DNA of 55,865 nucleotides, from NCBI GenBank assembly GCA_014382535.1, contig JACNJN010000092.1:1-55865 (forward strand), written 5' to 3'. The stretch comes from Candidatus Desulfolinea nitratireducens (GTDB lineage: Bacteria > Chloroflexota > Anaerolineae > Anaerolineales > Villigracilaceae). The position numbers and the translations under genes were made by a program. Below are positions 1 through 55,865 of this stretch, piece after piece; the stretch's first letter is position 1; every line of letters starts with the position of its first letter. Below the pieces are notes generated by a model. It had not been told where the DNA came from. It saw only the letters and a list, made by a program, of their open reading frames with translations, and did no database searches.

Positions 1-200
1 GCAATATTGCTTCAACACGTCATTTTATCGTCGATGCAAAAACAACGGCTCTTTCGCAGCAATCCGAAAACATTATGGCCTATACGAAGAAGGAATACAA
101 AGATCTTCTAGAAATGGAGGGTTTTCAGAAGGTCAAATTTCATCGCTCTTTTGGCGATGCGCTGGACGAAGATTTCTTCGTCATCACAACTATCAAATAA
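1..200 (+). CDS. SAM-dependent methyltransferase, C-terminal fragment (probable)
   Basis: This is an open frame entering from the left edge (first full codon at 3) and ending at TAA 198-200, so only about 65 residues are visible. The tail has a tyrosine-rich helix (AYTKKEYKDLLEMEGF) followed by short strands and ends in EDFFVITTIK. A helix, then 'xxGFxxV', then a final strand is typical of the last part of class I methyltransferases. That assignment rests on a short stretch and is tentative. The stop is 24 nt before the cytochrome lipoprotein start, so the two could be co-transcribed. Confidence 0.45.
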   Translation, partial: NIASTRHFIVDAKTTALSQQSENIMAYTKKEYKDLLEMEGFQKVKFHRSFGDALDEDFFVITTIK

Positions 201-224
201 AAATATCCCGGAGGAACACTACCA

Positions 225-1922
225 ATGAAGATAAACCACTTGTATTTAACATTTTTACTCGCAATCATCCTGGGATTAAGCGCCTGCGGACCAGATTCGG
301 TACCTGGCAATGTTCCTACTCAGGCACCTACAAAACCCCCGCAAGTTATTTCACCTACCCCGCCGACAGAAACACTTGATCACCTAAAAGATATGTTTAT
401 TTCGGCTGATAACTGTGCAGCCTGCCACAATAACCTGATTGACGAGGCTGGCAAGGACGTCTCGTATGCTAAACAATGGCAGGCTGGTATTATGGCGCAT
501 ACTGTTCACGACCCGTATTATCGCGCTACTGTAAGCTCTGAAATAGATACTCACCCTGAATTGCAAGGTGTGATCGAAGATAAATGTGCCACCTGCCATT
601 TGCCGATGGCCCACTTTGCCACACAAGCGGCTGGTGGAAAAACAACCATGTTTGGAGTGGATGGTTTCCTGGCCCCAGAAAATTCACTTCACGATATGGC
701 CATGGAAGGTGTTTCCTGTACTGCCTGTCATCAACTTGCGCCAGAGACCTACACTCAGAATGACCCAACCAGCGGTCATATGCTTTTCGACACAGAAAGC
801 CCGAAAGGCAAACGTCCTCTTTACGGTCCTTATTCGGTGGATGAAATCCAGGCAAAAATAATGAGCGCTGCTTCCGGCTTCCTGCCCATCCAAAGCGACC
901 ATCTCGCTATTTCAAAAATGTGCGCAACCTGCCACACGCTATATACAAACTATCTTACGGTGGATGGCTCCCTGAGCGAAACACTTTTCCCCGAGCAAAC
1001 GCCCTATCTTGAATGGGAAAATTCAAGCTTTGCAGACAACACCTCCTGCCAGGATTGTCATATGCCCACTGCCGAAGGTGGTGTAATACTATCCATCACT
1101 GGCGGAGAGGCTCGCAGTCCTTTCCGCCAGCACGGTTTTGCAGGGGGCAATGTCTATATGCTACGCATCCTTCAAAAGATGAGTGAAACGACTGATATTA
1201 GATCTACAGCAGAAGAAATTGAATCTCCAGTTCGAGAAACCTTGGATATGCTCCAAAGTAAGACTGCTGATTTGAGCATAGATTCAATTGAGATCATTGA
1301 TTCATCTCTGGCGTTTAGCGTTGCAGTCACGACCGAGGTTGGGCACAAATTCCCCAGCGGATATCCCTCCCGTCGTGCCTGGTTACATGTCACGGTAATC
1401 GATCCCAGCGGAGAAATCGTTTTCGAATCAGGAGCTGTGAGCGAGAATGGAGAAATCACTCATAATGATAATGACAGCGACCCGACATTGTTCGAGCCAC
1501 ATTATCTGGAAATTACCGAATCAGATCAAGTCCAGATCTATGAAAGCATCCTGCAAGGCGATAGCGGTGAGGTGACTACAGGTCTGCTCTATGCAGCCAA
1601 ATACATTAAAGATAATCGTCTGCTCCCCAGTGGGTTCGAGATTGCCAGCGCTTCGGCAGACATCGCCGTCCATGGGCAAGCAGCAAAGGATGAAGATTTT
1701 CTAGGTGGAGGTGATATAACCAAATATATCGTCGCCGTTGACCCGGCAAAGGGTCCATTCACGATCACGGCTGAGCTACTTTATCAATCCATTGGCTATC
1801 GTTGGGCACAGAATCTAACTTCCTACGACACTGCCGAAACCGATGAATTTCTCGGCTACTACGATGCTGTGCCAAACTTACCAACTGAGATTGCTAAAGA
1901 AGAAATCATCACGCCGCAATAA
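225..1922 (+). CDS. Five-haem cytochrome c lipoprotein
   Basis: The product is a 565-residue exported electron-transfer protein. It begins with a lipoprotein signal peptide ending in a lipobox (LSAC, acylated Cys about residue 21), then a Pro/Thr-rich linker. Five CXXCH haem-binding motifs follow at about residues 64, 121, 165, 233 and 275 (CAACH, CATCH, CTACH, CATCH, CQDCH). The last 200 residues contain no further haem motif and look beta-rich, with a 'GHKFPSGYPSRR' segment that recurs in cytochrome c-554-like multihaem proteins. A GGAGG at 210-214 sits 10 nt before the ATG. It should lie on the outer face of the membrane, passing electrons to or from an unknown substrate. No partner oxidoreductase gene is adjacent. 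Haem count and lipidation are read from sequence; the substrate is unknown. Confidence 0.85.
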   Translation: MKINHLYLTFLLAIILGLSACGPDSVPGNVPTQAPTKPPQVISPTPPTETLDHLKDMFISADNCAACHNNLIDEAGKDVSYAKQWQAGIMAHTVHDPYYRATVSSEIDTHPELQGVIEDKCATCHLPMAHFATQAAGGKTTMFGVDGFLAPENSLHDMAMEGVSCTACHQLAPETYTQNDPTSGHMLFDTESPKGKRPLYGPYSVDEIQAKIMSAASGFLPIQSDHLAISKMCATCHTLYTNYLTVDGSLSETLFPEQTPYLEWENSSFADNTSCQDCHMPTAEGGVILSITGGEARSPFRQHGFAGGNVYMLRILQKMSETTDIRSTAEEIESPVRETLDMLQSKTADLSIDSIEIIDSSLAFSVAVTTEVGHKFPSGYPSRRAWLHVTVIDPSGEIVFESGAVSENGEITHNDNDSDPTLFEPHYLEITESDQVQIYESILQGDSGEVTTGLLYAAKYIKDNRLLPSGFEIASASADIAVHGQAAKDEDFLGGGDITKYIVAVDPAKGPFTITAELLYQSIGYRWAQNLTSYDTAETDEFLGYYDAVPNLPTEIAKEEIITPQ

Positions 1923-1974
1923 GCGAATAATAAGTTTAGGGCTTTCGCAATAAGAAGCGTTTTTTAGCATCGAA

Positions 1975-2026
1975 GGGGATTACAAATCCCCGTGATTATG
2001 AGAAGTCGCTGGATTAAAAATCCAGC
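1975..2026. repeat. Twin short hairpins with a GGATT-NNN-AATCC core
   Basis: Two perfect small palindromes lie side by side in the gap after the cytochrome gene. The first has 7-bp arms (1975-1981 and 1985-1991, loop ACA). The second has 8-bp arms (2008-2015 and 2019-2026, loop AAA). They share the GGATT/AATCC core and loop size, so they look like two copies of one element rather than a single terminator. There is no T-run after either. Confidence 0.5.
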
Positions 2027-2064
2027 CAGAGCCAAAAAACATATGTCCTATGGTTAAGAAAACA

Positions 2065-2097
2065 AAAAACCTAAAGATTAAAATTCTTTAGGTTTTT
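2065..2097. terminator. Bidirectional intrinsic terminator
   Basis: A perfect 12-bp inverted repeat (AAAAACCTAAAG at 2065-2076, CTTTAGGTTTTT at 2086-2097) with a 9-nt loop carries A/T tails on both sides. It lies between the convergent cytochrome and response-regulator genes and can end transcripts from both. Confidence 0.8.
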
Positions 2098-2118
2098 CAT
2101 TGAATTAATCAGGAGAAA

Positions 2119-2484
2119 CTACATAACGCCGGCTTTCTTTAATCCATCTTCCAATTGCTCGATTGATGCAGGTTTAACGATCAGTGCCAGTGCCCCACCA
2201 TCAAGAGCGCGTTGTTTTGTTTCCGGCTGATCATCTGAGGTAATAAAAATCACTGGAACAGCCATCAGGCGTGGCTCACGGCGGATATATCCCAACATCT
2301 CTATCCCATCCACCCCGGGCATATTCACATCCAGCAAAACAATATCAGGCACGATTGTATTTAACAAACTCATCGCCTGACTTGAACCGTAAGCAGCGCG
2401 GCCATCTACCCCCAACATCATCAGCATTGCCACCAGGGCATCAGCCGTATTTCGATTATCATCAATTACAAGGGCCTGTGTCAT
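2119..2484 (-). CDS. Single-domain response regulator (CheY-like)
   Basis: The product is a 121-residue stand-alone receiver domain. The acidic pair D8/D9, the phospho-acceptor D52 in 'IVLLDVNMPG', the Thr in 'FITSDD' and the Lys in 'IVKPAS' are all present, so it should be phosphorylatable. There is no output domain. Its ATG is separated from the stop codon of the upstream MoeA fusion by a single base, which implies translational coupling to a molybdenum-cofactor gene. No histidine kinase lies in the window. Its partner is unknown. Confidence 0.9.
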   Translation of the reverse strand: MTQALVIDDNRNTADALVAMLMMLGVDGRAAYGSSQAMSLLNTIVPDIVLLDVNMPGVDGIEMLGYIRREPRLMAVPVIFITSDDQPETKQRALDGGALALIVKPASIEQLEDGLKKAGVM

Positions 2485-2485
2485 A

Positions 2486-4432
2486 TTAATTTCTCCGAGA
2501 AAGTTTTCCCATTAAATTGGTATTATAACCGGGCATAGCTTCTACCGCAATTTGAAAATCCTGATCATGCAAAACTTCCAGCAGTGGGGCAAGCAAAGGA
2601 TCATGAAAATAAATTGTAGGGATGATCAACTCATAACGTTCCTGATACAGGGGCAAGAAGTCCAGATTAAGTGCTTGCGCCGCAGCAGCAATTCCCAGGC
2701 CACAATCTGCTCGTCCCGAAGCAACTGCTGCCGCCACACCCAGGTGGGTAAATTCTTCCTGATTGTAGCGCAGGATTTGCGCAGAGGCTATCCCCAATAG
2801 GTTCAAATGATAATCGAGGAGGACACGCGTCCCCGCACCTCGCTGCCGGTTTACAAAAGCAACATCTGCTCGAGTGAGATCGCCTAGATCTTTGATATTT
2901 TTCGGATTCTTTCTCTGGACAAGTAAGCCTTGCTCCCGATTAACCAGCATCACCTGTTCGACAGGTGTATCCGGCAAATACTTTTGGATATACGCAGTAT
3001 TATATTCGCCGGTTTCAGGATCAAGAAGATGCGACCCTGCGAGGTGTGCCTCCCCGCGCTTCAACGCGACCAGGCCTCCCAGCGAGCCGACATTGGCCGA
3101 AACCAGACGTCGACCGCGTTCGGCGAGATATTGGGCCAATAAATCCAGCGTCATATCATGCGAACCGATACAGAAGATCGTCCGCTCCAATTCGGCGCGA
3201 GAGCGATACAGATGAATTTCGACTGTCTCACCCGATTCCGCGCCCTGTGTACCGCGTGGCATGATTGCCAATCCATCCGCACGAACAAGGGATGAGATCA
3301 CGCCTGCACCTCTGTTGAGGGGAGCGGCCAGCATCCGCTCGCCGACACGCCCAACAGCCATGCGGATATAGTCGTCGTCTCCACCGGGAGAGGTTGTTTT
3401 CCGCGTCAATTCTGCTTTAACGGTAGCAAGCTCTGTCGGCGTACGTCCCAGCCACCTGGCGATCATCGGCTCGACAAATATTTCTCCTGTCAACGCAGCC
3501 GAGACAGGGTATCCCGGCATGCCTATGATGGGTTTTTCATTCACCATTCCAATGATCACCGGATGTCCCGGACGGACGGCAACGCCATGGACTAGCAGAG
3601 TCCCGAGTTTCTCGACCACGCCCGCAGAGAAATCTTCCGCACCAGCGGATGAACCTGCGTTGAGCAAAATCAGATCATGCCCGCGGGAGGCTTCAACGAC
3701 GCGCTCGGCAATGAGATCAAAATCGTCTATTGTGATGGGGTAGCGTGTCGCTTCACCGCCCCAGCTTTTTATCTGCGCCGCAAGGACAAGGGAATTATAT
3801 TCGAGAATATCCCCGCGTTTAAGTTCGCTGCCGATCTCGACCAACTCTGTGCCTGTGGGCAAAATGGCGACCCGCGGTTTGAGCGAAACGGCAATTTCAA
3901 CATGCCCAGACGCGGCAATCGCCCCCAGATCAACGGGACGCAGGATATGCCCGGCGGGCAAGACAAGCTGCGTGGCGACAATATCTTCGCCAAGCGGGCG
4001 GACATGTTTCCAGGGTGTGACCGCTGCGCGGATACGAATGGTCTGCGGATCACGGATGGCAGGGGTGATTTCGCCATCTGCATCAAGGGCTTCGGTCTCT
4101 TCGATCATGATGACGGAGTTGAAGCCGTCCGGCAATGGATCGCCGGTATCGACGTATTCCGCCTGCGGGCCAATCTCCAACGTGAGCGGTGCGGTCAAGG
4201 ATGCGCCAGCCGTCTCATTTGCGCGGACAGCGAATCCGTCCATTGCCGAGGCGTGATAATGGGGCGAGGAAATTTTTGCCCAAATTGGCTCTGCGAGCAC
4301 ACGCCCAAGAGCGTTTTCGTCGAGGGGAATATTTTCAGCCCCCAGCACACGCCAGAGATCGGCGTCCTGGAGCGCTGATCGCAGCGCGGCTTGGGCTTTA
4401 TCTAGCGGGATATCGTGGAGGTATACGGACAT
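2486..4432 (-). CDS. moeA: Molybdopterin molybdenumtransferase fused to PBP-like domain
   Basis: The product is a 648-residue two-part protein. Residues 1 to about 410 are a full MoeA, which inserts molybdate into adenylylated molybdopterin. It shows 'SAMDGFAV' near the N-terminus, 'NAGSSAGAED' in the MogA-like domain and 'MPGYPVSA' in place of the usual PGNPVSA. Residues from about 415 to 648 form a substrate-binding-protein-like domain (IGSHDMTLDLLAQYL..., GSLGGLVALKRGEAHLAGSHLLD), as in other MoeA-PBP_like fusions, where it is thought to bind molybdate or tungstate or a related ligand. This copy differs from the second, unfused MoeA at 5736-7067. The response regulator is coupled downstream. 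No clear Shine-Dalgarno precedes the ATG. Confidence 0.9.
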   Translation of the reverse strand: MSVYLHDIPLDKAQAALRSALQDADLWRVLGAENIPLDENALGRVLAEPIWAKISSPHYHASAMDGFAVRANETAGASLTAPLTLEIGPQAEYVDTGDPLPDGFNSVIMIEETEALDADGEITPAIRDPQTIRIRAAVTPWKHVRPLGEDIVATQLVLPAGHILRPVDLGAIAASGHVEIAVSLKPRVAILPTGTELVEIGSELKRGDILEYNSLVLAAQIKSWGGEATRYPITIDDFDLIAERVVEASRGHDLILLNAGSSAGAEDFSAGVVEKLGTLLVHGVAVRPGHPVIIGMVNEKPIIGMPGYPVSAALTGEIFVEPMIARWLGRTPTELATVKAELTRKTTSPGGDDDYIRMAVGRVGERMLAAPLNRGAGVISSLVRADGLAIMPRGTQGAESGETVEIHLYRSRAELERTIFCIGSHDMTLDLLAQYLAERGRRLVSANVGSLGGLVALKRGEAHLAGSHLLDPETGEYNTAYIQKYLPDTPVEQVMLVNREQGLLVQRKNPKNIKDLGDLTRADVAFVNRQRGAGTRVLLDYHLNLLGIASAQILRYNQEEFTHLGVAAAVASGRADCGLGIAAAAQALNLDFLPLYQERYELIIPTIYFHDPLLAPLLEVLHDQDFQIAVEAMPGYNTNLMGKLSRRN

Positions 4433-4505
4433 AGTTTTATAGAAAGTAGAAAGGAGAGAATTGAACGTAGATTTTTCTTCTTATCTTGATTAAGTAGAGT
4501 TTGCC

Positions 4506-4832
4506 TTATTTTTTCGCCTTTTTCGACACAGCAATTGCTTCCTGCGTCCAGGCCAGTAACTCAGTGTCGTTTTCCAATACCTGTTCTGGGATCTGATAAT
4601 AAGGCATTCTGGCATGTTTCTGCGCACCGGTTTCTTCGAATTTTCCGCGATTGCTCTCATCTGCCTTGAGATGAATAACACCCTCTGAAGTTATCAGGGA
4701 AAACATCGTGCCGTCTTCGAATACGCCATAACCACCGAACATTTTTTTGTGGGTGATTTCACCTAAAGGAAAAATCCTTCCAGTAAATTCTTCGACGGCC
4801 AATGTTGAGGGTTTGTTATCTTTTGCGGTCAT
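4506..4832 (-). CDS. TfoX/Sxy N-terminal domain protein
   Basis: The product is 108 residues and matches the TfoX N-terminal fold: a central 'KKMFGGYGVFEDGTMFSLI' strand-turn segment, then 'LKADESN' and a 'MPYYQIPEQVLEN' stretch before the last helix. In competence-regulating TfoX this domain is followed by a C-terminal HhH-like domain, which is absent here. Stand-alone versions are common and of unknown function. It starts with ATG 25 nt after the moeA-like remnant at 4858-4924. Confidence 0.8.
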   Translation of the reverse strand: MTAKDNKPSTLAVEEFTGRIFPLGEITHKKMFGGYGVFEDGTMFSLITSEGVIHLKADESNRGKFEETGAQKHARMPYYQIPEQVLENDTELLAWTQEAIAVSKKAKK

Positions 4833-4857
4833 TTAATCTCCAATTTGATTGCTCAAT

Positions 4858-4924
4858 TTACGCTAGAATAATTTCCACCATTTCGCCCGCACTCAAGCCT
4901 GTCGCATCGGGCGGGGATGGCAAA
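4858..4924 (-). pseudogene. Remnant of a moeA 3' end
   Basis: Directly after the vapC stop, one frame on the minus strand reads LPSPPDATGLSAGEMVEIIL and then stops at TAA (4858-4860). It aligns without gaps to the end of the MoeA at 5736-7067 (KIPPDATGLSVGEIVDVIL). The DNA is clearly related but not identical, so this is a diverged paralogous tail, not a recent duplication. It has no start and no upstream body. It suggests that recombination or insertion of vapBC displaced or replaced a moeA copy. Confidence 0.7.
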
Positions 4925-5359
4925 CTAAAAATCCAAATCCCCAATCCACACCGCCCAATCAATAGATCTTGCTAAATGAACGTCGGCGGTGATTAAGGGG
5001 AGGTCTAATTTTTGCGCCAAAACAGCATAAGCGGCATCATAAGCGCTCAATTTTTTCACACTTGCTAAAAGCAAGCTGTCTTCAATTAAATCAGATGTTG
5101 GAGTCGTTTTCAGGATAAGTTTATTCAGGTCAATAAGATCGGCTTGTGCGTCTTCAAGTGGACGATTAAAGCGGCGCGTATATTTGAGCAAAATATTGGC
5201 ACATTCTATGTAAAACAAATCTGGTACGTAAAATTCAGAAGCTATTTCTTCAGTTAGTTGGATAAAGAATCGATGTACTTTATCCGAAAATTCTTCATTA
5301 ACAAAAAGTTTAATACCTACACTGGCATCTACCACCCAGCGAAGATTATCCTCGCTCAT
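4925..5359 (-). CDS. vapC: PIN-domain toxin (VapC/FitB-like)
   Basis: The product is a 144-residue PIN-domain ribonuclease. The acidic residues expected for metal binding are visible: Asp in 'VVDASVGIKLF' at the N-terminus, Glu in 'YIECANILLKY', Asp in 'AYDAAYAVLAQ' and Asp in 'LITADVHLA'. In this family the toxin cleaves RNA (often tRNA) and is held inactive by its antitoxin. Its ATG overlaps the antitoxin stop by 4 nt (5356-5359), the usual antitoxin-first arrangement. Confidence 0.9.
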   Translation of the reverse strand: MSEDNLRWVVDASVGIKLFVNEEFSDKVHRFFIQLTEEIASEFYVPDLFYIECANILLKYTRRFNRPLEDAQADLIDLNKLILKTTPTSDLIEDSLLLASVKKLSAYDAAYAVLAQKLDLPLITADVHLARSIDWAVWIGDLDF

Positions 5360-5598
5360 CTAGAGCGATCGTCTCGCAGTAATTCAAGGGATGTGGGCGC
5401 ATCTTCAGCAACCTGAAAACGTCTGTTTTTGATAGCGTATAAAGTTTGCTTTTGTTTTTCACGGCGTTTTTCTTCTTCGGCCGCCTGATTGAGCATGGAG
5501 ATTACTTGCGCAGTTAAGGAACGGTTAGATTTTTGTGCCAAGCTTTGAATATATTGATATAACTCATCGGGAACACTCCGAACGTGTAAAGTGCTCAT
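5356..5598 (-). CDS. vapB: Ribbon-helix-helix antitoxin (FitA/VapB-like)
   Basis: The product is 80 residues. The N-terminus 'STLHVRSVPDELYQYIQSLA' is a ribbon-helix-helix DNA-binding unit as in FitA/Arc. The rest is a charged helix and a C-terminal tail that should wrap the toxin active site. The start is preceded by GAGGAG. The antitoxin probably represses its own promoter through the inverted repeat at 5621-5675. Confidence 0.85.
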   Translation of the reverse strand: MSTLHVRSVPDELYQYIQSLAQKSNRSLTAQVISMLNQAAEEEKRREKQKQTLYAIKNRRFQVAEDAPTSLELLRDDRSR

Positions 5599-5604
5599 TT
5601 CTTC

Positions 5605-5675
5605 TCCTCAATATTTATATCGTCCCGCAGGTTCTTGCACAATACACTCTTATCTTATAGCCAACCTGCGGGACG
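5605..5675 (-). promoter_or_regulatory. vapBC promoter region with 13-bp inverted repeat operator
   Basis: A perfect 13-bp inverted repeat (CGTCCCGCAGGTT at 5621-5633, its complement at 5663-5675, 29 nt apart) lies just upstream of vapB. On the minus strand TTGTGC and TATAAA are spaced 17 bp, and the proximal repeat arm fills that spacer. Binding there would block RNA polymerase. The repeat is seen directly; the promoter match is moderate and its use by the antitoxin is inferred. Confidence 0.55.
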
Positions 5676-5735
5676 TTCTGCTAAGGATAATCAATCAAAA
5701 GAATACCATATCTGGTTGCAGATTGCAACACAACT

Positions 5736-7067
5736 TTATATCAAAATCACATCCACGATCTCGCCCACACTCAAGCCCGTCGCGTCAGGTGGGATCTTGA
5801 GCAGCCCATCGGCGGCAACGAGGGTAAAGATCAGGTTGGATTTGCCAAAGATGGGTTCGGCGAGGTATTTTCCCTCACCCCCGGCCCCTCTCCCGCCGAC
5901 GGGAGAGGGGATTAATTTAATAGATATCCAATCCTCCCGCCCGGCTGATGATGACAGATTGACGGTCAGCTTTGCCGAAACACTCGGGCGCAATTCGGTG
6001 GTGCTCTGTCCCAACAAACGTCGAATTAGCGGCGCGACAAATACAGTTCCGTTGACCAACGCACTGACGGGGTTTCCCGGCAGACCGATCACCGCCTTGC
6101 CATTGCAAACGCCCAAAATGGTCGGTTTTCCCGGGCGGGTATTCACGCCATGCACCAGCACGCCCGGCTCGCCCAATTCGTCTATCGCCGCAGCGGTCAT
6201 ATCGCGGGCGCTGGCCGATGATCCCGCCGTGATGAGGACCATCTCGCATTCGTCTAATGCTCGCGAAATCGCGCTTTTCATCGCATCCAAACTATCCGCG
6301 ACGATGCCGTAGATGACCGCTTCGCCCCCAGATTTCGAGACCAACGATGCCAATGTATAGGAATTAATATCCCGAACCTGCCCCGGCTGGGGACGTTTTT
6401 CCGGAGGCACAACTTCATCCCCACTGGAGATGATCCCGATTTTTGGAGGATGCACCACCTCGACTTGTGTAAATCCGAGGGCCATTAATCCACCCACTTC
6501 AGCAGGGCGGATCAGACTCCCTTTGGTTTTGATCAGGGCATCTTTGGCAACATCCTCGCCGATGAGAATGACGTTTTCCCCATCTGCGACGGCTCGCAGA
6601 ATTTCAATTTCGGGATTCACCACAGAGAGCACAGAGTCCACAGAGTTTTTATTTCGTTTTTCTTTGTGCTCTCCATGTCCTTCGTGGTGAAGAGTTTGCG
6701 TATACTCCAGCATCACAACCGCATCCGCGCCGGGTGGCAGCATGCCTCCAGTGTGGATGATCGCTGTTTGGGTGGCCTGGATTTCCAGATCGGGGATAGC
6801 GCCCATTGGGCATTCACCGATCAAGGTCAGATAAGCGGGAAGAGAGTCGGATGCGCCAAAAGTATCAGCGGCCTTGACAGCAAATCCATCCACGGTGGAA
6901 CGCTCAAATTCCGGTAAAGCGTGTGGGGCGCGCAGATCGGTTGCAGTGATTCTGCCCAATGCTGATGCCGTATCAATCGTTTCGGTAGCAGGTTGGGGAT
7001 CGGGGAGGTTCCGGAGAAGTTTATCCAGCGATTCATCTGGAGGAAGAAGGTTTAAAAATTCAGGCAT
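5736..7067 (-). CDS. moeA: Molybdopterin molybdenumtransferase (second copy, with repeat insertions)
   Basis: The product is a 443-residue MoeA without extra domain. It shows 'STVDGFAVKA', 'GSLIRPAEVG', 'LITAGSSASARD' and 'LPGNPVSALV', then a domain IV ending 'IPPDATGLSVGEIVDVILI'. Two segments are foreign to the family and coincide with interspersed DNA repeats. One is about 24 residues near 127-150 (HHEGHGEHKEKRNKNS...). The other is near 386-400 (SPVGGRGAGGEGK). Both keep the frame, so the enzyme may still work. It begins one base after the stop of the upstream UbiA-like gene, implying translational coupling. Confidence 0.88.
   Translation of the reverse strand: MPEFLNLLPPDESLDKLLRNLPDPQPATETIDTASALGRITATDLRAPHALPEFERSTVDGFAVKAADTFGASDSLPAYLTLIGECPMGAIPDLEIQATQTAIIHTGGMLPPGADAVVMLEYTQTLHHEGHGEHKEKRNKNSVDSVLSVVNPEIEILRAVADGENVILIGEDVAKDALIKTKGSLIRPAEVGGLMALGFTQVEVVHPPKIGIISSGDEVVPPEKRPQPGQVRDINSYTLASLVSKSGGEAVIYGIVADSLDAMKSAISRALDECEMVLITAGSSASARDMTAAAIDELGEPGVLVHGVNTRPGKPTILGVCNGKAVIGLPGNPVSALVNGTVFVAPLIRRLLGQSTTELRPSVSAKLTVNLSSSAGREDWISIKLIPSPVGGRGAGGEGKYLAEPIFGKSNLIFTLVAADGLLKIPPDATGLSVGEIVDVILI
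5870..5912. repeat. Palindromic repeat inside moeA (CCCCTCTCCCG family)
   Basis: The arms CCCCTCTCCCG (5885-5895) and CGGGAGAGGGG (5900-5910) form an 11-bp hairpin with a CCGA loop. It is preceded by TTCCCTCACCCCCGG, the usual partner of this element in intergenic regions. Here it lies within coding sequence and is translated as a Gly/Arg-rich loop of MoeA domain IV. Confidence 0.75.
6618..6689. repeat. 72-bp imperfect inverted repeat inserted in moeA (CACCACAGAG family)
   Basis: The segment starts CACCACAGAGAGCACAGAG and ends CTCCATGTCCTTCGTGGTG, so its ends are imperfect inverted repeats. It is exactly 72 bp (24 codons) and open in the moeA frame. A related non-coding copy is at 8463-8546. 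It encodes a very polar loop (HHEGHGEHKEKRNKNSV) absent from ordinary MoeA. Confidence 0.7.
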
Positions 7068-7068
7068 T

Positions 7069-7947
7069 TTAGCGAATCCAAAAGGTGATCGTCAGAATAT
7101 AGGCGGTCAATCCCAGGACCGTACTGGCGAGGGCGATCAGAAATTTCCAGTTGGGACTGGCACCAAGGGCTACCTGTTGCATCCAGTATATTTGGAAGAG
7201 GGCAAAAGGCATCACAAGAAAAACCGGCCAGATCACAGCCCAGGGAAAGCCGATCAGTGGCATGGCGGCGAAGAGTAAATAAGCCGACAGGATCAGGAAA
7301 TGATGTAAGGGGACGGCACGTTCCCAACCAATCCGCATCAGCAGGGTACGACGTTCGTATTTAGTGTCTTCTGCGAAGGAAGGAAAGTTGAGTATGAGAA
7401 AAAATGCCAGGGTCAGGGCTGTGAGCGGAAAGGCGACCGCACCGAGCAAGCGATGAATTTCGCCAGTTTGCAATGTGAAACCAAAGGCTGGAATCAACGC
7501 AGCCAGGAGGATGGCGAGAGTCAGCTCGCCGAAACCGTTGGTGATAAATCTCAGGGGTGGCAGGGCATAGGCGAAAGAGGCAAGCAAAATTAACGTGGCG
7601 AAAAAGATTGCAGTCGGTGCAAGACCATTCTGAAAAAGAAAGACCGTCAGCAGTGCAACTGCCCCCAAAGACACCACAACAATCTGAAAAGCTGCCGCGC
7701 GCAGCCAATTGCGCTCAACAATGGTTTCTTTTTCAATAAGCGGCTCATTGTAGGGACGGAAATATACCGCCAACAGGTTCATTGCCAGCAGGAGCAGAAT
7801 TACCCAGCCAAATCCCAGCCCAAAAATAAGCAGATTTTCGGCAAGGCCCAGATAGCGTGCAATCCCTATGCCAAGGAAATATGAGACAGAAGCAAGGGCG
7901 AGAAGGAGTGGTTGAGAGAAGGAAAGGAGATTTTTTATTCGGGTCAT
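7069..7947 (-). CDS. UbiA-family prenyltransferase-like membrane protein
   Basis: The product is 292 residues with about eight hydrophobic segments. 'YALPPLRFITNGFGELTLAIL' matches the loop after the first UbiA motif (YSxPPLRL..RGxGEL), and 'NFPSFAEDTKYERRTLLMRIG' matches the second aspartate motif region (NxxRDxxxDxxxGKRTL). The first motif (usually NDxxDxxxD) is replaced by 'NLLAVYFRPYNE', so activity on prenyl diphosphate is uncertain. In the family these enzymes prenylate aromatic rings for quinone or haem synthesis. It sits between a DinB-like gene and moeA and couples to moeA by a 1-nt gap. Confidence 0.65.
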   Translation of the reverse strand: MTRIKNLLSFSQPLLLALASVSYFLGIGIARYLGLAENLLIFGLGFGWVILLLLAMNLLAVYFRPYNEPLIEKETIVERNWLRAAAFQIVVVSLGAVALLTVFLFQNGLAPTAIFFATLILLASFAYALPPLRFITNGFGELTLAILLAALIPAFGFTLQTGEIHRLLGAVAFPLTALTLAFFLILNFPSFAEDTKYERRTLLMRIGWERAVPLHHFLILSAYLLFAAMPLIGFPWAVIWPVFLVMPFALFQIYWMQQVALGASPNWKFLIALASTVLGLTAYILTITFWIR

Positions 7948-7963
7948 AATTTATCGAGGAAGC

Positions 7964-8437
7964 TCAGTTATTGCTCTTACGGATATCGCGGTAGTGAATT
8001 TGATTATGCCGATAGACCAATTTGATCATCTCGGCTATTCTGGTTTCTTTGAGAAAGGGGTGTCGGCCTTCTTTTTCAAGATCGGCTATATCCAGCGTTT
8101 CCACCCAAGCGGCCATTTTCGCACGGACATCCTGAAATTGCACCAGCAATTCCTGCGGCGAAAGGGCCTCCGTTTTCTCCTGCTGGCGAGCATTGTAGCG
8201 ATCCACATCAAAATCCTCGGCCACACCTTCTTCGCCATCTACAATTTTGGGAAAGAGTTTAAGAAATGCCCTTTCGGAGGTCACAAAATGAGAAAGTACA
8301 TTGCGGACAGTCCATTCGCTGCCCTCAGTATAGACTGTTTGCGCCCATGCAGCATCATCAAGGCCGGTAAAAAAAGCGGTCATCTTTTCGCCTTCACTTC
8401 TTAAGCGTTTTGCGAGAAATGCTGGGGTATCGGGCAT
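7964..8437 (-). CDS. DinB-family metal-binding four-helix protein
   Basis: The product is 157 residues. 'WTVRNVLSHFVTSERAFL' carries the first conserved histidine, and 'YRHNQIHYRDI' at the end supplies the others. This three-histidine metal site is typical of DinB/YfiT-like proteins, which often act in thiol-dependent transfer or detoxification. The substrate is unknown. It is the first gene of a run with the UbiA-like protein and moeA (16-nt gap to the former). Confidence 0.8.
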   Translation of the reverse strand: MPDTPAFLAKRLRSEGEKMTAFFTGLDDAAWAQTVYTEGSEWTVRNVLSHFVTSERAFLKLFPKIVDGEEGVAEDFDVDRYNARQQEKTEALSPQELLVQFQDVRAKMAAWVETLDIADLEKEGRHPFLKETRIAEMIKLVYRHNQIHYRDIRKSNN

Positions 8438-8462
8438 ACGTATCTCCTAAACATAAAACTTT

Positions 8463-8546
8463 TTACCACAAAGGCACAGAGTTCACAAAGAAATCCTTTG
8501 TGGACACAGAGAAAAACTTTGTGCTCCTTTGTGTCTTTGTGGTGGA
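8463..8546. repeat. Intergenic imperfect inverted repeat (CACAAAGG/CTTTGTG family)
   Basis: Outer arms ACCACAAAG (8465-8473) and CTTTGTGGT (8535-8543) are perfect. The interior repeats CACAGAG, CACAAAG and CTTTGTG. It fills nearly the whole gap between the SDR and DinB-like genes. It is the same family as the element at 6618-6689 inside moeA. Confidence 0.7.
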
Positions 8547-8548
8547 AT

Positions 8549-9280
8549 CTAAACTAACGAGTATCCACCATCCACCGTGATCGTCTGCCCTGTAATATAC
8601 TCGTTTTTAAGTAGAAATTCGAGCGCAGCACCAAGCTCATCCATACGAGGCTCTCGTCTAAGTGGCAAACGCTCGACAAGGCGATTCCACTCCTGCTCGG
8701 GGAATCCTTCGGCGGGCAGAGCAAGTCCCGGCGCAATCGCATTAACACGGATGGAGGGGGCAAAGCTACGCGCAAGAACTTTGGTAAGAGACTCGAGGGC
8801 GGCCTTGCTGACCGTATATGCGGGATATCCTGACCAGGCTTTTTCCGCGCCAATATCAGTAACGTTGACGATCAGGCCGCCCGCATCACCCATCCGACGA
8901 GCGGCTTGCTGGGCCAGAATGAAGGGAGCGCGCAGGTTGAGCGCCATCGTCCCATCCCAATCAGTGACCGTTAATGTTCGGGCATCGCCACGCTGCATCC
9001 TGGCCGCCGAGTTAACAAGTACGCGCAGAGGGTGAGGCGATTCGTCCACCGCAGCGAACAAACCCTGGGTGGAGTTTGCATCCGTCAAATTGGCCTGTGC
9101 CAAAATGACTGGCACTCCCAGAGAACGCAATTCGATGGCGGTTGATTCTGCTGCATCCACAGATTGATGATAATGCAGCAAAATGGCATATCCCTGACGG
9201 GCGAGGGTCAGCGCAAAAACACGTCCCAAACGGTGGGCTGCGCCAGTGACAAGAGCGAGGGGAATTTTATCGTTATTCAT
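8549..9280 (-). CDS. Short-chain dehydrogenase/reductase
   Basis: This is a classical SDR of about 243 residues: cofactor loop 'VTGAAHRLGR' (TGxxxxxG), 'LVNSAAR' (NxAx), catalytic Tyr and Lys in 'YPAYTVSKAALE', and the usual 'RVNAIAPGLALP' and 'TGQTITVDGGYSLV' ends. 'HYHQS' after strand 2 recalls pteridine-reductase-like SDRs, suggesting NADPH use. The substrate is unknown. The start is uncertain. ATG at 9280 gives a normal family N-terminus but has no ribosome site. An ATG at 9313 would begin inside the hairpin at 9291-9316. Confidence 0.85.
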   Translation of the reverse strand: MNNDKIPLALVTGAAHRLGRVFALTLARQGYAILLHYHQSVDAAESTAIELRSLGVPVILAQANLTDANSTQGLFAAVDESPHPLRVLVNSAARMQRGDARTLTVTDWDGTMALNLRAPFILAQQAARRMGDAGGLIVNVTDIGAEKAWSGYPAYTVSKAALESLTKVLARSFAPSIRVNAIAPGLALPAEGFPEQEWNRLVERLPLRREPRMDELGAALEFLLKNEYITGQTITVDGGYSLV

Positions 9281-9316
9281 ATTAAAATTAAGGATGCGAA
9301 GTTTCCTTCGCATCCT
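9281..9316 (-). terminator. Intrinsic terminator after proline dehydrogenase
   Basis: A perfect 11-bp stem (9291-9301 with 9306-9316) has a GAAA tetraloop on the minus strand and is followed there by TTAATTTTAAT. It lies between the proline dehydrogenase stop and the SDR start, so the SDR probably depends on readthrough or leaderless initiation. A second small palindrome (ACCCCTC/GAGGGGT, about 9323-9340) lies just before it. Confidence 0.7.
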
Positions 9317-9354
9317 AGTTTACCACCCCTCGGTGGAGGGGTAACCATGTAAAG

Positions 9355-10320
9355 TTATTTCTTAAGGAAATTTGAGATAAAAAACCACAAATTTGCGGGA
9401 CGCTCAGCCAGTCGGCGCATAAAATAAGGGTACCACTCGGTACCAAAGGGGATATAAATTCGCACCTGATAGCCTTCGGTAGCGAGCTGCTCCTGAAGGT
9501 CTCTGCGGATACCATGGAGCATCTGGAACTCAAATGCTCCCTTTGGCAGGTTGATCTTTTGGGCATATTGTCTTGCAAATTCGATCCGTTTTTCATCCTG
9601 CGTTGCGATGGCAGGGATGGGCGGAATCCGTCCATCTTTGCTCACTTTAGGCGAGCCTGCTGCAAGAGCACCATCCATCAGGATCTTGGTCAGCAAATCA
9701 AAATTGGCATCTACATCCGCTTTTTTCGGATACGCCTTATCCGGGGGTTCCTTATAGGCACCCTTGATCAAGCGAAACCTCGTGCCTGTTTCCAGCATTT
9801 TTCGGGTATCTTCCTCGGCCCGATAGAGATAAGACTGGACTGCCATGCCTACAATTTTTGTTGAAAATCCCGCTTCAAGCATCCGATTGTAGGCGTCAAT
9901 AGTTAAATCAGTATAGGGCGTATCTTCAATATCGATCCGGACAAAATTCTTGTATTCCTTTGCCCGTTCAAGGATCCGCTGCAAATTTTGGCGGCAGATG
10001 GATGAATCCAGTCCCATCCCGATCTGCGTCAATTTGATCGACACACCTGCCCGGACATCAGCCTCTTCGATAGCATCCAAAATTCCAAGGATTTCATCTG
10101 CCGATCGTGCAGCTTCTTCGGCTGTAGCGGTATGCTCCCCCAGGTGATCCAATGTAGCATTAATGCCTTTTGCATTAAGTTCCCGCACGACTTTGATCGC
10201 GCTTTCAGTACTCTCTCCCGCAATAAACCGGGAAGCCACGTTCCAGGCGAAAGACCAACCTGTGACAATCTGTTTTGCCCACCCTGCTTGCGACAAATAA
10301 ATCAGAAAAGAACGGAGCAT
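9355..10320 (-). CDS. putA: Proline dehydrogenase (monofunctional)
   Basis: The product is a 321-residue FAD-dependent TIM barrel that oxidises proline to pyrroline-5-carboxylate and feeds electrons to the quinone pool. Recognisable segments are 'GINATLDHLGEH', 'VSIKLTQIG', 'VRIDIED', 'RLIKGAYKEP' and the signature tail 'RIYIPFGTEWYPYFMRRLAERPAN'. The length fits the monofunctional bacterial enzyme. The partner P5C dehydrogenase is not in the window. A monocistronic unit is likely, since a terminator follows. Confidence 0.95.
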   Translation of the reverse strand: MLRSFLIYLSQAGWAKQIVTGWSFAWNVASRFIAGESTESAIKVVRELNAKGINATLDHLGEHTATAEEAARSADEILGILDAIEEADVRAGVSIKLTQIGMGLDSSICRQNLQRILERAKEYKNFVRIDIEDTPYTDLTIDAYNRMLEAGFSTKIVGMAVQSYLYRAEEDTRKMLETGTRFRLIKGAYKEPPDKAYPKKADVDANFDLLTKILMDGALAAGSPKVSKDGRIPPIPAIATQDEKRIEFARQYAQKINLPKGAFEFQMLHGIRRDLQEQLATEGYQVRIYIPFGTEWYPYFMRRLAERPANLWFFISNFLKK

Positions 10321-10554
10321 TATTTCTCCTTATGATATAGATTTAGGGCCCTTTCGTCGCAATGATTTTAGCATATCTGAGGGAGGGGGGCGTGTTATAC
10401 TCTGCGGGTGACATAAGTCACTAATTTCTACCCAATTTATGCCATGCAAAAATAATTGTATAATTTAGCAAAAGCCAAGAATACAGAGTTTCCAAGAAAA
10501 TAGTATCGCTTTTTATAAAAATTATGACCATCGAAATATATACCCGGAGGTTCC
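10321..10554. other. Divergent intergenic region
   Basis: There are 234 bases between the divergent proline dehydrogenase and hydrolase genes. A TATAAT at 10457-10462 with TTATGC 16 bp upstream is a weak plus-strand promoter candidate for the hydrolase. GGAGG at 10546-10550 is its ribosome site. Nothing else is recognisable. Confidence 0.35.
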
Positions 10555-12051
10555 GTGAGAACCCGTAATCCATCCTTTCTCATTCTTCGTATTATCTCCC
10601 TGATTTTTATCGTTGCCGCAGTGGTTGTGACCATGTTCCAACTGGTTAACTACAGCCGAGAGCGGAATAACTATCCCGCCGGAATGACCATTGGCGGTGT
10701 CTCTGTGGGAGGGGTCAATGCCCAGATCGCATCTGAACGCGTCCTCCAGGTTTACTCACAACCTGTCGAAATTCAATATGCAGGTGAAATTATCCATATC
10801 TACCCAACAGTGATCGGTTTTAGCGTAGATATCGAAAGTATGCTTGCCGCGGCAGATCTTGCACGAACCACATCATCTTTCTGGGGTGGATTTTGGGGTA
10901 GCCTCTGGAATCGTCCGCGGCCCGCATCTGCGATCCCCCTCCGTGCCTCGCTGATCGATGAACAGTTGCTTGCCTATCTAGAAACCGAAGTTGCGGCCCG
11001 TTATGACCAACCCGCTACCGCTGCCCAACCGATAGCAGGCAGTGTCAATTTTGAAGTGGGGCAACCTGGTCAGGAACTCAATATCGGACGCGCCCTAACT
11101 CTCATCGAAGACGCTTTGCGATCTCCTACCAATCGAGTAGTAACTCTCTCCTATGAGCAGACCGCACCAACTCGCCCAACAATAAAAAATCTTGAAATAT
11201 TATTAAAACAAATCATCAACCTTTCAGGGTTTGATGGCGTAATTGGCCTCTATCTCGCTAATATGCAAAACGCACAGGAAATCCATTTTGGTCTCGATAA
11301 TGGTGCTGAGCTATCTGTCACCCCCGACATTCCATTTACTGCATCCAGCACGATCAAGATACCGATCATGATCTCCAATATTATCCATCACGGCACTCCC
11401 AATGAAAAGACAGATGGCTTTATGAAAGACGTTTTCCAGCAATCAGATAATGCTGCCGCTGATATCCTGATGACTCAAATCGACGCTTTCCAGGGACCAC
11501 TGATCGTCACAGAGGATATGCAGGCCCTTGGGCTGGAAAATACCTTCATGGCTGGTTTCTTTTGTAATCCGGCAAACCCCTGTCCGCTTCTGAGACGATA
11601 CACTACCCCCGCCAATCAGCGCACAGATGTTTTCACAAATCCCGATGACTATAATCAGACCACAATATCTGATATAGGAATGCTTCTGACAGATATTTAT
11701 CAATGTTCAGAATCAGGCGGCGGTGCTTTACTGGCAGCATTTCCTAATCAGCTTACACAGGGAGATTGTCGGTTGATGATTGACTATATGGTGCAGGATA
11801 AGTTTGGCTCTCTGCTACAAGCAGGCCTGCCCGATGGGACAAAGATCGCCCACAAACACGGATTCGTCCCGGATCGTTTTGGTGTTGTTCATGATATTAG
11901 CGATGCTGGAATTATCTATACTCCTGGCGGAAACTTCGTCCTGGCAATCTATACTTACCACCCTGTCCAGGGAATTTGGGGGGAGGTCAATCCCCTCTTT
12001 GTTGAGCTTACCCAGGCAGTTTATAATTATTTCAACCTAAGCAGCCCATAA
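10555..12051 (+). CDS. Membrane-anchored class A beta-lactamase-fold serine hydrolase
   Basis: The product is 498 residues and starts with GTG 4 nt after GGAGG. An N-terminal membrane helix (about 8-30) is followed by a peptidoglycan-binding-4/VanW-like region with 'GGVSVGGVNAQIASERVL' and then a beta-lactamase2 domain. The catalytic motifs are present: S265-T-I-K268 (SxxK), S297-D-N299 (SDN) and K434-H-G436 (KTG equivalent). The nucleophile, general base and oxyanion-side motifs are therefore complete. It is more likely a cell-wall or esterase-type enzyme on the outer membrane face than a resistance enzyme, but that is inference. Confidence 0.85.
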   Translation: MRTRNPSFLILRIISLIFIVAAVVVTMFQLVNYSRERNNYPAGMTIGGVSVGGVNAQIASERVLQVYSQPVEIQYAGEIIHIYPTVIGFSVDIESMLAAADLARTTSSFWGGFWGSLWNRPRPASAIPLRASLIDEQLLAYLETEVAARYDQPATAAQPIAGSVNFEVGQPGQELNIGRALTLIEDALRSPTNRVVTLSYEQTAPTRPTIKNLEILLKQIINLSGFDGVIGLYLANMQNAQEIHFGLDNGAELSVTPDIPFTASSTIKIPIMISNIIHHGTPNEKTDGFMKDVFQQSDNAAADILMTQIDAFQGPLIVTEDMQALGLENTFMAGFFCNPANPCPLLRRYTTPANQRTDVFTNPDDYNQTTISDIGMLLTDIYQCSESGGGALLAAFPNQLTQGDCRLMIDYMVQDKFGSLLQAGLPDGTKIAHKHGFVPDRFGVVHDISDAGIIYTPGGNFVLAIYTYHPVQGIWGEVNPLFVELTQAVYNYFNLSSP

Positions 12052-12076
12052 TTAAAACTTCGTTTATAATTTAGCC

Positions 12077-12778
12077 ATGAATACAACTTTTCATCTTTAC
12101 CGCCTGCAGCAAATTGACAGCCAAGTCGACAAGGCTCAAAAACGTTTGGATGAAATTCAAAAGATTCTCGACGACAATACTGAACTCAAACGTGCCAAAG
12201 CCTATCACGATAAATGTCAGGTTGCGCACCATGAAACAGAGAATGAACTTCAAAAGGCTGAAGGTGATGTTCAAGACAGGCATATAAAAATTGAACAATC
12301 GGAGGCTATGCTTTATGGCGGCAGTGTAAAGAATCCCAAAGAGGTCCAAGACCTACAAAATAAAACAGAATCTCTTAAACGCTATCTGACAAAATTACAG
12401 GATATTCAGCTTGAGGCAATGCTCGCCCACGAAGAAAATACAGAAATTCTCCAATCTGCGCAATCTGCGCTGGATAAACTCAAAGGGGAGATTATTCAAC
12501 AAAACAGTCAACTGGCTGGTGAACAAAGCGTACTTAATAAAAATAAAGAACGTCTCCTCACTGAAAGGGAGGTTGCACTTCCCGCCGTGCAGCCAGATCA
12601 ACGCCAACTTTACGAAGGTCTTCGAAAAACTAAACGCGGGATTGCAATCGCCTCCATCAAAGAGGGAAGCTGTTCAGCCTGTGGCGCGGCGTTGACCAAA
12701 TCTCAACAACAGACAACCCGTTCAAACGCAACCATTGCTTATTGTCCCTCCTGCAAACGAATCCTTTATGATAGTTAA
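12077..12778 (+). CDS. Coiled-coil protein with C4 zinc ribbon
   Basis: The product is 233 residues. Residues 1 to about 170 are a long coiled-coil hairpin (repeated LxxI/Q heptads, with a conserved 'LYGGSVKNPKEVQDLQ' turn). The C-terminus carries CSAC...CPSC, a four-cysteine zinc ribbon ending 'CPSCKRILYD'. This is the zf-RING_7 family found across bacteria, whose members are linked to RNA or protein quality control in some phyla. The gene ends 6 nt before the NACHT gene, so they are likely one transcript. Confidence 0.88.
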   Translation: MNTTFHLYRLQQIDSQVDKAQKRLDEIQKILDDNTELKRAKAYHDKCQVAHHETENELQKAEGDVQDRHIKIEQSEAMLYGGSVKNPKEVQDLQNKTESLKRYLTKLQDIQLEAMLAHEENTEILQSAQSALDKLKGEIIQQNSQLAGEQSVLNKNKERLLTEREVALPAVQPDQRQLYEGLRKTKRGIAIASIKEGSCSACGAALTKSQQQTTRSNATIAYCPSCKRILYDS

Positions 12779-12784
12779 AGAATT

Positions 12785-15295
12785 ATGACCCCGGGATTAT
12801 CAAATCTTTCCATTGATGCCATCTCCTTTTGGATTGGCGTCCTCGTCGCCTCAGTTTTCTGGCTGATGATAGGGTGGGTGCGCCCCTTATTAAAACAAAT
12901 TCGTGAAAACCTGCAAAAAACCCGTGAGACCAGATCAAAGCGCGGCTCCAGCAGTATCGAAGAATATTATCGACAGACTGTGCTCAAGCAAGCCCAGGGA
13001 ATGCATCTGGCAGCCCCTCTCTTTTCTCTTGAAGAGATTGTTGTCTCCCCCAGCATTATTGCCCCTCCGCCACACATAGAACCAGGTGATAACCTGGTTG
13101 CTTTGAATCAAACAGACCTGACCGTCCCCTATTTACCGCAAGACCCTACGCTCGCCTCTTTTTATCAAACTTCAACTCTCACTATTCCTGAAGCCCTCGC
13201 TGGTGGATCTCATCTCGCTATCGTTGGGAATCCTGGTGTGGGAAAAACAGTAGCGCTTGCTTTTATCGCCAGCCTGGCTGCCAAACGCGACCCACAGATG
13301 GGCTCTCTTGATGATGCCGTCCCTTTTCTCATGCATGTTGCGGATTTGGCTATTCCTGAAAAAGACACAACCTCTGTCCTTGATCCAATTATAGATTTTG
13401 TCGCTGAAGGAGCCTCTCTCTTCAATGCCCCCCGCTTACCCGGTTTCATTCGTCAAAGCTTTGGGAGCGGACGTGCGCTGCTCCTTCTTGACGGATTGGA
13501 TGAAATCCCACCGGATGAGATATCTAAAGTAGTCGCATTTATTACAGAAATTATTAAAAATTACCCCAATATTCGGGTCATCACTACCGGTGCCCTTGAA
13601 TTTCTGGATGGTCTCACTCAGCATGATTTTGCCATTCTCCCCCTGAAAACATGGAATGCATCTCAGCAAAATGAATTTCTCACCAAATGGGGTCATCTCT
13701 GGGAAAAGTATGTTGCCCGTGAAGCCTGGGTACAGGCTGGACCAGAGCAAGTTGATCCTACTCTTCTTAACTCATGGTTGAGCATTGAATCTACAAGCTT
13801 CACACCTCTTGAACTCACCCTGAAAGCCTGGGGAGCCTACGCGGGGGATGGACGCGGACCAACAGCATTGGATGCAATCGAAACTCACCTCCGCCGGATT
13901 TCACCCGCCGGCACTCCTGTTGCCGCATTGGAAATGCTCGCCATGCAGGTCAGCCTGACAGCTCAGCCCATTTTTGATTCTCGCAAGGCACGCAGTTGGA
14001 TTAAATCCTTCGAGCCACCTGAAGAAAAACTGGCTGAAAAAGAAAATGAGGATAAGAAAAAAGGCAAAAAAGAAAAGGTCACTCCCACACTGGGTCTTTT
14101 GTCAAAAATGGCTCAAAGCGGCCTCCTTTCCAGTCACCTTGACAATAAAATGCGTTTTGCCCATCCCATTTTTGGAGGGTTTCTCGCCGGACGTGGTCAT
14201 AGTAACTTTACTGTCGACGAGCGGATAACGGCGCAGCCCTTCTGGGGCGGAAAAACCCTTTTCATGCACTACCTTGCTGCGAATGGGGACGCTACTGATC
14301 TTGTCAATACGCTTTTAGAGACACCAGATCCCATACTGGAGAGAAATTTGATCCTGATGGGAGATTGGTTGAGAGATGCTCCCCGCAAAACTCCATGGCG
14401 TGGAAAAGTGATGACTGCCCTCGCAAACGCCATTCAGGATGATAATCTACCCCTTGGGTTAAGAGGACAAATCGTAGCATCCCTCGCCCGTAGCGGAGAC
14501 CCCAGTGTAGCCGCACTATTCAGGCAGCTTTTACAATCTCAATCATCCTACGTAATTCAGATTGTTGCTCTCGGTAGCGGTCTTATGCAGGATAAAAAAG
14601 CAATCCAGGCATTGGCAAATATTTTCCAAATTACCCAAAACACCTACACTCGCAGCGCAGCATGTCTGGCTCTTAGCGGTATTGGCACAGACACCGCACT
14701 CGAAGAAATTGCCACAGCCCTCATGCAAGGCGATGAATATCTTCGCCGCGCTGCCGCTGAATCTCTGGCAAATCATCCCGTTGAAGGCTGGCCAATACTC
14801 AAAGAGGGGCTTGAAATTGACGATCTACTCGTCCGCCGTTCGGTTGTCTATGGTCTTGGGCGGATCCCGGAAACTTGGGCAAAAGATCTCCTTACCCAGG
14901 TGCAAGTTGAAGATCAGGAATGGGCTGTACGTGATATTGCCAGCGGCATCCTCGAAAAACAGCAAGGTAAAAACCCTCATATTCCACGCAAGCTTTCACC
15001 ACCATCTGAAACTCCCTGGCTGATCGCCTTTGCTGGCAAAGAAGGAATGGGCATATCTCCAAACACTCCAGCCACCGATATCCTTCTGCTTGCCCTCAAG
15101 AGCGAAGATATTGATGAACAATTGGCTGCCCTCTCTTATCTTCGCCGTACTCCAAGCGAAGGTGTCATCAACGGCCTCTACCACGCCATGCGCGGTGGAA
15201 ATATCGAATTACGTGAGGCGGTATTCCTCGCCCTTGTCGAAATTGCTGCCAGTGGAATTACCTTGCCAGACCCACAAGTATACGGGCTGGGATAA
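12785..15295 (+). CDS. Membrane-anchored NACHT NTPase with HEAT repeats
   Basis: The product is 836 residues. A single transmembrane helix (about 13-31) is followed by a basic linker, then a NACHT-type STAND NTPase with Walker A GNPGVGKT (148-155) and Walker B LLLLDGLDE (232-240). A Lys/Glu-rich hinge (about 415-435) leads to a C-terminal solenoid of HEAT-like repeats (for example 'RSAACLALSGIGTDTALEEI' and 'RRSVVYGLGRIPETW'). STAND proteins act as ligand-triggered oligomeric switches, and NACHT members include anti-phage sensors and signalling ATPases. No nuclease or other effector domain is seen; the membrane helix may serve that role. It follows the zinc-ribbon gene by 6 nt and a terminator follows. 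Confidence 0.85.
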   Translation: MTPGLSNLSIDAISFWIGVLVASVFWLMIGWVRPLLKQIRENLQKTRETRSKRGSSSIEEYYRQTVLKQAQGMHLAAPLFSLEEIVVSPSIIAPPPHIEPGDNLVALNQTDLTVPYLPQDPTLASFYQTSTLTIPEALAGGSHLAIVGNPGVGKTVALAFIASLAAKRDPQMGSLDDAVPFLMHVADLAIPEKDTTSVLDPIIDFVAEGASLFNAPRLPGFIRQSFGSGRALLLLDGLDEIPPDEISKVVAFITEIIKNYPNIRVITTGALEFLDGLTQHDFAILPLKTWNASQQNEFLTKWGHLWEKYVAREAWVQAGPEQVDPTLLNSWLSIESTSFTPLELTLKAWGAYAGDGRGPTALDAIETHLRRISPAGTPVAALEMLAMQVSLTAQPIFDSRKARSWIKSFEPPEEKLAEKENEDKKKGKKEKVTPTLGLLSKMAQSGLLSSHLDNKMRFAHPIFGGFLAGRGHSNFTVDERITAQPFWGGKTLFMHYLAANGDATDLVNTLLETPDPILERNLILMGDWLRDAPRKTPWRGKVMTALANAIQDDNLPLGLRGQIVASLARSGDPSVAALFRQLLQSQSSYVIQIVALGSGLMQDKKAIQALANIFQITQNTYTRSAACLALSGIGTDTALEEIATALMQGDEYLRRAAAESLANHPVEGWPILKEGLEIDDLLVRRSVVYGLGRIPETWAKDLLTQVQVEDQEWAVRDIASGILEKQQGKNPHIPRKLSPPSETPWLIAFAGKEGMGISPNTPATDILLLALKSEDIDEQLAALSYLRRTPSEGVINGLYHAMRGGNIELREAVFLALVEIAASGITLPDPQVYGLG

Positions 15296-15328
15296 GCCCC
15301 GGCAATAAAAACACCTTACCCGATCATC

Positions 15329-15362
15329 TCCCCGCGCTTGATAATTGCGGGGAAATTTTTTT
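15329..15362 (+). terminator. Intrinsic terminator
   Basis: The stem TCCCCGC (15329-15335) with GCGGGGA (15347-15353) is followed by AATTTTTTTT. It ends the NACHT transcript and leaves only about 10 nt before the ssnA start, so ssnA needs its own promoter or readthrough. Confidence 0.75.
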
Positions 15363-15372
15363 CAGGAGATAA

Positions 15373-16716
15373 ATGATGCTAATTACCAACGCCAATCTGA
15401 TTACCTGGGGACCGGAGAATCAAATTTTACACGGCTACTCAATTTATTTAGAGGGGGATAAAATTGCCGGCATCGCCCCTGACCGTGAGCTTGCTGAGCG
15501 TTACCCTAACGCGGAGCGCATCGATGCACGTGGACAATTTGTCATGCCAGGCAACATTTGCGGGCATACTCATTTTTATGGTGCATTTGCACGCGGGATG
15601 GGCATTCCTGGCGAGGCCCCAAAAGATTTTCCGCAAATTCTGGATAAACTCTGGTGGCCACTGGACAAATCTCTCAATGAAGATGATGTGCGTTACTCGG
15701 CTCTCGTCTGCCTTGTAGATGCGATCAAACATGGCACAACCACACTGATCGATCATCACGCCTCGCCGAATTTCATTGAGGGTTCACTGGACGTCATCGC
15801 TGATGCCGTAACCAAATCCGGGTTGCGGGCCTCCCTCTGTTACGAGGTCACCGACCGGGATGGGGATGCCAAAATGCAGGCCGGCATCGACGAGAATATC
15901 CGTTTTATTAAACGCTTGCAAGCCCACCCAGAGTCGCGTCTCGGGGCGAGCTTTGGCTTACACGCCAGCCTGACCCTCTCAGAATCCACACTTGAGCACT
16001 GCGCAGCATCCCTTCCAGAAGGAAGCGGATTCCACATCCATGCAGCGGAGGGACTTTCCGATCAGGATGATAGCCTCGCCAAATCTGGATTGCGTGTGAT
16101 CGACCGTCTTGACAAATACGGCATTCTGGGGCCAATGAGTATTGCCGTGCATGCCGTGCACGTGGACGCACGCGAAATCCAGATCCTGGCAGATACAGAG
16201 ACCTGGGTAACCCACCAACCGCGCTCAAATATGAATAATGCTGTTGGAGTTGCTCCGGTCGAATCGATGCTGCGGGCGGGCGTAAAAGTCGGTCTGGGCA
16301 ATGATGGCTTTTCGAATGCGATGTGGACTGAATGGAAGGCAGCTTACCTGCTGCATAAATCAGCGCATAATGACCCGCGCCGCATGGGTGGCTATGATGT
16401 TACAAAATTGGCCGTTGATAATAATGCTGCTCTGGCAAATGTTTTCTTCCCCGATGCGCCACTTGGCAATCTGAGCGTTGGCGCATACGCAGACCTGATT
16501 TTTGTAGATTATCATCCCTTTACCGAATTAACGGCTGGCAATCTGCCCTGGCATATCCTGTTTGGCTTCCACGAAAGTATGATCACCACAACCATCGTTG
16601 GCGGGAAAATGCTGATGAAGGATCGCGAGCTGCTGACACTTGATGAAGCCGAAATCGCGGCCAAGGCACGTGAGGCCTCAGCAAAAACCTGGAAGCGCTA
16701 TCAAGAGAAGTTTTAA
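15373..16716 (+). CDS. ssnA: Putative aminohydrolase SsnA
   Basis: The product is a 447-residue amidohydrolase-superfamily enzyme. The metal-binding HxH is H65/H67 in 'GHTHFYGAF', with later His in 'HIHAAEG' and Asp in 'GLGNDGFSN'. Overall similarity to the SsnA subgroup is strong ('LIDHHASPNFIEGSL', 'PRSNMNNAVGV', 'AGNLPWHILFG'). In other bacteria ssnA sits in selenium-dependent molybdenum-hydroxylase and purine-degradation clusters. Here it is followed by an F420-reductase-like gene, and two moeA genes occur about 8-13 kb away. The substrate is probably a purine or other N-heterocycle, by family inference. AGGAGA lies just upstream of the ATG. Confidence 0.85.
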   Translation: MMLITNANLITWGPENQILHGYSIYLEGDKIAGIAPDRELAERYPNAERIDARGQFVMPGNICGHTHFYGAFARGMGIPGEAPKDFPQILDKLWWPLDKSLNEDDVRYSALVCLVDAIKHGTTTLIDHHASPNFIEGSLDVIADAVTKSGLRASLCYEVTDRDGDAKMQAGIDENIRFIKRLQAHPESRLGASFGLHASLTLSESTLEHCAASLPEGSGFHIHAAEGLSDQDDSLAKSGLRVIDRLDKYGILGPMSIAVHAVHVDAREIQILADTETWVTHQPRSNMNNAVGVAPVESMLRAGVKVGLGNDGFSNAMWTEWKAAYLLHKSAHNDPRRMGGYDVTKLAVDNNAALANVFFPDAPLGNLSVGAYADLIFVDYHPFTELTAGNLPWHILFGFHESMITTTIVGGKMLMKDRELLTLDEAEIAAKAREASAKTWKRYQEKF

Positions 16717-16744
16717 TGCACAATTTTATTTCAAGGAGAAATTC

Positions 16745-17413
16745 ATGACGACCGATTCAAAACTACTCACCATCGCCGTATTAGGCGGCACAGGCAAAGA
16801 AGGCAAGGGTCTGGCCTATCGCTGGGCGAAGGCAGGATACCATGTCATTATCGGTTCTCGCACAAATGAAAAAGCTGAGACCGCCGCTGGTGATTTGAAT
16901 AAAATGCTAGGTGAAGGTAAAGTGCAAGGGTTGCTCAATACCGATGCCGCAGAAAAAGCGGATATCCTTGTACTGACTGTACCTTACAGCGCCCACAAAC
17001 CTACGCTGGAAAGCGTTAGGGAGGCCGCGCAGGGAAAAATCTTTATCGATGTGACCGTGCCCCTCGTCCCGCCAAAAGTTTCCAAGGCACAAATGCCCCC
17101 AGCTGGCAGTGCGGCCCAGGAAGCACAAGAAATACTCGGTGACGGAGTCAATGTAGTATCCGCTTTCCAGAATATCTCGCATGAACATCTTTTTACCGGA
17201 CACTCCGTCAATTGCGATGTGCTGGTGACCGGTAAAGGCAAGACTGCCCGACTTGAAGCACTAAAACTGGTAGAGGCTGCCGGTATGATCGGCTGGGACG
17301 CAGGTCCTATTGAAAACTCGATGGTCGTCGAGGGGATGACCAGCTTGCTGATCTATATCAATAAACAAAATGGCGTCAAATCGGCCGGGATCAAGATTAC
17401 AGGGGTTAAGTAA
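16745..17413 (+). CDS. npdG: NADPH-dependent F420 reductase family protein
   Basis: The product is 222 residues, starting at the ATG preceded by AAGGAGAA. The N-terminal Rossmann loop 'VLGGTGKEGKGLAYRWAKAGY' and the NADP-selecting 'VIIGSRTNEKA' are characteristic of F420H2:NADP oxidoreductase. 'FIDVTVPLVPPK' and 'VVSAFQNISHEHL' match the substrate side. The reaction in the family is hydride exchange between F420H2 and NADP+. F420 biosynthesis genes are not in the window, so use of F420 is inferred. The gene follows ssnA by 28 nt and is likely co-transcribed. Confidence 0.85.
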   Translation: MTTDSKLLTIAVLGGTGKEGKGLAYRWAKAGYHVIIGSRTNEKAETAAGDLNKMLGEGKVQGLLNTDAAEKADILVLTVPYSAHKPTLESVREAAQGKIFIDVTVPLVPPKVSKAQMPPAGSAAQEAQEILGDGVNVVSAFQNISHEHLFTGHSVNCDVLVTGKGKTARLEALKLVEAAGMIGWDAGPIENSMVVEGMTSLLIYINKQNGVKSAGIKITGVK

Positions 17414-17893
17414 TCCACAGATTACACGGATCACACAGATTTATTTCTGAGTAAAACAAAAGCTTTGATGCTTATGAATACAGTCAATAAGCGCGACCCT
17501 CAGACCTACTCAATAATTGGCGCAGCGATGGAAATTCATCGCCAATTGGGTCATGGCTTTCTGGAAGCTGTCTATCAAGAAGCGGCTGTCCTGGAATTTC
17601 CGAAACATAACATTCCATTTCAAAGAGAAGTTCCTTTGCCTATTATTTATAAAGGCACAAAACTTCCAACAAGTTATCGTGCTGATTTTATTTGCTTCTC
17701 TGAAATTGTCGTAGAGTTTAAAGCTCTAACAAGACTGACTTCAACCGAAGAATCACAGGTCTTGAACTATCTCAAGGCGACGGGATTTTATCGTGGCCTG
17801 TTAATAAATTTTGGCACAAAAAGCCTCAAGTACAAACGCTTTGTCTGGGGATATCCAGACAAAAAAATCTGCAAAATCTAGATAATCTGTGGA
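17414..17893. mobile_element. Small inverted-repeat element carrying a GxxExxY gene
   Basis: The outer ends TCCACAGATTA (17414-17424) and TAATCTGTGGA (17883-17893) are perfect 11-bp inverted repeats. The similarity continues inwards, with ACACAGATTT on the left and AAATCTGCAAAATC on the right. The only content is the GxxExxY gene. The right end supplies the GTG start of DNA polymerase IV. No transposase is present, so if mobile it would have to be moved in trans. The repeats are seen; mobility is inferred. Confidence 0.55.
17468..17881 (+). CDS. GxxExxY protein
   Basis: The product is about 137 residues. It has the family signature 'LGHGFLEAVYQEA' (GxxExxY) and a PD-(D/E)XK-like core: 'YRADFICFSEIVVEFKAL', where the Asp and the Glu-x-Lys could form a nuclease-like site. 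The function is unknown in the family. Several starts are possible (TTG 17465, ATG 17468, ATG 17474) and none has a strong ribosome site. The gene fills an inverted-repeat-bounded segment between npdG and dinB. Confidence 0.85.
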   Translation: MLMNTVNKRDPQTYSIIGAAMEIHRQLGHGFLEAVYQEAAVLEFPKHNIPFQREVPLPIIYKGTKLPTSYRADFICFSEIVVEFKALTRLTSTEESQVLNYLKATGFYRGLLINFGTKSLKYKRFVWGYPDKKICKI

Positions 17894-19073
17894 AAATATT
17901 TTGCCTCGAAAAATCATTCACCTCGATCTGGACGCTTTTTACTGCGCGGTTGAAGAAAATCACGATCCTTCACTGCGCGGTAAAGCCTTTGCTGTAGGAG
18001 GCAGACCAGAAGAACGCGGCGTGGTTTCCTCCTGTTCATACGCAGCACGGGCAAGCGGTGTCCGGTCAGCGATGCCAATGGGACGCGCCCTGGCTCTTTG
18101 CCCTGAACTGAAAATTGTTCCTGGAAAACATCACTTATATGGCGAGGCATCGAAGAAGGTAATGGCACTATTACGAGAGGTTACCCCTCTTGTGGAACAG
18201 ATCTCGGTGGATGAAGCTTTTTTGGATATCAGTGATCTGCCAGAAGCCGGGGAAGTCATCGGAAAGCGGTTGCAAACCCAAATTAAGAATGAGCTTGAGC
18301 TCTCCTCATCTATTGGTATCGCGACGAATAAATTAGTCGCGAAAATTGCAAATGATGTCGGCAAAAAAGCAGGACAACCTGGTTTCTCCCCCTTTGCGAC
18401 AACAGTAGTTCCAGCGGGGCGGGAAGCTGAATTCTTATCTCCGCTGCCCGCCGGGATGCTCTGGGGCGTGGGGCCAAAAACTGAACAGAAACTGGCTGAA
18501 ATGGGAATAAATACGATTGGGGAAATTGCTAATTGGCCTGAAAAAGATATTTCCCAAAGATTTGGCGAGCACGGACGAGATCTCTCCCGTCATGCCCGCG
18601 GCATTGATACACGTCCGATTATGACCGAGCGCGAAATTAAATCAATCAGCCAGGAAACGACTTTTCACCGTGATATTAGCGATGATGGCAAAATTGAGAA
18701 GACACTGCTTGCTTTAACCCAAAAAGTGGCACGACGCTTACGCAAAGCAGAGCTGGGTGGAAAAACCGTAAAACTTAAGATTCGCTGGAGCGACTTTACA
18801 ACCCTCACACGTCAAAAAACGCTGCCAACAATCTCTGATAACGACACTGAGATCTTTGATGCCGCCCTCTCTTTGCTAAGGAATTTACGTCCATCCGGAA
18901 AGCCCGTGCGTTTGATAGGGGTTGGCGTAAGTGGTCTGGGACCTCCTCTACGGCAACTTTCACTATGGGATCAGAATATTGAAGAATCACGCGAATTGCA
19001 AAAGGTTTTGGATGAGTTACAAAAGCGTTTTGGGGAAAATATCATTAAACGTGGAAGTAAAATCAAGGATTAA
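17889..19073 (+). CDS. dinB: DNA polymerase IV
   Basis: The product is a 394-residue Y-family translesion polymerase. The catalytic acidic residues lie in 'IIHLDLDAFYCAVE' near the N-terminus and in 'SVDEAFLDIS' at about 106. The thumb HhH ('LWGVGPKTEQKLAEMGINTIGEIA') and the little-finger domain are complete. The likely start is a GTG in the end of the upstream inverted-repeat element; TTG at 17901 is an alternative. There is no beta-clamp motif that I can place with certainty. Confidence 0.93.
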   Translation: MENILPRKIIHLDLDAFYCAVEENHDPSLRGKAFAVGGRPEERGVVSSCSYAARASGVRSAMPMGRALALCPELKIVPGKHHLYGEASKKVMALLREVTPLVEQISVDEAFLDISDLPEAGEVIGKRLQTQIKNELELSSSIGIATNKLVAKIANDVGKKAGQPGFSPFATTVVPAGREAEFLSPLPAGMLWGVGPKTEQKLAEMGINTIGEIANWPEKDISQRFGEHGRDLSRHARGIDTRPIMTEREIKSISQETTFHRDISDDGKIEKTLLALTQKVARRLRKAELGGKTVKLKIRWSDFTTLTRQKTLPTISDNDTEIFDAALSLLRNLRPSGKPVRLIGVGVSGLGPPLRQLSLWDQNIEESRELQKVLDELQKRFGENIIKRGSKIKD

Positions 19074-19129
19074 TAGTAATCATAGACTATAATAGGGGTA
19101 ATAATCGCAATTTTCTCGGGAGTATTCCC

Positions 19130-19753
19130 ATGACCACGCTCAGTTTCACAAAAGAAATCACGGAATTATACGCGCCATCTGCTCGGCGGGTGGATATCGT
19201 TAATGTACCCGAGATGAAATTCGTGATGATTGACGGCCAAATCGAAATAGGAGGGGAAACCTCTACATCTGAAGCTTTCCAGGATACCTTGAACGTACTC
19301 AATGGGATTTCTTTCACATTAAAATTTATGTCCAAACTTGACCGAAAAAATCCGGTCGACTATAACACCATGCCATTGGAGGGATTATGGCAGCCATCCT
19401 CAAAAAAGGATTTTAAAAATAGGAGCGATTGGAAGTGGACATTAATGATGGTGCAGCCCAGTCATATCACCGATGAGATGTTCGAGAGCGCCATTGATAG
19501 TTTGAAGAGAAAACGCGGCGAAATCCCCGCCTTGACCCTGGCGCGTTTCGAGCATTTCCATGAAGGGCTGGCAATGCAAATTATGCATGTCAGTTCTCCC
19601 GGGTTGGTTTCGATGACCTTCGAGCGGATGAAAGATTTTGCCAAAGATGAGGGTCATAAATTGCGCGGACTTTTTCACGAAATCTATCTCAGCGACCCAC
19701 GCCACACCAAGCCAGAAAAACAGCGCACAATATTGCGTCATCCGATAAAATAA
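19130..19753 (+). CDS. GyrI-like small-molecule-binding protein
   Basis: The product is 207 residues and resembles stand-alone GyrI-like (SOUL/GyrI) proteins, with 'MKFVMIDGQIEIGGE', 'PLEGLWQPSS', 'WKWTLMMVQPSHIT' and the end 'LFHEIYLSDPRHTKPEKQRTILRHPI'. Relatives are uncharacterised, and some bind or hydrolyse small organic molecules. There is no DNA-binding domain. CTCGGGAG precedes the start. Confidence 0.8.
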   Translation: MTTLSFTKEITELYAPSARRVDIVNVPEMKFVMIDGQIEIGGETSTSEAFQDTLNVLNGISFTLKFMSKLDRKNPVDYNTMPLEGLWQPSSKKDFKNRSDWKWTLMMVQPSHITDEMFESAIDSLKRKRGEIPALTLARFEHFHEGLAMQIMHVSSPGLVSMTFERMKDFAKDEGHKLRGLFHEIYLSDPRHTKPEKQRTILRHPIK

Positions 19754-19783
19754 ATTTCTTGAATGAATTAAGCGATAAAGCAG

Positions 19784-20203
19784 ATGACAGTCATAACTGA
19801 TTCCATTCGCATTGATACGCAAGGCAATGCGGATAGTTACAATATCACAACAAATGTCGTAGAAGTATTGGCAAATAGTGGTATCCAAAACGGGATCGTA
19901 ACCATTTTCACCCCATCGGCAACCAGTGGATTGACTACCATTGAATATGAAAGCGGTTGCCTAAGCGATTTTCGCCGTCTAATGGATGAACTGGCTTCAC
20001 CGGAAAAAGGATATGCCCATGAAGAGCGGTGGCATGATGGGAACGGTCATTCTCATGTCCGGGCAGCGCTGCTAGGCCCCTCGATAACGATCCCCTTTGT
20101 AAATCAGGAACTCACCCTCGGAACCTGGCAGCAGGTTATGTTCATCGATTTTGATACACATCCACGCCAAAGAGAATTGATCGTGCAAATCATTGGAGAA
20201 TAA
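19784..20203 (+). CDS. yjbQ: YjbQ/UPF0047 family protein
   Basis: The product is 139 residues and covers the complete UPF0047 fold. Conserved segments include 'GIVTIFTPSATSGLTTIEYE' (usually hxxHTTAaixinE), 'NGHSHVRAALLGPSITIPF' and 'GTWQQVMFIDFDTHPRQRELIVQI'. Some members show thiamine-phosphate synthase side activity, but the true role is unclear. The usual HTTAAI histidine is replaced by Pro-Ser ('PSATSG'), so the active site may be altered. Confidence 0.85.
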   Translation: MTVITDSIRIDTQGNADSYNITTNVVEVLANSGIQNGIVTIFTPSATSGLTTIEYESGCLSDFRRLMDELASPEKGYAHEERWHDGNGHSHVRAALLGPSITIPFVNQELTLGTWQQVMFIDFDTHPRQRELIVQIIGE

Positions 20204-20220
20204 AGTAGCAGGAGATTTAT

Positions 20221-20811
20221 ATGAGCGATAAAAAGAAGTTTGAAGTGGAAGAAATTGTTGCAGAGGAATATCAGTATATTGCTCAAACGGCTTTTCAGGC
20301 AAACGAAGACCGCGCCCGTGTAACAACTTTTTATCTGGTCAGTGTTGGCAGCCTTTTTGGTGCTTTTTTGGGAACAACACCAACCACTGAAAAGACAACG
20401 CTGTGGTTTTTTGCAGGTCTTTTTCTATTTCTATCCTATTTTGGAATTCTCACATTGCGCCAGTTAATTCAATTAAGGATATCCTGGTTTGAATCAGCCC
20501 GCGCCATGAACCAGATCAAGGAATTTCTGATCAAACAAAATAAAGATCTGGGTAAGGCATTTCGCTGGCAATCAAAAACCCTCCCTGATCCCTATAAACC
20601 AAAAAGCATTTCTTATTTCCTTGCCCAACAAGTTGCCATGCTTGGCGCAGTCACTTTCGGCGCGATGATTTTCTATGCGACATTGGCAATCAATAAAAAT
20701 TTTCAAAATGATCCCCTGCTGCTCTTTGGGGCCGGCATTGGGGGGATATTTTTTCTAATTTTCCAAATGATGCTTTATCGTAAAGAACTCAGCGCTTCCA
20801 AGGAGGAATAA
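20221..20811 (+). CDS. Four-helix membrane protein, unknown function
   Basis: The product is 196 residues. An acidic N-terminal helix ('FEVEEIVAEEYQYIAQTAFQANEDRARVTTFYL') leads into two membrane helices, a cytoplasmic helical stretch with conserved-looking Trp and Arg, then two more membrane helices and a charged tail. The two-plus-two layout and long inner helices resemble SLATT-type membrane domains, but I cannot assign it. The stop is directly followed by the start of the next gene, so the pair is probably one functional unit. Confidence 0.7.
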   Translation: MSDKKKFEVEEIVAEEYQYIAQTAFQANEDRARVTTFYLVSVGSLFGAFLGTTPTTEKTTLWFFAGLFLFLSYFGILTLRQLIQLRISWFESARAMNQIKEFLIKQNKDLGKAFRWQSKTLPDPYKPKSISYFLAQQVAMLGAVTFGAMIFYATLAINKNFQNDPLLLFGAGIGGIFFLIFQMMLYRKELSASKEE

Positions 20812-22278
20812 ATGGGACAGGATCACAGCTCTCGTGAGGCAAAATCTGTTTTTTTGCGATTTCCTAAATGGGTAATTGGCATTATTGTTGTGCTGGCATT
20901 GATATGCGGAATCCTTTGCCTGGGGATATTTGCCCTGCCTGCGCTGGGATTTTCTCTCCCCGAAGAGATATTAGCTCGTTTGGAAAGCTACGGGGTTCTT
21001 GATGGATCGGAAAGTGAACCAGAGGGTTTGGATAGTGTTATTACAGACATGCTTAATTTGCGCGGGGAAGGCAATGCCGATCCAAAATTGGATGCAGGAG
21101 CCTGCATACCCGCACATCTTTATGGGCCACCAGAATTGAATAGTAATAATATATCGGGAAATGAAAATATAGTTTGGATTGAGTTTTTAGAACCAACCCT
21201 TGATGAGCTGCCATGGAAAATGAATATGCAACACCCAGATATATTTGAAGAGGGAGAATATCAACTTCAAATCTTTTCAAAAACCGCTCTCGAATTTTCT
21301 GAGGCAAAATGCCAGGTCCAAAACGGAGTATTGAACTGCTCATTCAACGGATTTACACCACGCCTTTCCAACACCCAGGTAGATGTTATCGTCACGAAGG
21401 ACAATTGCGTAGTGGCTTCCTTCTGGGGTACGGTTTCAGAAGGGGACGATAAACAGGCCGAAAATAACGGTAGCCAGCCTGGGGGCACAGATGCACCTTC
21501 AGTGGAAGTTGGCGAAAGTTGTATACCGGTCGATCTCCAGAATGCGCAATTGGCTTCAAATGACTCATCCATCCTGAATCTTGGTGAGATTGATTATGGT
21601 GGCAATCTCGATTTAAAGGACTCCTTCACTGAAAACGGTCTTGAAATAAAAAATACCTTTTCTCCCACTCCTTTATGGAACGAATCCGGCCAATTTGAAG
21701 AGGGCTATCAAATCCATATTTTTGAGAATCTTGCGAATACTGATACCGCTAAAGAGCATCAAAATAATGTGGATTGCTCCTTGGGAAATGGTTCTTTAAC
21801 CTGTGAGCTGGCAGCACTTTGTCCTTACGGTGAGGGTGTTTGCAGCAATATTATTGTTGTTTCGCAAGATGACTGCATCAGGGGCGCTTATCAATATCTA
21901 ATTCGTGATCTTGATGAAAATCCAAATTCGACTGCCGATGCGCGTTGTACTCTCTATAAAGGGATGGAGATGGAATTGGCCTGGCCTGAATGGAAGAAAG
22001 ACTCCCCCATGCCTGTGACAATTAAGATGCCAGGTGGCGTACCTGGACTGGAAATAGCTTTCCCGGACGATGTAGAGCCTTGGGAATATTCACTCAAAAT
22101 TGGTACAAGCCTATCAAATGACTGTACTTATCAGGGCTACAAGGAAAAACTGCATTGCGCCATTGTAGTCTCCGAAGGATACTCAGAATCAGTGCAGACT
22201 CTTTCCTTATTCGTAAATGGCTGCTCCACCCCAATTCTTTATAAAGATAAGGCCTATTTGCCTGAAATGCAAAAATAA
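20812..22278 (+). CDS. Membrane-anchored exported protein with three Cys-containing repeats
   Basis: The product is 488 residues. There is one membrane helix near 20-45, and the rest is extracytoplasmic. The ectodomain has three related units of about 130 residues. Each begins with a Cys (ACIPAHLYG, SCIPVDLQN, ARCTLYKG), contains 'FEEGEYQLQIF', 'FEEGYQIHIF' or 'EPWEYSLKI', and then a Cys pair in 'CQVQNGVLNC', 'CSLGNGSLTC' or 'CTYQGYKEKLHC'. Disulfide-stabilised beta domains are likely. No family is recognised. It starts one base after the previous stop. Confidence 0.7.
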   Translation: MGQDHSSREAKSVFLRFPKWVIGIIVVLALICGILCLGIFALPALGFSLPEEILARLESYGVLDGSESEPEGLDSVITDMLNLRGEGNADPKLDAGACIPAHLYGPPELNSNNISGNENIVWIEFLEPTLDELPWKMNMQHPDIFEEGEYQLQIFSKTALEFSEAKCQVQNGVLNCSFNGFTPRLSNTQVDVIVTKDNCVVASFWGTVSEGDDKQAENNGSQPGGTDAPSVEVGESCIPVDLQNAQLASNDSSILNLGEIDYGGNLDLKDSFTENGLEIKNTFSPTPLWNESGQFEEGYQIHIFENLANTDTAKEHQNNVDCSLGNGSLTCELAALCPYGEGVCSNIIVVSQDDCIRGAYQYLIRDLDENPNSTADARCTLYKGMEMELAWPEWKKDSPMPVTIKMPGGVPGLEIAFPDDVEPWEYSLKIGTSLSNDCTYQGYKEKLHCAIVVSEGYSESVQTLSLFVNGCSTPILYKDKAYLPEMQK

Positions 22279-22294
22279 ATAGTCAGTCAAACCC

Positions 22295-22323
22295 TTGCCA
22301 TCAAACTCCATCCCCAGTAAAAT
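22295..22323 (+). promoter_or_regulatory. crcB promoter
   Basis: TTGCCA (22295-22300) and TAAAAT (22318-22323) are spaced exactly 17 bp. This predicts a transcript start near 22330, a few bases before the fluoride aptamer. Confidence 0.6.
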
Positions 22324-22334
22324 CGGCTTCATAT

Positions 22335-22385
22335 TTCTGGTGATGGAGTTCACCTTTAACCGCCTGATGGCTGATGACTCCTATG
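22335..22385 (+). ncRNA. Fluoride riboswitch (crcB motif)
   Basis: The aptamer core GGTGATGGAGTTCACC (22339-22354), the AACCGCC at 22358-22364 and CTGATGACTCCTA at 22371-22383 match the crcB RNA consensus in order and spacing. It lies 30 nt upstream of crcB. There is no terminator hairpin between aptamer and gene, so control is probably translational, acting on the GGAGA near 22405. Confidence 0.92.
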
Positions 22386-22416
22386 GCAGCAAACATCGAA
22401 ATACGGAGAACGGCAT

Positions 22417-22800
22417 ATGGGCACTTTTCTTTTAATTGGCATGGGGGGCTTTCTCGGCGCGATCATGCGCTATGCACTGAGCGGCTTTGTACAGAGTTGG
22501 TCAAAAACGCCCCAATTTCCGCTCGGGACATTGGTAGTCAATCTCGTTGGTTGCCTGTTGATCGGAGTGCTGGCCCAACTGGCCGAGGCCCGCAATATTT
22601 TCACCCCCGAAACCAGCGCACTCGTCTTTCTCGGATTTCTGGGCGCCTTCACCACTTTTTCCACCTTTAGTTCTGACAGTTTCAATCTAATCAGCGAAGG
22701 AAATAATCTTCTTTTTTATCTGAATATTGGAGTCAGTGTCATCTTTGGTCTTGGTGCAGTCTGGCTCGGTCGCACTCTGACCGCCTTCCTTACAGCCTAA
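22417..22800 (+). CDS. crcB: Fluoride channel FluC/CrcB
   Basis: The product is 127 residues with four membrane helices. Hallmarks are 'GGFLGAIMRYALS', 'PLGTLVVNLVGCLLIG' and 'GFLGAFTTFSTFSSDS', with the Phe and Thr/Ser residues that line the fluoride path. It forms a dual-topology dimer that exports fluoride. The fluoride riboswitch directly upstream confirms the role. The stop overlaps the stop of the convergent gene. Confidence 0.97.
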   Translation: MGTFLLIGMGGFLGAIMRYALSGFVQSWSKTPQFPLGTLVVNLVGCLLIGVLAQLAEARNIFTPETSALVFLGFLGAFTTFSTFSSDSFNLISEGNNLLFYLNIGVSVIFGLGAVWLGRTLTAFLTA

Positions 22801-23153
22801 CCCAACTCCTGGTATAGAAACCAGCTCCCTTTGCGGTCGTCCACGTTTTTACTTTCACGGTCATAATAGATCTCAAAAACCCGCCCCCCTTCCACACACA
22901 CGCGGAAAAAGAATCTCCCCACCCCCCAGGACCCTTTAATGGAAGCCGCCGCTGCGTGGCCCGGACTCATATTCCTCTTCATCCGCCCACGACGTTGATA
23001 ATCCCTCCGCTCGCTCAACAACTCGACCACCCGAAAATCTTCCTCCCGCCAGGTGAATCCATCCGGGCAGGGAGGTGTCTTCTCAAAAGGCGGCGGCGTA
23101 TCGTACCTGACCTCAACTTGCTCGGCAATAAATTGAATTGGTTCCAAATTCAT
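22797..23153 (-). CDS. DUF6504-like small protein
   Basis: The product is 118 residues, starting at the Met of 'MNLEPIQFIAEQVEVRYD'. It has 'PPCPDGFTWREEDFRVVELL', a basic linker (RRDYQRRGRMKRN) and 'VGRFFFRVCVEGGRVFEIYYDRESKNVDDRKGSWFLYQEL'. This resembles DUF6504 proteins, whose beta-sheet core recognises nothing known. An upstream ATG at 23201 would add a poorly coding stretch. The function is unknown. Confidence 0.7.
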   Translation of the reverse strand: MNLEPIQFIAEQVEVRYDTPPPFEKTPPCPDGFTWREEDFRVVELLSERRDYQRRGRMKRNMSPGHAAAASIKGSWGVGRFFFRVCVEGGRVFEIYYDRESKNVDDRKGSWFLYQELG

Positions 23154-23273
23154 CGTTTTTTTCACTATTAGATACAACCCACTTAAAAGTGCGTTGCACA
23201 TTCGTTATTGTTCGCAACTTCCATCAAACCCTTGCGTAAGTAATTATAGCAAAAACCATAAGGAGAATAACTA

Positions 23274-23480
23274 ATGACCGAAAAAATAAAACGCTTATAC
23301 CGCAGCACCAACGATATCATGCTCGCCGGTGTCTGCAGCGGATTAGCCGAATATGCCAGCCTCGACCCGACCGTAGTACGTCTGCTCTTTGTTATGGCCT
23401 TCTTTTTCACCGGCCCTGGCATCCTGCTGGCCTACCTGATCCTGATGATCGTCGTTCACACAGAACAGATCACCTCATAA
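23274..23480 (+). CDS. PspC-domain membrane protein
   Basis: The product is 68 residues and a single PspC domain: 'KRLYRSTNDIMLAGVCSGLAEY' then 'DPTVVRLLFVMAFFFTGPGILLAYLILMIVV' as membrane segment(s). PspC proteins take part in envelope-stress responses. There is no PspA or PspF here. AAGGAG precedes the ATG. Confidence 0.92.
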   Translation: MTEKIKRLYRSTNDIMLAGVCSGLAEYASLDPTVVRLLFVMAFFFTGPGILLAYLILMIVVHTEQITS

Positions 23481-23497
23481 ACTTGTCCTCGTTCCAA

Positions 23498-23541
23498 CAG
23501 AAAGCCTCAAGCGAGATCTGCTTGAGGCTTTCTGCGTTTAT
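23498..23541 (+). terminator. Intrinsic terminator after pspC
   Basis: A perfect 15-bp stem (23498-23512 with 23520-23534) has a 7-nt loop and is followed by CGTTTATT. It lies 18 nt after the pspC stop. Confidence 0.75.
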
Positions 23542-23551
23542 TCCTCAAAAC

Positions 23552-23627
23552 GTTCTCCCCCTATAAATGTGGGGAACTAGAGGAGGGGGCAAAACCCCCA
23601 TCTAACCTCCCCCGCGTGCGGGGGAGG
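23552..23627. repeat. Intergenic palindromic repeat (CCTCCCCCGC family)
   Basis: CCTCCCCCGC (23606-23615) and GCGGGGGAGG (23618-23627) form a 10-bp GC palindrome. It is preceded by GGGGGCAAAACCCCC and a TCCCCC...GGGGAA segment. Composite elements of this kind are interspersed between genes in many environmental genomes. It lies between the pspC terminator and the end of the ABC operon. Confidence 0.6.
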
Positions 23628-23642
23628 AATAACATTCATTTC

Positions 23643-24560
23643 TTAGTCTTTCGCCAGCGATAAAAAGACATCCTCCAAGGTCGGGTCGCCCCGGTCAAGA
23701 GAGGAGACATCTATTTTCGCAGTTTTGAGTGCCCTTTTTAATTTCGTAGCCGTAATTCTCGGATCAGTGATGACCCGCAAATGGTTTCCAGCCAATCCTG
23801 CGCGCTGAACACCTTCAACCCCGGAGAGCGCTTCCAGCGCTAATTCCAATGGTGTTGCGTAAAGATCCCAAACAGGTCCGGAGAGAGTCTCCTCCTTAAG
23901 CTTGGCCGGGGAATCCATCGCCAGCAATTTCCCATCCCGCATGATGCCAACCCGCTCGCAATACTCGGCTTCGTCCATATAATGCGTGGTCACAAAAACA
24001 GTCGTTCCCTCATCAGCAAGATCGTAGATCAAATCCCAGAATACGCGGCGGGCGTTCGGGTCCACACCGCTGGTGGGCTCATCCAAAAAGAGCAATTTCG
24101 GTTGATGCACCAGAGCAATGGAGAGCGCCAGACGCTGCCGCCAACCCGCTGATAGATCGCCTGTATTTTCGCGCTCATAACCCGTCAGCCCGACCCGTGC
24201 CAGAGTTGCGTTTAAACTATTTTTATCCCTTACGCCATATACGCCACCATAAAATTCGATATTTTCCCAAACGGTCAGGTCATCGTATAAGGCAAATTTC
24301 TGTGACATATATCCTGCACGGGCGCGTACCTCTTCTGTTTGGCGGAATGCATCATATCCAAGGACAGTTGCCTGACCTTCGGTAGGTTCCAGCAATCCCA
24401 GCAACATCCGGATGGTGGTGGTTTTTCCCGATCCGTTCGGTCCAAGATAGCCAACCACCTGACCCTGATCGACCTTGAAAGAGATATGGTCAACAGCAAT
24501 AAAATCGCCAAAAAGGCGAGTCAAATTCTCTGTGATAATGGCAGGTTCAGGCATCTGCAA
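23643..24560 (-). CDS. ABC transporter ATPase (second half of a YbhF-type pair)
   Basis: The product is 305 residues. Walker A GPNGSGKTTT, signature 'LSAGWRQRLALS' and Walker B 'LLFLDEPTSGVD' are intact, and 'ATPLELALEALSGVEGVQRAGL' is the usual C-terminal extension of drug-exporter ATPases. It overlaps the upstream ATPase by 14 nt. Together the two correspond to the two halves of E. coli YbhF and should power the ABC-2 permease at 27826-28953. Confidence 0.93.
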   Translation of the reverse strand: MQMPEPAIITENLTRLFGDFIAVDHISFKVDQGQVVGYLGPNGSGKTTTIRMLLGLLEPTEGQATVLGYDAFRQTEEVRARAGYMSQKFALYDDLTVWENIEFYGGVYGVRDKNSLNATLARVGLTGYERENTGDLSAGWRQRLALSIALVHQPKLLFLDEPTSGVDPNARRVFWDLIYDLADEGTTVFVTTHYMDEAEYCERVGIMRDGKLLAMDSPAKLKEETLSGPVWDLYATPLELALEALSGVEGVQRAGLAGNHLRVITDPRITATKLKRALKTAKIDVSSLDRGDPTLEDVFLSLAKD

Positions 24561-25491
24561 TCTCCGAAGAAGTCAGGGATATAAAGACGTCTTCCAGAGT
24601 AGGTGGGATAATACGTACATCCTCCACTTTTAAACCTCGACCAGCAAGTTGATCCGGTAAACGGTTGAGTACTGCCTCAGTTTTCCCAGTGGCTACGCGC
24701 AAATGAAGGCGGTCGCCGAAGGCGTGAACCTCGAGAATATCCTTATCCATAGCGGCAGCCAGCCGCAATTCCCGGAGCGGTTCGCCGCGCAACTCGAGGA
24801 TGCTTCCCTCGAGCGCCGACCGCAATTCGGCTGGTGTCCCCGATTTTAGGAGACTACCATCCCGCAAAAAACCCAATCGTCCACAGCGGGCTGCCTCATC
24901 CATATAGGGGGTGCTGATAAGAACCGTCAGACGTTCATCGGAAACGAGACGGATGATCAGCTGCCAGAAATCCTGTCGTGTAACGGGATCAACTCCGGTG
25001 GTTGGCTCATCAAGTAAAAGGATTCGCGGTCGATGGACAAGCGCACTCGCCAACCCCAGCTTTTGTTTCATCCCACCCGATAGCTGTCCGGCACGTCGCT
25101 CTTTGAATCCCGCCAGACCTACAAATTCAAGAATATCCATACTGCGAGGCAACCACTCCTCCGTAGACAGTCCCCGTACTTCGGCAAAAAAACGGATATT
25201 TTCCAATACAGATAATTCTTCGTAAAGCGAAAACCGCTGTGAAAGATAGCCTATCCTGGCACGGATCTCTTCGCCATGCTGAAATAAATCCATTCCATCA
25301 ATAGTGATCATCCCCGCATCGGGGAGCATGGCACCGACAAGGAGGCGCAGAGTCGTGGTTTTCCCCGCACCATCTGAACCTACCAATCCATAGATCTCCC
25401 CTCTCTCAATATGCAGGAAAAGATCGTTAACGGCATGGTTTTCGCCGAAAGATTTATATAGGCCTTGCGCTTGGATAAGATATTCTGTCAC
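24547..25491 (-). CDS. ABC transporter ATPase (first half of a YbhF-type pair)
   Basis: The product is 314 residues. Walker A is 'GSDGAGKTTT', where the D and A replace the common P and N, as in the first YbhF half. The signature 'LSGGMKQKLGLA', Walker B 'ILLLDEPTTGVD' and switch His region 'VLISTPYMDEA' are present. The switch histidine is replaced by Pro in 'STPYMDEA' (usually TTHYMDEA), so this site may be catalytically weak, while the partner retains 'TTHYMDEA'. Confidence 0.93.
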   Translation of the reverse strand: MTEYLIQAQGLYKSFGENHAVNDLFLHIERGEIYGLVGSDGAGKTTTLRLLVGAMLPDAGMITIDGMDLFQHGEEIRARIGYLSQRFSLYEELSVLENIRFFAEVRGLSTEEWLPRSMDILEFVGLAGFKERRAGQLSGGMKQKLGLASALVHRPRILLLDEPTTGVDPVTRQDFWQLIIRLVSDERLTVLISTPYMDEAARCGRLGFLRDGSLLKSGTPAELRSALEGSILELRGEPLRELRLAAAMDKDILEVHAFGDRLHLRVATGKTEAVLNRLPDQLAGRGLKVEDVRIIPPTLEDVFISLTSSEIADA

Positions 25492-25506
25492 ATTAATTCT
25501 CGCTAA

Positions 25507-25956
25507 TTAATGAGGCTCGATGATCACAAATGCTTCTTTTTCAGCCAATTTCTCCAATTGCTCCCTGGTAGGCCTTTTTGGTAAAGCATGCACCTTTTGC
25601 ATGATCAGTCCAAGCATAAAGGGATGCCGCTCAAGTCGCGTTTCAATGAAATCAGCAAAACGGGATTGATCGGTGACAACCTCAGCCTGTCCCTGAAAAG
25701 ATAGTGACTTCACCCGAATCTCAACATTCGGGTTTGCCTGGATATTACGTACCCAATCCGCTTTCAGACCGCGGGCTGAGCCAAGATAATATTTTCCGTC
25801 AATTTTTTCATATTGCAAAGGTGTGACTCTTTTCAAGCCGGATTTTCGACCTGTGGTTGTTAAAAGAAGAATGATTTTGCCAATCAGAGGCCCCAACCCG
25901 ATCGCATAGAGTCCACGATGAAGTTTTTGGATGGTTTTCATACGCTGCCAGTTCAT
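25507..25956 (-). CDS. Deazaflavin (F420)-dependent nitroreductase family protein
   Basis: The product is 149 residues. 'LLLTTTGRKSGLKRVTPLQY' and 'YYLGSARGLKADWVRNIQANPNVEIRV' are diagnostic of the DDN/FMN-like split-barrel family that uses F420H2 in actinobacteria. A hydrophobic N-terminal segment suggests membrane association. It lies within the exporter operon, between the ATPases and the S23 insert. The substrate is unknown. Confidence 0.88.
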   Translation of the reverse strand: MNWQRMKTIQKLHRGLYAIGLGPLIGKIILLLTTTGRKSGLKRVTPLQYEKIDGKYYLGSARGLKADWVRNIQANPNVEIRVKSLSFQGQAEVVTDQSRFADFIETRLERHPFMLGLIMQKVHALPKRPTREQLEKLAEKEAFVIIEPH

Positions 25957-25980
25957 AAAGTTGTTCCTTTCTCTCGTTTT

Positions 25981-26045
25981 CCCGTTGGGCCGTTGGACCG
26001 TTATCCCGTTGGGCCGTTGGACCGTTATCCCGTTGGGCCGTTGAA
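25981..26045. repeat. 24-bp tandem repeat (CCGTTGG-rich) beside the S23 gene
   Basis: Two identical 24-bp units (25981-26004 and 26005-26028, each CCCGTTGGGCCGTTGG plus ACCGTTAT) are followed by a 17-bp partial third. The reverse complement ends in CCAACGGGAAAACG. The other side of the S23 gene (26493-26510) has the similar CCAACCGGAAAACG, so the gene seems framed by related sequence. Confidence 0.75.
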
Positions 26046-26057
26046 CAACTGGGATCG

Positions 26058-26468
26058 TTAGGGGAGGTAGTCTACGCCTTTTTCGCGAACGCCGAGGGGG
26101 GGAGGGTGAGATTTTAGATAGGCGATAAAACGCACAAGTTGGCGCAATGCTTTATCGGCAAGATCAAAAGCCTGGGCAAATTGCCCCTTTGCAATATAGG
26201 ATTGGTCAAGCGCAATATAGAGTTGGCTTCGAACTTCGCCAGCTGAGGCTTTCGCAATACCTAGGTAACGAATAAATTGTGCCTGGGTTTGGCTTTCAAA
26301 ACCTTCGGCAATATTGCTCATCACTGAAACTGACGCGCATCTGATTTGATCTCTCAATCCAAAATCGCGAGAAAAATCTCCTTGTGATGAAAATTCATAG
26401 ATCAAGTTTGTCAATTCACGAGCTGTTTTCCATGCTTCGATCTCTTCAAATCTTGAAATCGTGGGCAT
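26058..26468 (-). CDS. Four-helix-bundle protein (23S rRNA intervening-sequence / S23 family)
   Basis: The product is about 136 residues, starting at an ATG with GGAGGT 6 nt upstream. An earlier in-frame ATG at 26495 lies in the flanking repeat and is rejected. Signature segments are 'FEEIEAWKTARELTNLIYEFS', 'LRDQIRCASVSVMSNIAEGFE' and 'FIRYLGIAKASAGEVRSQLYIALD'. The family is known from rRNA intervening sequences and is related to the Avd subunit of diversity-generating retroelements. No reverse transcriptase is near. It splits an otherwise continuous ABC exporter operon. Confidence 0.92.
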   Translation of the reverse strand: MPTISRFEEIEAWKTARELTNLIYEFSSQGDFSRDFGLRDQIRCASVSVMSNIAEGFESQTQAQFIRYLGIAKASAGEVRSQLYIALDQSYIAKGQFAQAFDLADKALRQLVRFIAYLKSHPPPLGVREKGVDYLP

Positions 26469-26515
26469 ACAACCTCCAATGGAATGACGAGCCAACCGGA
26501 AAACGGGTTGACAGG

Positions 26516-27817
26516 CTAACGAAAGGAAAGGTCCCCAGGCATGCCGGGTTTTAACTTCCTTTCCGGATCTGTCACCTTCAGCTTGATGGCATAAACAGTA
26601 CTGCTGCGCCCTTCCACAGTCTGGACATTGCGTGGTGTATATTCGGCAGTATTGGCGATAGAAATAACGCTTGCAGAAAAACTGTCATCAGGGAAGGAAT
26701 CGACCTTGATCTCAGCCTGCTGCCCCAGCGAAATTTCACCGTAGCGATCCTCAGGTACATAGACTGTGATGGTCAAATCAGCCAGGTTGGCGATGGATAG
26801 AACTGTAGCTCCAGGCTGAACAAATTCACCTGGCTCCACATTACGCGTCAGAATGGTCCCACTGATCGGAGAATAAACCGACAGTTTGGTCATTTGTGCA
26901 TCAATCAAATCCAGATTAGCTTCTGACTGTTGGTGTGAGGATCGGGCTTGTTCAAGTGCGTTTATAGCGCTGATTACCGCCGGTGATTCCGCGCCAGTTT
27001 CAAGGATAACCAGATGAGCAGAGGCCACGTCATAGCGCTGTTGGGCAACAACAACCTTGCCGCGCGCATCCTGCACATCATTTGCTATCTGGCTATTGAT
27101 TAAATCAAAATATGCTGCTTCGGCGGCGTTTAGTTCATCTTCAGCCTCATTATAGGCATCGTAAGCGGCATCACGTAATCCACCACCCTGGGCGGCATAC
27201 TCTGATTGAATTTTGACATCCTGGGCAACGAGGAATGCGGTCCGGGCGAAACTCAGGCGTTTTTCAGCATCAAGAAAATCGGCGTTATCCAAATCTATGA
27301 TAACTTTTTCCAATTCTATTCTTGCATCAGAAAGGGCGGTACCGGCCGCCTGGACCTCCTCCTTTGCTGCATCAATTTGCTCTGGTTTGAGAAAATACCA
27401 GAGAGGATAAGTGAACTCATCTGGCGCAGAAAAGCGCCAATCTGTGGCCGTAGAGGCTTGTTGCGCGATCACTGCATTTTGCAAAGCCAGATCGTAATTA
27501 TGCTGCGCGGTCTTCAAGGCGATGTTGGCGGCATCCACATGAGCCGAAGCGACTGCTCGTTGTGCAATCAGCAAACTATCATCCAGGTGGAGAAGCGGTG
27601 TGCCAGCCTCCACGATATCGCTTTCTTCGGCTAAAACTGCGGTCACCTTGCCAGCCAACTCAGGTGATATATCAACAGTGGTAACTTCAATTGTGCCAGA
27701 GGCAGTTAATCCGCCATTATTCTCAGCAAACATCTTCTGTAAACCAAAATAGCTTGCAACCAACACAGCTAGAAGCAAAACGACAATTACAGGGACAGGG
27801 GGGCGTTTCTTATGCAT
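26516..27817 (-). CDS. HlyD-family membrane fusion (adaptor) protein
   Basis: The product is 433 residues. One N-terminal membrane helix (about 7-28) is followed by a biotinyl-lipoyl-like half motif ('GKVTAVLAEESDIVEAGTPLLHLDDS'), a long alpha-helical hairpin (about 75-290) and then a second lipoyl half and beta-barrel ('YSPISGTILTRNVEPGEFVQPGATVLSIANLADL'). It corresponds to YbhG. In a monoderm-type envelope it would couple the ABC pump to the outside without TolC. The stop lies right at the edge of the S23 flanking sequence. Confidence 0.92.
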   Translation of the reverse strand: MHKKRPPVPVIVVLLLAVLVASYFGLQKMFAENNGGLTASGTIEVTTVDISPELAGKVTAVLAEESDIVEAGTPLLHLDDSLLIAQRAVASAHVDAANIALKTAQHNYDLALQNAVIAQQASTATDWRFSAPDEFTYPLWYFLKPEQIDAAKEEVQAAGTALSDARIELEKVIIDLDNADFLDAEKRLSFARTAFLVAQDVKIQSEYAAQGGGLRDAAYDAYNEAEDELNAAEAAYFDLINSQIANDVQDARGKVVVAQQRYDVASAHLVILETGAESPAVISAINALEQARSSHQQSEANLDLIDAQMTKLSVYSPISGTILTRNVEPGEFVQPGATVLSIANLADLTITVYVPEDRYGEISLGQQAEIKVDSFPDDSFSASVISIANTAEYTPRNVQTVEGRSSTVYAIKLKVTDPERKLKPGMPGDLSFR

Positions 27818-27825
27818 AGGAACTC

Positions 27826-28953
27826 CTAATCAAGTCGTTTGCGGAAGCGCATGGCTGCCGCACCCATGATGCCAACACCAAAAATGGCGAGGGCTATGAT
27901 CTCATTTTGCAGGGCTGCTGCTCCAACCCCTTTCAGAAGCAGAGACCGAATAATGACCAGGTAATAGCGCAAAGGTATTATGGAGGAAACCCAGCGCAAA
28001 ACTGGTGGCATAGCTTCAATTGGGAACAAAAAACCAGATAGAAAAATTGCTGGTAAAAGCGTCATCCAGACAGTCATAAAGGCTTCCTGCTGTGTATTGG
28101 CAGTGGTTGAGGCAAATAAGCCAATTCCCAGGCCAGAAAGAAGCAGTAATCCAGACGTGCCAATGATCAGACCCAGATCACCACGCACCGGCACTTTAAA
28201 CCACAGGTTACCGATCGCCAGCACGACCAGGGTATCAAAAAGAGAAAGGATCACGTAAGGCATCAGCTTTCCTACGACCAATTCCCATGAACGGATAGGT
28301 GTGACGATCAACTGCTCAATAGTGCCACGTTCGCGTTCACGGACAATGGTCGTAGCCGTCAGAATGGATGTGATCGCAAAAAGGATCATCCCGATCACAC
28401 CGGGGATCATGAAGTAGGCACTGTCCAGATCGGGGTTGTACCAGACCTGCGTGCGGACTTCGAGGGGGGGATTGAATTCGGCGCTTCGTCCGGTGCGAGC
28501 GGCTTGCTCCTGCATTAATTTGGTGGCGTGCGACTGCCCGATCAGCCGTGCGGTTGAGAGCGCCGTTCCTCCAACAGTTGAATCGGAACCATCCAAAATC
28601 ATCGCCACTTGAGCATCTCCTTCAAGCAGACGCTGGCTATAATCCGGTGGAATAATGAGCGCAGCACGCGCTTCGCCTCTTTCGATCAGATCACGAACTT
28701 CCGCATCTGAGCCAATATCGTAGGCGATCCGAAAATAGTCTGCAGAACGGAAGGCATCCAATAAGGCCCGTGATTCCGGACTGCGACTCTGATCCCAAAC
28801 GGCGATGGGCACATTGCGAACATCAGTTGTCGCCGCATATCCCAGCAGAAATAACTGCATCACCGGAACTACGAGAATCATTGCCAAAGTACGTGGGTCT
28901 CGGATAATCTGGATAAATTCCTTGCGAATTATGGAGAACAGGCGAGAGTTCAT
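27826..28953 (-). CDS. ABC-2 type permease (YbhS/YbhR-like)
   Basis: The product is 375 residues of the ABC2_membrane_3 type: N-terminal helix ('IRDPRTLAMILVVPVMQLFLLGYAAT'), a large extracytoplasmic domain (about 45-175), then five membrane helices with 'RERERGTIEQLIVTPIRSWELVVGK' as the coupling segment. Only one permease gene is present, where YbhFSR uses two, so a homodimer is likely. The gap to the HlyD gene is 8 nt. Confidence 0.93.
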   Translation of the reverse strand: MNSRLFSIIRKEFIQIIRDPRTLAMILVVPVMQLFLLGYAATTDVRNVPIAVWDQSRSPESRALLDAFRSADYFRIAYDIGSDAEVRDLIERGEARAALIIPPDYSQRLLEGDAQVAMILDGSDSTVGGTALSTARLIGQSHATKLMQEQAARTGRSAEFNPPLEVRTQVWYNPDLDSAYFMIPGVIGMILFAITSILTATTIVRERERGTIEQLIVTPIRSWELVVGKLMPYVILSLFDTLVVLAIGNLWFKVPVRGDLGLIIGTSGLLLLSGLGIGLFASTTANTQQEAFMTVWMTLLPAIFLSGFLFPIEAMPPVLRWVSSIIPLRYYLVIIRSLLLKGVGAAALQNEIIALAIFGVGIMGAAAMRFRKRLD

Positions 28954-28960
28954 AGGTCTC

Positions 28961-29623
28961 CTATTTGGCTGGCTCCCCGTAAATACGGCGAATATCGGGC
29001 AATTCGGTACAATAGAAATGCACCCAGATATATAGATGATTGAATGCTACTGCCACTAATGCAGCCTTTGACAAGGTTGCCAAAGCAATCGCCCACAAAA
29101 TCAGAAAGCCAAATTTGTACATGGCATTATCTGTATATTTGAACATTCCCTGTTTGACAAATAGCTTGTTTCGATAGGAAGGATCAAAATGATCAATACC
29201 ATAGGCGCGGTTTATTCCAAAGTATTTCACAACGGAATACATACTGTAGACGAAGGGCAAAATCAGTAATCCAGCAATCAGATATGCCAGGATTGGATCT
29301 AGTGCCAGCGTTTTGTAATTTGCCAGACCTACTAAAATTAGGGAGACCGGTCGACCGGCGAAGAATATCGTAAAGACAACTTTATAGATAGGGAATCCTT
29401 TTTCACCAAACCAACGTGTGATCAACCCATGATGTAGCTCCAGACGCCAGAAGAGCCATACAATTATTTGATGGATAATAGGGATAGCGATCGCAATCCA
29501 GAGCCAGGTCTGAGTGCTGATTCCCCATAATTCACCGATCAATACATCACCACGTGCCAGCATGGTTACCCCTGCCAGCAAGAGAATAAGAATAAAATAA
29601 TGCCAACCTTGTTTTTCAAACAT
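28961..29623 (-). CDS. PEMT/ICMT-like integral membrane methyltransferase
   Basis: The product is 220 residues with five to six membrane helices. 'GMFKYTDNAMYKFGFL' resembles the G-x-Y/F-RxxxNPMY motif of phospholipid and isoprenylcysteine methyltransferases, and 'HFYCTELPDIRRIYG' matches their C-terminal Glu-containing end (EEpxLxxxyG). The substrate may be a lipid. It lies between the regulator and the permease with gaps of 3 and 7 nt, so it belongs to the exporter operon. Confidence 0.65.
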   Translation of the reverse strand: MFEKQGWHYFILILLLAGVTMLARGDVLIGELWGISTQTWLWIAIAIPIIHQIIVWLFWRLELHHGLITRWFGEKGFPIYKVVFTIFFAGRPVSLILVGLANYKTLALDPILAYLIAGLLILPFVYSMYSVVKYFGINRAYGIDHFDPSYRNKLFVKQGMFKYTDNAMYKFGFLILWAIALATLSKAALVAVAFNHLYIWVHFYCTELPDIRRIYGEPAK

Positions 29624-29626
29624 TGT

Positions 29627-30235
29627 TCACTGATTCCTTTCTAAAATGCCATACAAAAAATATTCCATATAGGTTTCAAGACTCATCTCTCGCAATTCAG
29701 CCGGTAACTCCGGGTTGGTCATCAAGAATTCAGTGATGTAAAATGACATAATTGAACCAACGAATAGACGTATCAGCTGAGGCAGGGGCATTTCTCGCAC
29801 GCCGCTATCGGAAGATAAAAAACGCTGCAATATAGGTAAAGTCTTAGGGAAAATAGATTCATATAATTTTTGGAAGTGCTTTCCATTGAATTCCACAATT
29901 TCGATGAACATCAACTTGATGAAATCAGGATGGCGTCCCAATTCTTCCTGAATACCTCGCGCTGAATTTCGAATAAATTCATCTATGTTATCTCCGGGAG
30001 CATCTTGAATGATCGGTAATATTTTTATATACGGATGCTGGTCAATAATCAGTTCCTGGAATATTTCGTCTTTACCTTTGAAATGATTGTAAATCCCGCC
30101 CAAAGCAACGCCAGCTTCTTCCGAAATCTGGCGCATGGATGTTGCTGAATACCCCTGCTCAAGGAAGAGCTTATAAGCAGTTTCTTCTATTGCTAGTCTT
30201 GTACGCTTTCCTTTGGAAAGAGGTATTTCTGGCAT
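29627..30235 (-). CDS. TetR-family repressor
   Basis: The product is about 202 residues from the ATG at 30235. The HTH is 'SATSMRQISEEAGVALGGIYNHFKGKDEIF', and the rest is the helical ligand and dimer domain. An earlier in-frame ATG at 30292 would begin inside the promoter and is rejected. It is the first gene of the export operon and probably autoregulates through the palindrome at 30255-30268, as CecR-type regulators do. Confidence 0.92.
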   Translation of the reverse strand: MPEIPLSKGKRTRLAIEETAYKLFLEQGYSATSMRQISEEAGVALGGIYNHFKGKDEIFQELIIDQHPYIKILPIIQDAPGDNIDEFIRNSARGIQEELGRHPDFIKLMFIEIVEFNGKHFQKLYESIFPKTLPILQRFLSSDSGVREMPLPQLIRLFVGSIMSFYITEFLMTNPELPAELREMSLETYMEYFLYGILERNQ

Positions 30236-30254
30236 GGTTTCACCAAAATAAGTG

Positions 30255-30299
30255 AACGAACGTTCGTTTTTATTGTAGCGTTTTTTGAACAAAAGTCAA
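30255..30299 (-). promoter_or_regulatory. Promoter and TetR operator of the export operon
   Basis: On the minus strand TTGACT (30294-30299) and TACAAT (30272-30277) are spaced 16 bp. A perfect 14-bp palindrome AACGAACGTTCGTT (30255-30268) follows 3 nt after the -10 box, over the likely transcript start. This is a textbook position for repression by the TetR protein encoded immediately downstream. Confidence 0.8.
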
Positions 30300-30432
30300 G
30301 TAGAAATTTATTAAACATCTGGAAGCTTTATATAACGGTAGATTCCCAGTTATAAACAAATATCTTTGATAGAACCTGAGAGGGCACTCGGTTACAATTA
30401 CACCAATAATATAAATATTTAGAGGATTTTAA

Positions 30433-31584
30433 ATGCGCAAAGTCGCAATCATTGGCATTGGCCAAACAAAAGTTGATGAACATTGGAACCGCACCATTCG
30501 GGATTTGGCTGGAGAGGCAATTTTTGCCGCGCTTCAGGATGCGGGTCGGGAAGAATTTGAGGCATTATTTAGCGGAAATATGCTATCCGGGCTGATAGAC
30601 CAGCAAAATAATCTTGGGGCGGTGATCGCTGACTGGATCGGCTTCAAAGGGGAATCGATCAAAATCGAATCCGCTTGCTCCTCCGGTGGAGCCGCTTTTC
30701 GGGCGGGCATCATGGCCATCGCTTCAGGTGAGTTGGATTCCGCAATGGTCGTCGGTGTCGAAAAGATGACCGACGCTGCACCCACAGAAGTCACATCTGC
30801 TCTGGCAACCGCCGCCGATTCAGATTGGGAACTGGAGCAAGGCATCTCTTTCGTGGGCTTAAATGCGCTCATCATGCGTCGCTATATGCACGAATACGGC
30901 TGGAAGCATGAAGATTTTGCGCCCTTTTCACTTAATGCCCACGCCAATGCAACCCATAACCCAAATGCGCGGCTGCCCTATCCAATCACATTAGATCAAT
31001 TCAACAATGCACACATGGTCGCCACACCAATTAATCTAATGGATGCTTCGCCAATTGGCGATGGGGCAGCTGCGGTATTGATCGTACCCCTGGAGAATGT
31101 GCGCGATAACAAAGGGGCGGTGCAAATCACGGGATCCGGGGCAGCTACCGATACGATTAGCGTTCACTCCCGGAAGGCGCCGCTCTTTTTACAGGCAGCT
31201 TACCTTTCAGCACAACGTGCTTATTCCGAGGCAAATATCACCCCCCAGCAGATAGATTTTTTCGAATTGCACGATGCTTTTTCAATCATGTCTGCGCTCT
31301 CGCTGGAGGCCTGCGGATTTGCAGAACGAGGCCAGGGGCCAAGACTCGGGCTTGATAACGAGATCACGCCAAAAGGGGGGCGTATCCCGATCTGCACACG
31401 CGGTGGGTTAAAGGCACGCGGTCATCCTGTCGGTGCAACCGGAATCTATCAGATAGTCGAAACCGTCCAGCAATTACGCGGCGAATGTGGCGAAACTCAA
31501 GTGGCTGCTGCAAAAATTGGCATGACCCAAAATATTGGTGGCTCTGGTGCAAGCATCCTGACGCATATCATACAAATTATCTAG
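30433..31584 (+). CDS. Thiolase (archaeal/SCP-x type)
   Basis: The product is 383 residues. The nucleophilic Cys is in 'KIESACSSGGAAFRAG', a catalytic His in 'FELHDAFSIMSAL' and the C-terminal motif is 'GGLKARGHPVGATGIYQIVE'. Members condense or cleave acyl-CoA. In archaea the gene is usually next to HMG-CoA synthase and a DUF35 zinc-ribbon partner. Neither is in the window, so the role here is open. AGAGGAT lies upstream of the ATG. Confidence 0.9.
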   Translation: MRKVAIIGIGQTKVDEHWNRTIRDLAGEAIFAALQDAGREEFEALFSGNMLSGLIDQQNNLGAVIADWIGFKGESIKIESACSSGGAAFRAGIMAIASGELDSAMVVGVEKMTDAAPTEVTSALATAADSDWELEQGISFVGLNALIMRRYMHEYGWKHEDFAPFSLNAHANATHNPNARLPYPITLDQFNNAHMVATPINLMDASPIGDGAAAVLIVPLENVRDNKGAVQITGSGAATDTISVHSRKAPLFLQAAYLSAQRAYSEANITPQQIDFFELHDAFSIMSALSLEACGFAERGQGPRLGLDNEITPKGGRIPICTRGGLKARGHPVGATGIYQIVETVQQLRGECGETQVAAAKIGMTQNIGGSGASILTHIIQII

Positions 31585-31593
31585 CTAAAATCC

Positions 31594-31623
31594 TTGACAC
31601 CCCACTTTGTTTCCTTCTATACT
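31594..31623 (+). promoter_or_regulatory. Promoter of first PilZ gene
   Basis: TTGACA (31594-31599) and TATACT (31618-31623), spacer 18 bp, begin 9 nt after the thiolase stop. Layout and boxes are identical to those before the second PilZ gene. Confidence 0.8.
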
Positions 31624-31650
31624 GAGTGAACCTTTAAATGGAGAATAGAG

Positions 31651-32043
31651 ATGAGCGAAAAAAGAAGCGAAAATCGCAGGGATTTTTCCTATTACATGCA
31701 GCTAACGGACGCCGCTACGCAAACTCCGGTCGGACATTTGGCAGATATTAGCTCAGGTGGTTTTAAACTCGACTGCGATAAACCAATACCAGCAGACCAA
31801 AATTTCAGTTTGCGTCTAAATTTGACAAAAGATATTTCCGATAAGCAATTCATGGTTTTTCAGGCACGCAGTAAATGGTGTCATGCAGATCCAATTGACC
31901 CTTTTGTTTTTAATGTTGGTTTTCATATAGTTGATATTCATCCTGGTGATCTTGATATTTTCATTCGGGTTGTCCAATTATATGGAAAGAATAAACCAAA
32001 AAGAAATGCACCACCACCGCGCGGAAGCAGCAGAAGCAGGTAA
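31651..32043 (+). CDS. PilZ-domain protein (copy 1)
   Basis: The product is 130 residues and a single PilZ domain. The N-terminal arginines ('KRSENRRDF') and 'DISSGGFKL' (D/NxSxxG) form the cyclic-di-GMP site. 'RSKWC' and 'YNVGF/FNVGF' strands follow. A basic C-terminal tail (PKRNAPPPRGSSRSR) distinguishes it from copy 2. It probably acts as a c-di-GMP receiver with an unknown partner. The N-terminal 30 codons are nearly the same as in copy 2. Confidence 0.9.
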   Translation: MSEKRSENRRDFSYYMQLTDAATQTPVGHLADISSGGFKLDCDKPIPADQNFSLRLNLTKDISDKQFMVFQARSKWCHADPIDPFVFNVGFHIVDIHPGDLDIFIRVVQLYGKNKPKRNAPPPRGSSRSR

Positions 32044-32249
32044 GTTATTTCCCCCATTTAGGTGGCTTATTATTTAAGGATTTTTATGATTAGTAACAAC
32101 ATAATAAAAATAATAATCGGCGAAAGGTCAGTGTTGACCTGGTTGAACATTTTTATTTATGGAAGACCAAAAAATGGTTTGGCCACCATATCGGGAGCTC
32201 TGATGCAATCACCATGACACTTAACCTATAAAATTTCTAGGTAAATGTC
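32044..32249. other. Gap between the PilZ copies
   Basis: This is AT-rich non-coding sequence. TTTCCCCCATTTAGGTGGC at about 32046 looks like a decayed version of the hairpin after copy 2. I see no gene or RNA in the rest. Confidence 0.35.
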
Positions 32250-32279
32250 TTGACACTCAGCTTTGATCTCTACTATACT
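32250..32279 (+). promoter_or_regulatory. Promoter of second PilZ gene
   Basis: TTGACA (32250-32255) and TATACT (32274-32279) are spaced 18 bp, matching the promoter at 31594-31623 box for box. Confidence 0.8.
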
Positions 32280-32302
32280 TGCGATAGACAAGGAGATTTG
32301 TT

Positions 32303-32662
32303 ATGAGTGAGAAAAGAAACGAAAATCGCAAAGATTTTCCTTATTATATGCAGTTGACTGATGCAACCACAAGTCAGCTTGTTGGGCATTTGGCAGATAT
32401 TAGTACTGGTGGGTTTTTGTTGGATAGTGACAAACAAATCCCAGTTGGCCAAGAATGTAATTTTAATCTGGCATTAACAGAAGATGTCACCGACAAGCCT
32501 TTTATAACATTTTTGGCACGCAGTAAATGGTGTAGGACTGATCCAACTGATCCCCTGGTTTATAATGTTGGTTTCCATGTTCTTGAGATGGAACCCGAAG
32601 ATCTTGAAATTTTCAACATAGTAGTAAATTTATATGGAACGAATAAACCAATAGACAAGTAG
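32303..32662 (+). CDS. PilZ-domain protein (copy 2)
   Basis: The product is 119 residues. 'KRNENRKDFPYYMQLTD' and 'DISTGGFLLDSDKQIP' supply the c-di-GMP motif; 'ARSKWCRTDPTDPLVYNVGFHVLEME' parallels copy 1. It lacks the basic tail. It is a tandem duplicate of the preceding gene with its own promoter and terminator. Confidence 0.9.
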   Translation: MSEKRNENRKDFPYYMQLTDATTSQLVGHLADISTGGFLLDSDKQIPVGQECNFNLALTEDVTDKPFITFLARSKWCRTDPTDPLVYNVGFHVLEMEPEDLEIFNIVVNLYGTNKPIDK

Positions 32663-32697
32663 ACCACCACCCCACGAAAGCAATAGAGATTGATGAG

Positions 32698-32731
32698 AAT
32701 ATGCCCCCCATTTGGGGGCATATTATTTTTT
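32698..32731 (+). terminator. Intrinsic terminator after PilZ copy 2
   Basis: AATATGCCCCC (32698-32708) pairs with GGGGGCATATT (32714-32724) around a 5-nt loop and is followed by ATTTTTT. Confidence 0.85.
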
Positions 32732-32736
32732 GTTTA

Positions 32737-33061
32737 TTAAAAAACAACCCCGTATATTAGGATAACGGGTAAGAATGTAAATGTGGACCAGATGACCATC
32801 TTCCAATTTTCTGATCGCTGATAAGTTTTCCGGGAGATCACCTCTGCAACAATTACAAAGAGCGGATATAGCCAGAGGAACCTTTTAAAAAGAATATCGA
32901 AGAAAGAAAACCTGGCATCAACGGCGATAAATGACATTACTGCCAGACCAAACCACAGTAATAATGGCCCTACTGAAAATCATTGCGATATAAAATACCA
33001 AGTCAATATTGTTTTGAACAAACAAGATTATTTTAGAAGTTTCGTATTTCCTTGATCGCAT
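32737..33061 (-). pseudogene. Frameshifted small membrane protein gene
   Basis: Two overlapping minus-strand frames join into one plausible protein. Frame A from ATG 33061 reads MRSRKYETSKIILFVQNN then IDLVFYIAMIFS. Frame B, shifted by +1 near 32970, continues VGPLLLWFGLAVMSFIAVD and ends IYGVVF at 32737. The span is 325 bp, one base more than a whole number of codons, so a single extra base breaks it. The joined product would be about 107 residues with three membrane helices. It may be a pseudogene, a sequencing error or an unusual frameshift. The family is unknown. Confidence 0.5.
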
Positions 33062-33117
33062 TTCCAAAAAATACTAAGGATGTTGTCAATTGATAAAAAC
33101 AGACATACAATTGGATT

Positions 33118-33783
33118 ATGACTAAATATATTCTTCGATCTCTCATTCGCTTTTTTGTCACTCTGGTTGCTCAAGTTAAAGTTGTTAATAAAGAAAAGCT
33201 CCCAAAATCAGGGAGCTACGCCTTTGCAACTAACCATCTTGGTTTCATCGATGCCACCTTGGCCTATTATATTCTCAATCGCTGGGATTTCTTCATTCCG
33301 ATCGCTGAAAAATGGGGGGAGTATACGTTTTTACGCTGGCTGGGGAAGCATCTGAACATTATCTTCATCGATCGATTCAACTCGGACATCCACGCGTTGA
33401 GGCAAATTTTGCGCCGCATGGCTGAGGGGCAGGTTCTCGTGATCGCACCTGAGGGGACACGCAGCCGCAACGAAAAAATGGTGGAAGCAAAACCCGGTGT
33501 CAGTTACCTGGCGTCAAAAGCAAAATTCCCGATCATTCCGGTCGCATTGGCAGGGACAGAAGATCGGATTTTATTTGGAAACCTGAAACGGCTAAAACGC
33601 ACAAAGGTTACCGTTACCATTGGAGAGGCGTTTACCTTGCCCCCACTGCCAAAAGAAAATCGCGATGAAGTGTTAAAAGAATATACAGATGAGATTATGT
33701 GTCGGATCGCTGCCATGCTGCCAGAGAAAAACAGAGGATTTTATGCGGAACATGCGAGGCTGGCCGAGATATTGGCTAATTAA
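33118..33783 (+). CDS. plsC: 1-acyl-sn-glycerol-3-phosphate acyltransferase (PlsC-like)
   Basis: The product is 221 residues. The acyltransferase motif I 'NHLGFIDATLA' keeps H-x4-D, and motif III is 'APEGTRSRN'. 'FPIIPVALAG' is motif IV. It transfers an acyl chain to lysophosphatidic acid or a similar acceptor at the inner membrane. Its divergent neighbour is the broken membrane gene. Confidence 0.9.
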   Translation: MTKYILRSLIRFFVTLVAQVKVVNKEKLPKSGSYAFATNHLGFIDATLAYYILNRWDFFIPIAEKWGEYTFLRWLGKHLNIIFIDRFNSDIHALRQILRRMAEGQVLVIAPEGTRSRNEKMVEAKPGVSYLASKAKFPIIPVALAGTEDRILFGNLKRLKRTKVTVTIGEAFTLPPLPKENRDEVLKEYTDEIMCRIAAMLPEKNRGFYAEHARLAEILAN

Positions 33784-33866
33784 AAGCAAGCAGGGCATAA
33801 AGTCAACAAACTATTATGCATTTCTTTGAATTTTAATCCTATGTACGAGAGGGTTTCGCAAACTTC

Positions 33867-34139
33867 TCACCCAAATGCAAATAGTAAATTCCCACACCCA
33901 AATGAGGAAATAATCCCTCCAACTTCATGGCTGATGAGAATTACTTTTTTGAAATTATGTAATCTATTTGAAATTTCCACCTATTTCACTACAGAATTAA
34001 AATCAAATACACTCCCCGCTAATGTGACACGGTCGTAATTATTATATCCAAAATGCTTCGCCAGCCAATGATCCAAATATTTTTGAAACCGGTAATCAAT
34101 GCAATGCACAACAACCGCATCTGTAACTAGTTTTGACAA
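33867..34139 (-). pseudogene. Relic of a beta-carbonic-anhydrase-like gene
   Basis: One minus-strand frame downstream of the hydantoinase reads 'DAVVVHCIDYRFQKYLD', 'NNYDRVTLAGSVFDF', an in-frame TAG (33981-33983), then 'EISNRLHNFKKVILISHEVGG' and a stop at 33867. The order of HCxDxRF, D-R-V-xLAG and ISxxLH...HE matches beta-carbonic-anhydrase-like proteins. The zinc cysteine expected after HE (HEDCGAYG) is lost, the C-terminal half is missing and no ATG remains (TTG or the preceding codons only). It is a decayed gene, easily missed because of the stop. Confidence 0.65.
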
Positions 34140-34155
34140 TTTTAATCCCTAGATC

Positions 34156-35574
34156 TTATAAAACTTGAGCATCCGGCATTCTCTTCACGAACTGGCCCCC
34201 ACCCGGCTTGCCCAGCCATTCGTCACCATCCACGATCAATTGACCGCGTAAAAATACTTTCTCCGGGTAGCCGACCAAATCCCAGCCTTCGAAAAGGTTA
34301 TAATCGGTGCGCTGGTGCGACATCGCCACACCATAATTAACCTTTCGATCAGGATCCCAGATCACAATATCCGCATCCGAACCGGGTAGTATTGTCCCTT
34401 TACGAGGATACATCCCAAATATCTTGGCGGGATTTGTACAATTCAATGCAACAAATTGATTGGCCGTAATTCTCCCCTTAACCACTCCCTCAGTCCACAT
34501 CACCGGCATCCGGTCCCCCACACCCGGCAAACCGTTTGGTATCTTCGTAAAATCATCCACGCCCAGTTCCTTGCCCGGAATCGCAATTTCCTGACCTTCG
34601 TAGATTATTGGCTGCGTTCCATCGTAGAAAACGGGACAATGATCGGTTCCAATTGTCTGCATGGCTCCATCTGCAACTGCCTGCCAGAGCCGGGCATTAT
34701 CCGCTTTTGTACGCATTGGTGGAGAGCAAACCCACTTCGCCCCATCTGGTCGGCGCATATCGTCAATGGTGAAAAAGAGATATTGCGGGCAAGTCTCTCC
34801 CATGATCCTGATATCCCGCTCTCGGGAATATTCGAGCATATCCACGCCAATAGCCGTATTCATATGGACGATATAAAGCGACGCCTCCGCTGCCTGGGCC
34901 ATCCCTGCTACCCTTAAAATGGCTTCTCCTGCACCCCAGCTTGGCCTCGTTAAAGCGTGCCATTCCGTAGAGGTATGCCCCGCCTCCAGCGCATCTGCAA
35001 CCAATTTTTCGATCACATCCCCATTCTCTGCATGGAGCAAGGTTAACATCCCAAACTCGGCCGCAGTTTGTAAGAGGGTGAAAATGCTACCATCGTCAAT
35101 GCGTAAAACACCATTATAGGCAGTAAAGATTTTTAACGTAGTGATGCCCTCGTCCAGCAGCTCAGGAAGTTGTTTCCCCACGTCCTCATTGAAACGGACC
35201 ATATTCATGTGGAAGGAATAATCGATTGCAGCTTTATGATCTGCTTTGGCATGCCAGGCATCCACACATTGCCTGAGGGAGTCAAAGTCCTGGTTGACAA
35301 AGTCGATCACAGTGGTCGTACCGCCATAAGCAGCAGCCTTGTGGCCTGTGTAGTGGTCATCGGAAGAAACCGTCCCGAACATGGGGAGATCAAAATGTGT
35401 GTGCGGATCCACGCCTCCAGGGAGGAGCAATTTCCCGGTCGCGTCAATCCGCTCTGCATTCGGAGCATGGAGATTATTTCCAATCGCCACGATCTTTTCT
35501 CCCTCGATCAATATATCCGCCTGAAAAGTATCTGAAGCGGTAATCAGGGTTCCGTTTTGGATCAATAAAGACAT
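34156..35574 (-). CDS. hydA: D-hydantoinase / dihydropyrimidinase
   Basis: The product is a 472-residue binuclear-zinc amidohydrolase that opens cyclic ureides such as dihydropyrimidines and hydantoins. The metal ligands include HxH in 'GGVDPHTHFDLP', the carboxylated Lys in 'TTLKIFTAYNGVL', His in 'LLHAENGD' and 'IVHMNTA', and Asp in 'TIGTDHCP'. The start overlaps the stop of the DUF2270 gene by one base (TAATG), so the two are translationally coupled. Confidence 0.94.
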   Translation of the reverse strand: MSLLIQNGTLITASDTFQADILIEGEKIVAIGNNLHAPNAERIDATGKLLLPGGVDPHTHFDLPMFGTVSSDDHYTGHKAAAYGGTTTVIDFVNQDFDSLRQCVDAWHAKADHKAAIDYSFHMNMVRFNEDVGKQLPELLDEGITTLKIFTAYNGVLRIDDGSIFTLLQTAAEFGMLTLLHAENGDVIEKLVADALEAGHTSTEWHALTRPSWGAGEAILRVAGMAQAAEASLYIVHMNTAIGVDMLEYSRERDIRIMGETCPQYLFFTIDDMRRPDGAKWVCSPPMRTKADNARLWQAVADGAMQTIGTDHCPVFYDGTQPIIYEGQEIAIPGKELGVDDFTKIPNGLPGVGDRMPVMWTEGVVKGRITANQFVALNCTNPAKIFGMYPRKGTILPGSDADIVIWDPDRKVNYGVAMSHQRTDYNLFEGWDLVGYPEKVFLRGQLIVDGDEWLGKPGGGQFVKRMPDAQVL

Positions 35575-36611
35575 TATTCATCCTCCAATGGCATAAATCC
35601 ACTACCAAAAACACTCTTGGCTGGGATAACAACAACAAAAGCTTGTGGGGCAACATCTGCAACCAACGCCTTCAACTGTGGAACTTCCGTGATTGTTAGA
35701 GCAACCATTAGCACCGCACGTTTCTCGTGAGTAAATGCACCTCTTCCAGAAATCTCTGTTGCGCCCCGATGCATATCTTCCATTATCCGTTCGCTAACTT
35801 CGTCTGGTTTACCTGTAATGATGAGGGTTAGGAGCTGTTGGCGGCGGCGCGGATTTTTGAACCAGGCCCTACCTTTGCTTTTGCTAAATGATTTTTCAAG
35901 ATCAAATTCCCCAAAACCATATCGAACATGCACTTCTCCTGAGGCGCGCCTTAATCCAACTGTCAAAAAGGTCAGTAAAAACATTAGAACATAAAAAATT
36001 GAGACAATTAAAATAATCAGTTGTCCATTTAATCCGCCAGCCCCTGCGTTCTGGAAAATTTCGGCCACTGAATGAATAGGTTTAGGAAATAAACTCAGTT
36101 TGGCAAGCCAGGCGGTACCAACGATGAGGTAAATCCAGAGATAATTGCGGCGGAGTCTACGTCCCAGCGCTTCCAGCTCAGAAATTGGAAATACAGGGTG
36201 GAGCAGACTCTCAGCCATGCCTTCAGCCCAATCAGAGGAGGGCTTGAATGGTGGCACCAGCATGGCAGCAAAAAAATCTGTCTCCATCATGCGTACGCGA
36301 GAAGACCAGAGCTCATAATATCGATAACGACGCGCTTCAATAATCAAGAAGACCGTAACAAGTAAAAGGTTCATCAGAACCACAATATGGCTGATGCTTT
36401 GTGTAAATGCCAATGATATGACTGCACCTGTAGAAATGACCGCCCAATTCGTAGTTGCATCCAGCCGCTGCCGCCAAACATTTGTCCGATTTACCTCGGC
36501 ACGAAAAAGATGCACCATCGCTGTATTGAATTCTCCGGCATGGAGCTCGTATCCGCGATAGGTCCAGACAGGTTCATGAGAATGATCAGGAGTATTATTT
36601 TCTTCTTTCAT
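35574..36611 (-). CDS. DUF2270-DUF2179 fusion membrane protein
   Basis: The product is 345 residues. The N-terminal part (about 25-235) is DUF2270, with 'FRAEVNRTNVWRQRLDATTNWAVISTGAVIS' (in part) and four membrane helices. The C-terminal 90 residues ('HRGATEISGRGAFTHEKRAVL', 'ALVADVAPQAFVVVIPAKSVFGSGF') resemble DUF2179, the cytoplasmic tail of YitT-type proteins. The fusion suggests a ligand-responsive membrane protein. It is coupled to the hydantoinase gene. Confidence 0.8.
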   Translation of the reverse strand: MKEENNTPDHSHEPVWTYRGYELHAGEFNTAMVHLFRAEVNRTNVWRQRLDATTNWAVISTGAVISLAFTQSISHIVVLMNLLLVTVFLIIEARRYRYYELWSSRVRMMETDFFAAMLVPPFKPSSDWAEGMAESLLHPVFPISELEALGRRLRRNYLWIYLIVGTAWLAKLSLFPKPIHSVAEIFQNAGAGGLNGQLIILIVSIFYVLMFLLTFLTVGLRRASGEVHVRYGFGEFDLEKSFSKSKGRAWFKNPRRRQQLLTLIITGKPDEVSERIMEDMHRGATEISGRGAFTHEKRAVLMVALTITEVPQLKALVADVAPQAFVVVIPAKSVFGSGFMPLEDE

Positions 36612-36643
36612 GAGCTCTTTTCTCCGGCTAAACCCTGTAGATA

Positions 36644-37201
36644 TTATTCATCATCAGACTCTTCAAATTTATTAATTCCTAATAAAGCCATCAAAACAGT
36701 TGGATCAAGTTCCACATCCGGGAGATCCGTTTTGTATAATTGCTCACTTTCAGCCCGCTCCCGGAGGGATTTCCATAGCAGTTTTCGCTCATCATTTTTT
36801 ACAACCAGATCATTCAAGGTTTCGGCGTTCAAGAGGTATTCACCGGTTGTATAAAGAAAAGTTAATCGTTTCCACTTTTTCGCCATAACCGAATTGGGCA
36901 GTTTCTCTAAAGCACCCAGCTGAATTTTGAAATATTCTTCCTGGGCGCGGGGGTGATCTGCTTCATCTCGGAGAATTTCTGCGCGGGTGGCGAGTTCATG
37001 TCCATACACAGGGGCAATAAATTCAATTTTTCCACCACGAGAACCAAAAGCCGAGGGTTGATAAAAGGCCAGGTAATCTACAGATACAACCTTGGGCGCA
37101 GTCCTAAAGGGGATCCGATACCAGCCTAAAAGGCGGGCGAGTTCCATATCACGAGGAGATGGCATTACACAGACGAGGATTAAATCCGTAGGAGAGAGCA
37201 T
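36644..37201 (-). CDS. Protein of unknown function with 'SPRDxELARLLGWYRIP' N-terminus
   Basis: The product is 185 residues, soluble, with no membrane segment. The N-terminus has a strand 'LILVCVMPSPRDMELARLLGWYRIP' followed by 'VDYLAFYQPSAFGSRGGKIEFIAPV', and the C-terminus is charged and ends in an acidic tail. The pattern of an initial strand with conserved RD, GWYRIP and FYQ is distinctive, but I cannot attach a function. It is first in the putative operon with the DUF2270 fusion and hydantoinase (32-nt gap). Confidence 0.65.
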   Translation of the reverse strand: MLSPTDLILVCVMPSPRDMELARLLGWYRIPFRTAPKVVSVDYLAFYQPSAFGSRGGKIEFIAPVYGHELATRAEILRDEADHPRAQEEYFKIQLGALEKLPNSVMAKKWKRLTFLYTTGEYLLNAETLNDLVVKNDERKLLWKSLRERAESEQLYKTDLPDVELDPTVLMALLGINKFEESDDE

Positions 37202-37222
37202 TGTCTTATTCTATCGTATTTA

Positions 37223-37261
37223 AAGAAAAAACTTCCGAAATTTTATAAACTCCGGAAGTTT
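37223..37261 (-). terminator. Intrinsic terminator after the PLP enzyme gene
   Basis: AAACTTCCG and CGGAAGTTT (37253-37261 with 37229-37237 on the minus strand) form a 9-bp stem around a 15-nt loop, followed on the minus strand by TTTTTC. It lies just after the stop at 37275. Confidence 0.75.
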
Positions 37262-37274
37262 CGTTGGTCAGAAC

Positions 37275-38741
37275 TTAGAGCAAGCCAACATCTTTGTTAA
37301 ATTCTTCGACAAGGGCGTCGATTTCATCAGCTTGTTCCTGGATACCCGTGAAATAATCTTTGCCGTACCACTGATCCTGAATTTCATCGTAGGTTTTACC
37401 CTGCTGTTCAACCCAGGTGAAATACTTGAGCTGGTGGATGCGGCGGCGATCTGTGTAGCGCAATTCCTCGAGGTTGTCAGTGCTTTGTCCGTGCAACCAG
37501 CGGGCAAAATCGGCGGCGGCATTGGCCTCAGTATATTCACCAAATTCGTCATGCATCTCTTCCAGACGAGATTGGTAAAGTTCCATCGAGTCGGTCAGGA
37601 CGGTGAGCATTATATCGTTCTCGCCCATTTCGTAATATTTCGCTGCCTTGATCGCAGAAAGAACATTTGAGATACCAGAGAAACCCAGCAAGTCAAGCTG
37701 GGAAATTATTTCTGAGGAAACACCCTGCTTGGCAAGATATTTTTGGCCTTCTTTTTCGTTAAAGAGGCGGCTGATATTTACGACAGCATTGTCGTCGATT
37801 GCAACAATCATATCTGTATTCTTCGAGTTGTGAATCCATGGGACGTGTTTATCTCCAATACCTTCAATGCGATGTGAACCGTAGCCATTTTCGAGCAGGG
37901 TCGGGCATTGGAGGGCTTCACTGGCAACGATGACGCTTTCGGGGAAGAGTTGTTTCAGATAATCGCCACTGGCAATAGTTCCTGCAGAACCTGTGGCAGA
38001 TGCCATGCCACGATAGGTGTCGTTCGGTCCCATCACATCCTTGAGAATTTCTTCCATTGCATGACCAGTTACTTCATAATGCCAGAGATAATTGCCAAAC
38101 TCATCAAATTGATTAAAGATCATCAGATCTTCGCCGGAGTTGCGCAATTCCCAGCATTTGTCGAAAATCTCTTTGACGTTCGACTCGCTACCGGGGGTCT
38201 TGATCGTCTCACCGGCAACATTTTCCAGCCATTCAAAGCGTTCCTTAGACATTTCTTCGGGCAAAATAGCGATAGATTCGCAAGCCATCAGGGCTGAATC
38301 ATAGGCACCACCCCGGCAGTAATTACCGGTGGATGGCCATACGGCTTTCTGGGTGGTCGGATCAAACTGACCGGTGACCAGGCGGGGAACCAAACATCCA
38401 TAAGCCGCCCCAACTTTATGGGCTCCAGTCGGGAACCATTTGCCGATCAAAACGACGATGCGTGCATCTACGCCGGTCAACTCACTGGGCAATTCAAGAT
38501 AATTGACACCACCGAACTGTCCGCCACTTGCTACAGGCTCATTATGCCAATTGATTCGAAACATGTTCAAAGGATTAATATCCCATAAACCAACGCCCTT
38601 CAATTCTTCTTTGATCTTATCGGGAATCAATGCAGGGTTTTTCATCTGTGCAAAAGTCGGGATAATGATATTGCGCTCTCGCATTCTCTGCACAGCTCGT
38701 TCACGACGGTCTTTCATTACAGTCAAATCAATTTTAGCCAT
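37275..38741 (-). CDS. PLP-dependent fold-type II enzyme (cysteine-synthase-like)
   Basis: The product is 488 residues from the ATG preceded by CAGGAG; an earlier ATG at 38810 is rejected. The Schiff-base Lys lies in 'GKWFPTGAHKVGAAYG', the phosphate-binding Gly/Ser-rich loop in 'MASATGSAGTIASGDYL' and Asn/Ser in 'VWPSTGNYCRGGAYDSA'. It is longer than cysteine synthase by a C-terminal extension of about 100 residues. The reaction is a beta-elimination or replacement type, but the substrate is unknown. A GntR-type palindrome sits at its promoter. Confidence 0.85.
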   Translation of the reverse strand: MAKIDLTVMKDRRERAVQRMRERNIIIPTFAQMKNPALIPDKIKEELKGVGLWDINPLNMFRINWHNEPVASGGQFGGVNYLELPSELTGVDARIVVLIGKWFPTGAHKVGAAYGCLVPRLVTGQFDPTTQKAVWPSTGNYCRGGAYDSALMACESIAILPEEMSKERFEWLENVAGETIKTPGSESNVKEIFDKCWELRNSGEDLMIFNQFDEFGNYLWHYEVTGHAMEEILKDVMGPNDTYRGMASATGSAGTIASGDYLKQLFPESVIVASEALQCPTLLENGYGSHRIEGIGDKHVPWIHNSKNTDMIVAIDDNAVVNISRLFNEKEGQKYLAKQGVSSEIISQLDLLGFSGISNVLSAIKAAKYYEMGENDIMLTVLTDSMELYQSRLEEMHDEFGEYTEANAAADFARWLHGQSTDNLEELRYTDRRRIHQLKYFTWVEQQGKTYDEIQDQWYGKDYFTGIQEQADEIDALVEEFNKDVGLL

Positions 38742-38795
38742 TTGGAATCTCCTGGGAATAAAGGATGGTGGTAAATTAAGCGTGCTTCCCCATCC

Positions 38796-38821
38796 GAAGT
38801 TGTCAGACAACTTCTATTATA
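38796..38821 (-). promoter_or_regulatory. -10 box and GntR-type palindrome before the PLP enzyme
   Basis: A perfect palindrome GAAGTTGTCAGACAACTTC (38796-38814) contains the TTGT-N3-ACAA core used by FadR/GntR repressors. A TATAAT on the minus strand (38816-38821) abuts it, so a bound repressor would cover the transcript start. The matching -35 is poor. No GntR gene is in the window. Confidence 0.65.
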
Positions 38822-38954
38822 AACTAAATTTATTGTCGAGGGTAGGGGGAAAGGAAATTCGTCTGACCTTAATTGGCGTACCGACGTGGATGGAGCCTAT
38901 CAAGTCTGATTTCAGTTTGTTCTCGTGAAATTAATACTTTTGGTGCTTCATTAA

Positions 38955-39821
38955 TTATTTCAAATATTTCTTTACCAGCAAATCAAGTCTCTCCCGTGTT
39001 TCCGAGAGAATCACGCGAGGCTGGGTAATCAGTGCATCAGCGAGGGCATTTCCACAAGTGCATTCCCTTTTTGCTGAATATTCTCGTGCCAAATTCCGAA
39101 CCGCTTCCTGTGCAACTTCGGTATTTTTCATCAAAGTTTTGATGACGATCTCAAGCGTCACTGGGGCCTCGCTTAGATGCCAAACATCATAATCGGTAAC
39201 ATGCGCCATCACGCCATAACATATCTCGGCCTCGCGAGCAAGGAAAGCTTCGGGAGAGGCTGTCATCCCAATAATGGACATCCCCCACGAGCGAAAAGTA
39301 TTCGATTCGGCGCGGGTTGAAAAGCGTGGCCCCTCGATGGTGATGAATGATCCGCCCTTGTGGACGGTTGCTCCCGTATCCCGAACAGTTTTCATGATTT
39401 GAGCGGAAAGATCAGGACAAAATGGATCCGCAACGCTAATATGAGAAACCAGACCATTTTCAAAAAAAGTCCTCTTACGATCGCGAGTCATATCAAAAAG
39501 CTGATCCGGGACTACAATTTCGCCAGGCGCGTAATCTTCACGTAATGAGCCGCATGCGCTAATACTAACAATTTTCTCAACGCCAAGAGATTTTAAAGCA
39601 TATATATTTGCACGGTAGTTGATTTCACTTGGATTAATATGATGGCCAATTCCATGTCTTGCTAAAAATGCGACACGCTGTCCTTCCAGTAGTCCTACAA
39701 TGATAGGCGCACTTGGCTCTCCAAAAGGTGTAGAAATCGTTCGTTCTTCAGTACTTTCAAGACCCTGCATCGAATATAAACCAGAACCACCGATAATTGC
39801 CAATGAAATTGCGTCTGTCAT
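38955..39821 (-). CDS. mtnP: S-methyl-5'-thioadenosine phosphorylase
   Basis: The product is a 288-residue trimeric purine nucleoside phosphorylase-family enzyme that splits methylthioadenosine into adenine and methylthioribose-1-phosphate. 'GGSGLY', 'ARHGIGHHINPSEINYRANIYAL', 'SACGSLREDYAPGEIVVPDQ', 'IEGPRFSTRAES' and 'GMTASPEAFLAREAEICYG' are all conserved. In related enzymes the Asp in 'TDYDVWH' selects 6-amino purines. It belongs to methionine salvage; no further salvage gene is next to it. Confidence 0.95.
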   Translation of the reverse strand: MTDAISLAIIGGSGLYSMQGLESTEERTISTPFGEPSAPIIVGLLEGQRVAFLARHGIGHHINPSEINYRANIYALKSLGVEKIVSISACGSLREDYAPGEIVVPDQLFDMTRDRKRTFFENGLVSHISVADPFCPDLSAQIMKTVRDTGATVHKGGSFITIEGPRFSTRAESNTFRSWGMSIIGMTASPEAFLAREAEICYGVMAHVTDYDVWHLSEAPVTLEIVIKTLMKNTEVAQEAVRNLAREYSAKRECTCGNALADALITQPRVILSETRERLDLLVKKYLK

Positions 39822-39875
39822 AAAATTCTCCGTTTTCGGATTGCCAGATTACCAGAAATAAAGTCTTGACGATGT

Positions 39876-40334
39876 TTACATTTGTAGCGTATTTGGCGAC
39901 AATTCATCTACCGAAAACTGTAGTTTAAGTTGAACTTTGCCACAATAAATCTCATCATTACCAATTACTATGGTGGGAGTCCTTACCTCTTCGCCATTAA
40001 GGGTTGTCCCATTTGTAGACTGTAAATCTTCCAGCCACCATTGTCCATGATGATAATTAAGGCGAGCATGATGCGCGGATACCGTCTCATTTTCAAGATA
40101 GATATCACTATGTGGGTCGCGTCCCAATGTGATTTCTGGGACTCGAAAATGTTTGCTTTGTAATTTTGCTTCATGACTCATAAACGTGATCGTAAGAGGC
40201 GGCGTTTTACGTATGGCTAACAACTCACTTTGCAATTTGAAATTTCGCCATAATAACAAAAACACCCAGCCCATAAAAAAATATAAGCTGAGAGTCATGC
40301 CAATACGCAAAACCAGCAAAATGGGGCCGCTCAT
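39876..40334 (-). CDS. fhaB: FHA-domain membrane protein (FhaB-like)
   Basis: The product is 152 residues. One N-terminal membrane helix (about 5-30) leads to a cytoplasmic FHA domain with 'ITLGRDPHSDIYLENETVSAHHARL' and 'LEDLQSTNGTTLNGEEV'. The GR, S-x-x-H and N residues that bind phosphothreonine are present. The start directly abuts the stop of the fhaA gene (TAAATG). In Actinobacteria and Chloroflexi this pair usually precedes rodA, pbpA and pknB. Confidence 0.9.
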   Translation of the reverse strand: MSGPILLVLRIGMTLSLYFFMGWVFLLLWRNFKLQSELLAIRKTPPLTITFMSHEAKLQSKHFRVPEITLGRDPHSDIYLENETVSAHHARLNYHHGQWWLEDLQSTNGTTLNGEEVRTPTIVIGNDEIYCGKVQLKLQFSVDELSPNTLQM

Positions 40335-41171
40335 TTATCTTTTCTTATCATAATCGTCAATGGTTTTATCGTGCATAAAAACTGTGTGACGCGAATTATA
40401 TGGCCCAGCCAGAGGCTCGGTTTTATCCTGGTCAGTACGACGAGGAGGGATATCTTGCCCAAAGATCAACGGAACGCCAGACAATGAGATCACATCACCG
40501 GCATAAAGAGTAGATTGATGTGTACGCTGGCTGTTTACATAAGTCCCACCAGTGGAGTTGAGATCAAAAATAACAAAACTGCCATTAATGACACGCAATT
40601 GGGCGTGATCCCGGGATACGCGTGGGTCATCAAGAATCAGATCATTTTCAATCCGACGGCCAATATTCACTACAGTTTTATAAAGAGGAAAAATTTTTGT
40701 TCCATGAATTATCAAAAAAGCATTTTTTGGAACTTCTTCAGTTGAAAGATCTGCATCCTTTTCAGTTTTCTGCGAATTCATCCCCTGGGTTGCAGCAATC
40801 ACATTCTCACTATGGGATGCAAAAATTTTTACCTCGTCAACCCCAAGCTCAGGGTCAGGTGAAAGTGAAAAGTTGAGCGGTTCGGCAAATTTCAAAGCAG
40901 ATTCAGTTGAAATAATATTGATCACACGCTCAAGTTTTTCAATCAATCGTGAATCGTCCTGCCACTCCCAAATCAAATCTGGGTGTCCGGAAATCGTATA
41001 AAGATTTGGGAGATTTGTAGTATCCCCAAATTCTTTAATATTGTTTTCTATTTCCGCTGCCAATTGTTGTGCTACCAGGCCATCTTCTTTTTTGAAGGGC
41101 AAATAATTGAGTAAATGCACCTCAATGAGGGATTGGAGACGTCTTTCCAGTTGGTCTATTTTCATTTTCAA
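40335..41171 (-). CDS. fhaA: FhaA-like protein (DUF3662 plus FHA)
   Basis: The product is 278 residues. The N-terminal 120 residues are the DUF3662/FhaA_NTD fold ('LERRLQSLIEVHLLN', 'LYTISGHPDLIWEW' region), followed by a linker and an FHA domain at about 150-235 ('NIGRRIENDLILDDPRVSRDHAQL', 'FDLNSTGGTYVNSQR', in part). It probably recruits phosphothreonine proteins in cell-wall control. The start may be either Met 1 or Met 3. No Ser/Thr kinase is in the window. Confidence 0.9.
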   Translation of the reverse strand: MKMKIDQLERRLQSLIEVHLLNYLPFKKEDGLVAQQLAAEIENNIKEFGDTTNLPNLYTISGHPDLIWEWQDDSRLIEKLERVINIISTESALKFAEPLNFSLSPDPELGVDEVKIFASHSENVIAATQGMNSQKTEKDADLSTEEVPKNAFLIIHGTKIFPLYKTVVNIGRRIENDLILDDPRVSRDHAQLRVINGSFVIFDLNSTGGTYVNSQRTHQSTLYAGDVISLSGVPLIFGQDIPPRRTDQDKTEPLAGPYNSRHTVFMHDKTIDDYDKKR

Positions 41172-41197
41172 TAAAACTCCACGGGTAAGGTTACCCT

Positions 41198-41226
41198 ATT
41201 ATAGAAGCCGCGCTCGTAAAAATCAA
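41198..41226 (-). promoter_or_regulatory. fhaAB promoter
   Basis: On the minus strand TTGATT (41221-41226) and TATAAT (41198-41203) are spaced 17 bp, 27 bases upstream of the fhaA start. Confidence 0.7.
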
Positions 41227-41283
41227 GTCTAAATATATTAGTGTTTATTGTCAGGCAATTAATTCAATGCTATCATCCAGATC

Positions 41284-42612
41284 ATGAGTTGGAAAGATTA
41301 TTTCAATATGGCCAGCCTTCAGAGAGAACCGAATGCAAATGCGGTAAAACGGATTTTAGACGCTTCCATTAGTGCTGCAAACCCTGCGGACGCAGTGCGA
41401 CGATGCCTCACCCGGGATGGGAATTTGCTGTGGGTTAATGAGCGGGAATACCCATTGAATGAATTTTCGGCGGTTTATCTCGTCTCTGTAGGTAAAGCCG
41501 CTATCTCAATGGCAGTTGCGGTTTCAGAATTGTTGGGGAAAAATCCGCATGAGGGCATTGTCGTTGCCAAATATTTGCCTGCAGTCTCCCTGCCGGAAAA
41601 TTTGGCATTTTTAGAATCATCACACCCCCTCCCCAATGAGCGCAGTTTGAGAGCGGGAGAAATGATCCTTGCTTTACTGAAAAAAACTACAGCGAGCGAT
41701 CTGGTCATTTTTCTGATTTCAGGAGGTGGCTCAGCTTTGATGACATCCCCTGTAACAGGCGTATCCTTGAAAGACATGGAAAAGCTTACCTCCCTTCTGC
41801 TGGCATGTGCTGCCCGAATTGATGAAATTAACACCCTGCGTCGTGCCCTCGACCGCGTAAAGGGCGGCGGGTTGGCTCGGGCTACCTTCCCCGCGCAGAT
41901 GATCAGCCTGCTTCTTTCCGATGTAATAAATTCTCCCCTTGAAGCAATTGCCTCTGGTCCCACCGTTCCCAACCCCACTACCCGATCTGATGCCCTGAAT
42001 GTGATAAAGAAATATAATATATTTTCGCAAACGCCTTCCACAATTATTGAAATTCTACAAAAAGAAGATGGAACTGAACGGGGAGGCCTCTTATCAAGAG
42101 GAGTGGTTCATATTATCGGCAGCAATCTCATTTCCGCTCAGGCCGCACAAGCGCAGGCCTTGCGAGAGGGCTTTGATGCACAGATCATGACGACCTCCCT
42201 TCAAGGCGAGGCCGCCCAGGTTGGGCAAGAGTTAGCCACTAAACTGGCCAATAATAAAAATCGTCCAATTTGCTTGATTGCAGGCGGAGAAACAACCGTA
42301 TCCCTTGGTAACACAAATGGGCTTGGAGGGCGAAATCAGGAAGTTGCGTTGTCAGCGGTCGCTGGTTTGGCAGGTATCCCCGACGTGATGCTTGTCACCC
42401 TTGCCACCGACGGGGAAGACGGTCCCACCGACGCGGCAGGGGCAGTTGTAACCGGGGATACTCTCGCAAGAGCGCAGTTACTCGGCCTGGATCTGGATGC
42501 ACACCTGCATAATCATAATGCTTACCCCTTTTTCGATGCCCTCGGCGATTTGTTGAAAATTGGTCCAACAGGGACGAATGTGAATGACCTGACCTTTCTT
42601 TTTGCCTTTTAA
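41284..42612 (+). CDS. Glycerate 2-kinase (MOFRL family)
   Basis: The product is 442 residues. An N-terminal DUF4147 domain ('VYLVSVGKAA', 'DLVIFLISGGGSALM', 'DEINTLRRALDRVKGGGLA') is followed by a C-terminal MOFRL domain ('CLIAGGETTVSLGNTNGLGGRNQEVALSA', 'TLATDGEDGPTDAAGAVV', in part). It phosphorylates glycerate to 2-phosphoglycerate. The next gene is a hydroxypyruvate/glyoxylate reductase that makes its substrate. No strong ribosome site is seen at the ATG; an alternative ATG is at 41308. Confidence 0.93.
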   Translation: MSWKDYFNMASLQREPNANAVKRILDASISAANPADAVRRCLTRDGNLLWVNEREYPLNEFSAVYLVSVGKAAISMAVAVSELLGKNPHEGIVVAKYLPAVSLPENLAFLESSHPLPNERSLRAGEMILALLKKTTASDLVIFLISGGGSALMTSPVTGVSLKDMEKLTSLLLACAARIDEINTLRRALDRVKGGGLARATFPAQMISLLLSDVINSPLEAIASGPTVPNPTTRSDALNVIKKYNIFSQTPSTIIEILQKEDGTERGGLLSRGVVHIIGSNLISAQAAQAQALREGFDAQIMTTSLQGEAAQVGQELATKLANNKNRPICLIAGGETTVSLGNTNGLGGRNQEVALSAVAGLAGIPDVMLVTLATDGEDGPTDAAGAVVTGDTLARAQLLGLDLDAHLHNHNAYPFFDALGDLLKIGPTGTNVNDLTFLFAF

Positions 42613-42640
42613 TGTATCTTTGATCTGGAGATTGAAAGAA

Positions 42641-43642
42641 ATGATTGATCCGCTTGTAATACTGACTCACCCACTCCCACAGGAGTGGATTGTAACCCTC
42701 GAGGGCCATGTTCGTTTGGTGGTGGGCACTGAAGGTTTTCCTGGTGTTTCTCCCGAATTGCTTGAATATCTTCCCGAAGCGGAGGGGATTCTGAGCCTAC
42801 TCACAGCTCGGATGGATGGGAGGTTACTCGATCTTGCTCCAAAGCTGCGTGTGGTCAGTAATATGGCTGTCGGCGTCGATAATATCGACATCCCCTACTG
42901 TACTGTGCGCGGTATTCCCGTTGGGCATACGCCGAGCGTTTTGACAGATGCGACTGCCGATCTGACGATGGCAATCTTGCTCTCAGCAGCCCGGCGATTA
43001 CCGGAATCTGCCAGGGATGCCCGTGAGGGGCGCTGGGGAATCTGGTCTCCGACGGGGTGGCTTGGAGCTGATCTACGTGGGGCAACCCTGGGCATCGTCG
43101 GAATGGGAAAGATAGGACGCGCCGTTGCAACACGAGCATACGGATTTGGACTCCGTTTGGTTTATGCCGACCCAGCCCAATATCCAGAATTGGATGCAGC
43201 TTATAGCGCGCTGCGCATCCCCTTTGATGAGTTACTCCAAACCAGTGACTTCGTCAGCCTTCATTGCCCTCTGAATGAATCCACACGAGGGTTAATGGAT
43301 GCATCCGCATTGAAGATGATGAAACCCAGCGCAATCCTGATCAATGCGGCCCGTGGCCCTGTTGTGGATAGCGTTGCGTTGGTACACGCTCTGACGGAGG
43401 GTTGGATTTCGGCTGCTGCGCTGGATGTAACTGACCCCGAACCTTTGCCAGCAACACATCCGCTTTTTGAATTGGAAAATTGCTTGATCGTGCCGCATAT
43501 CGGTTCGGCAACAATTGGAGCACGCAGACGCATGGCAGAGATCGCCTGTGAAAACCTGCTGGCGGGGTTGGCCGGGGAACGCTTACCGCATTGTTTTAAT
43601 CCTGATTGCGATGATAATAAAAGTGGTTTACCATCAAGATGA
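42641..43642 (+). CDS. D-2-hydroxyacid dehydrogenase (glyoxylate/hydroxypyruvate reductase type)
   Basis: The product is about 333 residues, starting at the Met of 'MIDPLVILTHPLP'. The NAD(P) loop is 'GIVGMGKIGRAVATRA'. The catalytic residues are Arg in 'ILINAARGPVVDS', Glu in 'VTDPEPLPATHPL' and His in 'IVPHIGSAT'. It most likely reduces hydroxypyruvate or glyoxylate. It forms a two-step route with the glycerate kinase ending 28 nt upstream. Confidence 0.92.
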   Translation: MIDPLVILTHPLPQEWIVTLEGHVRLVVGTEGFPGVSPELLEYLPEAEGILSLLTARMDGRLLDLAPKLRVVSNMAVGVDNIDIPYCTVRGIPVGHTPSVLTDATADLTMAILLSAARRLPESARDAREGRWGIWSPTGWLGADLRGATLGIVGMGKIGRAVATRAYGFGLRLVYADPAQYPELDAAYSALRIPFDELLQTSDFVSLHCPLNESTRGLMDASALKMMKPSAILINAARGPVVDSVALVHALTEGWISAAALDVTDPEPLPATHPLFELENCLIVPHIGSATIGARRRMAEIACENLLAGLAGERLPHCFNPDCDDNKSGLPSR

Positions 43643-43663
43643 ACTATAATTCTCGAAAAAAAA

Positions 43664-45715
43664 ATGAGAAAAACTTTTCGCTTATATAATTTCCTGATTT
43701 TTCTTGGCGGCGTCATTGCTCTTTGTTGGTTGTTGGTTATCCCTGGAGATGCTAAAAATTCATGGCTACTGGGATTTTCAAGAAACCGAGCGCTATTGAT
43801 TCTATTTGTTTTTATGTGCGATTTGCCTATAGCAATTTTACTGACGTTAGGCTATAGAAATCAAGAGATGGATGAAAAAATGCTTTGCATTGCAAAGGAA
43901 AAACTTTCCAATAAAGCATTTCTAAAGGCGATTATTTTTTTTTCTCTTCTTGAAATAATAGTCGGGGCGTTGATATTGTTGATAGCAATTGTGACTGAAG
44001 ACAATTATCTGCAAGGAGTCTTTTCCAGATTAGCCCCGTTGATGTTATGGGCCGTGATAAATGGCGTGCTAACACTGCTTTTTTTGTATTTCAGCGATCT
44101 AATTCCGAAAAATAAACAGTCGATAATTCGTATTCAAATATTAGAAACAGCTCTATTATCGATCTTGCTCTTGTTTTTTTTAACCATCAATACTGGCAGC
44201 ATTCAAAATAAATCATATACAGCAGATGAGTTTAGGCATTATCGCTATGGCAGGAATATGCTAGAACTCAATTCATCTCGATTTGATGATAGCAAGATGC
44301 CTCTTTCCGCCCTAAATGCAATACCTAAGAAAATTTCGTATCTCATATCTAATCAATATCTATATCCGCGCTTTGCAGACCCCTTGTCCGGGCGAATTAT
44401 TACGATAGGTTTCTCAATGTTGATCGCATATTTTATTTATCGCTGGGCTAAGCTGCTATATGGGGCACCCGCAGGTTTCTTTGCCCTCTTCCTTTATATT
44501 TTTGACCCCAATATTATTGCACACTCGAGACTTATAACCACTGATATCTATGCGGTGGGCATGATCTTGCTAACACTTTATACGTTTTGGCTTTTTTGCA
44601 ATAACCCAAATTTGAAGAAATTGTTGATCAGTGCGATCGTATTGGGGGTGTGTCAGTTAGCAAAATATACAGGTGCCTATCTTTATCCCCTCCTACTGAC
44701 AATTGCATTGATTCGTGTATTTCCAGCTTGGATCGCATCATTTCGCAATAAAAAATATCTGATGATCTTGAAAGATATTAAGTCAGGTGTTAACTATGCC
44801 CTCGTATTTTTGACAATAAGCGTGGTTATTATTAATATAGGCTTTCTCTTTAATCGGACATTTACCCCAATTAAGGATTACTCATTTCGTTCCGAGTTAT
44901 TTCAATCCATTCAAGTGAAGTTATCAAAAATTGGATTTATGCCGGTTCCAGTACCGTATCCTTATTTGGAAGGGCTTGATTGGGTAAAGCAACGAGAGCA
45001 AACTGGTGCGGGGTATGGAAATACTTATTTATTCGGGGAAGTTCGAGAGGGCAAGGGATTTAACGGATATTTTATTTATGCATCTTTATTGAAGGTTCCG
45101 ATATCCACTCAGATTTTCATCTTGCTTGCTCTTTCTTTGTATTTGCTTGGTCAAAAGGAATTTAATTTCACAAAGAATGAGATTTTTCTGCTTTTACCTG
45201 TTGGATTCTTTTTTATTTACTTCAACTTTTTTTTCCGAACCCAAATCGGTATTAGATTCTATTTGATCATTTTTCCCTTTCTCTACATTTTTAGCGGAGG
45301 GTTAGTACTTAAATGGGCATCAATGCGAAAAGATAGGCAAATTTTCACATTTGGATTGATGATTTATCTCGGCGTTTCTGTATTATTCGCTTATCCAAAT
45401 TACATCTCGTATTTTAACGAGTTAGTATGGGACCCTCGCAATGCACATAAATATTTAATAGACTCTAATTTGGATTGGAACCAAGCGGAAACACAACTTT
45501 ATCAATATTTGAAGACTAATCCTACCGCACAGTTTCAGCCGGAACAGCCGACCTTTGGGACGATTGTTGTATCACCCAATGATTTAGCAGGTATGTGGTA
45601 TGTCGATGAATTTCAATGGCTGCGTGATAATTTTTATCCCCAGGCAACAATAGATGAAGTTTATCTGATTTACGAAATATCTGAGGCTGAGTTTGAAAAA
45701 GTATTTGGTCAGTGA
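43664..45715 (+). CDS. GT39/ArnT-like membrane glycosyltransferase
   Basis: The product is 683 residues with many membrane helices. The family core starts at about 180 ('YTADEFRHYRYGRNML', the acidic motif of the first outer loop) and includes 'ARLLYGAPAGFFALFLYIFDPNIIAHSRL'-like and 'CQLAKYTGAYLYPLLL' segments. An extra block of about five helices precedes it. Such enzymes move sugars from polyprenyl phosphate to lipids or proteins on the outer face. Codon use is visibly more A/T-rich than in the neighbours, suggesting transfer. It starts 22 nt after the dehydrogenase stop. Confidence 0.8.
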   Translation: MRKTFRLYNFLIFLGGVIALCWLLVIPGDAKNSWLLGFSRNRALLILFVFMCDLPIAILLTLGYRNQEMDEKMLCIAKEKLSNKAFLKAIIFFSLLEIIVGALILLIAIVTEDNYLQGVFSRLAPLMLWAVINGVLTLLFLYFSDLIPKNKQSIIRIQILETALLSILLLFFLTINTGSIQNKSYTADEFRHYRYGRNMLELNSSRFDDSKMPLSALNAIPKKISYLISNQYLYPRFADPLSGRIITIGFSMLIAYFIYRWAKLLYGAPAGFFALFLYIFDPNIIAHSRLITTDIYAVGMILLTLYTFWLFCNNPNLKKLLISAIVLGVCQLAKYTGAYLYPLLLTIALIRVFPAWIASFRNKKYLMILKDIKSGVNYALVFLTISVVIINIGFLFNRTFTPIKDYSFRSELFQSIQVKLSKIGFMPVPVPYPYLEGLDWVKQREQTGAGYGNTYLFGEVREGKGFNGYFIYASLLKVPISTQIFILLALSLYLLGQKEFNFTKNEIFLLLPVGFFFIYFNFFFRTQIGIRFYLIIFPFLYIFSGGLVLKWASMRKDRQIFTFGLMIYLGVSVLFAYPNYISYFNELVWDPRNAHKYLIDSNLDWNQAETQLYQYLKTNPTAQFQPEQPTFGTIVVSPNDLAGMWYVDEFQWLRDNFYPQATIDEVYLIYEISEAEFEKVFGQ

Positions 45716-45741
45716 AACTATCCTCCAGCATATTAAGAAAG

Positions 45742-45896
45742 CTAAAACCTTTCTTCACAGCTTGGGCAAATATATTAGCACCGGTAACCACATAACCACA
45801 AGATAAATATCTATATGATTTGGCATCTCCAAGTAGAGCGCCACAAGTAAAGCATCTAGTTCCACAAATGGGATTTGCCTTCCTGCCTTGATGACA
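45742..45896 (-). pseudogene. Degenerate zinc-ribbon fragment
   Basis: The minus strand encodes 'KANPICGTRCFTCGALLGDA' and 'LSCGYVVTGANIFAQAVKKG'. This matches the C-terminus of the zinc-ribbon protein at 47426-48010 ('TANPVGEASCIACGAPLGDA', 'LSCGYVVTGAEKNCPNCKK'), also at DNA level. Several metal cysteines are lost (the first Cys pair and the last one) and there is no N-terminal part. It is an old duplicate remnant, overlapping the 5' side of the kinase gene. Confidence 0.65.
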
Positions 45897-45905
45897 GGTG
45901 AGCCC

Positions 45906-46799
45906 GTGAGTATTTTTATTGAAACGATCATCGCCCTGCATGGTATTGATGGTCAACGTTGGCTGAATTCATTACCCGACCTGTTGGCCAATTATGCCCA
46001 GCTCTGGGATTTGGAGATCGGCGCACCTTTTAGGGATCTTTCCTACAATTATGTCGCTCCCACGTGGCGCCCAAATGGAACGAGGCTGGTCATCAAAGCC
46101 GGCTTTTCTAATGGAGAGTTGGATGCTGAAATTGCCGCGCTTCGCCATTTTGAGGGATGCGGCATGGTAAACCTGCTTCAAGCCGACAATGAGAATTCTG
46201 TCTTTTTGCTGGAGAGATTGATTCCCGGTAAATCCTTGTGGGAAATGGAAGATGAAAAAGCTGTAAATATCTTATTGAATATCCTGCCATCCATTTGGAA
46301 AATTTATCAGGGCGATTACCCCTTTCCGACCGTGAAGGATTGGTCCAAAGGGTTTTCACGCCTTCGAAATCGGTACTTGGGGGAAACCGGACCCTTCGAT
46401 ATCAGATTGGTTGAAAAGGCAGAAGATATATTTTTTGAATTGATTGAATCAAGTGATGAACCCGTGTTATTGCATGGCGATCTGCATCACGGGAATATCC
46501 TCTCCGCTGAACGAGAGTCATGGCTGGCGATAGATCCGAAAGGCGTGATTGGTGAACCCTGCTATGAAGTCGGGGCCTTTTTACGCAATCCCATGCCTGG
46601 GTTGCTGGAGAAAGAAAATCCACGCACATTGCTCAAGCAGCGCGTGGATCAAATTGTTGAACGATTGGGTTTTGATCGCCAGAGAGTGATCGGCTGGGCA
46701 TTCTCACAGGCAGTTTTGGCGGCGATCTGGTGCGAAGAGGATAATCTCTCCTGTGGGAATGAATTTAATAATTGTGCCCAGATTTTTGAAAGCTTATAA
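45906..46799 (+). CDS. APH(6)/StrB-like phosphotransferase
   Basis: The product is about 297 residues. The catalytic loop is 'LLHGDLHHGNIL' and the metal site 'AIDPKGVIGEPCYEVG', both diagnostic of aminoglycoside/hydroxyurea-type kinases. 'GQRWLNSLPDLLANYAQLWDL' is the family N-terminus. The GTG at 45906 has AGGTGA just before it; ATG 45891 is an alternative but lacks a ribosome site and lies in the zinc-ribbon relic. Family members inactivate streptomycin, but chromosomal homologues may have other substrates. Confidence 0.83.
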   Translation: MSIFIETIIALHGIDGQRWLNSLPDLLANYAQLWDLEIGAPFRDLSYNYVAPTWRPNGTRLVIKAGFSNGELDAEIAALRHFEGCGMVNLLQADNENSVFLLERLIPGKSLWEMEDEKAVNILLNILPSIWKIYQGDYPFPTVKDWSKGFSRLRNRYLGETGPFDIRLVEKAEDIFFELIESSDEPVLLHGDLHHGNILSAERESWLAIDPKGVIGEPCYEVGAFLRNPMPGLLEKENPRTLLKQRVDQIVERLGFDRQRVIGWAFSQAVLAAIWCEEDNLSCGNEFNNCAQIFESL

Positions 46800-46806
46800 A
46801 CAATGA

Positions 46807-46840
46807 AAATCCACGCGGTGTTTTTATGGTCCGTGGATTT
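46807..46840. terminator. Hairpin between convergent genes
   Basis: AAATCCACG (46807-46815) pairs with CGTGGATTT (46832-46840) between the kinase and rubrerythrin-like genes. The loop is 16 nt and contains T5. It may act on either strand. Confidence 0.55.
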
Positions 46841-46862
46841 AAGGATTTTATTTCTCTATGAT

Positions 46863-47357
46863 TTAATACTCATCCAGGTGATTAAATTCAGCATCTTCAA
46901 GCCAGGTAGTTGGACGGGAAACAAAGGTAATCAAATTTTCCATTAAAAACTTATGTTTCTTTTCTTCTTTGGCGAGGTTAAGAAAGATTGCCTGATGGGC
47001 TTCGTTCTCCACTTTCTCGCTCATATCTAGATAGTATTCGATACTCTTCTCTTCGGTTTCTAAAGCGTGTCGATAGAAATCAACCTGAGGCAGATCGAAA
47101 TTTATCTCATCCATTTTTTCCTGCATCTCAGCGAAAATATTCTTGGCACTTTTCAGGATATCTTTTTCTTTCGCGCTTAATTTAAGATTGGGAGCGGACG
47201 CTTTCATTTTTTCAAGAATCGTATAATGGCTTACTTCTTCGTCGGCCAAAATGCTGAAAATAAACTGAAGCCCTTCGGCTTTCGATTTTCGACCTAGTTC
47301 ACGATAGTAGGCTTCACCGTCTTTTTCCATTTGAATGGCAAAGTCATAAATATTCAT
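46863..47357 (-). CDS. Rubrerythrin-like ferritin-superfamily protein
   Basis: The product is a 164-residue four-helix bundle. Di-iron ligands are visible in 'MEKDGEAYYRELG', 'ADEEVSHYTILE', 'LETEEKSIEYYLDMSE' and 'AKEEKKHKFLMENL' (E...ExxH twice). There is no rubredoxin domain. It probably handles peroxide or iron. Upstream is a ribosome site AGGAGA. Confidence 0.88.
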   Translation of the reverse strand: MNIYDFAIQMEKDGEAYYRELGRKSKAEGLQFIFSILADEEVSHYTILEKMKASAPNLKLSAKEKDILKSAKNIFAEMQEKMDEINFDLPQVDFYRHALETEEKSIEYYLDMSEKVENEAHQAIFLNLAKEEKKHKFLMENLITFVSRPTTWLEDAEFNHLDEY

Positions 47358-47425
47358 TGCTTTCTCCTGTTCTGTTGCGTTAAAAAAGAATAGGGATTTT
47401 ACTAATTAAAATAAGATCCACAAAA

Positions 47426-48010
47426 TCAGAGCACTTTTTTACAATTGGGGCAATTTTTCTCAGCCCCCGTGACCACGTAACCACAAGATAAACATGTCCG
47501 TGGTTGGGCATCCCCCAATGGGGCACCACATGCAATACAGCTTGCTTCACCAACAGGATTTGCCGTCCTGCAATGCTCACATGTGAGCCGCCGTAATTTT
47601 TCTGATAATGCATGCGAGGCGCCGGCGGCATGGGCTGCCCTGGAGATAACCTCCCAAACATCGTCATCGAGTTGCAGATTTTCAATATCCTGGGCTAAAT
47701 CGTCGAGGCGATGGAGCAAGCTAAAAGGATTGCGCAGCGCTGCAAAAGCGGTTTGTCCCAGGCTGGCTGCGATCCCCATCCAGGCTTGTTTGCCAATTTG
47801 CACATGCACGCCTTCCGTCACTTTTTGGATGGTGATCGTCAATGCAGTCTGTCCACCAGAGCGTGCACCTGGGCGTGATGTTATTTGAACAGCCATTTTA
47901 TCGCCAGAACCAACCTTCTGGGCATAGAGGTTGCTGCGATTAAATGCCGCTTCTAATGCGCGGGCCAAATCTGCAGGGGTCAGGTTACCGTGAAAAACTC
48001 GCTCTTCCAT
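47426..48010 (-). CDS. Double zinc-ribbon protein
   Basis: The product is about 194 residues from the Met of 'MEERVFHGNLTPADLARALEA'. The N-terminal domain is soluble alpha/beta, with 'VQIGKQAWMGIAASLGQ' in the middle. The C-terminus has two Cys4 ribbons: 'CEHC...CIACG' and 'CLSCG...CPNCK'. Upstream Met codons (for example 48043) are possible. The function is unknown. A decayed copy of its tail is at 45742-45896. Confidence 0.75.
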   Translation of the reverse strand: MEERVFHGNLTPADLARALEAAFNRSNLYAQKVGSGDKMAVQITSRPGARSGGQTALTITIQKVTEGVHVQIGKQAWMGIAASLGQTAFAALRNPFSLLHRLDDLAQDIENLQLDDDVWEVISRAAHAAGASHALSEKLRRLTCEHCRTANPVGEASCIACGAPLGDAQPRTCLSCGYVVTGAEKNCPNCKKVL

Positions 48011-48071
48011 GTTTTCGATTATAATCCTTTTTATCATATTTACGAAACCACCAATGGAAGTTGTAAAAATT

Positions 48072-48692
48072 ATGGCTCGTTTTTGGATCAAAATATCTCT
48101 GTGGACACTGATGATAGTCGGGACAATCGGATTAGCTTTCAAATCCCCTACTCCGGGGTTTGTGCAGGCACAGCAACCAACAGGTTCGGTGCCCACCGTC
48201 ACGGGGACGCCCTCCGGGGCACGGATTACCGTAAACCTGGATCAGGATTTTGTCAATGTCCGCTCAGGACCCAGCTCCTACTTTTATCCGCGTATCGGAA
48301 TATTGGTGGCTGGACAATCTGCCCCAGCGCTTGGACGTTCCCCCGGCGGGGACTGGATCATGATCGGCTATGCCGGCGCACCAGGCAATATCGGTTGGGT
48401 GTACGCTCCGAATGTCTCTTTATTTGCACAGGATTTTCTGCAAGTCATGGATGCCCCACCCACGCCTACCCCTCTTGCAACGCCAACCATTGATCCGACA
48501 TTGGCTGCCGCTTTCATCGCTCCGGAAACACCAACGCGCCTACCAACCTTTACACCTCCTGCACCTCTTGCAATCCCCACCTTCGTGGACGAAACGCAAG
48601 CCGACACACCCCGTATCCCAATGGGGCTATTGATCTTTGGATTAGGTTTTATTGGTCTCCTCGGAGGGTTGATTTCTGTAGCACGTCGATAA
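48072..48692 (+). CDS. SH3b-domain membrane protein
   Basis: The product is about 206 residues. An N-terminal signal or membrane segment ('ISLWTLMIVGTIGLAF') is followed by a bacterial SH3 domain ('VNVRSGPSSYFYPRIGIL', 'GWVYAPNV'), a Thr/Pro-rich stalk (PTPTPLATPTID...) and a C-terminal membrane helix ('LLIFGLGFIGLLGGL'). The SH3b domain probably binds cell-wall or polymer ligands outside. The start could also be 48054. It is divergent from the zinc-ribbon gene. Confidence 0.78.
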   Translation: MARFWIKISLWTLMIVGTIGLAFKSPTPGFVQAQQPTGSVPTVTGTPSGARITVNLDQDFVNVRSGPSSYFYPRIGILVAGQSAPALGRSPGGDWIMIGYAGAPGNIGWVYAPNVSLFAQDFLQVMDAPPTPTPLATPTIDPTLAAAFIAPETPTRLPTFTPPAPLAIPTFVDETQADTPRIPMGLLIFGLGFIGLLGGLISVARR

Positions 48693-48708
48693 TCAATGGA
48701 TTAAAAAG

Positions 48709-48740
48709 AAAAAGTCTGCGTTTTAGGCGCAGACTTTTTT
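48709..48740. terminator. Bidirectional intrinsic terminator
   Basis: AAAAAGTCTGCG (48709-48720) and CGCAGACTTTTT (48728-48739) form a perfect 12-bp stem with a 7-nt loop between convergent genes, with T- and A-runs on both sides. Confidence 0.88.
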
Positions 48741-48748
48741 ATATCTTT

Positions 48749-49168
48749 TTAGTGACCGCCGCAGCCACAGCCACCGCCGCCGTTTCCACAGCCGCAGGAG
48801 CTTTCAGCACTGGCGCCATTGCCACAGGAGCAAGATCCTTGTTGGGCATTGGGTGCGTTGACCACAAATCCTGCTCCTCTTTGAGGATCATCCACCCACT
48901 CAATACTTGCACCTTGCATAAATTCAATGGACTGGTGATCCACAACGATCTTGACACCATCCATCTCAATAGTGGTATCCGTATCGCTGAACTTATCGTC
49001 CAGAGCCATGCCAAATTGCATACCACCGCAACCTCCCCCGGCAACGTAGACGCGTAAGGCATGTCCATCCATTTTCTTTTCAGTAATAATACCTAATACA
49101 GCTTGAGCTGCCTCAGGTGATATCGTTAATAAGCGTTCTTCTACTTGTTTTTCAACTTCTTTCAGCAT
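48749..49168 (-). CDS. ErpA/IscA-like iron-sulfur carrier with Gly-Cys tail
   Basis: The product is 139 residues. The HesB fold has C47 in 'GGGCGGMQFGM' and the C-terminal C113-x-C115 pair, the three cluster-binding cysteines of A-type carriers. The protein then runs on for about 24 residues with four more cysteines in Gly-rich context (125, 127, 134, 136) and a final His. It likely carries Fe-S clusters to apo-enzymes. AGGAGT precedes the ATG. Confidence 0.9.
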   Translation of the reverse strand: MLKEVEKQVEERLLTISPEAAQAVLGIITEKKMDGHALRVYVAGGGCGGMQFGMALDDKFSDTDTTIEMDGVKIVVDHQSIEFMQGASIEWVDDPQRGAGFVVNAPNAQQGSCSCGNGASAESSCGCGNGGGGCGCGGH

Positions 49169-49200
49169 GGCTACTCCTATTCTTCGTTGTATTTGGACAG

Positions 49201-49229
49201 ATGTTATCAGAATTACTTTTCTCTGTCAA
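49201..49229 (-). promoter_or_regulatory. Promoter of the ErpA-like gene
   Basis: TTGACA (49224-49229) and TAACAT (49201-49206) on the minus strand are spaced exactly 17 bp and lie 33 nt before the start codon. Confidence 0.75.
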
Positions 49230-49305
49230 ATAAGTATTCTATTAAATGCCACTGTAATTACATTTGATATAGAAAATTTGTGATTTTTTGCTATAAAGTG
49301 GTATT

Positions 49306-51645
49306 ATGCAGAATATGCCAAAACAAATTGAATCCCGTCTTCTTAAACTGGCCGCCCTCTTCCTCGGATTGTATAGTCTGATCCTGACTATCTCCCCCGC
49401 TGTTCGCGCCCGCAACTGGGATGTGGATTATCTCTGGATGCATTGGGCTGGATTTGCGCTCTGGGCCGGGTTGAGTTGGCTGGTGCATGCTCGCATCAGC
49501 AAAGACGCTCCTGACCGAGACCCTTATCTCTTTCCACTTGCAGCCCTTCTAAGCGGATGGGGGCTTCTCAGCATTTGGCGACTAACTCCCACTTTTGGAT
49601 TACGCCAAAGCCTATGGCTGGCAGTCAGCAGCCTCATCCTGATCATTGGTCTGCGGTGGCATTCTTTACTCCCCACCCTGCGTCGGTATAAATACATCCT
49701 GCTTACCAGCGGATTGATCCTAACCACCCTGACCCTCATCTTTGGGGCCAATCCCCTTGGCGTGGGCCCACGTCTTTGGCTGGAATTAGGGGGGATCTAT
49801 CTCCAACCCTCCGAGCCGCTCAAACTGCTCCTCGTCATTTACCTGGCAGCCTATCTTGCCGATCATATTCCGCGAAAAGGAAATATTTTTCCGCTTATAT
49901 TTCCCACTATTATTCTTGCTAGTCTGGCTTTGCTTTTGCTCTTATTCCAGCGTGATCTTGGTGCGGCTTCGATCTTCATTATGCTCTACGCCAGCGTCCT
50001 CTTTTTGGCCACAGGAAAAAAGCGCGTTTTGTTCGGCAATGCGGCAATCCTCCAGATCGTAGGCTTGCTGGGCTACTATTTTATCGATATTATCCACGTC
50101 CGGCTTGCAATGTGGTTCTCACCCTGGGACGATCCCAGCGGTAGGGGCTACCAGATCATCCAATCCTTAATGGCAATTGCGAACGGAGGATTATTTGGGC
50201 GTGGACCTGGATTGGGATCTCCTGGATTTGTGCCTGTCACGCACTCCGATTTCATCTTTGCATCTCTGGCAGAGGAAACGGGTCTTGCAGGGACGATAGG
50301 CTTGCTCACGTTAATTGGCATGCTTCTTTTCCGCGGCTTTAAGATCACTCTCGACGCTTCCACCATTTTCCGCCGTCTGCTTGCCGCCGGGCTGACAGCC
50401 TATTTAGGCATCCAAAGCCTGCTGATCATTGGTGGAAATCTGCGTCTGCTGCCTCTGACAGGTGTGACTTTGCCTTTCATTTCTTATGGCGGCTCCTCAC
50501 TGCTGACATCATATCTTGCATTACTTCTGCTCATTTTGATCAGCAACGATGCTGGAGAGGCTGCACCCCTCCCTCAGCCACAACCCTATCACATCCTGAG
50601 CGGCATCCTGACTTTGGGATTGGTCTCCGCCGCCCTCATCAACGGCTGGTGGGCAATCGTCCGCGGTCCAGACCTGCTATCACGCAGCGATAATCCTCGC
50701 CGCGCATTGGCAGATCGTTTCGTTCCGCGCGGAAACCTCTTCGACCGGAATAATAATCCCATCAATATCACCACTGGCAAATCAGGGGAATATTCGCGTG
50801 AGTACATTTATCCGGATCTCGCTTCTACAGTTGGATACACGCATCCCACATACGGGCAAGCTGGTCTTGAGGCCGAGTTGGACGATTATTTACGCGGCCT
50901 GGCAGGCAACCCCTCGACCTTGATCTGGTGGAATCACATCCTTTACGGACAACCTCCCCCTGGGCTTGATGTCCGTCTTAGCCTCGATCTTGACCTGCAA
51001 TCGCGCGCTGACGAAAGCCTCGGCAAGCATCAGGGCGCAGTCGTTCTCGTCAATGCCGAGAGTGGAGAAATCCTCGCCATGGCTTCACATCCCACTTTTA
51101 ATGCCAACTTGCTCGGCGAGATCGGCGATGATCTGCTCACAGACGAAAATTCACCACTCCTCAATCGAGCAACCCAGGGACTTTATCCCCTTAGCCTGGA
51201 ATTCGATGCGCTTTTCAGCCAATCAATTACACATGGGATACGCTTGCCCGTTGCAGAAACCAGCAAGGGCTATGCCAGCCCATTTCAAATGGCGATGATC
51301 GCAGCAGCCCTGAGCAATGAGGGCATCGCTCAGGCTCCCCGCCTTGCCCTGGCCGTGAACACACCCCAAAATGGATGGGTGATCCTCCACGCTATCGGCG
51401 AGCCGATCGAGTATTTCACATCGAAAGAAACCGGGCAGCTCATCACCACATTTGACAGCGAAGACGAATCATATTGGCAAATTATCTCAGCGAACAACAC
51501 TGAGGAAAATTCTCTCACCTGGCTTCTTGCAGGAACCCTTTCCGAATGGCGTGGCACGCCATTCGGACTAGCCGTGCTCCTGGAAGAAAATAACCCCAAG
51601 CTGGCAAAAGAAATCGCAAGAAATTTGTTGGGATATGCGCCTTGA
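49306..51645 (+). CDS. RodA/FtsW SEDS glycosyltransferase fused to a degenerate PBP
   Basis: The product is 779 residues. Residues 1 to about 420 form a SEDS polymerase with ten or so helices, 'GVGPRLWLELGGIYLQPSEPLKL', 'GPGLGSPGFVPVTHSDFIFASLAEETG' (in part) and 'PFISYGGSSLL'. It polymerises lipid II. A linker helix leads to a class-B PBP-like half with the pedestal ('RGNLFDRNNNPI', 'QAGLEAELDDYLRG') and 'VLVNAESGEILAMASHP'. At the place of the SxxK serine the sequence is 'LYPLSLEFDAL' (S630...F633, no Lys), and the KTG is missing ('LLAGTLSEW'). The transpeptidase half is therefore probably inactive and structural. Confidence 0.88.
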   Translation: MQNMPKQIESRLLKLAALFLGLYSLILTISPAVRARNWDVDYLWMHWAGFALWAGLSWLVHARISKDAPDRDPYLFPLAALLSGWGLLSIWRLTPTFGLRQSLWLAVSSLILIIGLRWHSLLPTLRRYKYILLTSGLILTTLTLIFGANPLGVGPRLWLELGGIYLQPSEPLKLLLVIYLAAYLADHIPRKGNIFPLIFPTIILASLALLLLLFQRDLGAASIFIMLYASVLFLATGKKRVLFGNAAILQIVGLLGYYFIDIIHVRLAMWFSPWDDPSGRGYQIIQSLMAIANGGLFGRGPGLGSPGFVPVTHSDFIFASLAEETGLAGTIGLLTLIGMLLFRGFKITLDASTIFRRLLAAGLTAYLGIQSLLIIGGNLRLLPLTGVTLPFISYGGSSLLTSYLALLLLILISNDAGEAAPLPQPQPYHILSGILTLGLVSAALINGWWAIVRGPDLLSRSDNPRRALADRFVPRGNLFDRNNNPINITTGKSGEYSREYIYPDLASTVGYTHPTYGQAGLEAELDDYLRGLAGNPSTLIWWNHILYGQPPPGLDVRLSLDLDLQSRADESLGKHQGAVVLVNAESGEILAMASHPTFNANLLGEIGDDLLTDENSPLLNRATQGLYPLSLEFDALFSQSITHGIRLPVAETSKGYASPFQMAMIAAALSNEGIAQAPRLALAVNTPQNGWVILHAIGEPIEYFTSKETGQLITTFDSEDESYWQIISANNTEENSLTWLLAGTLSEWRGTPFGLAVLLEENNPKLAKEIARNLLGYAP

Positions 51646-51924
51646 TTGGGAGTACTCACCCAGGAAGGAACAATATGGCGCGTCATTCTTCGTTTCCGAC
51701 CTCCCTATTATGGCCTAATTGCATATTATGAGCGGTTATATTGATGTATCTTCTTCAAGATGAATGCCCGGGCATAATTTAAATTTCCCCCGCTGCTCAA
51801 CAAATCCTAATCTCAGCATGTGAATCGCTGGTAAACTTCCACCCTATTCGGTTATATTCTTCATTTTTTTGTGCATCTTTCTTCGCCTTATTGGCAAAGA
51901 CCATTATATGTAGAATAAATAAAT
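51646..51924. other. Intergenic region
   Basis: These 279 bases lie between the RodA fusion and the Lys/Asp-repeat protein. The only structure I see is the 12-bp palindrome ATGCCCGGGCAT at 51764-51775. No gene or RNA is recognised. Confidence 0.35.
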
Positions 51925-52611
51925 TTATTTGTCTTTGTCCTTTTTGCCTTTGTCGTCTTTATCTTTGCCGTCTTTGTCTTTGCCGTCTTTGTCCTTTTTG
52001 CCTTTGTCGTCTTTGTCTTTGCCGTCTTTGTCCTTGCCGTCTTTGTCCTTGCCGTCTTTGTCCTTGTCTTTCTCGTCCTTGCCTTTATCCTTGTCTTTGT
52101 CTTTATCTTTGTCTTTGTCCTTGTCTTTCCCTTTATCTTTATTTTTATCCTTCGTATCTTTGTCCTTCCCTTTGTCTTTATCCTTCGTATCTTTGTCCTT
52201 CTCGTCTTTGTCGACTTTCTCCTTCTTGCCGTTTTTCTCCTTCTCTTCTTCTTTTTCTTCCGATGAAACAGAAGGGATCGGTTCTTCTAAATTCTTAAAA
52301 AAATTGCCCAAGCGTTCATTAACCTGATCATCGGTAATTGCTTCATCCGCCAGAATATCGGCAACAATATCGATTGAAATGGCATTAAAGCTGAGGTGCG
52401 GATCAACGCTATAATCAGCTTTTTTATTGGCCTGTAATAAAATCGGAACGGATGTATATTCTGCGTCAACAAATGAGTTGTCAGCAAGGACTGTGGTCCA
52501 CAATCCGCCAGCAAATATTAACGTAAGCATAAATCCGCGCAACCATTGAAACAGTTGACTCGATATATTAATTTTTCGCTTGGTTTTTGATTTTACATCC
52601 ATACTTTTCAA
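51925..52611 (-). CDS. Exported protein with Lys/Asp-repeat tail
   Basis: The product is 228 residues. A basic N-terminus and a signal or anchor helix ('LRGFMLTLIFAGGLWTTVLA') precede a 60-residue globular stretch ('VDPHLSFNAISIDIVADIL', 'DDQVNERLGNFF'). From about residue 120 the chain is a low-complexity polyampholyte built of KDKDGKDKD and KDKDKDK units to the end. The tail is highly charged, nearly net neutral and certainly disordered. It could act as a wall spacer or surface polymer. No known family. Confidence 0.7.
   Translation of the reverse strand: MKSMDVKSKTKRKINISSQLFQWLRGFMLTLIFAGGLWTTVLADNSFVDAEYTSVPILLQANKKADYSVDPHLSFNAISIDIVADILADEAITDDQVNERLGNFFKNLEEPIPSVSSEEKEEEKEKNGKKEKVDKDEKDKDTKDKDKGKDKDTKDKNKDKGKDKDKDKDKDKDKDKGKDEKDKDKDGKDKDGKDKDGKDKDDKGKKDKDGKDKDGKDKDDKGKKDKDK
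51929..52200. repeat. Tandem 15-bp-type repeat coding for the KDKDGK tail
   Basis: The plus strand repeats TCTTTGTCTTTGCCG and close variants (TCTTTGTCC, TTTTTGCCT) many times. Units of 3 to 5 codons are arranged irregularly, as expected from replication slippage. Confidence 0.8.
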
Positions 52612-52746
52612 TATAATTTATATACTCGTTTCGTCCATTACTACTTTTTACATCATAGACTCGTTTTTCAGGTATTGCCCTGCAGTTTTGCTAGACTTTC
52701 ACAGTTTTTATTTGGCTATTTCTTTATAATGGAAACAAAATAATTC

Positions 52747-55161
52747 CTAATTGCTAATTGTAATATGATCTTTAATCTGTCTAAATTTCATTCTTCCAAT
52801 ACCTGAAACATTTTCAATTTCATTGATCTGAGAAAAATCTCCATTGGCAATTCTGTATTCGACGATACTCTTGGCAATTTTCGCCCCAATTCCTTCCAGG
52901 ATCACAAAATCCTCTACCTCTGCGTCGTTTATATTCACCTGGATAGGATCCCATTTTTTGACTATTATTGGTAGCAAGCGATATACCATAATTGGTTCTG
53001 ATTTTCCTTTGAACATATAACTACCCAATGGAGAAAACACAAAGTTGTCACGATAATCGCCCAAAGCTTCATAGGTTTCCTGACTGATAATGGCACTCGT
53101 TTCATGAAGTTCTTTGGTGAGATTTTCGATCCGGGCTGTAATATTGACTGCATCACCGATAATGGAGTAATGAAGCCTATCGGCAGTGCCAATACCACCA
53201 GCGGCGACTTCCCCTGTGTTGATCCCGATACCAGTCACCATTGGGGGGATGCCTACTTCACGGCGGTGTTTATTCATTGCTTTTACATTTTTAAGGATTT
53301 CAACTGCTGCCAGGCATGTTTGTAGAGCGCTCTCAGAAGGATCCAGGGGAATTGGCAGTACGCCGAAATATGCCATTATCGAATCACCAACAAATTCACT
53401 CGTCACGCCATCGTTGGCGTTGATGATCGGGACAATTTCCCCGTAATATTGGTTGAGCCAATCCAAAATGGTCGTTGGAGATTCATTCTCTGAGATTACG
53501 GTAAATCTGCGAATGTCGGTGATCATAATCGTGGCGATAGTATTTTGCCCCTCAATTTTTAGATTCCCGGATTGGAGCCCCTCTCTCATTTGATCCCGTA
53601 CTTGTGGGGTAATCGTACGCCCTAGCATATCCCTGTAAATCTCCCCTTCCCTTAGGTTGGAGACCATATAATTAAAGGTATGTGCCAACATTGCCAGCTC
53701 ATCTCTCCCCTGGGGTTCCACGACTACATCCCATTTACCATGGCTAACCTCGGAAGCCGCTAAGATAACCTGTTTTAGCGGTTGCGTGATCCTTCTGGAC
53801 AAAAGCACACCGACACCAATGATCAGAAGTAGTCCTATGGTGGCGAGAATATATATTTGCACCTGAGTCTGCTGACTTGGACTCACCAGAAAACTTTCTG
53901 CGAGAGATACTCCTACTATACCAATATCATGGTCGTCGCGCACTTCCCAGGGAGCCAGGATCTCACGATAATCAATCTCGGACGCAATCAAAAATCGCAT
54001 TTGACTCTCGTAGTCCTGACGTTCAAAAATCCTTAAGACCCTCTCCTCTGGAAGATCAATATTATCAGCTTCACCAAGGGTTGTACCCAAGGTTTTCCCA
54101 CGGTAATTGTAAATCGAAATATGGGCGAGAGAATTTTCCTTACCGAGTAATACTTCCCTGGCTTCCTGGATCATTGCTGGGATAGATCGGCCCACCAATA
54201 CTACGCCGATGAGTTGGTTGTCCTCATCTGTAATTGGACCTGCAACGTATAAGTAATTCCCCCACGAAGCCTGAATGAGTCCGGCAAATTTATCCCCCTG
54301 CTCATCAGAGCTTTGGTCAAGCACTTTTTGTACGAATTCTGCCTCAGTAAAAATGGTATCACCCTTCGAATATTCAAAGGATTCGCGCCCCCCTTCAGGT
54401 ATATGGCGGACGGATATCAAGGCTTTTCCTTTAGAATCGAGAATCTCGATGGCTTCTTCTTGGTTATTAATTGCTAATCCTAATACAAGATTTCTTAAAG
54501 CTTCAGTATCATTTTCTATAATAGATTCTGCTAAACCGTCAGTGAAAGCCAGGAGCCGCAAAGTTTCCAGGCGATTATTTTCTTCTTCTACTAACCAGGA
54601 AAATGTCAATTTCCCAATCTCGATCAGGTTATTGACAAAGCGGTCTTCAATCGAATCAATAGCTACCTGGCTAACTACATAACCGGCTCCCATGGCAAGC
54701 AGCAGTGATAAAAACAGATAAGGAAGGATAATCTTAAGACGAACGGAGAGACGATCTAAGTGAAAAGCAGACCTTCTCCTTCTACTCCTTTTTAATTCTT
54801 CAGGCTCGATATGCTCCAATTTCTCTAATGCTTTTTCAACCCATGTTTTGCTAAAAGGTGATCGTAAAAATATATCGACCCCGAACTCTTTCACATCCAG
54901 CTCACGCGATAAATCTGGATAGCGATTAGTGATGATCACCTTAACATCGGGATATTTATTTCGAAGACCCCCTAACAGTTCGAAGAGAACACTCTTGGAC
55001 AAGTGAAGGTCCAGAACCATTAAATTAGGCTTATCCATTTGAAGTATAAAGATTGCTTCATCAACTTTTAAAGTAATAAATACTTCGTCTCCCCGTTGGG
55101 CGAATATGTTTTTGAGAGTTTGTGCCGCTTCGATCTCAGATTGAACGATGAGAACTTTCAT
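52747..55161 (-). CDS. Receiver-sensor-HAMP-class III cyclase with HhH tail
   Basis: The product is 804 residues. In order: receiver domain 1-120 with D51 ('VLDLHLS'); basic linker; membrane helix about 143-168; extracytoplasmic sensor about 170-430; membrane helix about 434-454; HAMP 455-508; class III nucleotide cyclase about 535-730 with metal Asp 549 ('MITDIRRFT') and 593 ('FVGDSIMAYFG') and 'GDAVNITARIENL'; and a C-terminal tandem helix-hairpin-helix 740-804 ('LEGIGAKIAKSIVEYR', 'VSGIGRMKFRQIKDHI') like ComEA. It should make cAMP (or cGMP) in response to an outside signal. The receiver and HhH ends are unusual additions. Confidence 0.88.
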   Translation of the reverse strand: MKVLIVQSEIEAAQTLKNIFAQRGDEVFITLKVDEAIFILQMDKPNLMVLDLHLSKSVLFELLGGLRNKYPDVKVIITNRYPDLSRELDVKEFGVDIFLRSPFSKTWVEKALEKLEHIEPEELKRSRRRRSAFHLDRLSVRLKIILPYLFLSLLLAMGAGYVVSQVAIDSIEDRFVNNLIEIGKLTFSWLVEEENNRLETLRLLAFTDGLAESIIENDTEALRNLVLGLAINNQEEAIEILDSKGKALISVRHIPEGGRESFEYSKGDTIFTEAEFVQKVLDQSSDEQGDKFAGLIQASWGNYLYVAGPITDEDNQLIGVVLVGRSIPAMIQEAREVLLGKENSLAHISIYNYRGKTLGTTLGEADNIDLPEERVLRIFERQDYESQMRFLIASEIDYREILAPWEVRDDHDIGIVGVSLAESFLVSPSQQTQVQIYILATIGLLLIIGVGVLLSRRITQPLKQVILAASEVSHGKWDVVVEPQGRDELAMLAHTFNYMVSNLREGEIYRDMLGRTITPQVRDQMREGLQSGNLKIEGQNTIATIMITDIRRFTVISENESPTTILDWLNQYYGEIVPIINANDGVTSEFVGDSIMAYFGVLPIPLDPSESALQTCLAAVEILKNVKAMNKHRREVGIPPMVTGIGINTGEVAAGGIGTADRLHYSIIGDAVNITARIENLTKELHETSAIISQETYEALGDYRDNFVFSPLGSYMFKGKSEPIMVYRLLPIIVKKWDPIQVNINDAEVEDFVILEGIGAKIAKSIVEYRIANGDFSQINEIENVSGIGRMKFRQIKDHITISN

Positions 55162-55528
55162 TAAATATCTCTTATTTCTTATATTCTCGAATGAAATATT
55201 ACTCGTTGAGTAAAAGCTAGTATTTTAGTGCAAACTATTGAACAATATCATGCTCAATAGTTTGATACTCAAGTTGTATCATCATTAATCCTTTTATGTT
55301 CTTGTCACATTTCAATAATATTATATCCGCAAAAATCCTGCGAAATTATCATTTCGATATCAGATGTGTCTTAAAAAATAGCGCCTATTACGTTCGAGGT
55401 ATAGCTTATCGCGAGTTTGGTGAAGCGTTTGCTAGAAAATCGGCCTATCTTGCAAGAATATTTTTAACATCAACTCACAATGGGGCCGCTTAAAAACCAC
55501 GCTATTAAAGAAACAAAGTAATATTAAC
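55162..55528. other. Upstream region of the cyclase
   Basis: This is AT-rich sequence. Apart from the inverted repeat at 55231-55264 it holds only a 65-codon open frame (55296-55493, plus) without ribosome site, homology or clear protein features. I do not consider it a gene. Confidence 0.4.
55231..55264. repeat. Inverted repeat upstream of the cyclase gene
   Basis: CAAACTATTGA (55231-55241) and TCAATAGTTTG (55254-55264) are perfect 11-bp arms 12 nt apart. They lie 70-100 bp upstream of the cyclase start and could be an operator. Confidence 0.5.
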
Positions 55529-55631
55529 AGGACTTACGCAAAATACCTTTTTTCTCTCTGCGTTGTAGCTCGTCTACAATACCCCAACGCAGAGCATTGG
55601 GACCAGGACTAAAAAAATGCGTAGGTCCTGA
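55529..55631. mobile_element. MITE-like palindromic element
   Basis: CAGGACTTACGCA (55529-55541) and TGCGTAGGTCCTG (55619-55631) are 13-bp terminal inverted repeats with one mismatch. A second pair, CTCTGCGTTG (55557-55566) and CAACGCAGAG (55586-55595), is nested inside. TTAA precedes the left end and ATTAA follows the right. The 103-bp size and absence of coding fit a non-autonomous element. Ends of the GGACTTACGCA type occur on insertion sequences and MITEs of other bacteria. Confidence 0.65.
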
Positions 55632-55641
55632 TTAAATAACA

Positions 55642-55678
55642 ATAAAATGCTTCTGGTGTTTCCAGAAGCATTTTATTT
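55642..55678. terminator. Intrinsic terminator (bidirectional)
   Basis: A perfect 16-bp stem (55642-55657 with 55663-55678) has a 5-nt loop and A/T-rich flanks. It is about 90 nt past the stop of the gene entering from the right edge. Confidence 0.8.
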
Positions 55679-55768
55679 GGCCACGTCTCATTTTTCAACT
55701 ATATTAACATCAATTCGGCGAATATACACCATGCTTTCTACTGGCGAAGTCTCACCTTTTTATTTCTA

Positions 55769-55865
55769 TTATTTATCTTTCTTTTTATTTCTTATTTCTT
55801 CTTTTTTATTTTCAATTTTATCTTTTACTTCTTCTTTTTTATCTTCAATTTTATCTTTTACTTCT
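55769..55865 (-). CDS. C-terminus of a Lys/Glu-repeat protein (partial)
   Basis: A minus-strand frame runs from the right edge to TAA at 55769-55771. It encodes an 11-residue repeat, EVKDKIEDKKE, EVKDKIENKKE, EIRNKKKDK. The pattern fits a charged amphipathic helix like those of apolipoprotein-like or YtxH-like stress proteins. The beginning of the gene is outside the window, so length and family are unknown. Confidence 0.6.
   Translation of the reverse strand, partial: EVKDKIEDKKEEVKDKIENKKEEIRNKKKDK

Follow-up and report, generated by a model that had tools for sequence, protein, structure and literature searches.

We describe a membrane receptor with a predicted guanylate-type cyclase as its output, encoded next to the gene of an exported protein that is likely its partner. 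The joint best explanation, to which we give a probability of about 0.57, is an Anaerolineales guanylate-type cyclase receptor that senses this cognate partner, with a pseudo-receiver serving for docking and a C-terminal helix-hairpin-helix (HhH) pair as an optional add-on. The gene lies in a stretch of 55,865 nucleotides of Candidatus Desulfolinea nitratireducens, analysed over its full length and called the window below, which is the whole of contig C164 in a draft genome of 223 contigs. An earlier reading made from the letters alone (the sequence-only reading) had listed a receiver, an outside sensor, HAMP, a class III cyclase and an HhH pair, and Pfam, fold matches and hydropathy bear out both this list and its order. 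It gave no strand and did not notice the partner gene, the HhH-less tandem copy or the guanylate-type residues of the active site. The features are collected in Table 1.

Table 1. Features of the receptor locus in the window (residue numbers refer to the receptor protein)
Feature	Positions	Strand	Basis
Receptor cyclase gene, REC-TM-dCache_3-TM-HAMP-CYC-HhH, 804 aa	52747..55161	minus	single open frame, ATG start
N-terminal pseudo-receiver, residues 3-111	54829..55155	minus	Pfam, alignment, fold match
TM1 (about 144-168) and extracytoplasmic dCache_3 sensor (about 169-432)	53866..54732	minus	Pfam, hydropathy, structure
TM2 (about 433-455) and HAMP (453-505)	53647..53865	minus	Pfam, hydropathy
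Predicted class III nucleotidyl cyclase domain, residues 543-725	52987..53535	minus	Pfam, alignment, PDB match
ComEA-type helix-hairpin-helix pair, C-terminal, residues 741-801	52759..52941	minus	Pfam, TIGR00426, conservation
Partner gene directly downstream of the receptor, predicted exported/TM-anchored protein	51925..52611	minus	profile and alignment
C-terminal end of the upstream tandem copy's partner gene, continuing on contig C177	55769..55864	minus	51-base exact end overlap

Domain architecture and topology of the receptor

The multi-domain architecture of the receptor is not a product of chance. When the window protein was scanned against Pfam, four domains passed their cut-offs: dCache_3 (PF14827, residues 188-337, between the two TM helices; E 6.1e-6, 26.4 vs 25.7 bits), HAMP (E 4.1e-14), Guanylate_cyc (PF00211; E 5.6e-21, 75.4 vs 21.9 bits) and HHH_3 (E 1.2e-15, 57.8 vs 27 bits). 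Response_reg (E 6.8e-7) reached 29.9 bits, 0.3 below its cut-off of 30.2. In eight other REC-type receptors scanned, the receiver cut-off was passed by five (31.7-41.6 bits), with three below (22.7, 28.5 and 29.0), and that of dCache_3 by six (best E 3.5e-23), with two below. Profile support, on which the sequence-only reading had made its receiver and HhH depend, is full for the HhH pair (HHH_3 and TIGR00426 both over cut-off), while the receiver, just under its threshold, is recovered through its fold. In structure searches with an AlphaFold model of the receptor built from seven rows, the receiver matched receiver structures (Z 17.9, rmsd 1.9 over 117 residues) and the sensor matched dCache structures (Z 18.1, rmsd 3.5 over 243 residues). 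The model is good for these two domains and poor for the cyclase, where the blocks of residues 540-700 mostly have pLDDT values of 26-66. Hydropathy shows hydrophobic segments at about 138-168 and 432-459, which flank the sensor; residues ~169-431 would thus lie outside, and the receiver, HAMP, cyclase and HhH pair would be cytoplasmic.

Linkage of the partner gene to the sensor

The partner protein begins with a TM or signal segment, followed by ADYSxDP, then by PIP or TPVPTVTP, and ends in a variable tail, which is Lys/Asp-rich in the window. No Pfam family passed its cut-off on the partner core in the window partner and four relatives scanned, nor did any NCBIfam family match the window partner. 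Conservation is confined to the membrane-proximal core and does not extend to the tail.

To count neighbours, we used an iterated profile, leaving out 15 duplicate loci and not taking frames under about 300 aa as receptors. The partner was found directly downstream of 22 of the 24 REC-type receptors; one of the two misses lies at a contig end, and the hit counted for genome G047 is an 81-aa frame unreported by the genome search. REC-less receptors with the same sensor had it in 9 of 17 cases, one of them weak (E 0.0013), and one of the eight without it has only 231 bases downstream. Behind sensor-less cyclases it was found in 0 of 11. Because this profile was iterated on receptor neighbours, and the A1 profile was likewise built from them, adjacency is partly built into the count, and hence a seed-free count was made. 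Across 301 genomes of the order, 86 partner-family hits were detected in 64 genomes. For 72 of them, a receptor match stands upstream on the same strand at no more than 2.3 kb; without the seed genomes, the figure is 54 of 67. Seen from the receptor side, 63 of 78 receptors of this order sample have the partner. The seed-free and receptor-side counts cover receptors up to genome G309 only, with the genomes common to both samples inferred. The receptor list behind the figure of 72, made of the order search and one row of another search, holds at least the receptors among the matches listed.

The exceptions were looked at individually. In the order search, 4 of 21 REC-type receptors have no adjoining partner; genomes G047 and G142, which show no full adjacent partner at their REC-type receptor, carry one elsewhere, and for G300 and G238 there was none among the matches listed at E 1e-5. 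Among the 14 non-adjacent hits, 11 were inspected: three have a receptor upstream, three stand tail-to-tail with a receptor and five have none nearby, one of these being at a contig start. A sample of 396 genomes of the class gave 28 partner hits in 24 genomes, 26 of them behind a receptor matching the sensor-HAMP profile, although in five of the 26 the locus holds the C-terminal part of the receptor only and the match may be mostly HAMP. The two others are one hit behind a histidine kinase and the orphan of G047. By Pfam, the outputs of partner-linked receptors are a cyclase, HD_5, which we take to be an HD-GYP domain, or a histidine kinase. The linkage tracks the sensor and not the output, and this is the main reason why we read the partner as the cognate protein of the sensor. 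Receptor and surface protein likely form a pair; they would presumably touch one another, a contact that adjacency suggests and does not prove.

It is doubtful, though worth weighing, that the downstream product serves in surface structure or adhesion and accompanies the receptor as its target or operon mate rather than as a signalling partner. The range of the tails, from low complexity to large ectodomains, is typical of surface proteins: five of six long partners scanned (884 to 3337 aa) carry DUF11, CBM96, Calx-beta, laminin G or lamin-tail domains, one carries none of them, and other tails are Lys/Asp or Thr/Pro low complexity. Such a role would, however, not lead one to expect that the membrane-proximal core is the conserved part and not the tail, that linkage follows the dCache sensor across changes of output domain and vanishes in sensor-less cyclases, or that tail-to-tail pairs exist at three loci, which an operon alone does not explain. 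A cognate partner sensed by the receptor is the reading that we retain.

Among the partner loci, one directly behind a REC-type receptor encodes a partner of 3337 aa, in which 15 stretches match DUF11, 4 CBM96 and 3 Calx-beta (L144 1501-11511). At two loci, two tandem partner genes stand behind one receptor (L148 1949-3265 and 3088-5739; L114 4671-5594 and 5962-7728).

Cyclase domain and predicted substrate

By sequence, the output domain belongs to the class III nucleotidyl cyclases. Asp549 and Asp593, which we take to be the metal residues, and Asn673 and Arg677, presumably the transition-state residues, are invariant in the seven rows of alignment A2. The alignment places Glu589 and Ser666 at the purine-contact positions of the window cyclase. 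The first of these is Glu in all eight rows of the HhH-holding subclade (the five with HhH plus C177, G165b and G100), whereas of the 16 rows outside it 14 have Lys and 2 have Gln; the second is Ser, Thr or Ala in the seven subclade rows that reach it, and Thr in 16 of 16 elsewhere. In the PDB, the top match (2w01, E 6.8e-27) has Glu in the purine-contact column and the second best, a bacteriophytochrome-cyclase fusion, has Lys.

The structure 2w01 belongs to the guanylyl cyclase Cya2, which the E488K change turns into an adenylyl cyclase (PMC5995499, in part). Guanylyl cyclases are described as having Glu where adenylyl cyclases have Lys, together with Cys or Ser in place of Asp, the Glu mattering most (PMC7384201, in part). 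In Ma1120, the K101E variant still works better with ATP, and Glu alone need not switch preference (PMC4215837, in part). Judged from its residues, the Glu589/Ser666 pair is guanylate-type and the window enzyme is most likely a guanylate cyclase, with GTP as its predicted substrate. The window genome encodes seven cNMP-binding domains, which means that candidate effectors are available. A guanylate cyclase as predicted here would enlarge the small set of bacterial cGMP systems.

Helix-hairpin-helix tail

Profile matches and substitution patterns indicate that the HhH domain is real and under purifying selection. Besides HHH_3, it matches TIGR00426 (ComEA HhH repeat region) barely over the cut-off (53.3 vs 53.1 bits). 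Identity to the four HhH-carrying relatives is 52, 58, 52 and 36% in the HhH pair, against 78, 76, 73 and 62% in the cyclase. For the HhH, dS was computable in three of four pairs, which gave dN/dS values of 0.15-0.26, with synonymous sites near saturation. Low dN/dS together with this lower identity points to a domain that is kept and drifts faster than the cyclase. In the full AlphaFold model the region forms four helices with block means of about 53-80 pLDDT. The structure prediction of residues 735-804 that the sequence-only reading had proposed (three rows) gave a mean pLDDT of 50, and it is the sequence profiles that support the HhH; as receiver and dCache matches took up the output of the structure searches, the fold assignment too goes back to sequence. 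The nearest HhH pairs in the PDB are those of EEPD1 (endonuclease/exonuclease/phosphatase family domain-containing protein 1), ComEA, KIF22 and Tex. A plain ComEA role was set aside: the whole-protein comE model TIGR01259 is far under its cut-off (55.9 vs 152.35 bits), the site of ComEA K164 is Ile and the domain is acidic.

K164 of ComEA is essential for DNA binding (PMC9747964, in part). The sites of K164, K193, K197 and K199 were placed by residue counts on the ComEA sequence of B. subtilis. At the K164 position, four of the five proteins, the window's among them, have Ile, one relative has Arg and none has Lys. A Lys or Arg stands one residue ahead of this site in all five, and all five keep Lys at the K199 position. 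The window genome's own ComEA-like protein has Thr at the K164 position, and for this reason the loss of K164 alone is not decisive. The window HhH has a pI of 4.7 and a charge of -4.1, whereas the four relatives are basic (+0.9 to +5.0); the second Gly of the first hairpin is kept in the window protein and lost in 4/4 relatives. With K164 lost, the flanking Lys/Arg and K199 kept, and charges running from -4 to +5, DNA binding is possible in the relatives and weakly suggested for the window copy. The sequence-only reading had spoken of a DNA-binding type module, which names the right fold family and suits the acidic window domain poorly.

That the HhH holds the cyclase on membrane-near DNA, with cyclic nucleotide made beside the nucleoid or with DNA occupancy tuning the enzyme in a DisA-like way, is an unlikely reading. 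The strong HHH_3 match, the basic domains of the four relatives, the basic residues kept at and near the ComEA sites and the predicted cytoplasmic position of the HhH would suit it. The acidic window domain, the lack of Lys at the K164 site in every copy, the missing second Gly in four of five and a rate of change above that of the other main domains argue against it. We prefer an optional add-on, as set out with the mechanism below. Among the papers listed in literature searches (title and start of abstract), none dealt with a cyclase joined to an HhH domain and none with the receptor system described here, and absence there is not absence from print.

N-terminal pseudo-receiver

The N-terminal domain has the receiver fold and lacks residues of a phosphorylatable receiver; it is a pseudo-receiver. 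In the window protein, Asp51 and Thr78 are kept, the Mg-binding acidic pair is replaced by Gln7-Ser8 and the conserved Lys by Ser101. Over the 24 aligned rows, the Asp is kept in all, and the acidic pair and the Lys in none; the pair site holds Gln, Leu or His first and Ser, Thr, Ala, Asn, Gln or Pro second. The residue after the pair site is often acidic, and the Pfam match nonetheless places the pair at 7-8. Loss of the acidic pair and the Lys fits the pseudo-receiver criteria of PMC12632262 (in part). These losses make phosphorylation unlikely, and it was set aside, which leaves the phospho-receiver of the sequence-only reading unsupported. The receiver is as well conserved as the sensor in three of the four relatives (69-71%) and less so in G158 (44 vs 60%), and from this a role without phosphate is probable.

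That receiver phosphorylation, an outside ligand and HhH-bound DNA jointly control the cyclase, as the sequence-only reading had it, is very improbable: every named domain is present, Asp51 and Thr78 are retained and the nearest HhH pairs mostly come from nucleic-acid proteins, but the acidic pair and the Lys are missing throughout, the window HhH is acidic with Ile at the K164 position, and the sister copy on contig C177 has no HhH at all.

Distribution, tandem copy and history

A search of 400 order genomes with a limit of E 1e-60 found the complete arrangement, HhH included, in five of them; one is the window's, and the copies in the four others are 55-71% identical to it; one further copy, in G100, is broken by a contig end. 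Receptors running from receiver to cyclase without HhH account for 23 further rows, which end at query residues 729-746. The combination of receiver, sensor, HAMP, cyclase and HhH that the sequence-only reading had singled out is rare as such and recurrent once the HhH is left off. In the databases, relatives were found in two MAGs, at 69% identity in VGOC01000008 (titled Chloroflexi bacterium) and at 71% in JADHXE010000069 (Anaerolineales bacterium), and in four records at 42-43%; among the latter is Longilinea arvoryzae (order Anaerolineales), whose REC-type receptor has an adjoining partner gene. With a cyclase plus HhH query in 396 class and 400 phylum genomes, the window alone reaches the HhH among the matches listed; these samples show none of the four HhH relatives, and an HhH behind a more diverged cyclase could escape such a query.

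An exact end-to-end overlap of 51 bases connects the right end of the window with the end of contig C177. C177 carries a receptor copy of 736 aa, 73% identical over residues 1-731 and without HhH, with its own partner gene behind it. This partner gene breaks off in a Lys/Asp/Glu repeat, which the right end of the window continues to the stop. Joining the contigs gives the gene order cyclase, partner, cyclase-HhH, partner. The window copy and the C177 copy come out as sisters in a 24-row tree (support 100/99), inside a five-row group (100/99) whose other members all have HhH. The simplest history is a single gain of the HhH and a single loss, with G165b, a second copy without HhH, having no settled place.

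We also looked for a relict of the HhH behind the C177 cyclase. No blastn match was obtained at 1e-3. A local alignment pairs the DNA there with the sequence coding for the HhH, at a score that one in 1000 Markov shuffles attained, and when the spacer is included, the best alignment shifts register. On account of this change of register, a decayed HhH is likely rather than certain. The possible decayed HhH-like stretch lies at L040 11790-12172, past the stop codon that ends the cyclase gene of the tandem copy. No REC-type row was present in other genomes of the window's own family, f1, among the matches listed, and for that reason transfer of the REC-type receptor into the window lineage is possible. 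The HhH fusion is a rare and modest variation. The tandem copies with and without HhH offer a natural experiment on the effect of an HhH in a membrane cyclase.

Proposed mechanism and known systems

We infer the mechanism, including the roles of the HhH and the pseudo-receiver, from anatomy and gene linkage. The dCache_3 domain would sense the state of its cognate membrane-anchored exported protein, or a ligand presented by it. Near the membrane, the partner core would most likely meet the receptor at its dCache domain or its TM helices, as YycH/YycI may serve to illustrate with WalK. A change in the ectodomain (binding, tension or cleavage) would then move the sensor, HAMP and the cyclase dimer, with HAMP and the helix ahead of the cyclase relaying the signal to the homodimer. 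The pseudo-receiver would probably be a non-phosphorylated surface for docking or for tuning the dimer. The HhH would be a late-acquired cytoplasmic add-on, most likely fixing the location or the company of the cyclase by binding a protein or by touching DNA weakly and without specificity, and no third input for the core function; that the sister copy does without it suggests that it is probably unnecessary for the core.

A wider reading, which we hold at slightly under even odds, extends this to receptor pairs of the Anaerolineae in general: dCache_3 receptors with exchangeable outputs (cyclase, HD-GYP or histidine kinase) would be paired with partners whose ADYSxDP core docks and whose ectodomain, from a 100-residue tail to more than 3,000 residues with modules of carbohydrate-binding and adhesin-like type, senses. 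As part of the same reading, the HhH-holding branch would have gone from ATP-type to GTP-type residues and gained the HhH, which was then lost in one tandem copy. Should the core of the partner dock on the sensor, the cognate protein of a Cache receptor would be defined by genetics, and a surface-sensing system would be named for a large and poorly studied group of environmental bacteria.

Several known systems resemble parts of this receptor. Cya2 of Synechocystis, as far as the partial source goes, shares the matching cyclase domain, the purine-contact Glu and the membrane receptor with an extracellular sensor; it has CHASE2, whereas the window receptor has dCache_3, a pseudo-receiver ahead, an HhH behind and a partner gene. 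ComEA shares the HhH pair of about 60 residues and the TIGR00426 match; unlike it, the window HhH is predicted to be cytoplasmic and is fused to a cyclase, in addition to the differences given above. DisA is a c-di-AMP synthase with an HhH DNA-binding domain. It is alike in joining a nucleotide-second-messenger enzyme to an HhH, but has a DAC domain where the window protein has a class III cyclase and a membrane receptor, and no DAC family was among the 13 Pfam hits of the window protein at E up to 1. WalK with YycH/YycI, in the excerpts drawn upon, is likewise a receptor with accessory membrane proteins from the same locus. A WalK-YycH model was the first Foldseek row for the window receptor model, with a low TM-score (0.14/0.18). 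The output of WalK is a histidine kinase and that of the window receptor a cyclase, and YycH/I are likened to the partner by locus arrangement, not by sequence. Lastly, in CyaC-CycR-Clr of Sinorhizobium meliloti, a membrane cyclase holds transcription factors, a model for protein contact of the HhH (PMC10463352, in part); CyaC is an adenylate cyclase, with no HhH in the abstract, whereas the window enzyme is predicted to be guanylate-type with an HhH.

Gene neighbourhood

Other genes around the receptors were noted. In the four other HhH genomes, a GAF/GGDEF-looking gene stands divergently beside the receptor (by eye; L041 10795-13269, L067 2718-6233, L069 1258-4281, L071 8929-10992); none was seen by eye in the translations beside the window copies. 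On the other side of the receptor, these genomes have runs of PspC/LiaF-looking small membrane proteins (by eye; L041 3468-7154, L067 10924-14647, L071 76-4042, L069 8405-9913), which hints at an envelope-stress neighbourhood. In the window, positions 49306-51645 of the plus strand encode a 779-aa protein with Pfam matches to FtsW/RodA, then PBP dimerisation and transpeptidase, in one frame, a SEDS-PBP fusion in which the transpeptidase match covers positions 1-41 of 299 only. Stand-alone receiver-like genes lie upstream of the receptor at L144 14148-14564 (Response_reg E 1.9e-28) and L147 6477-6890.
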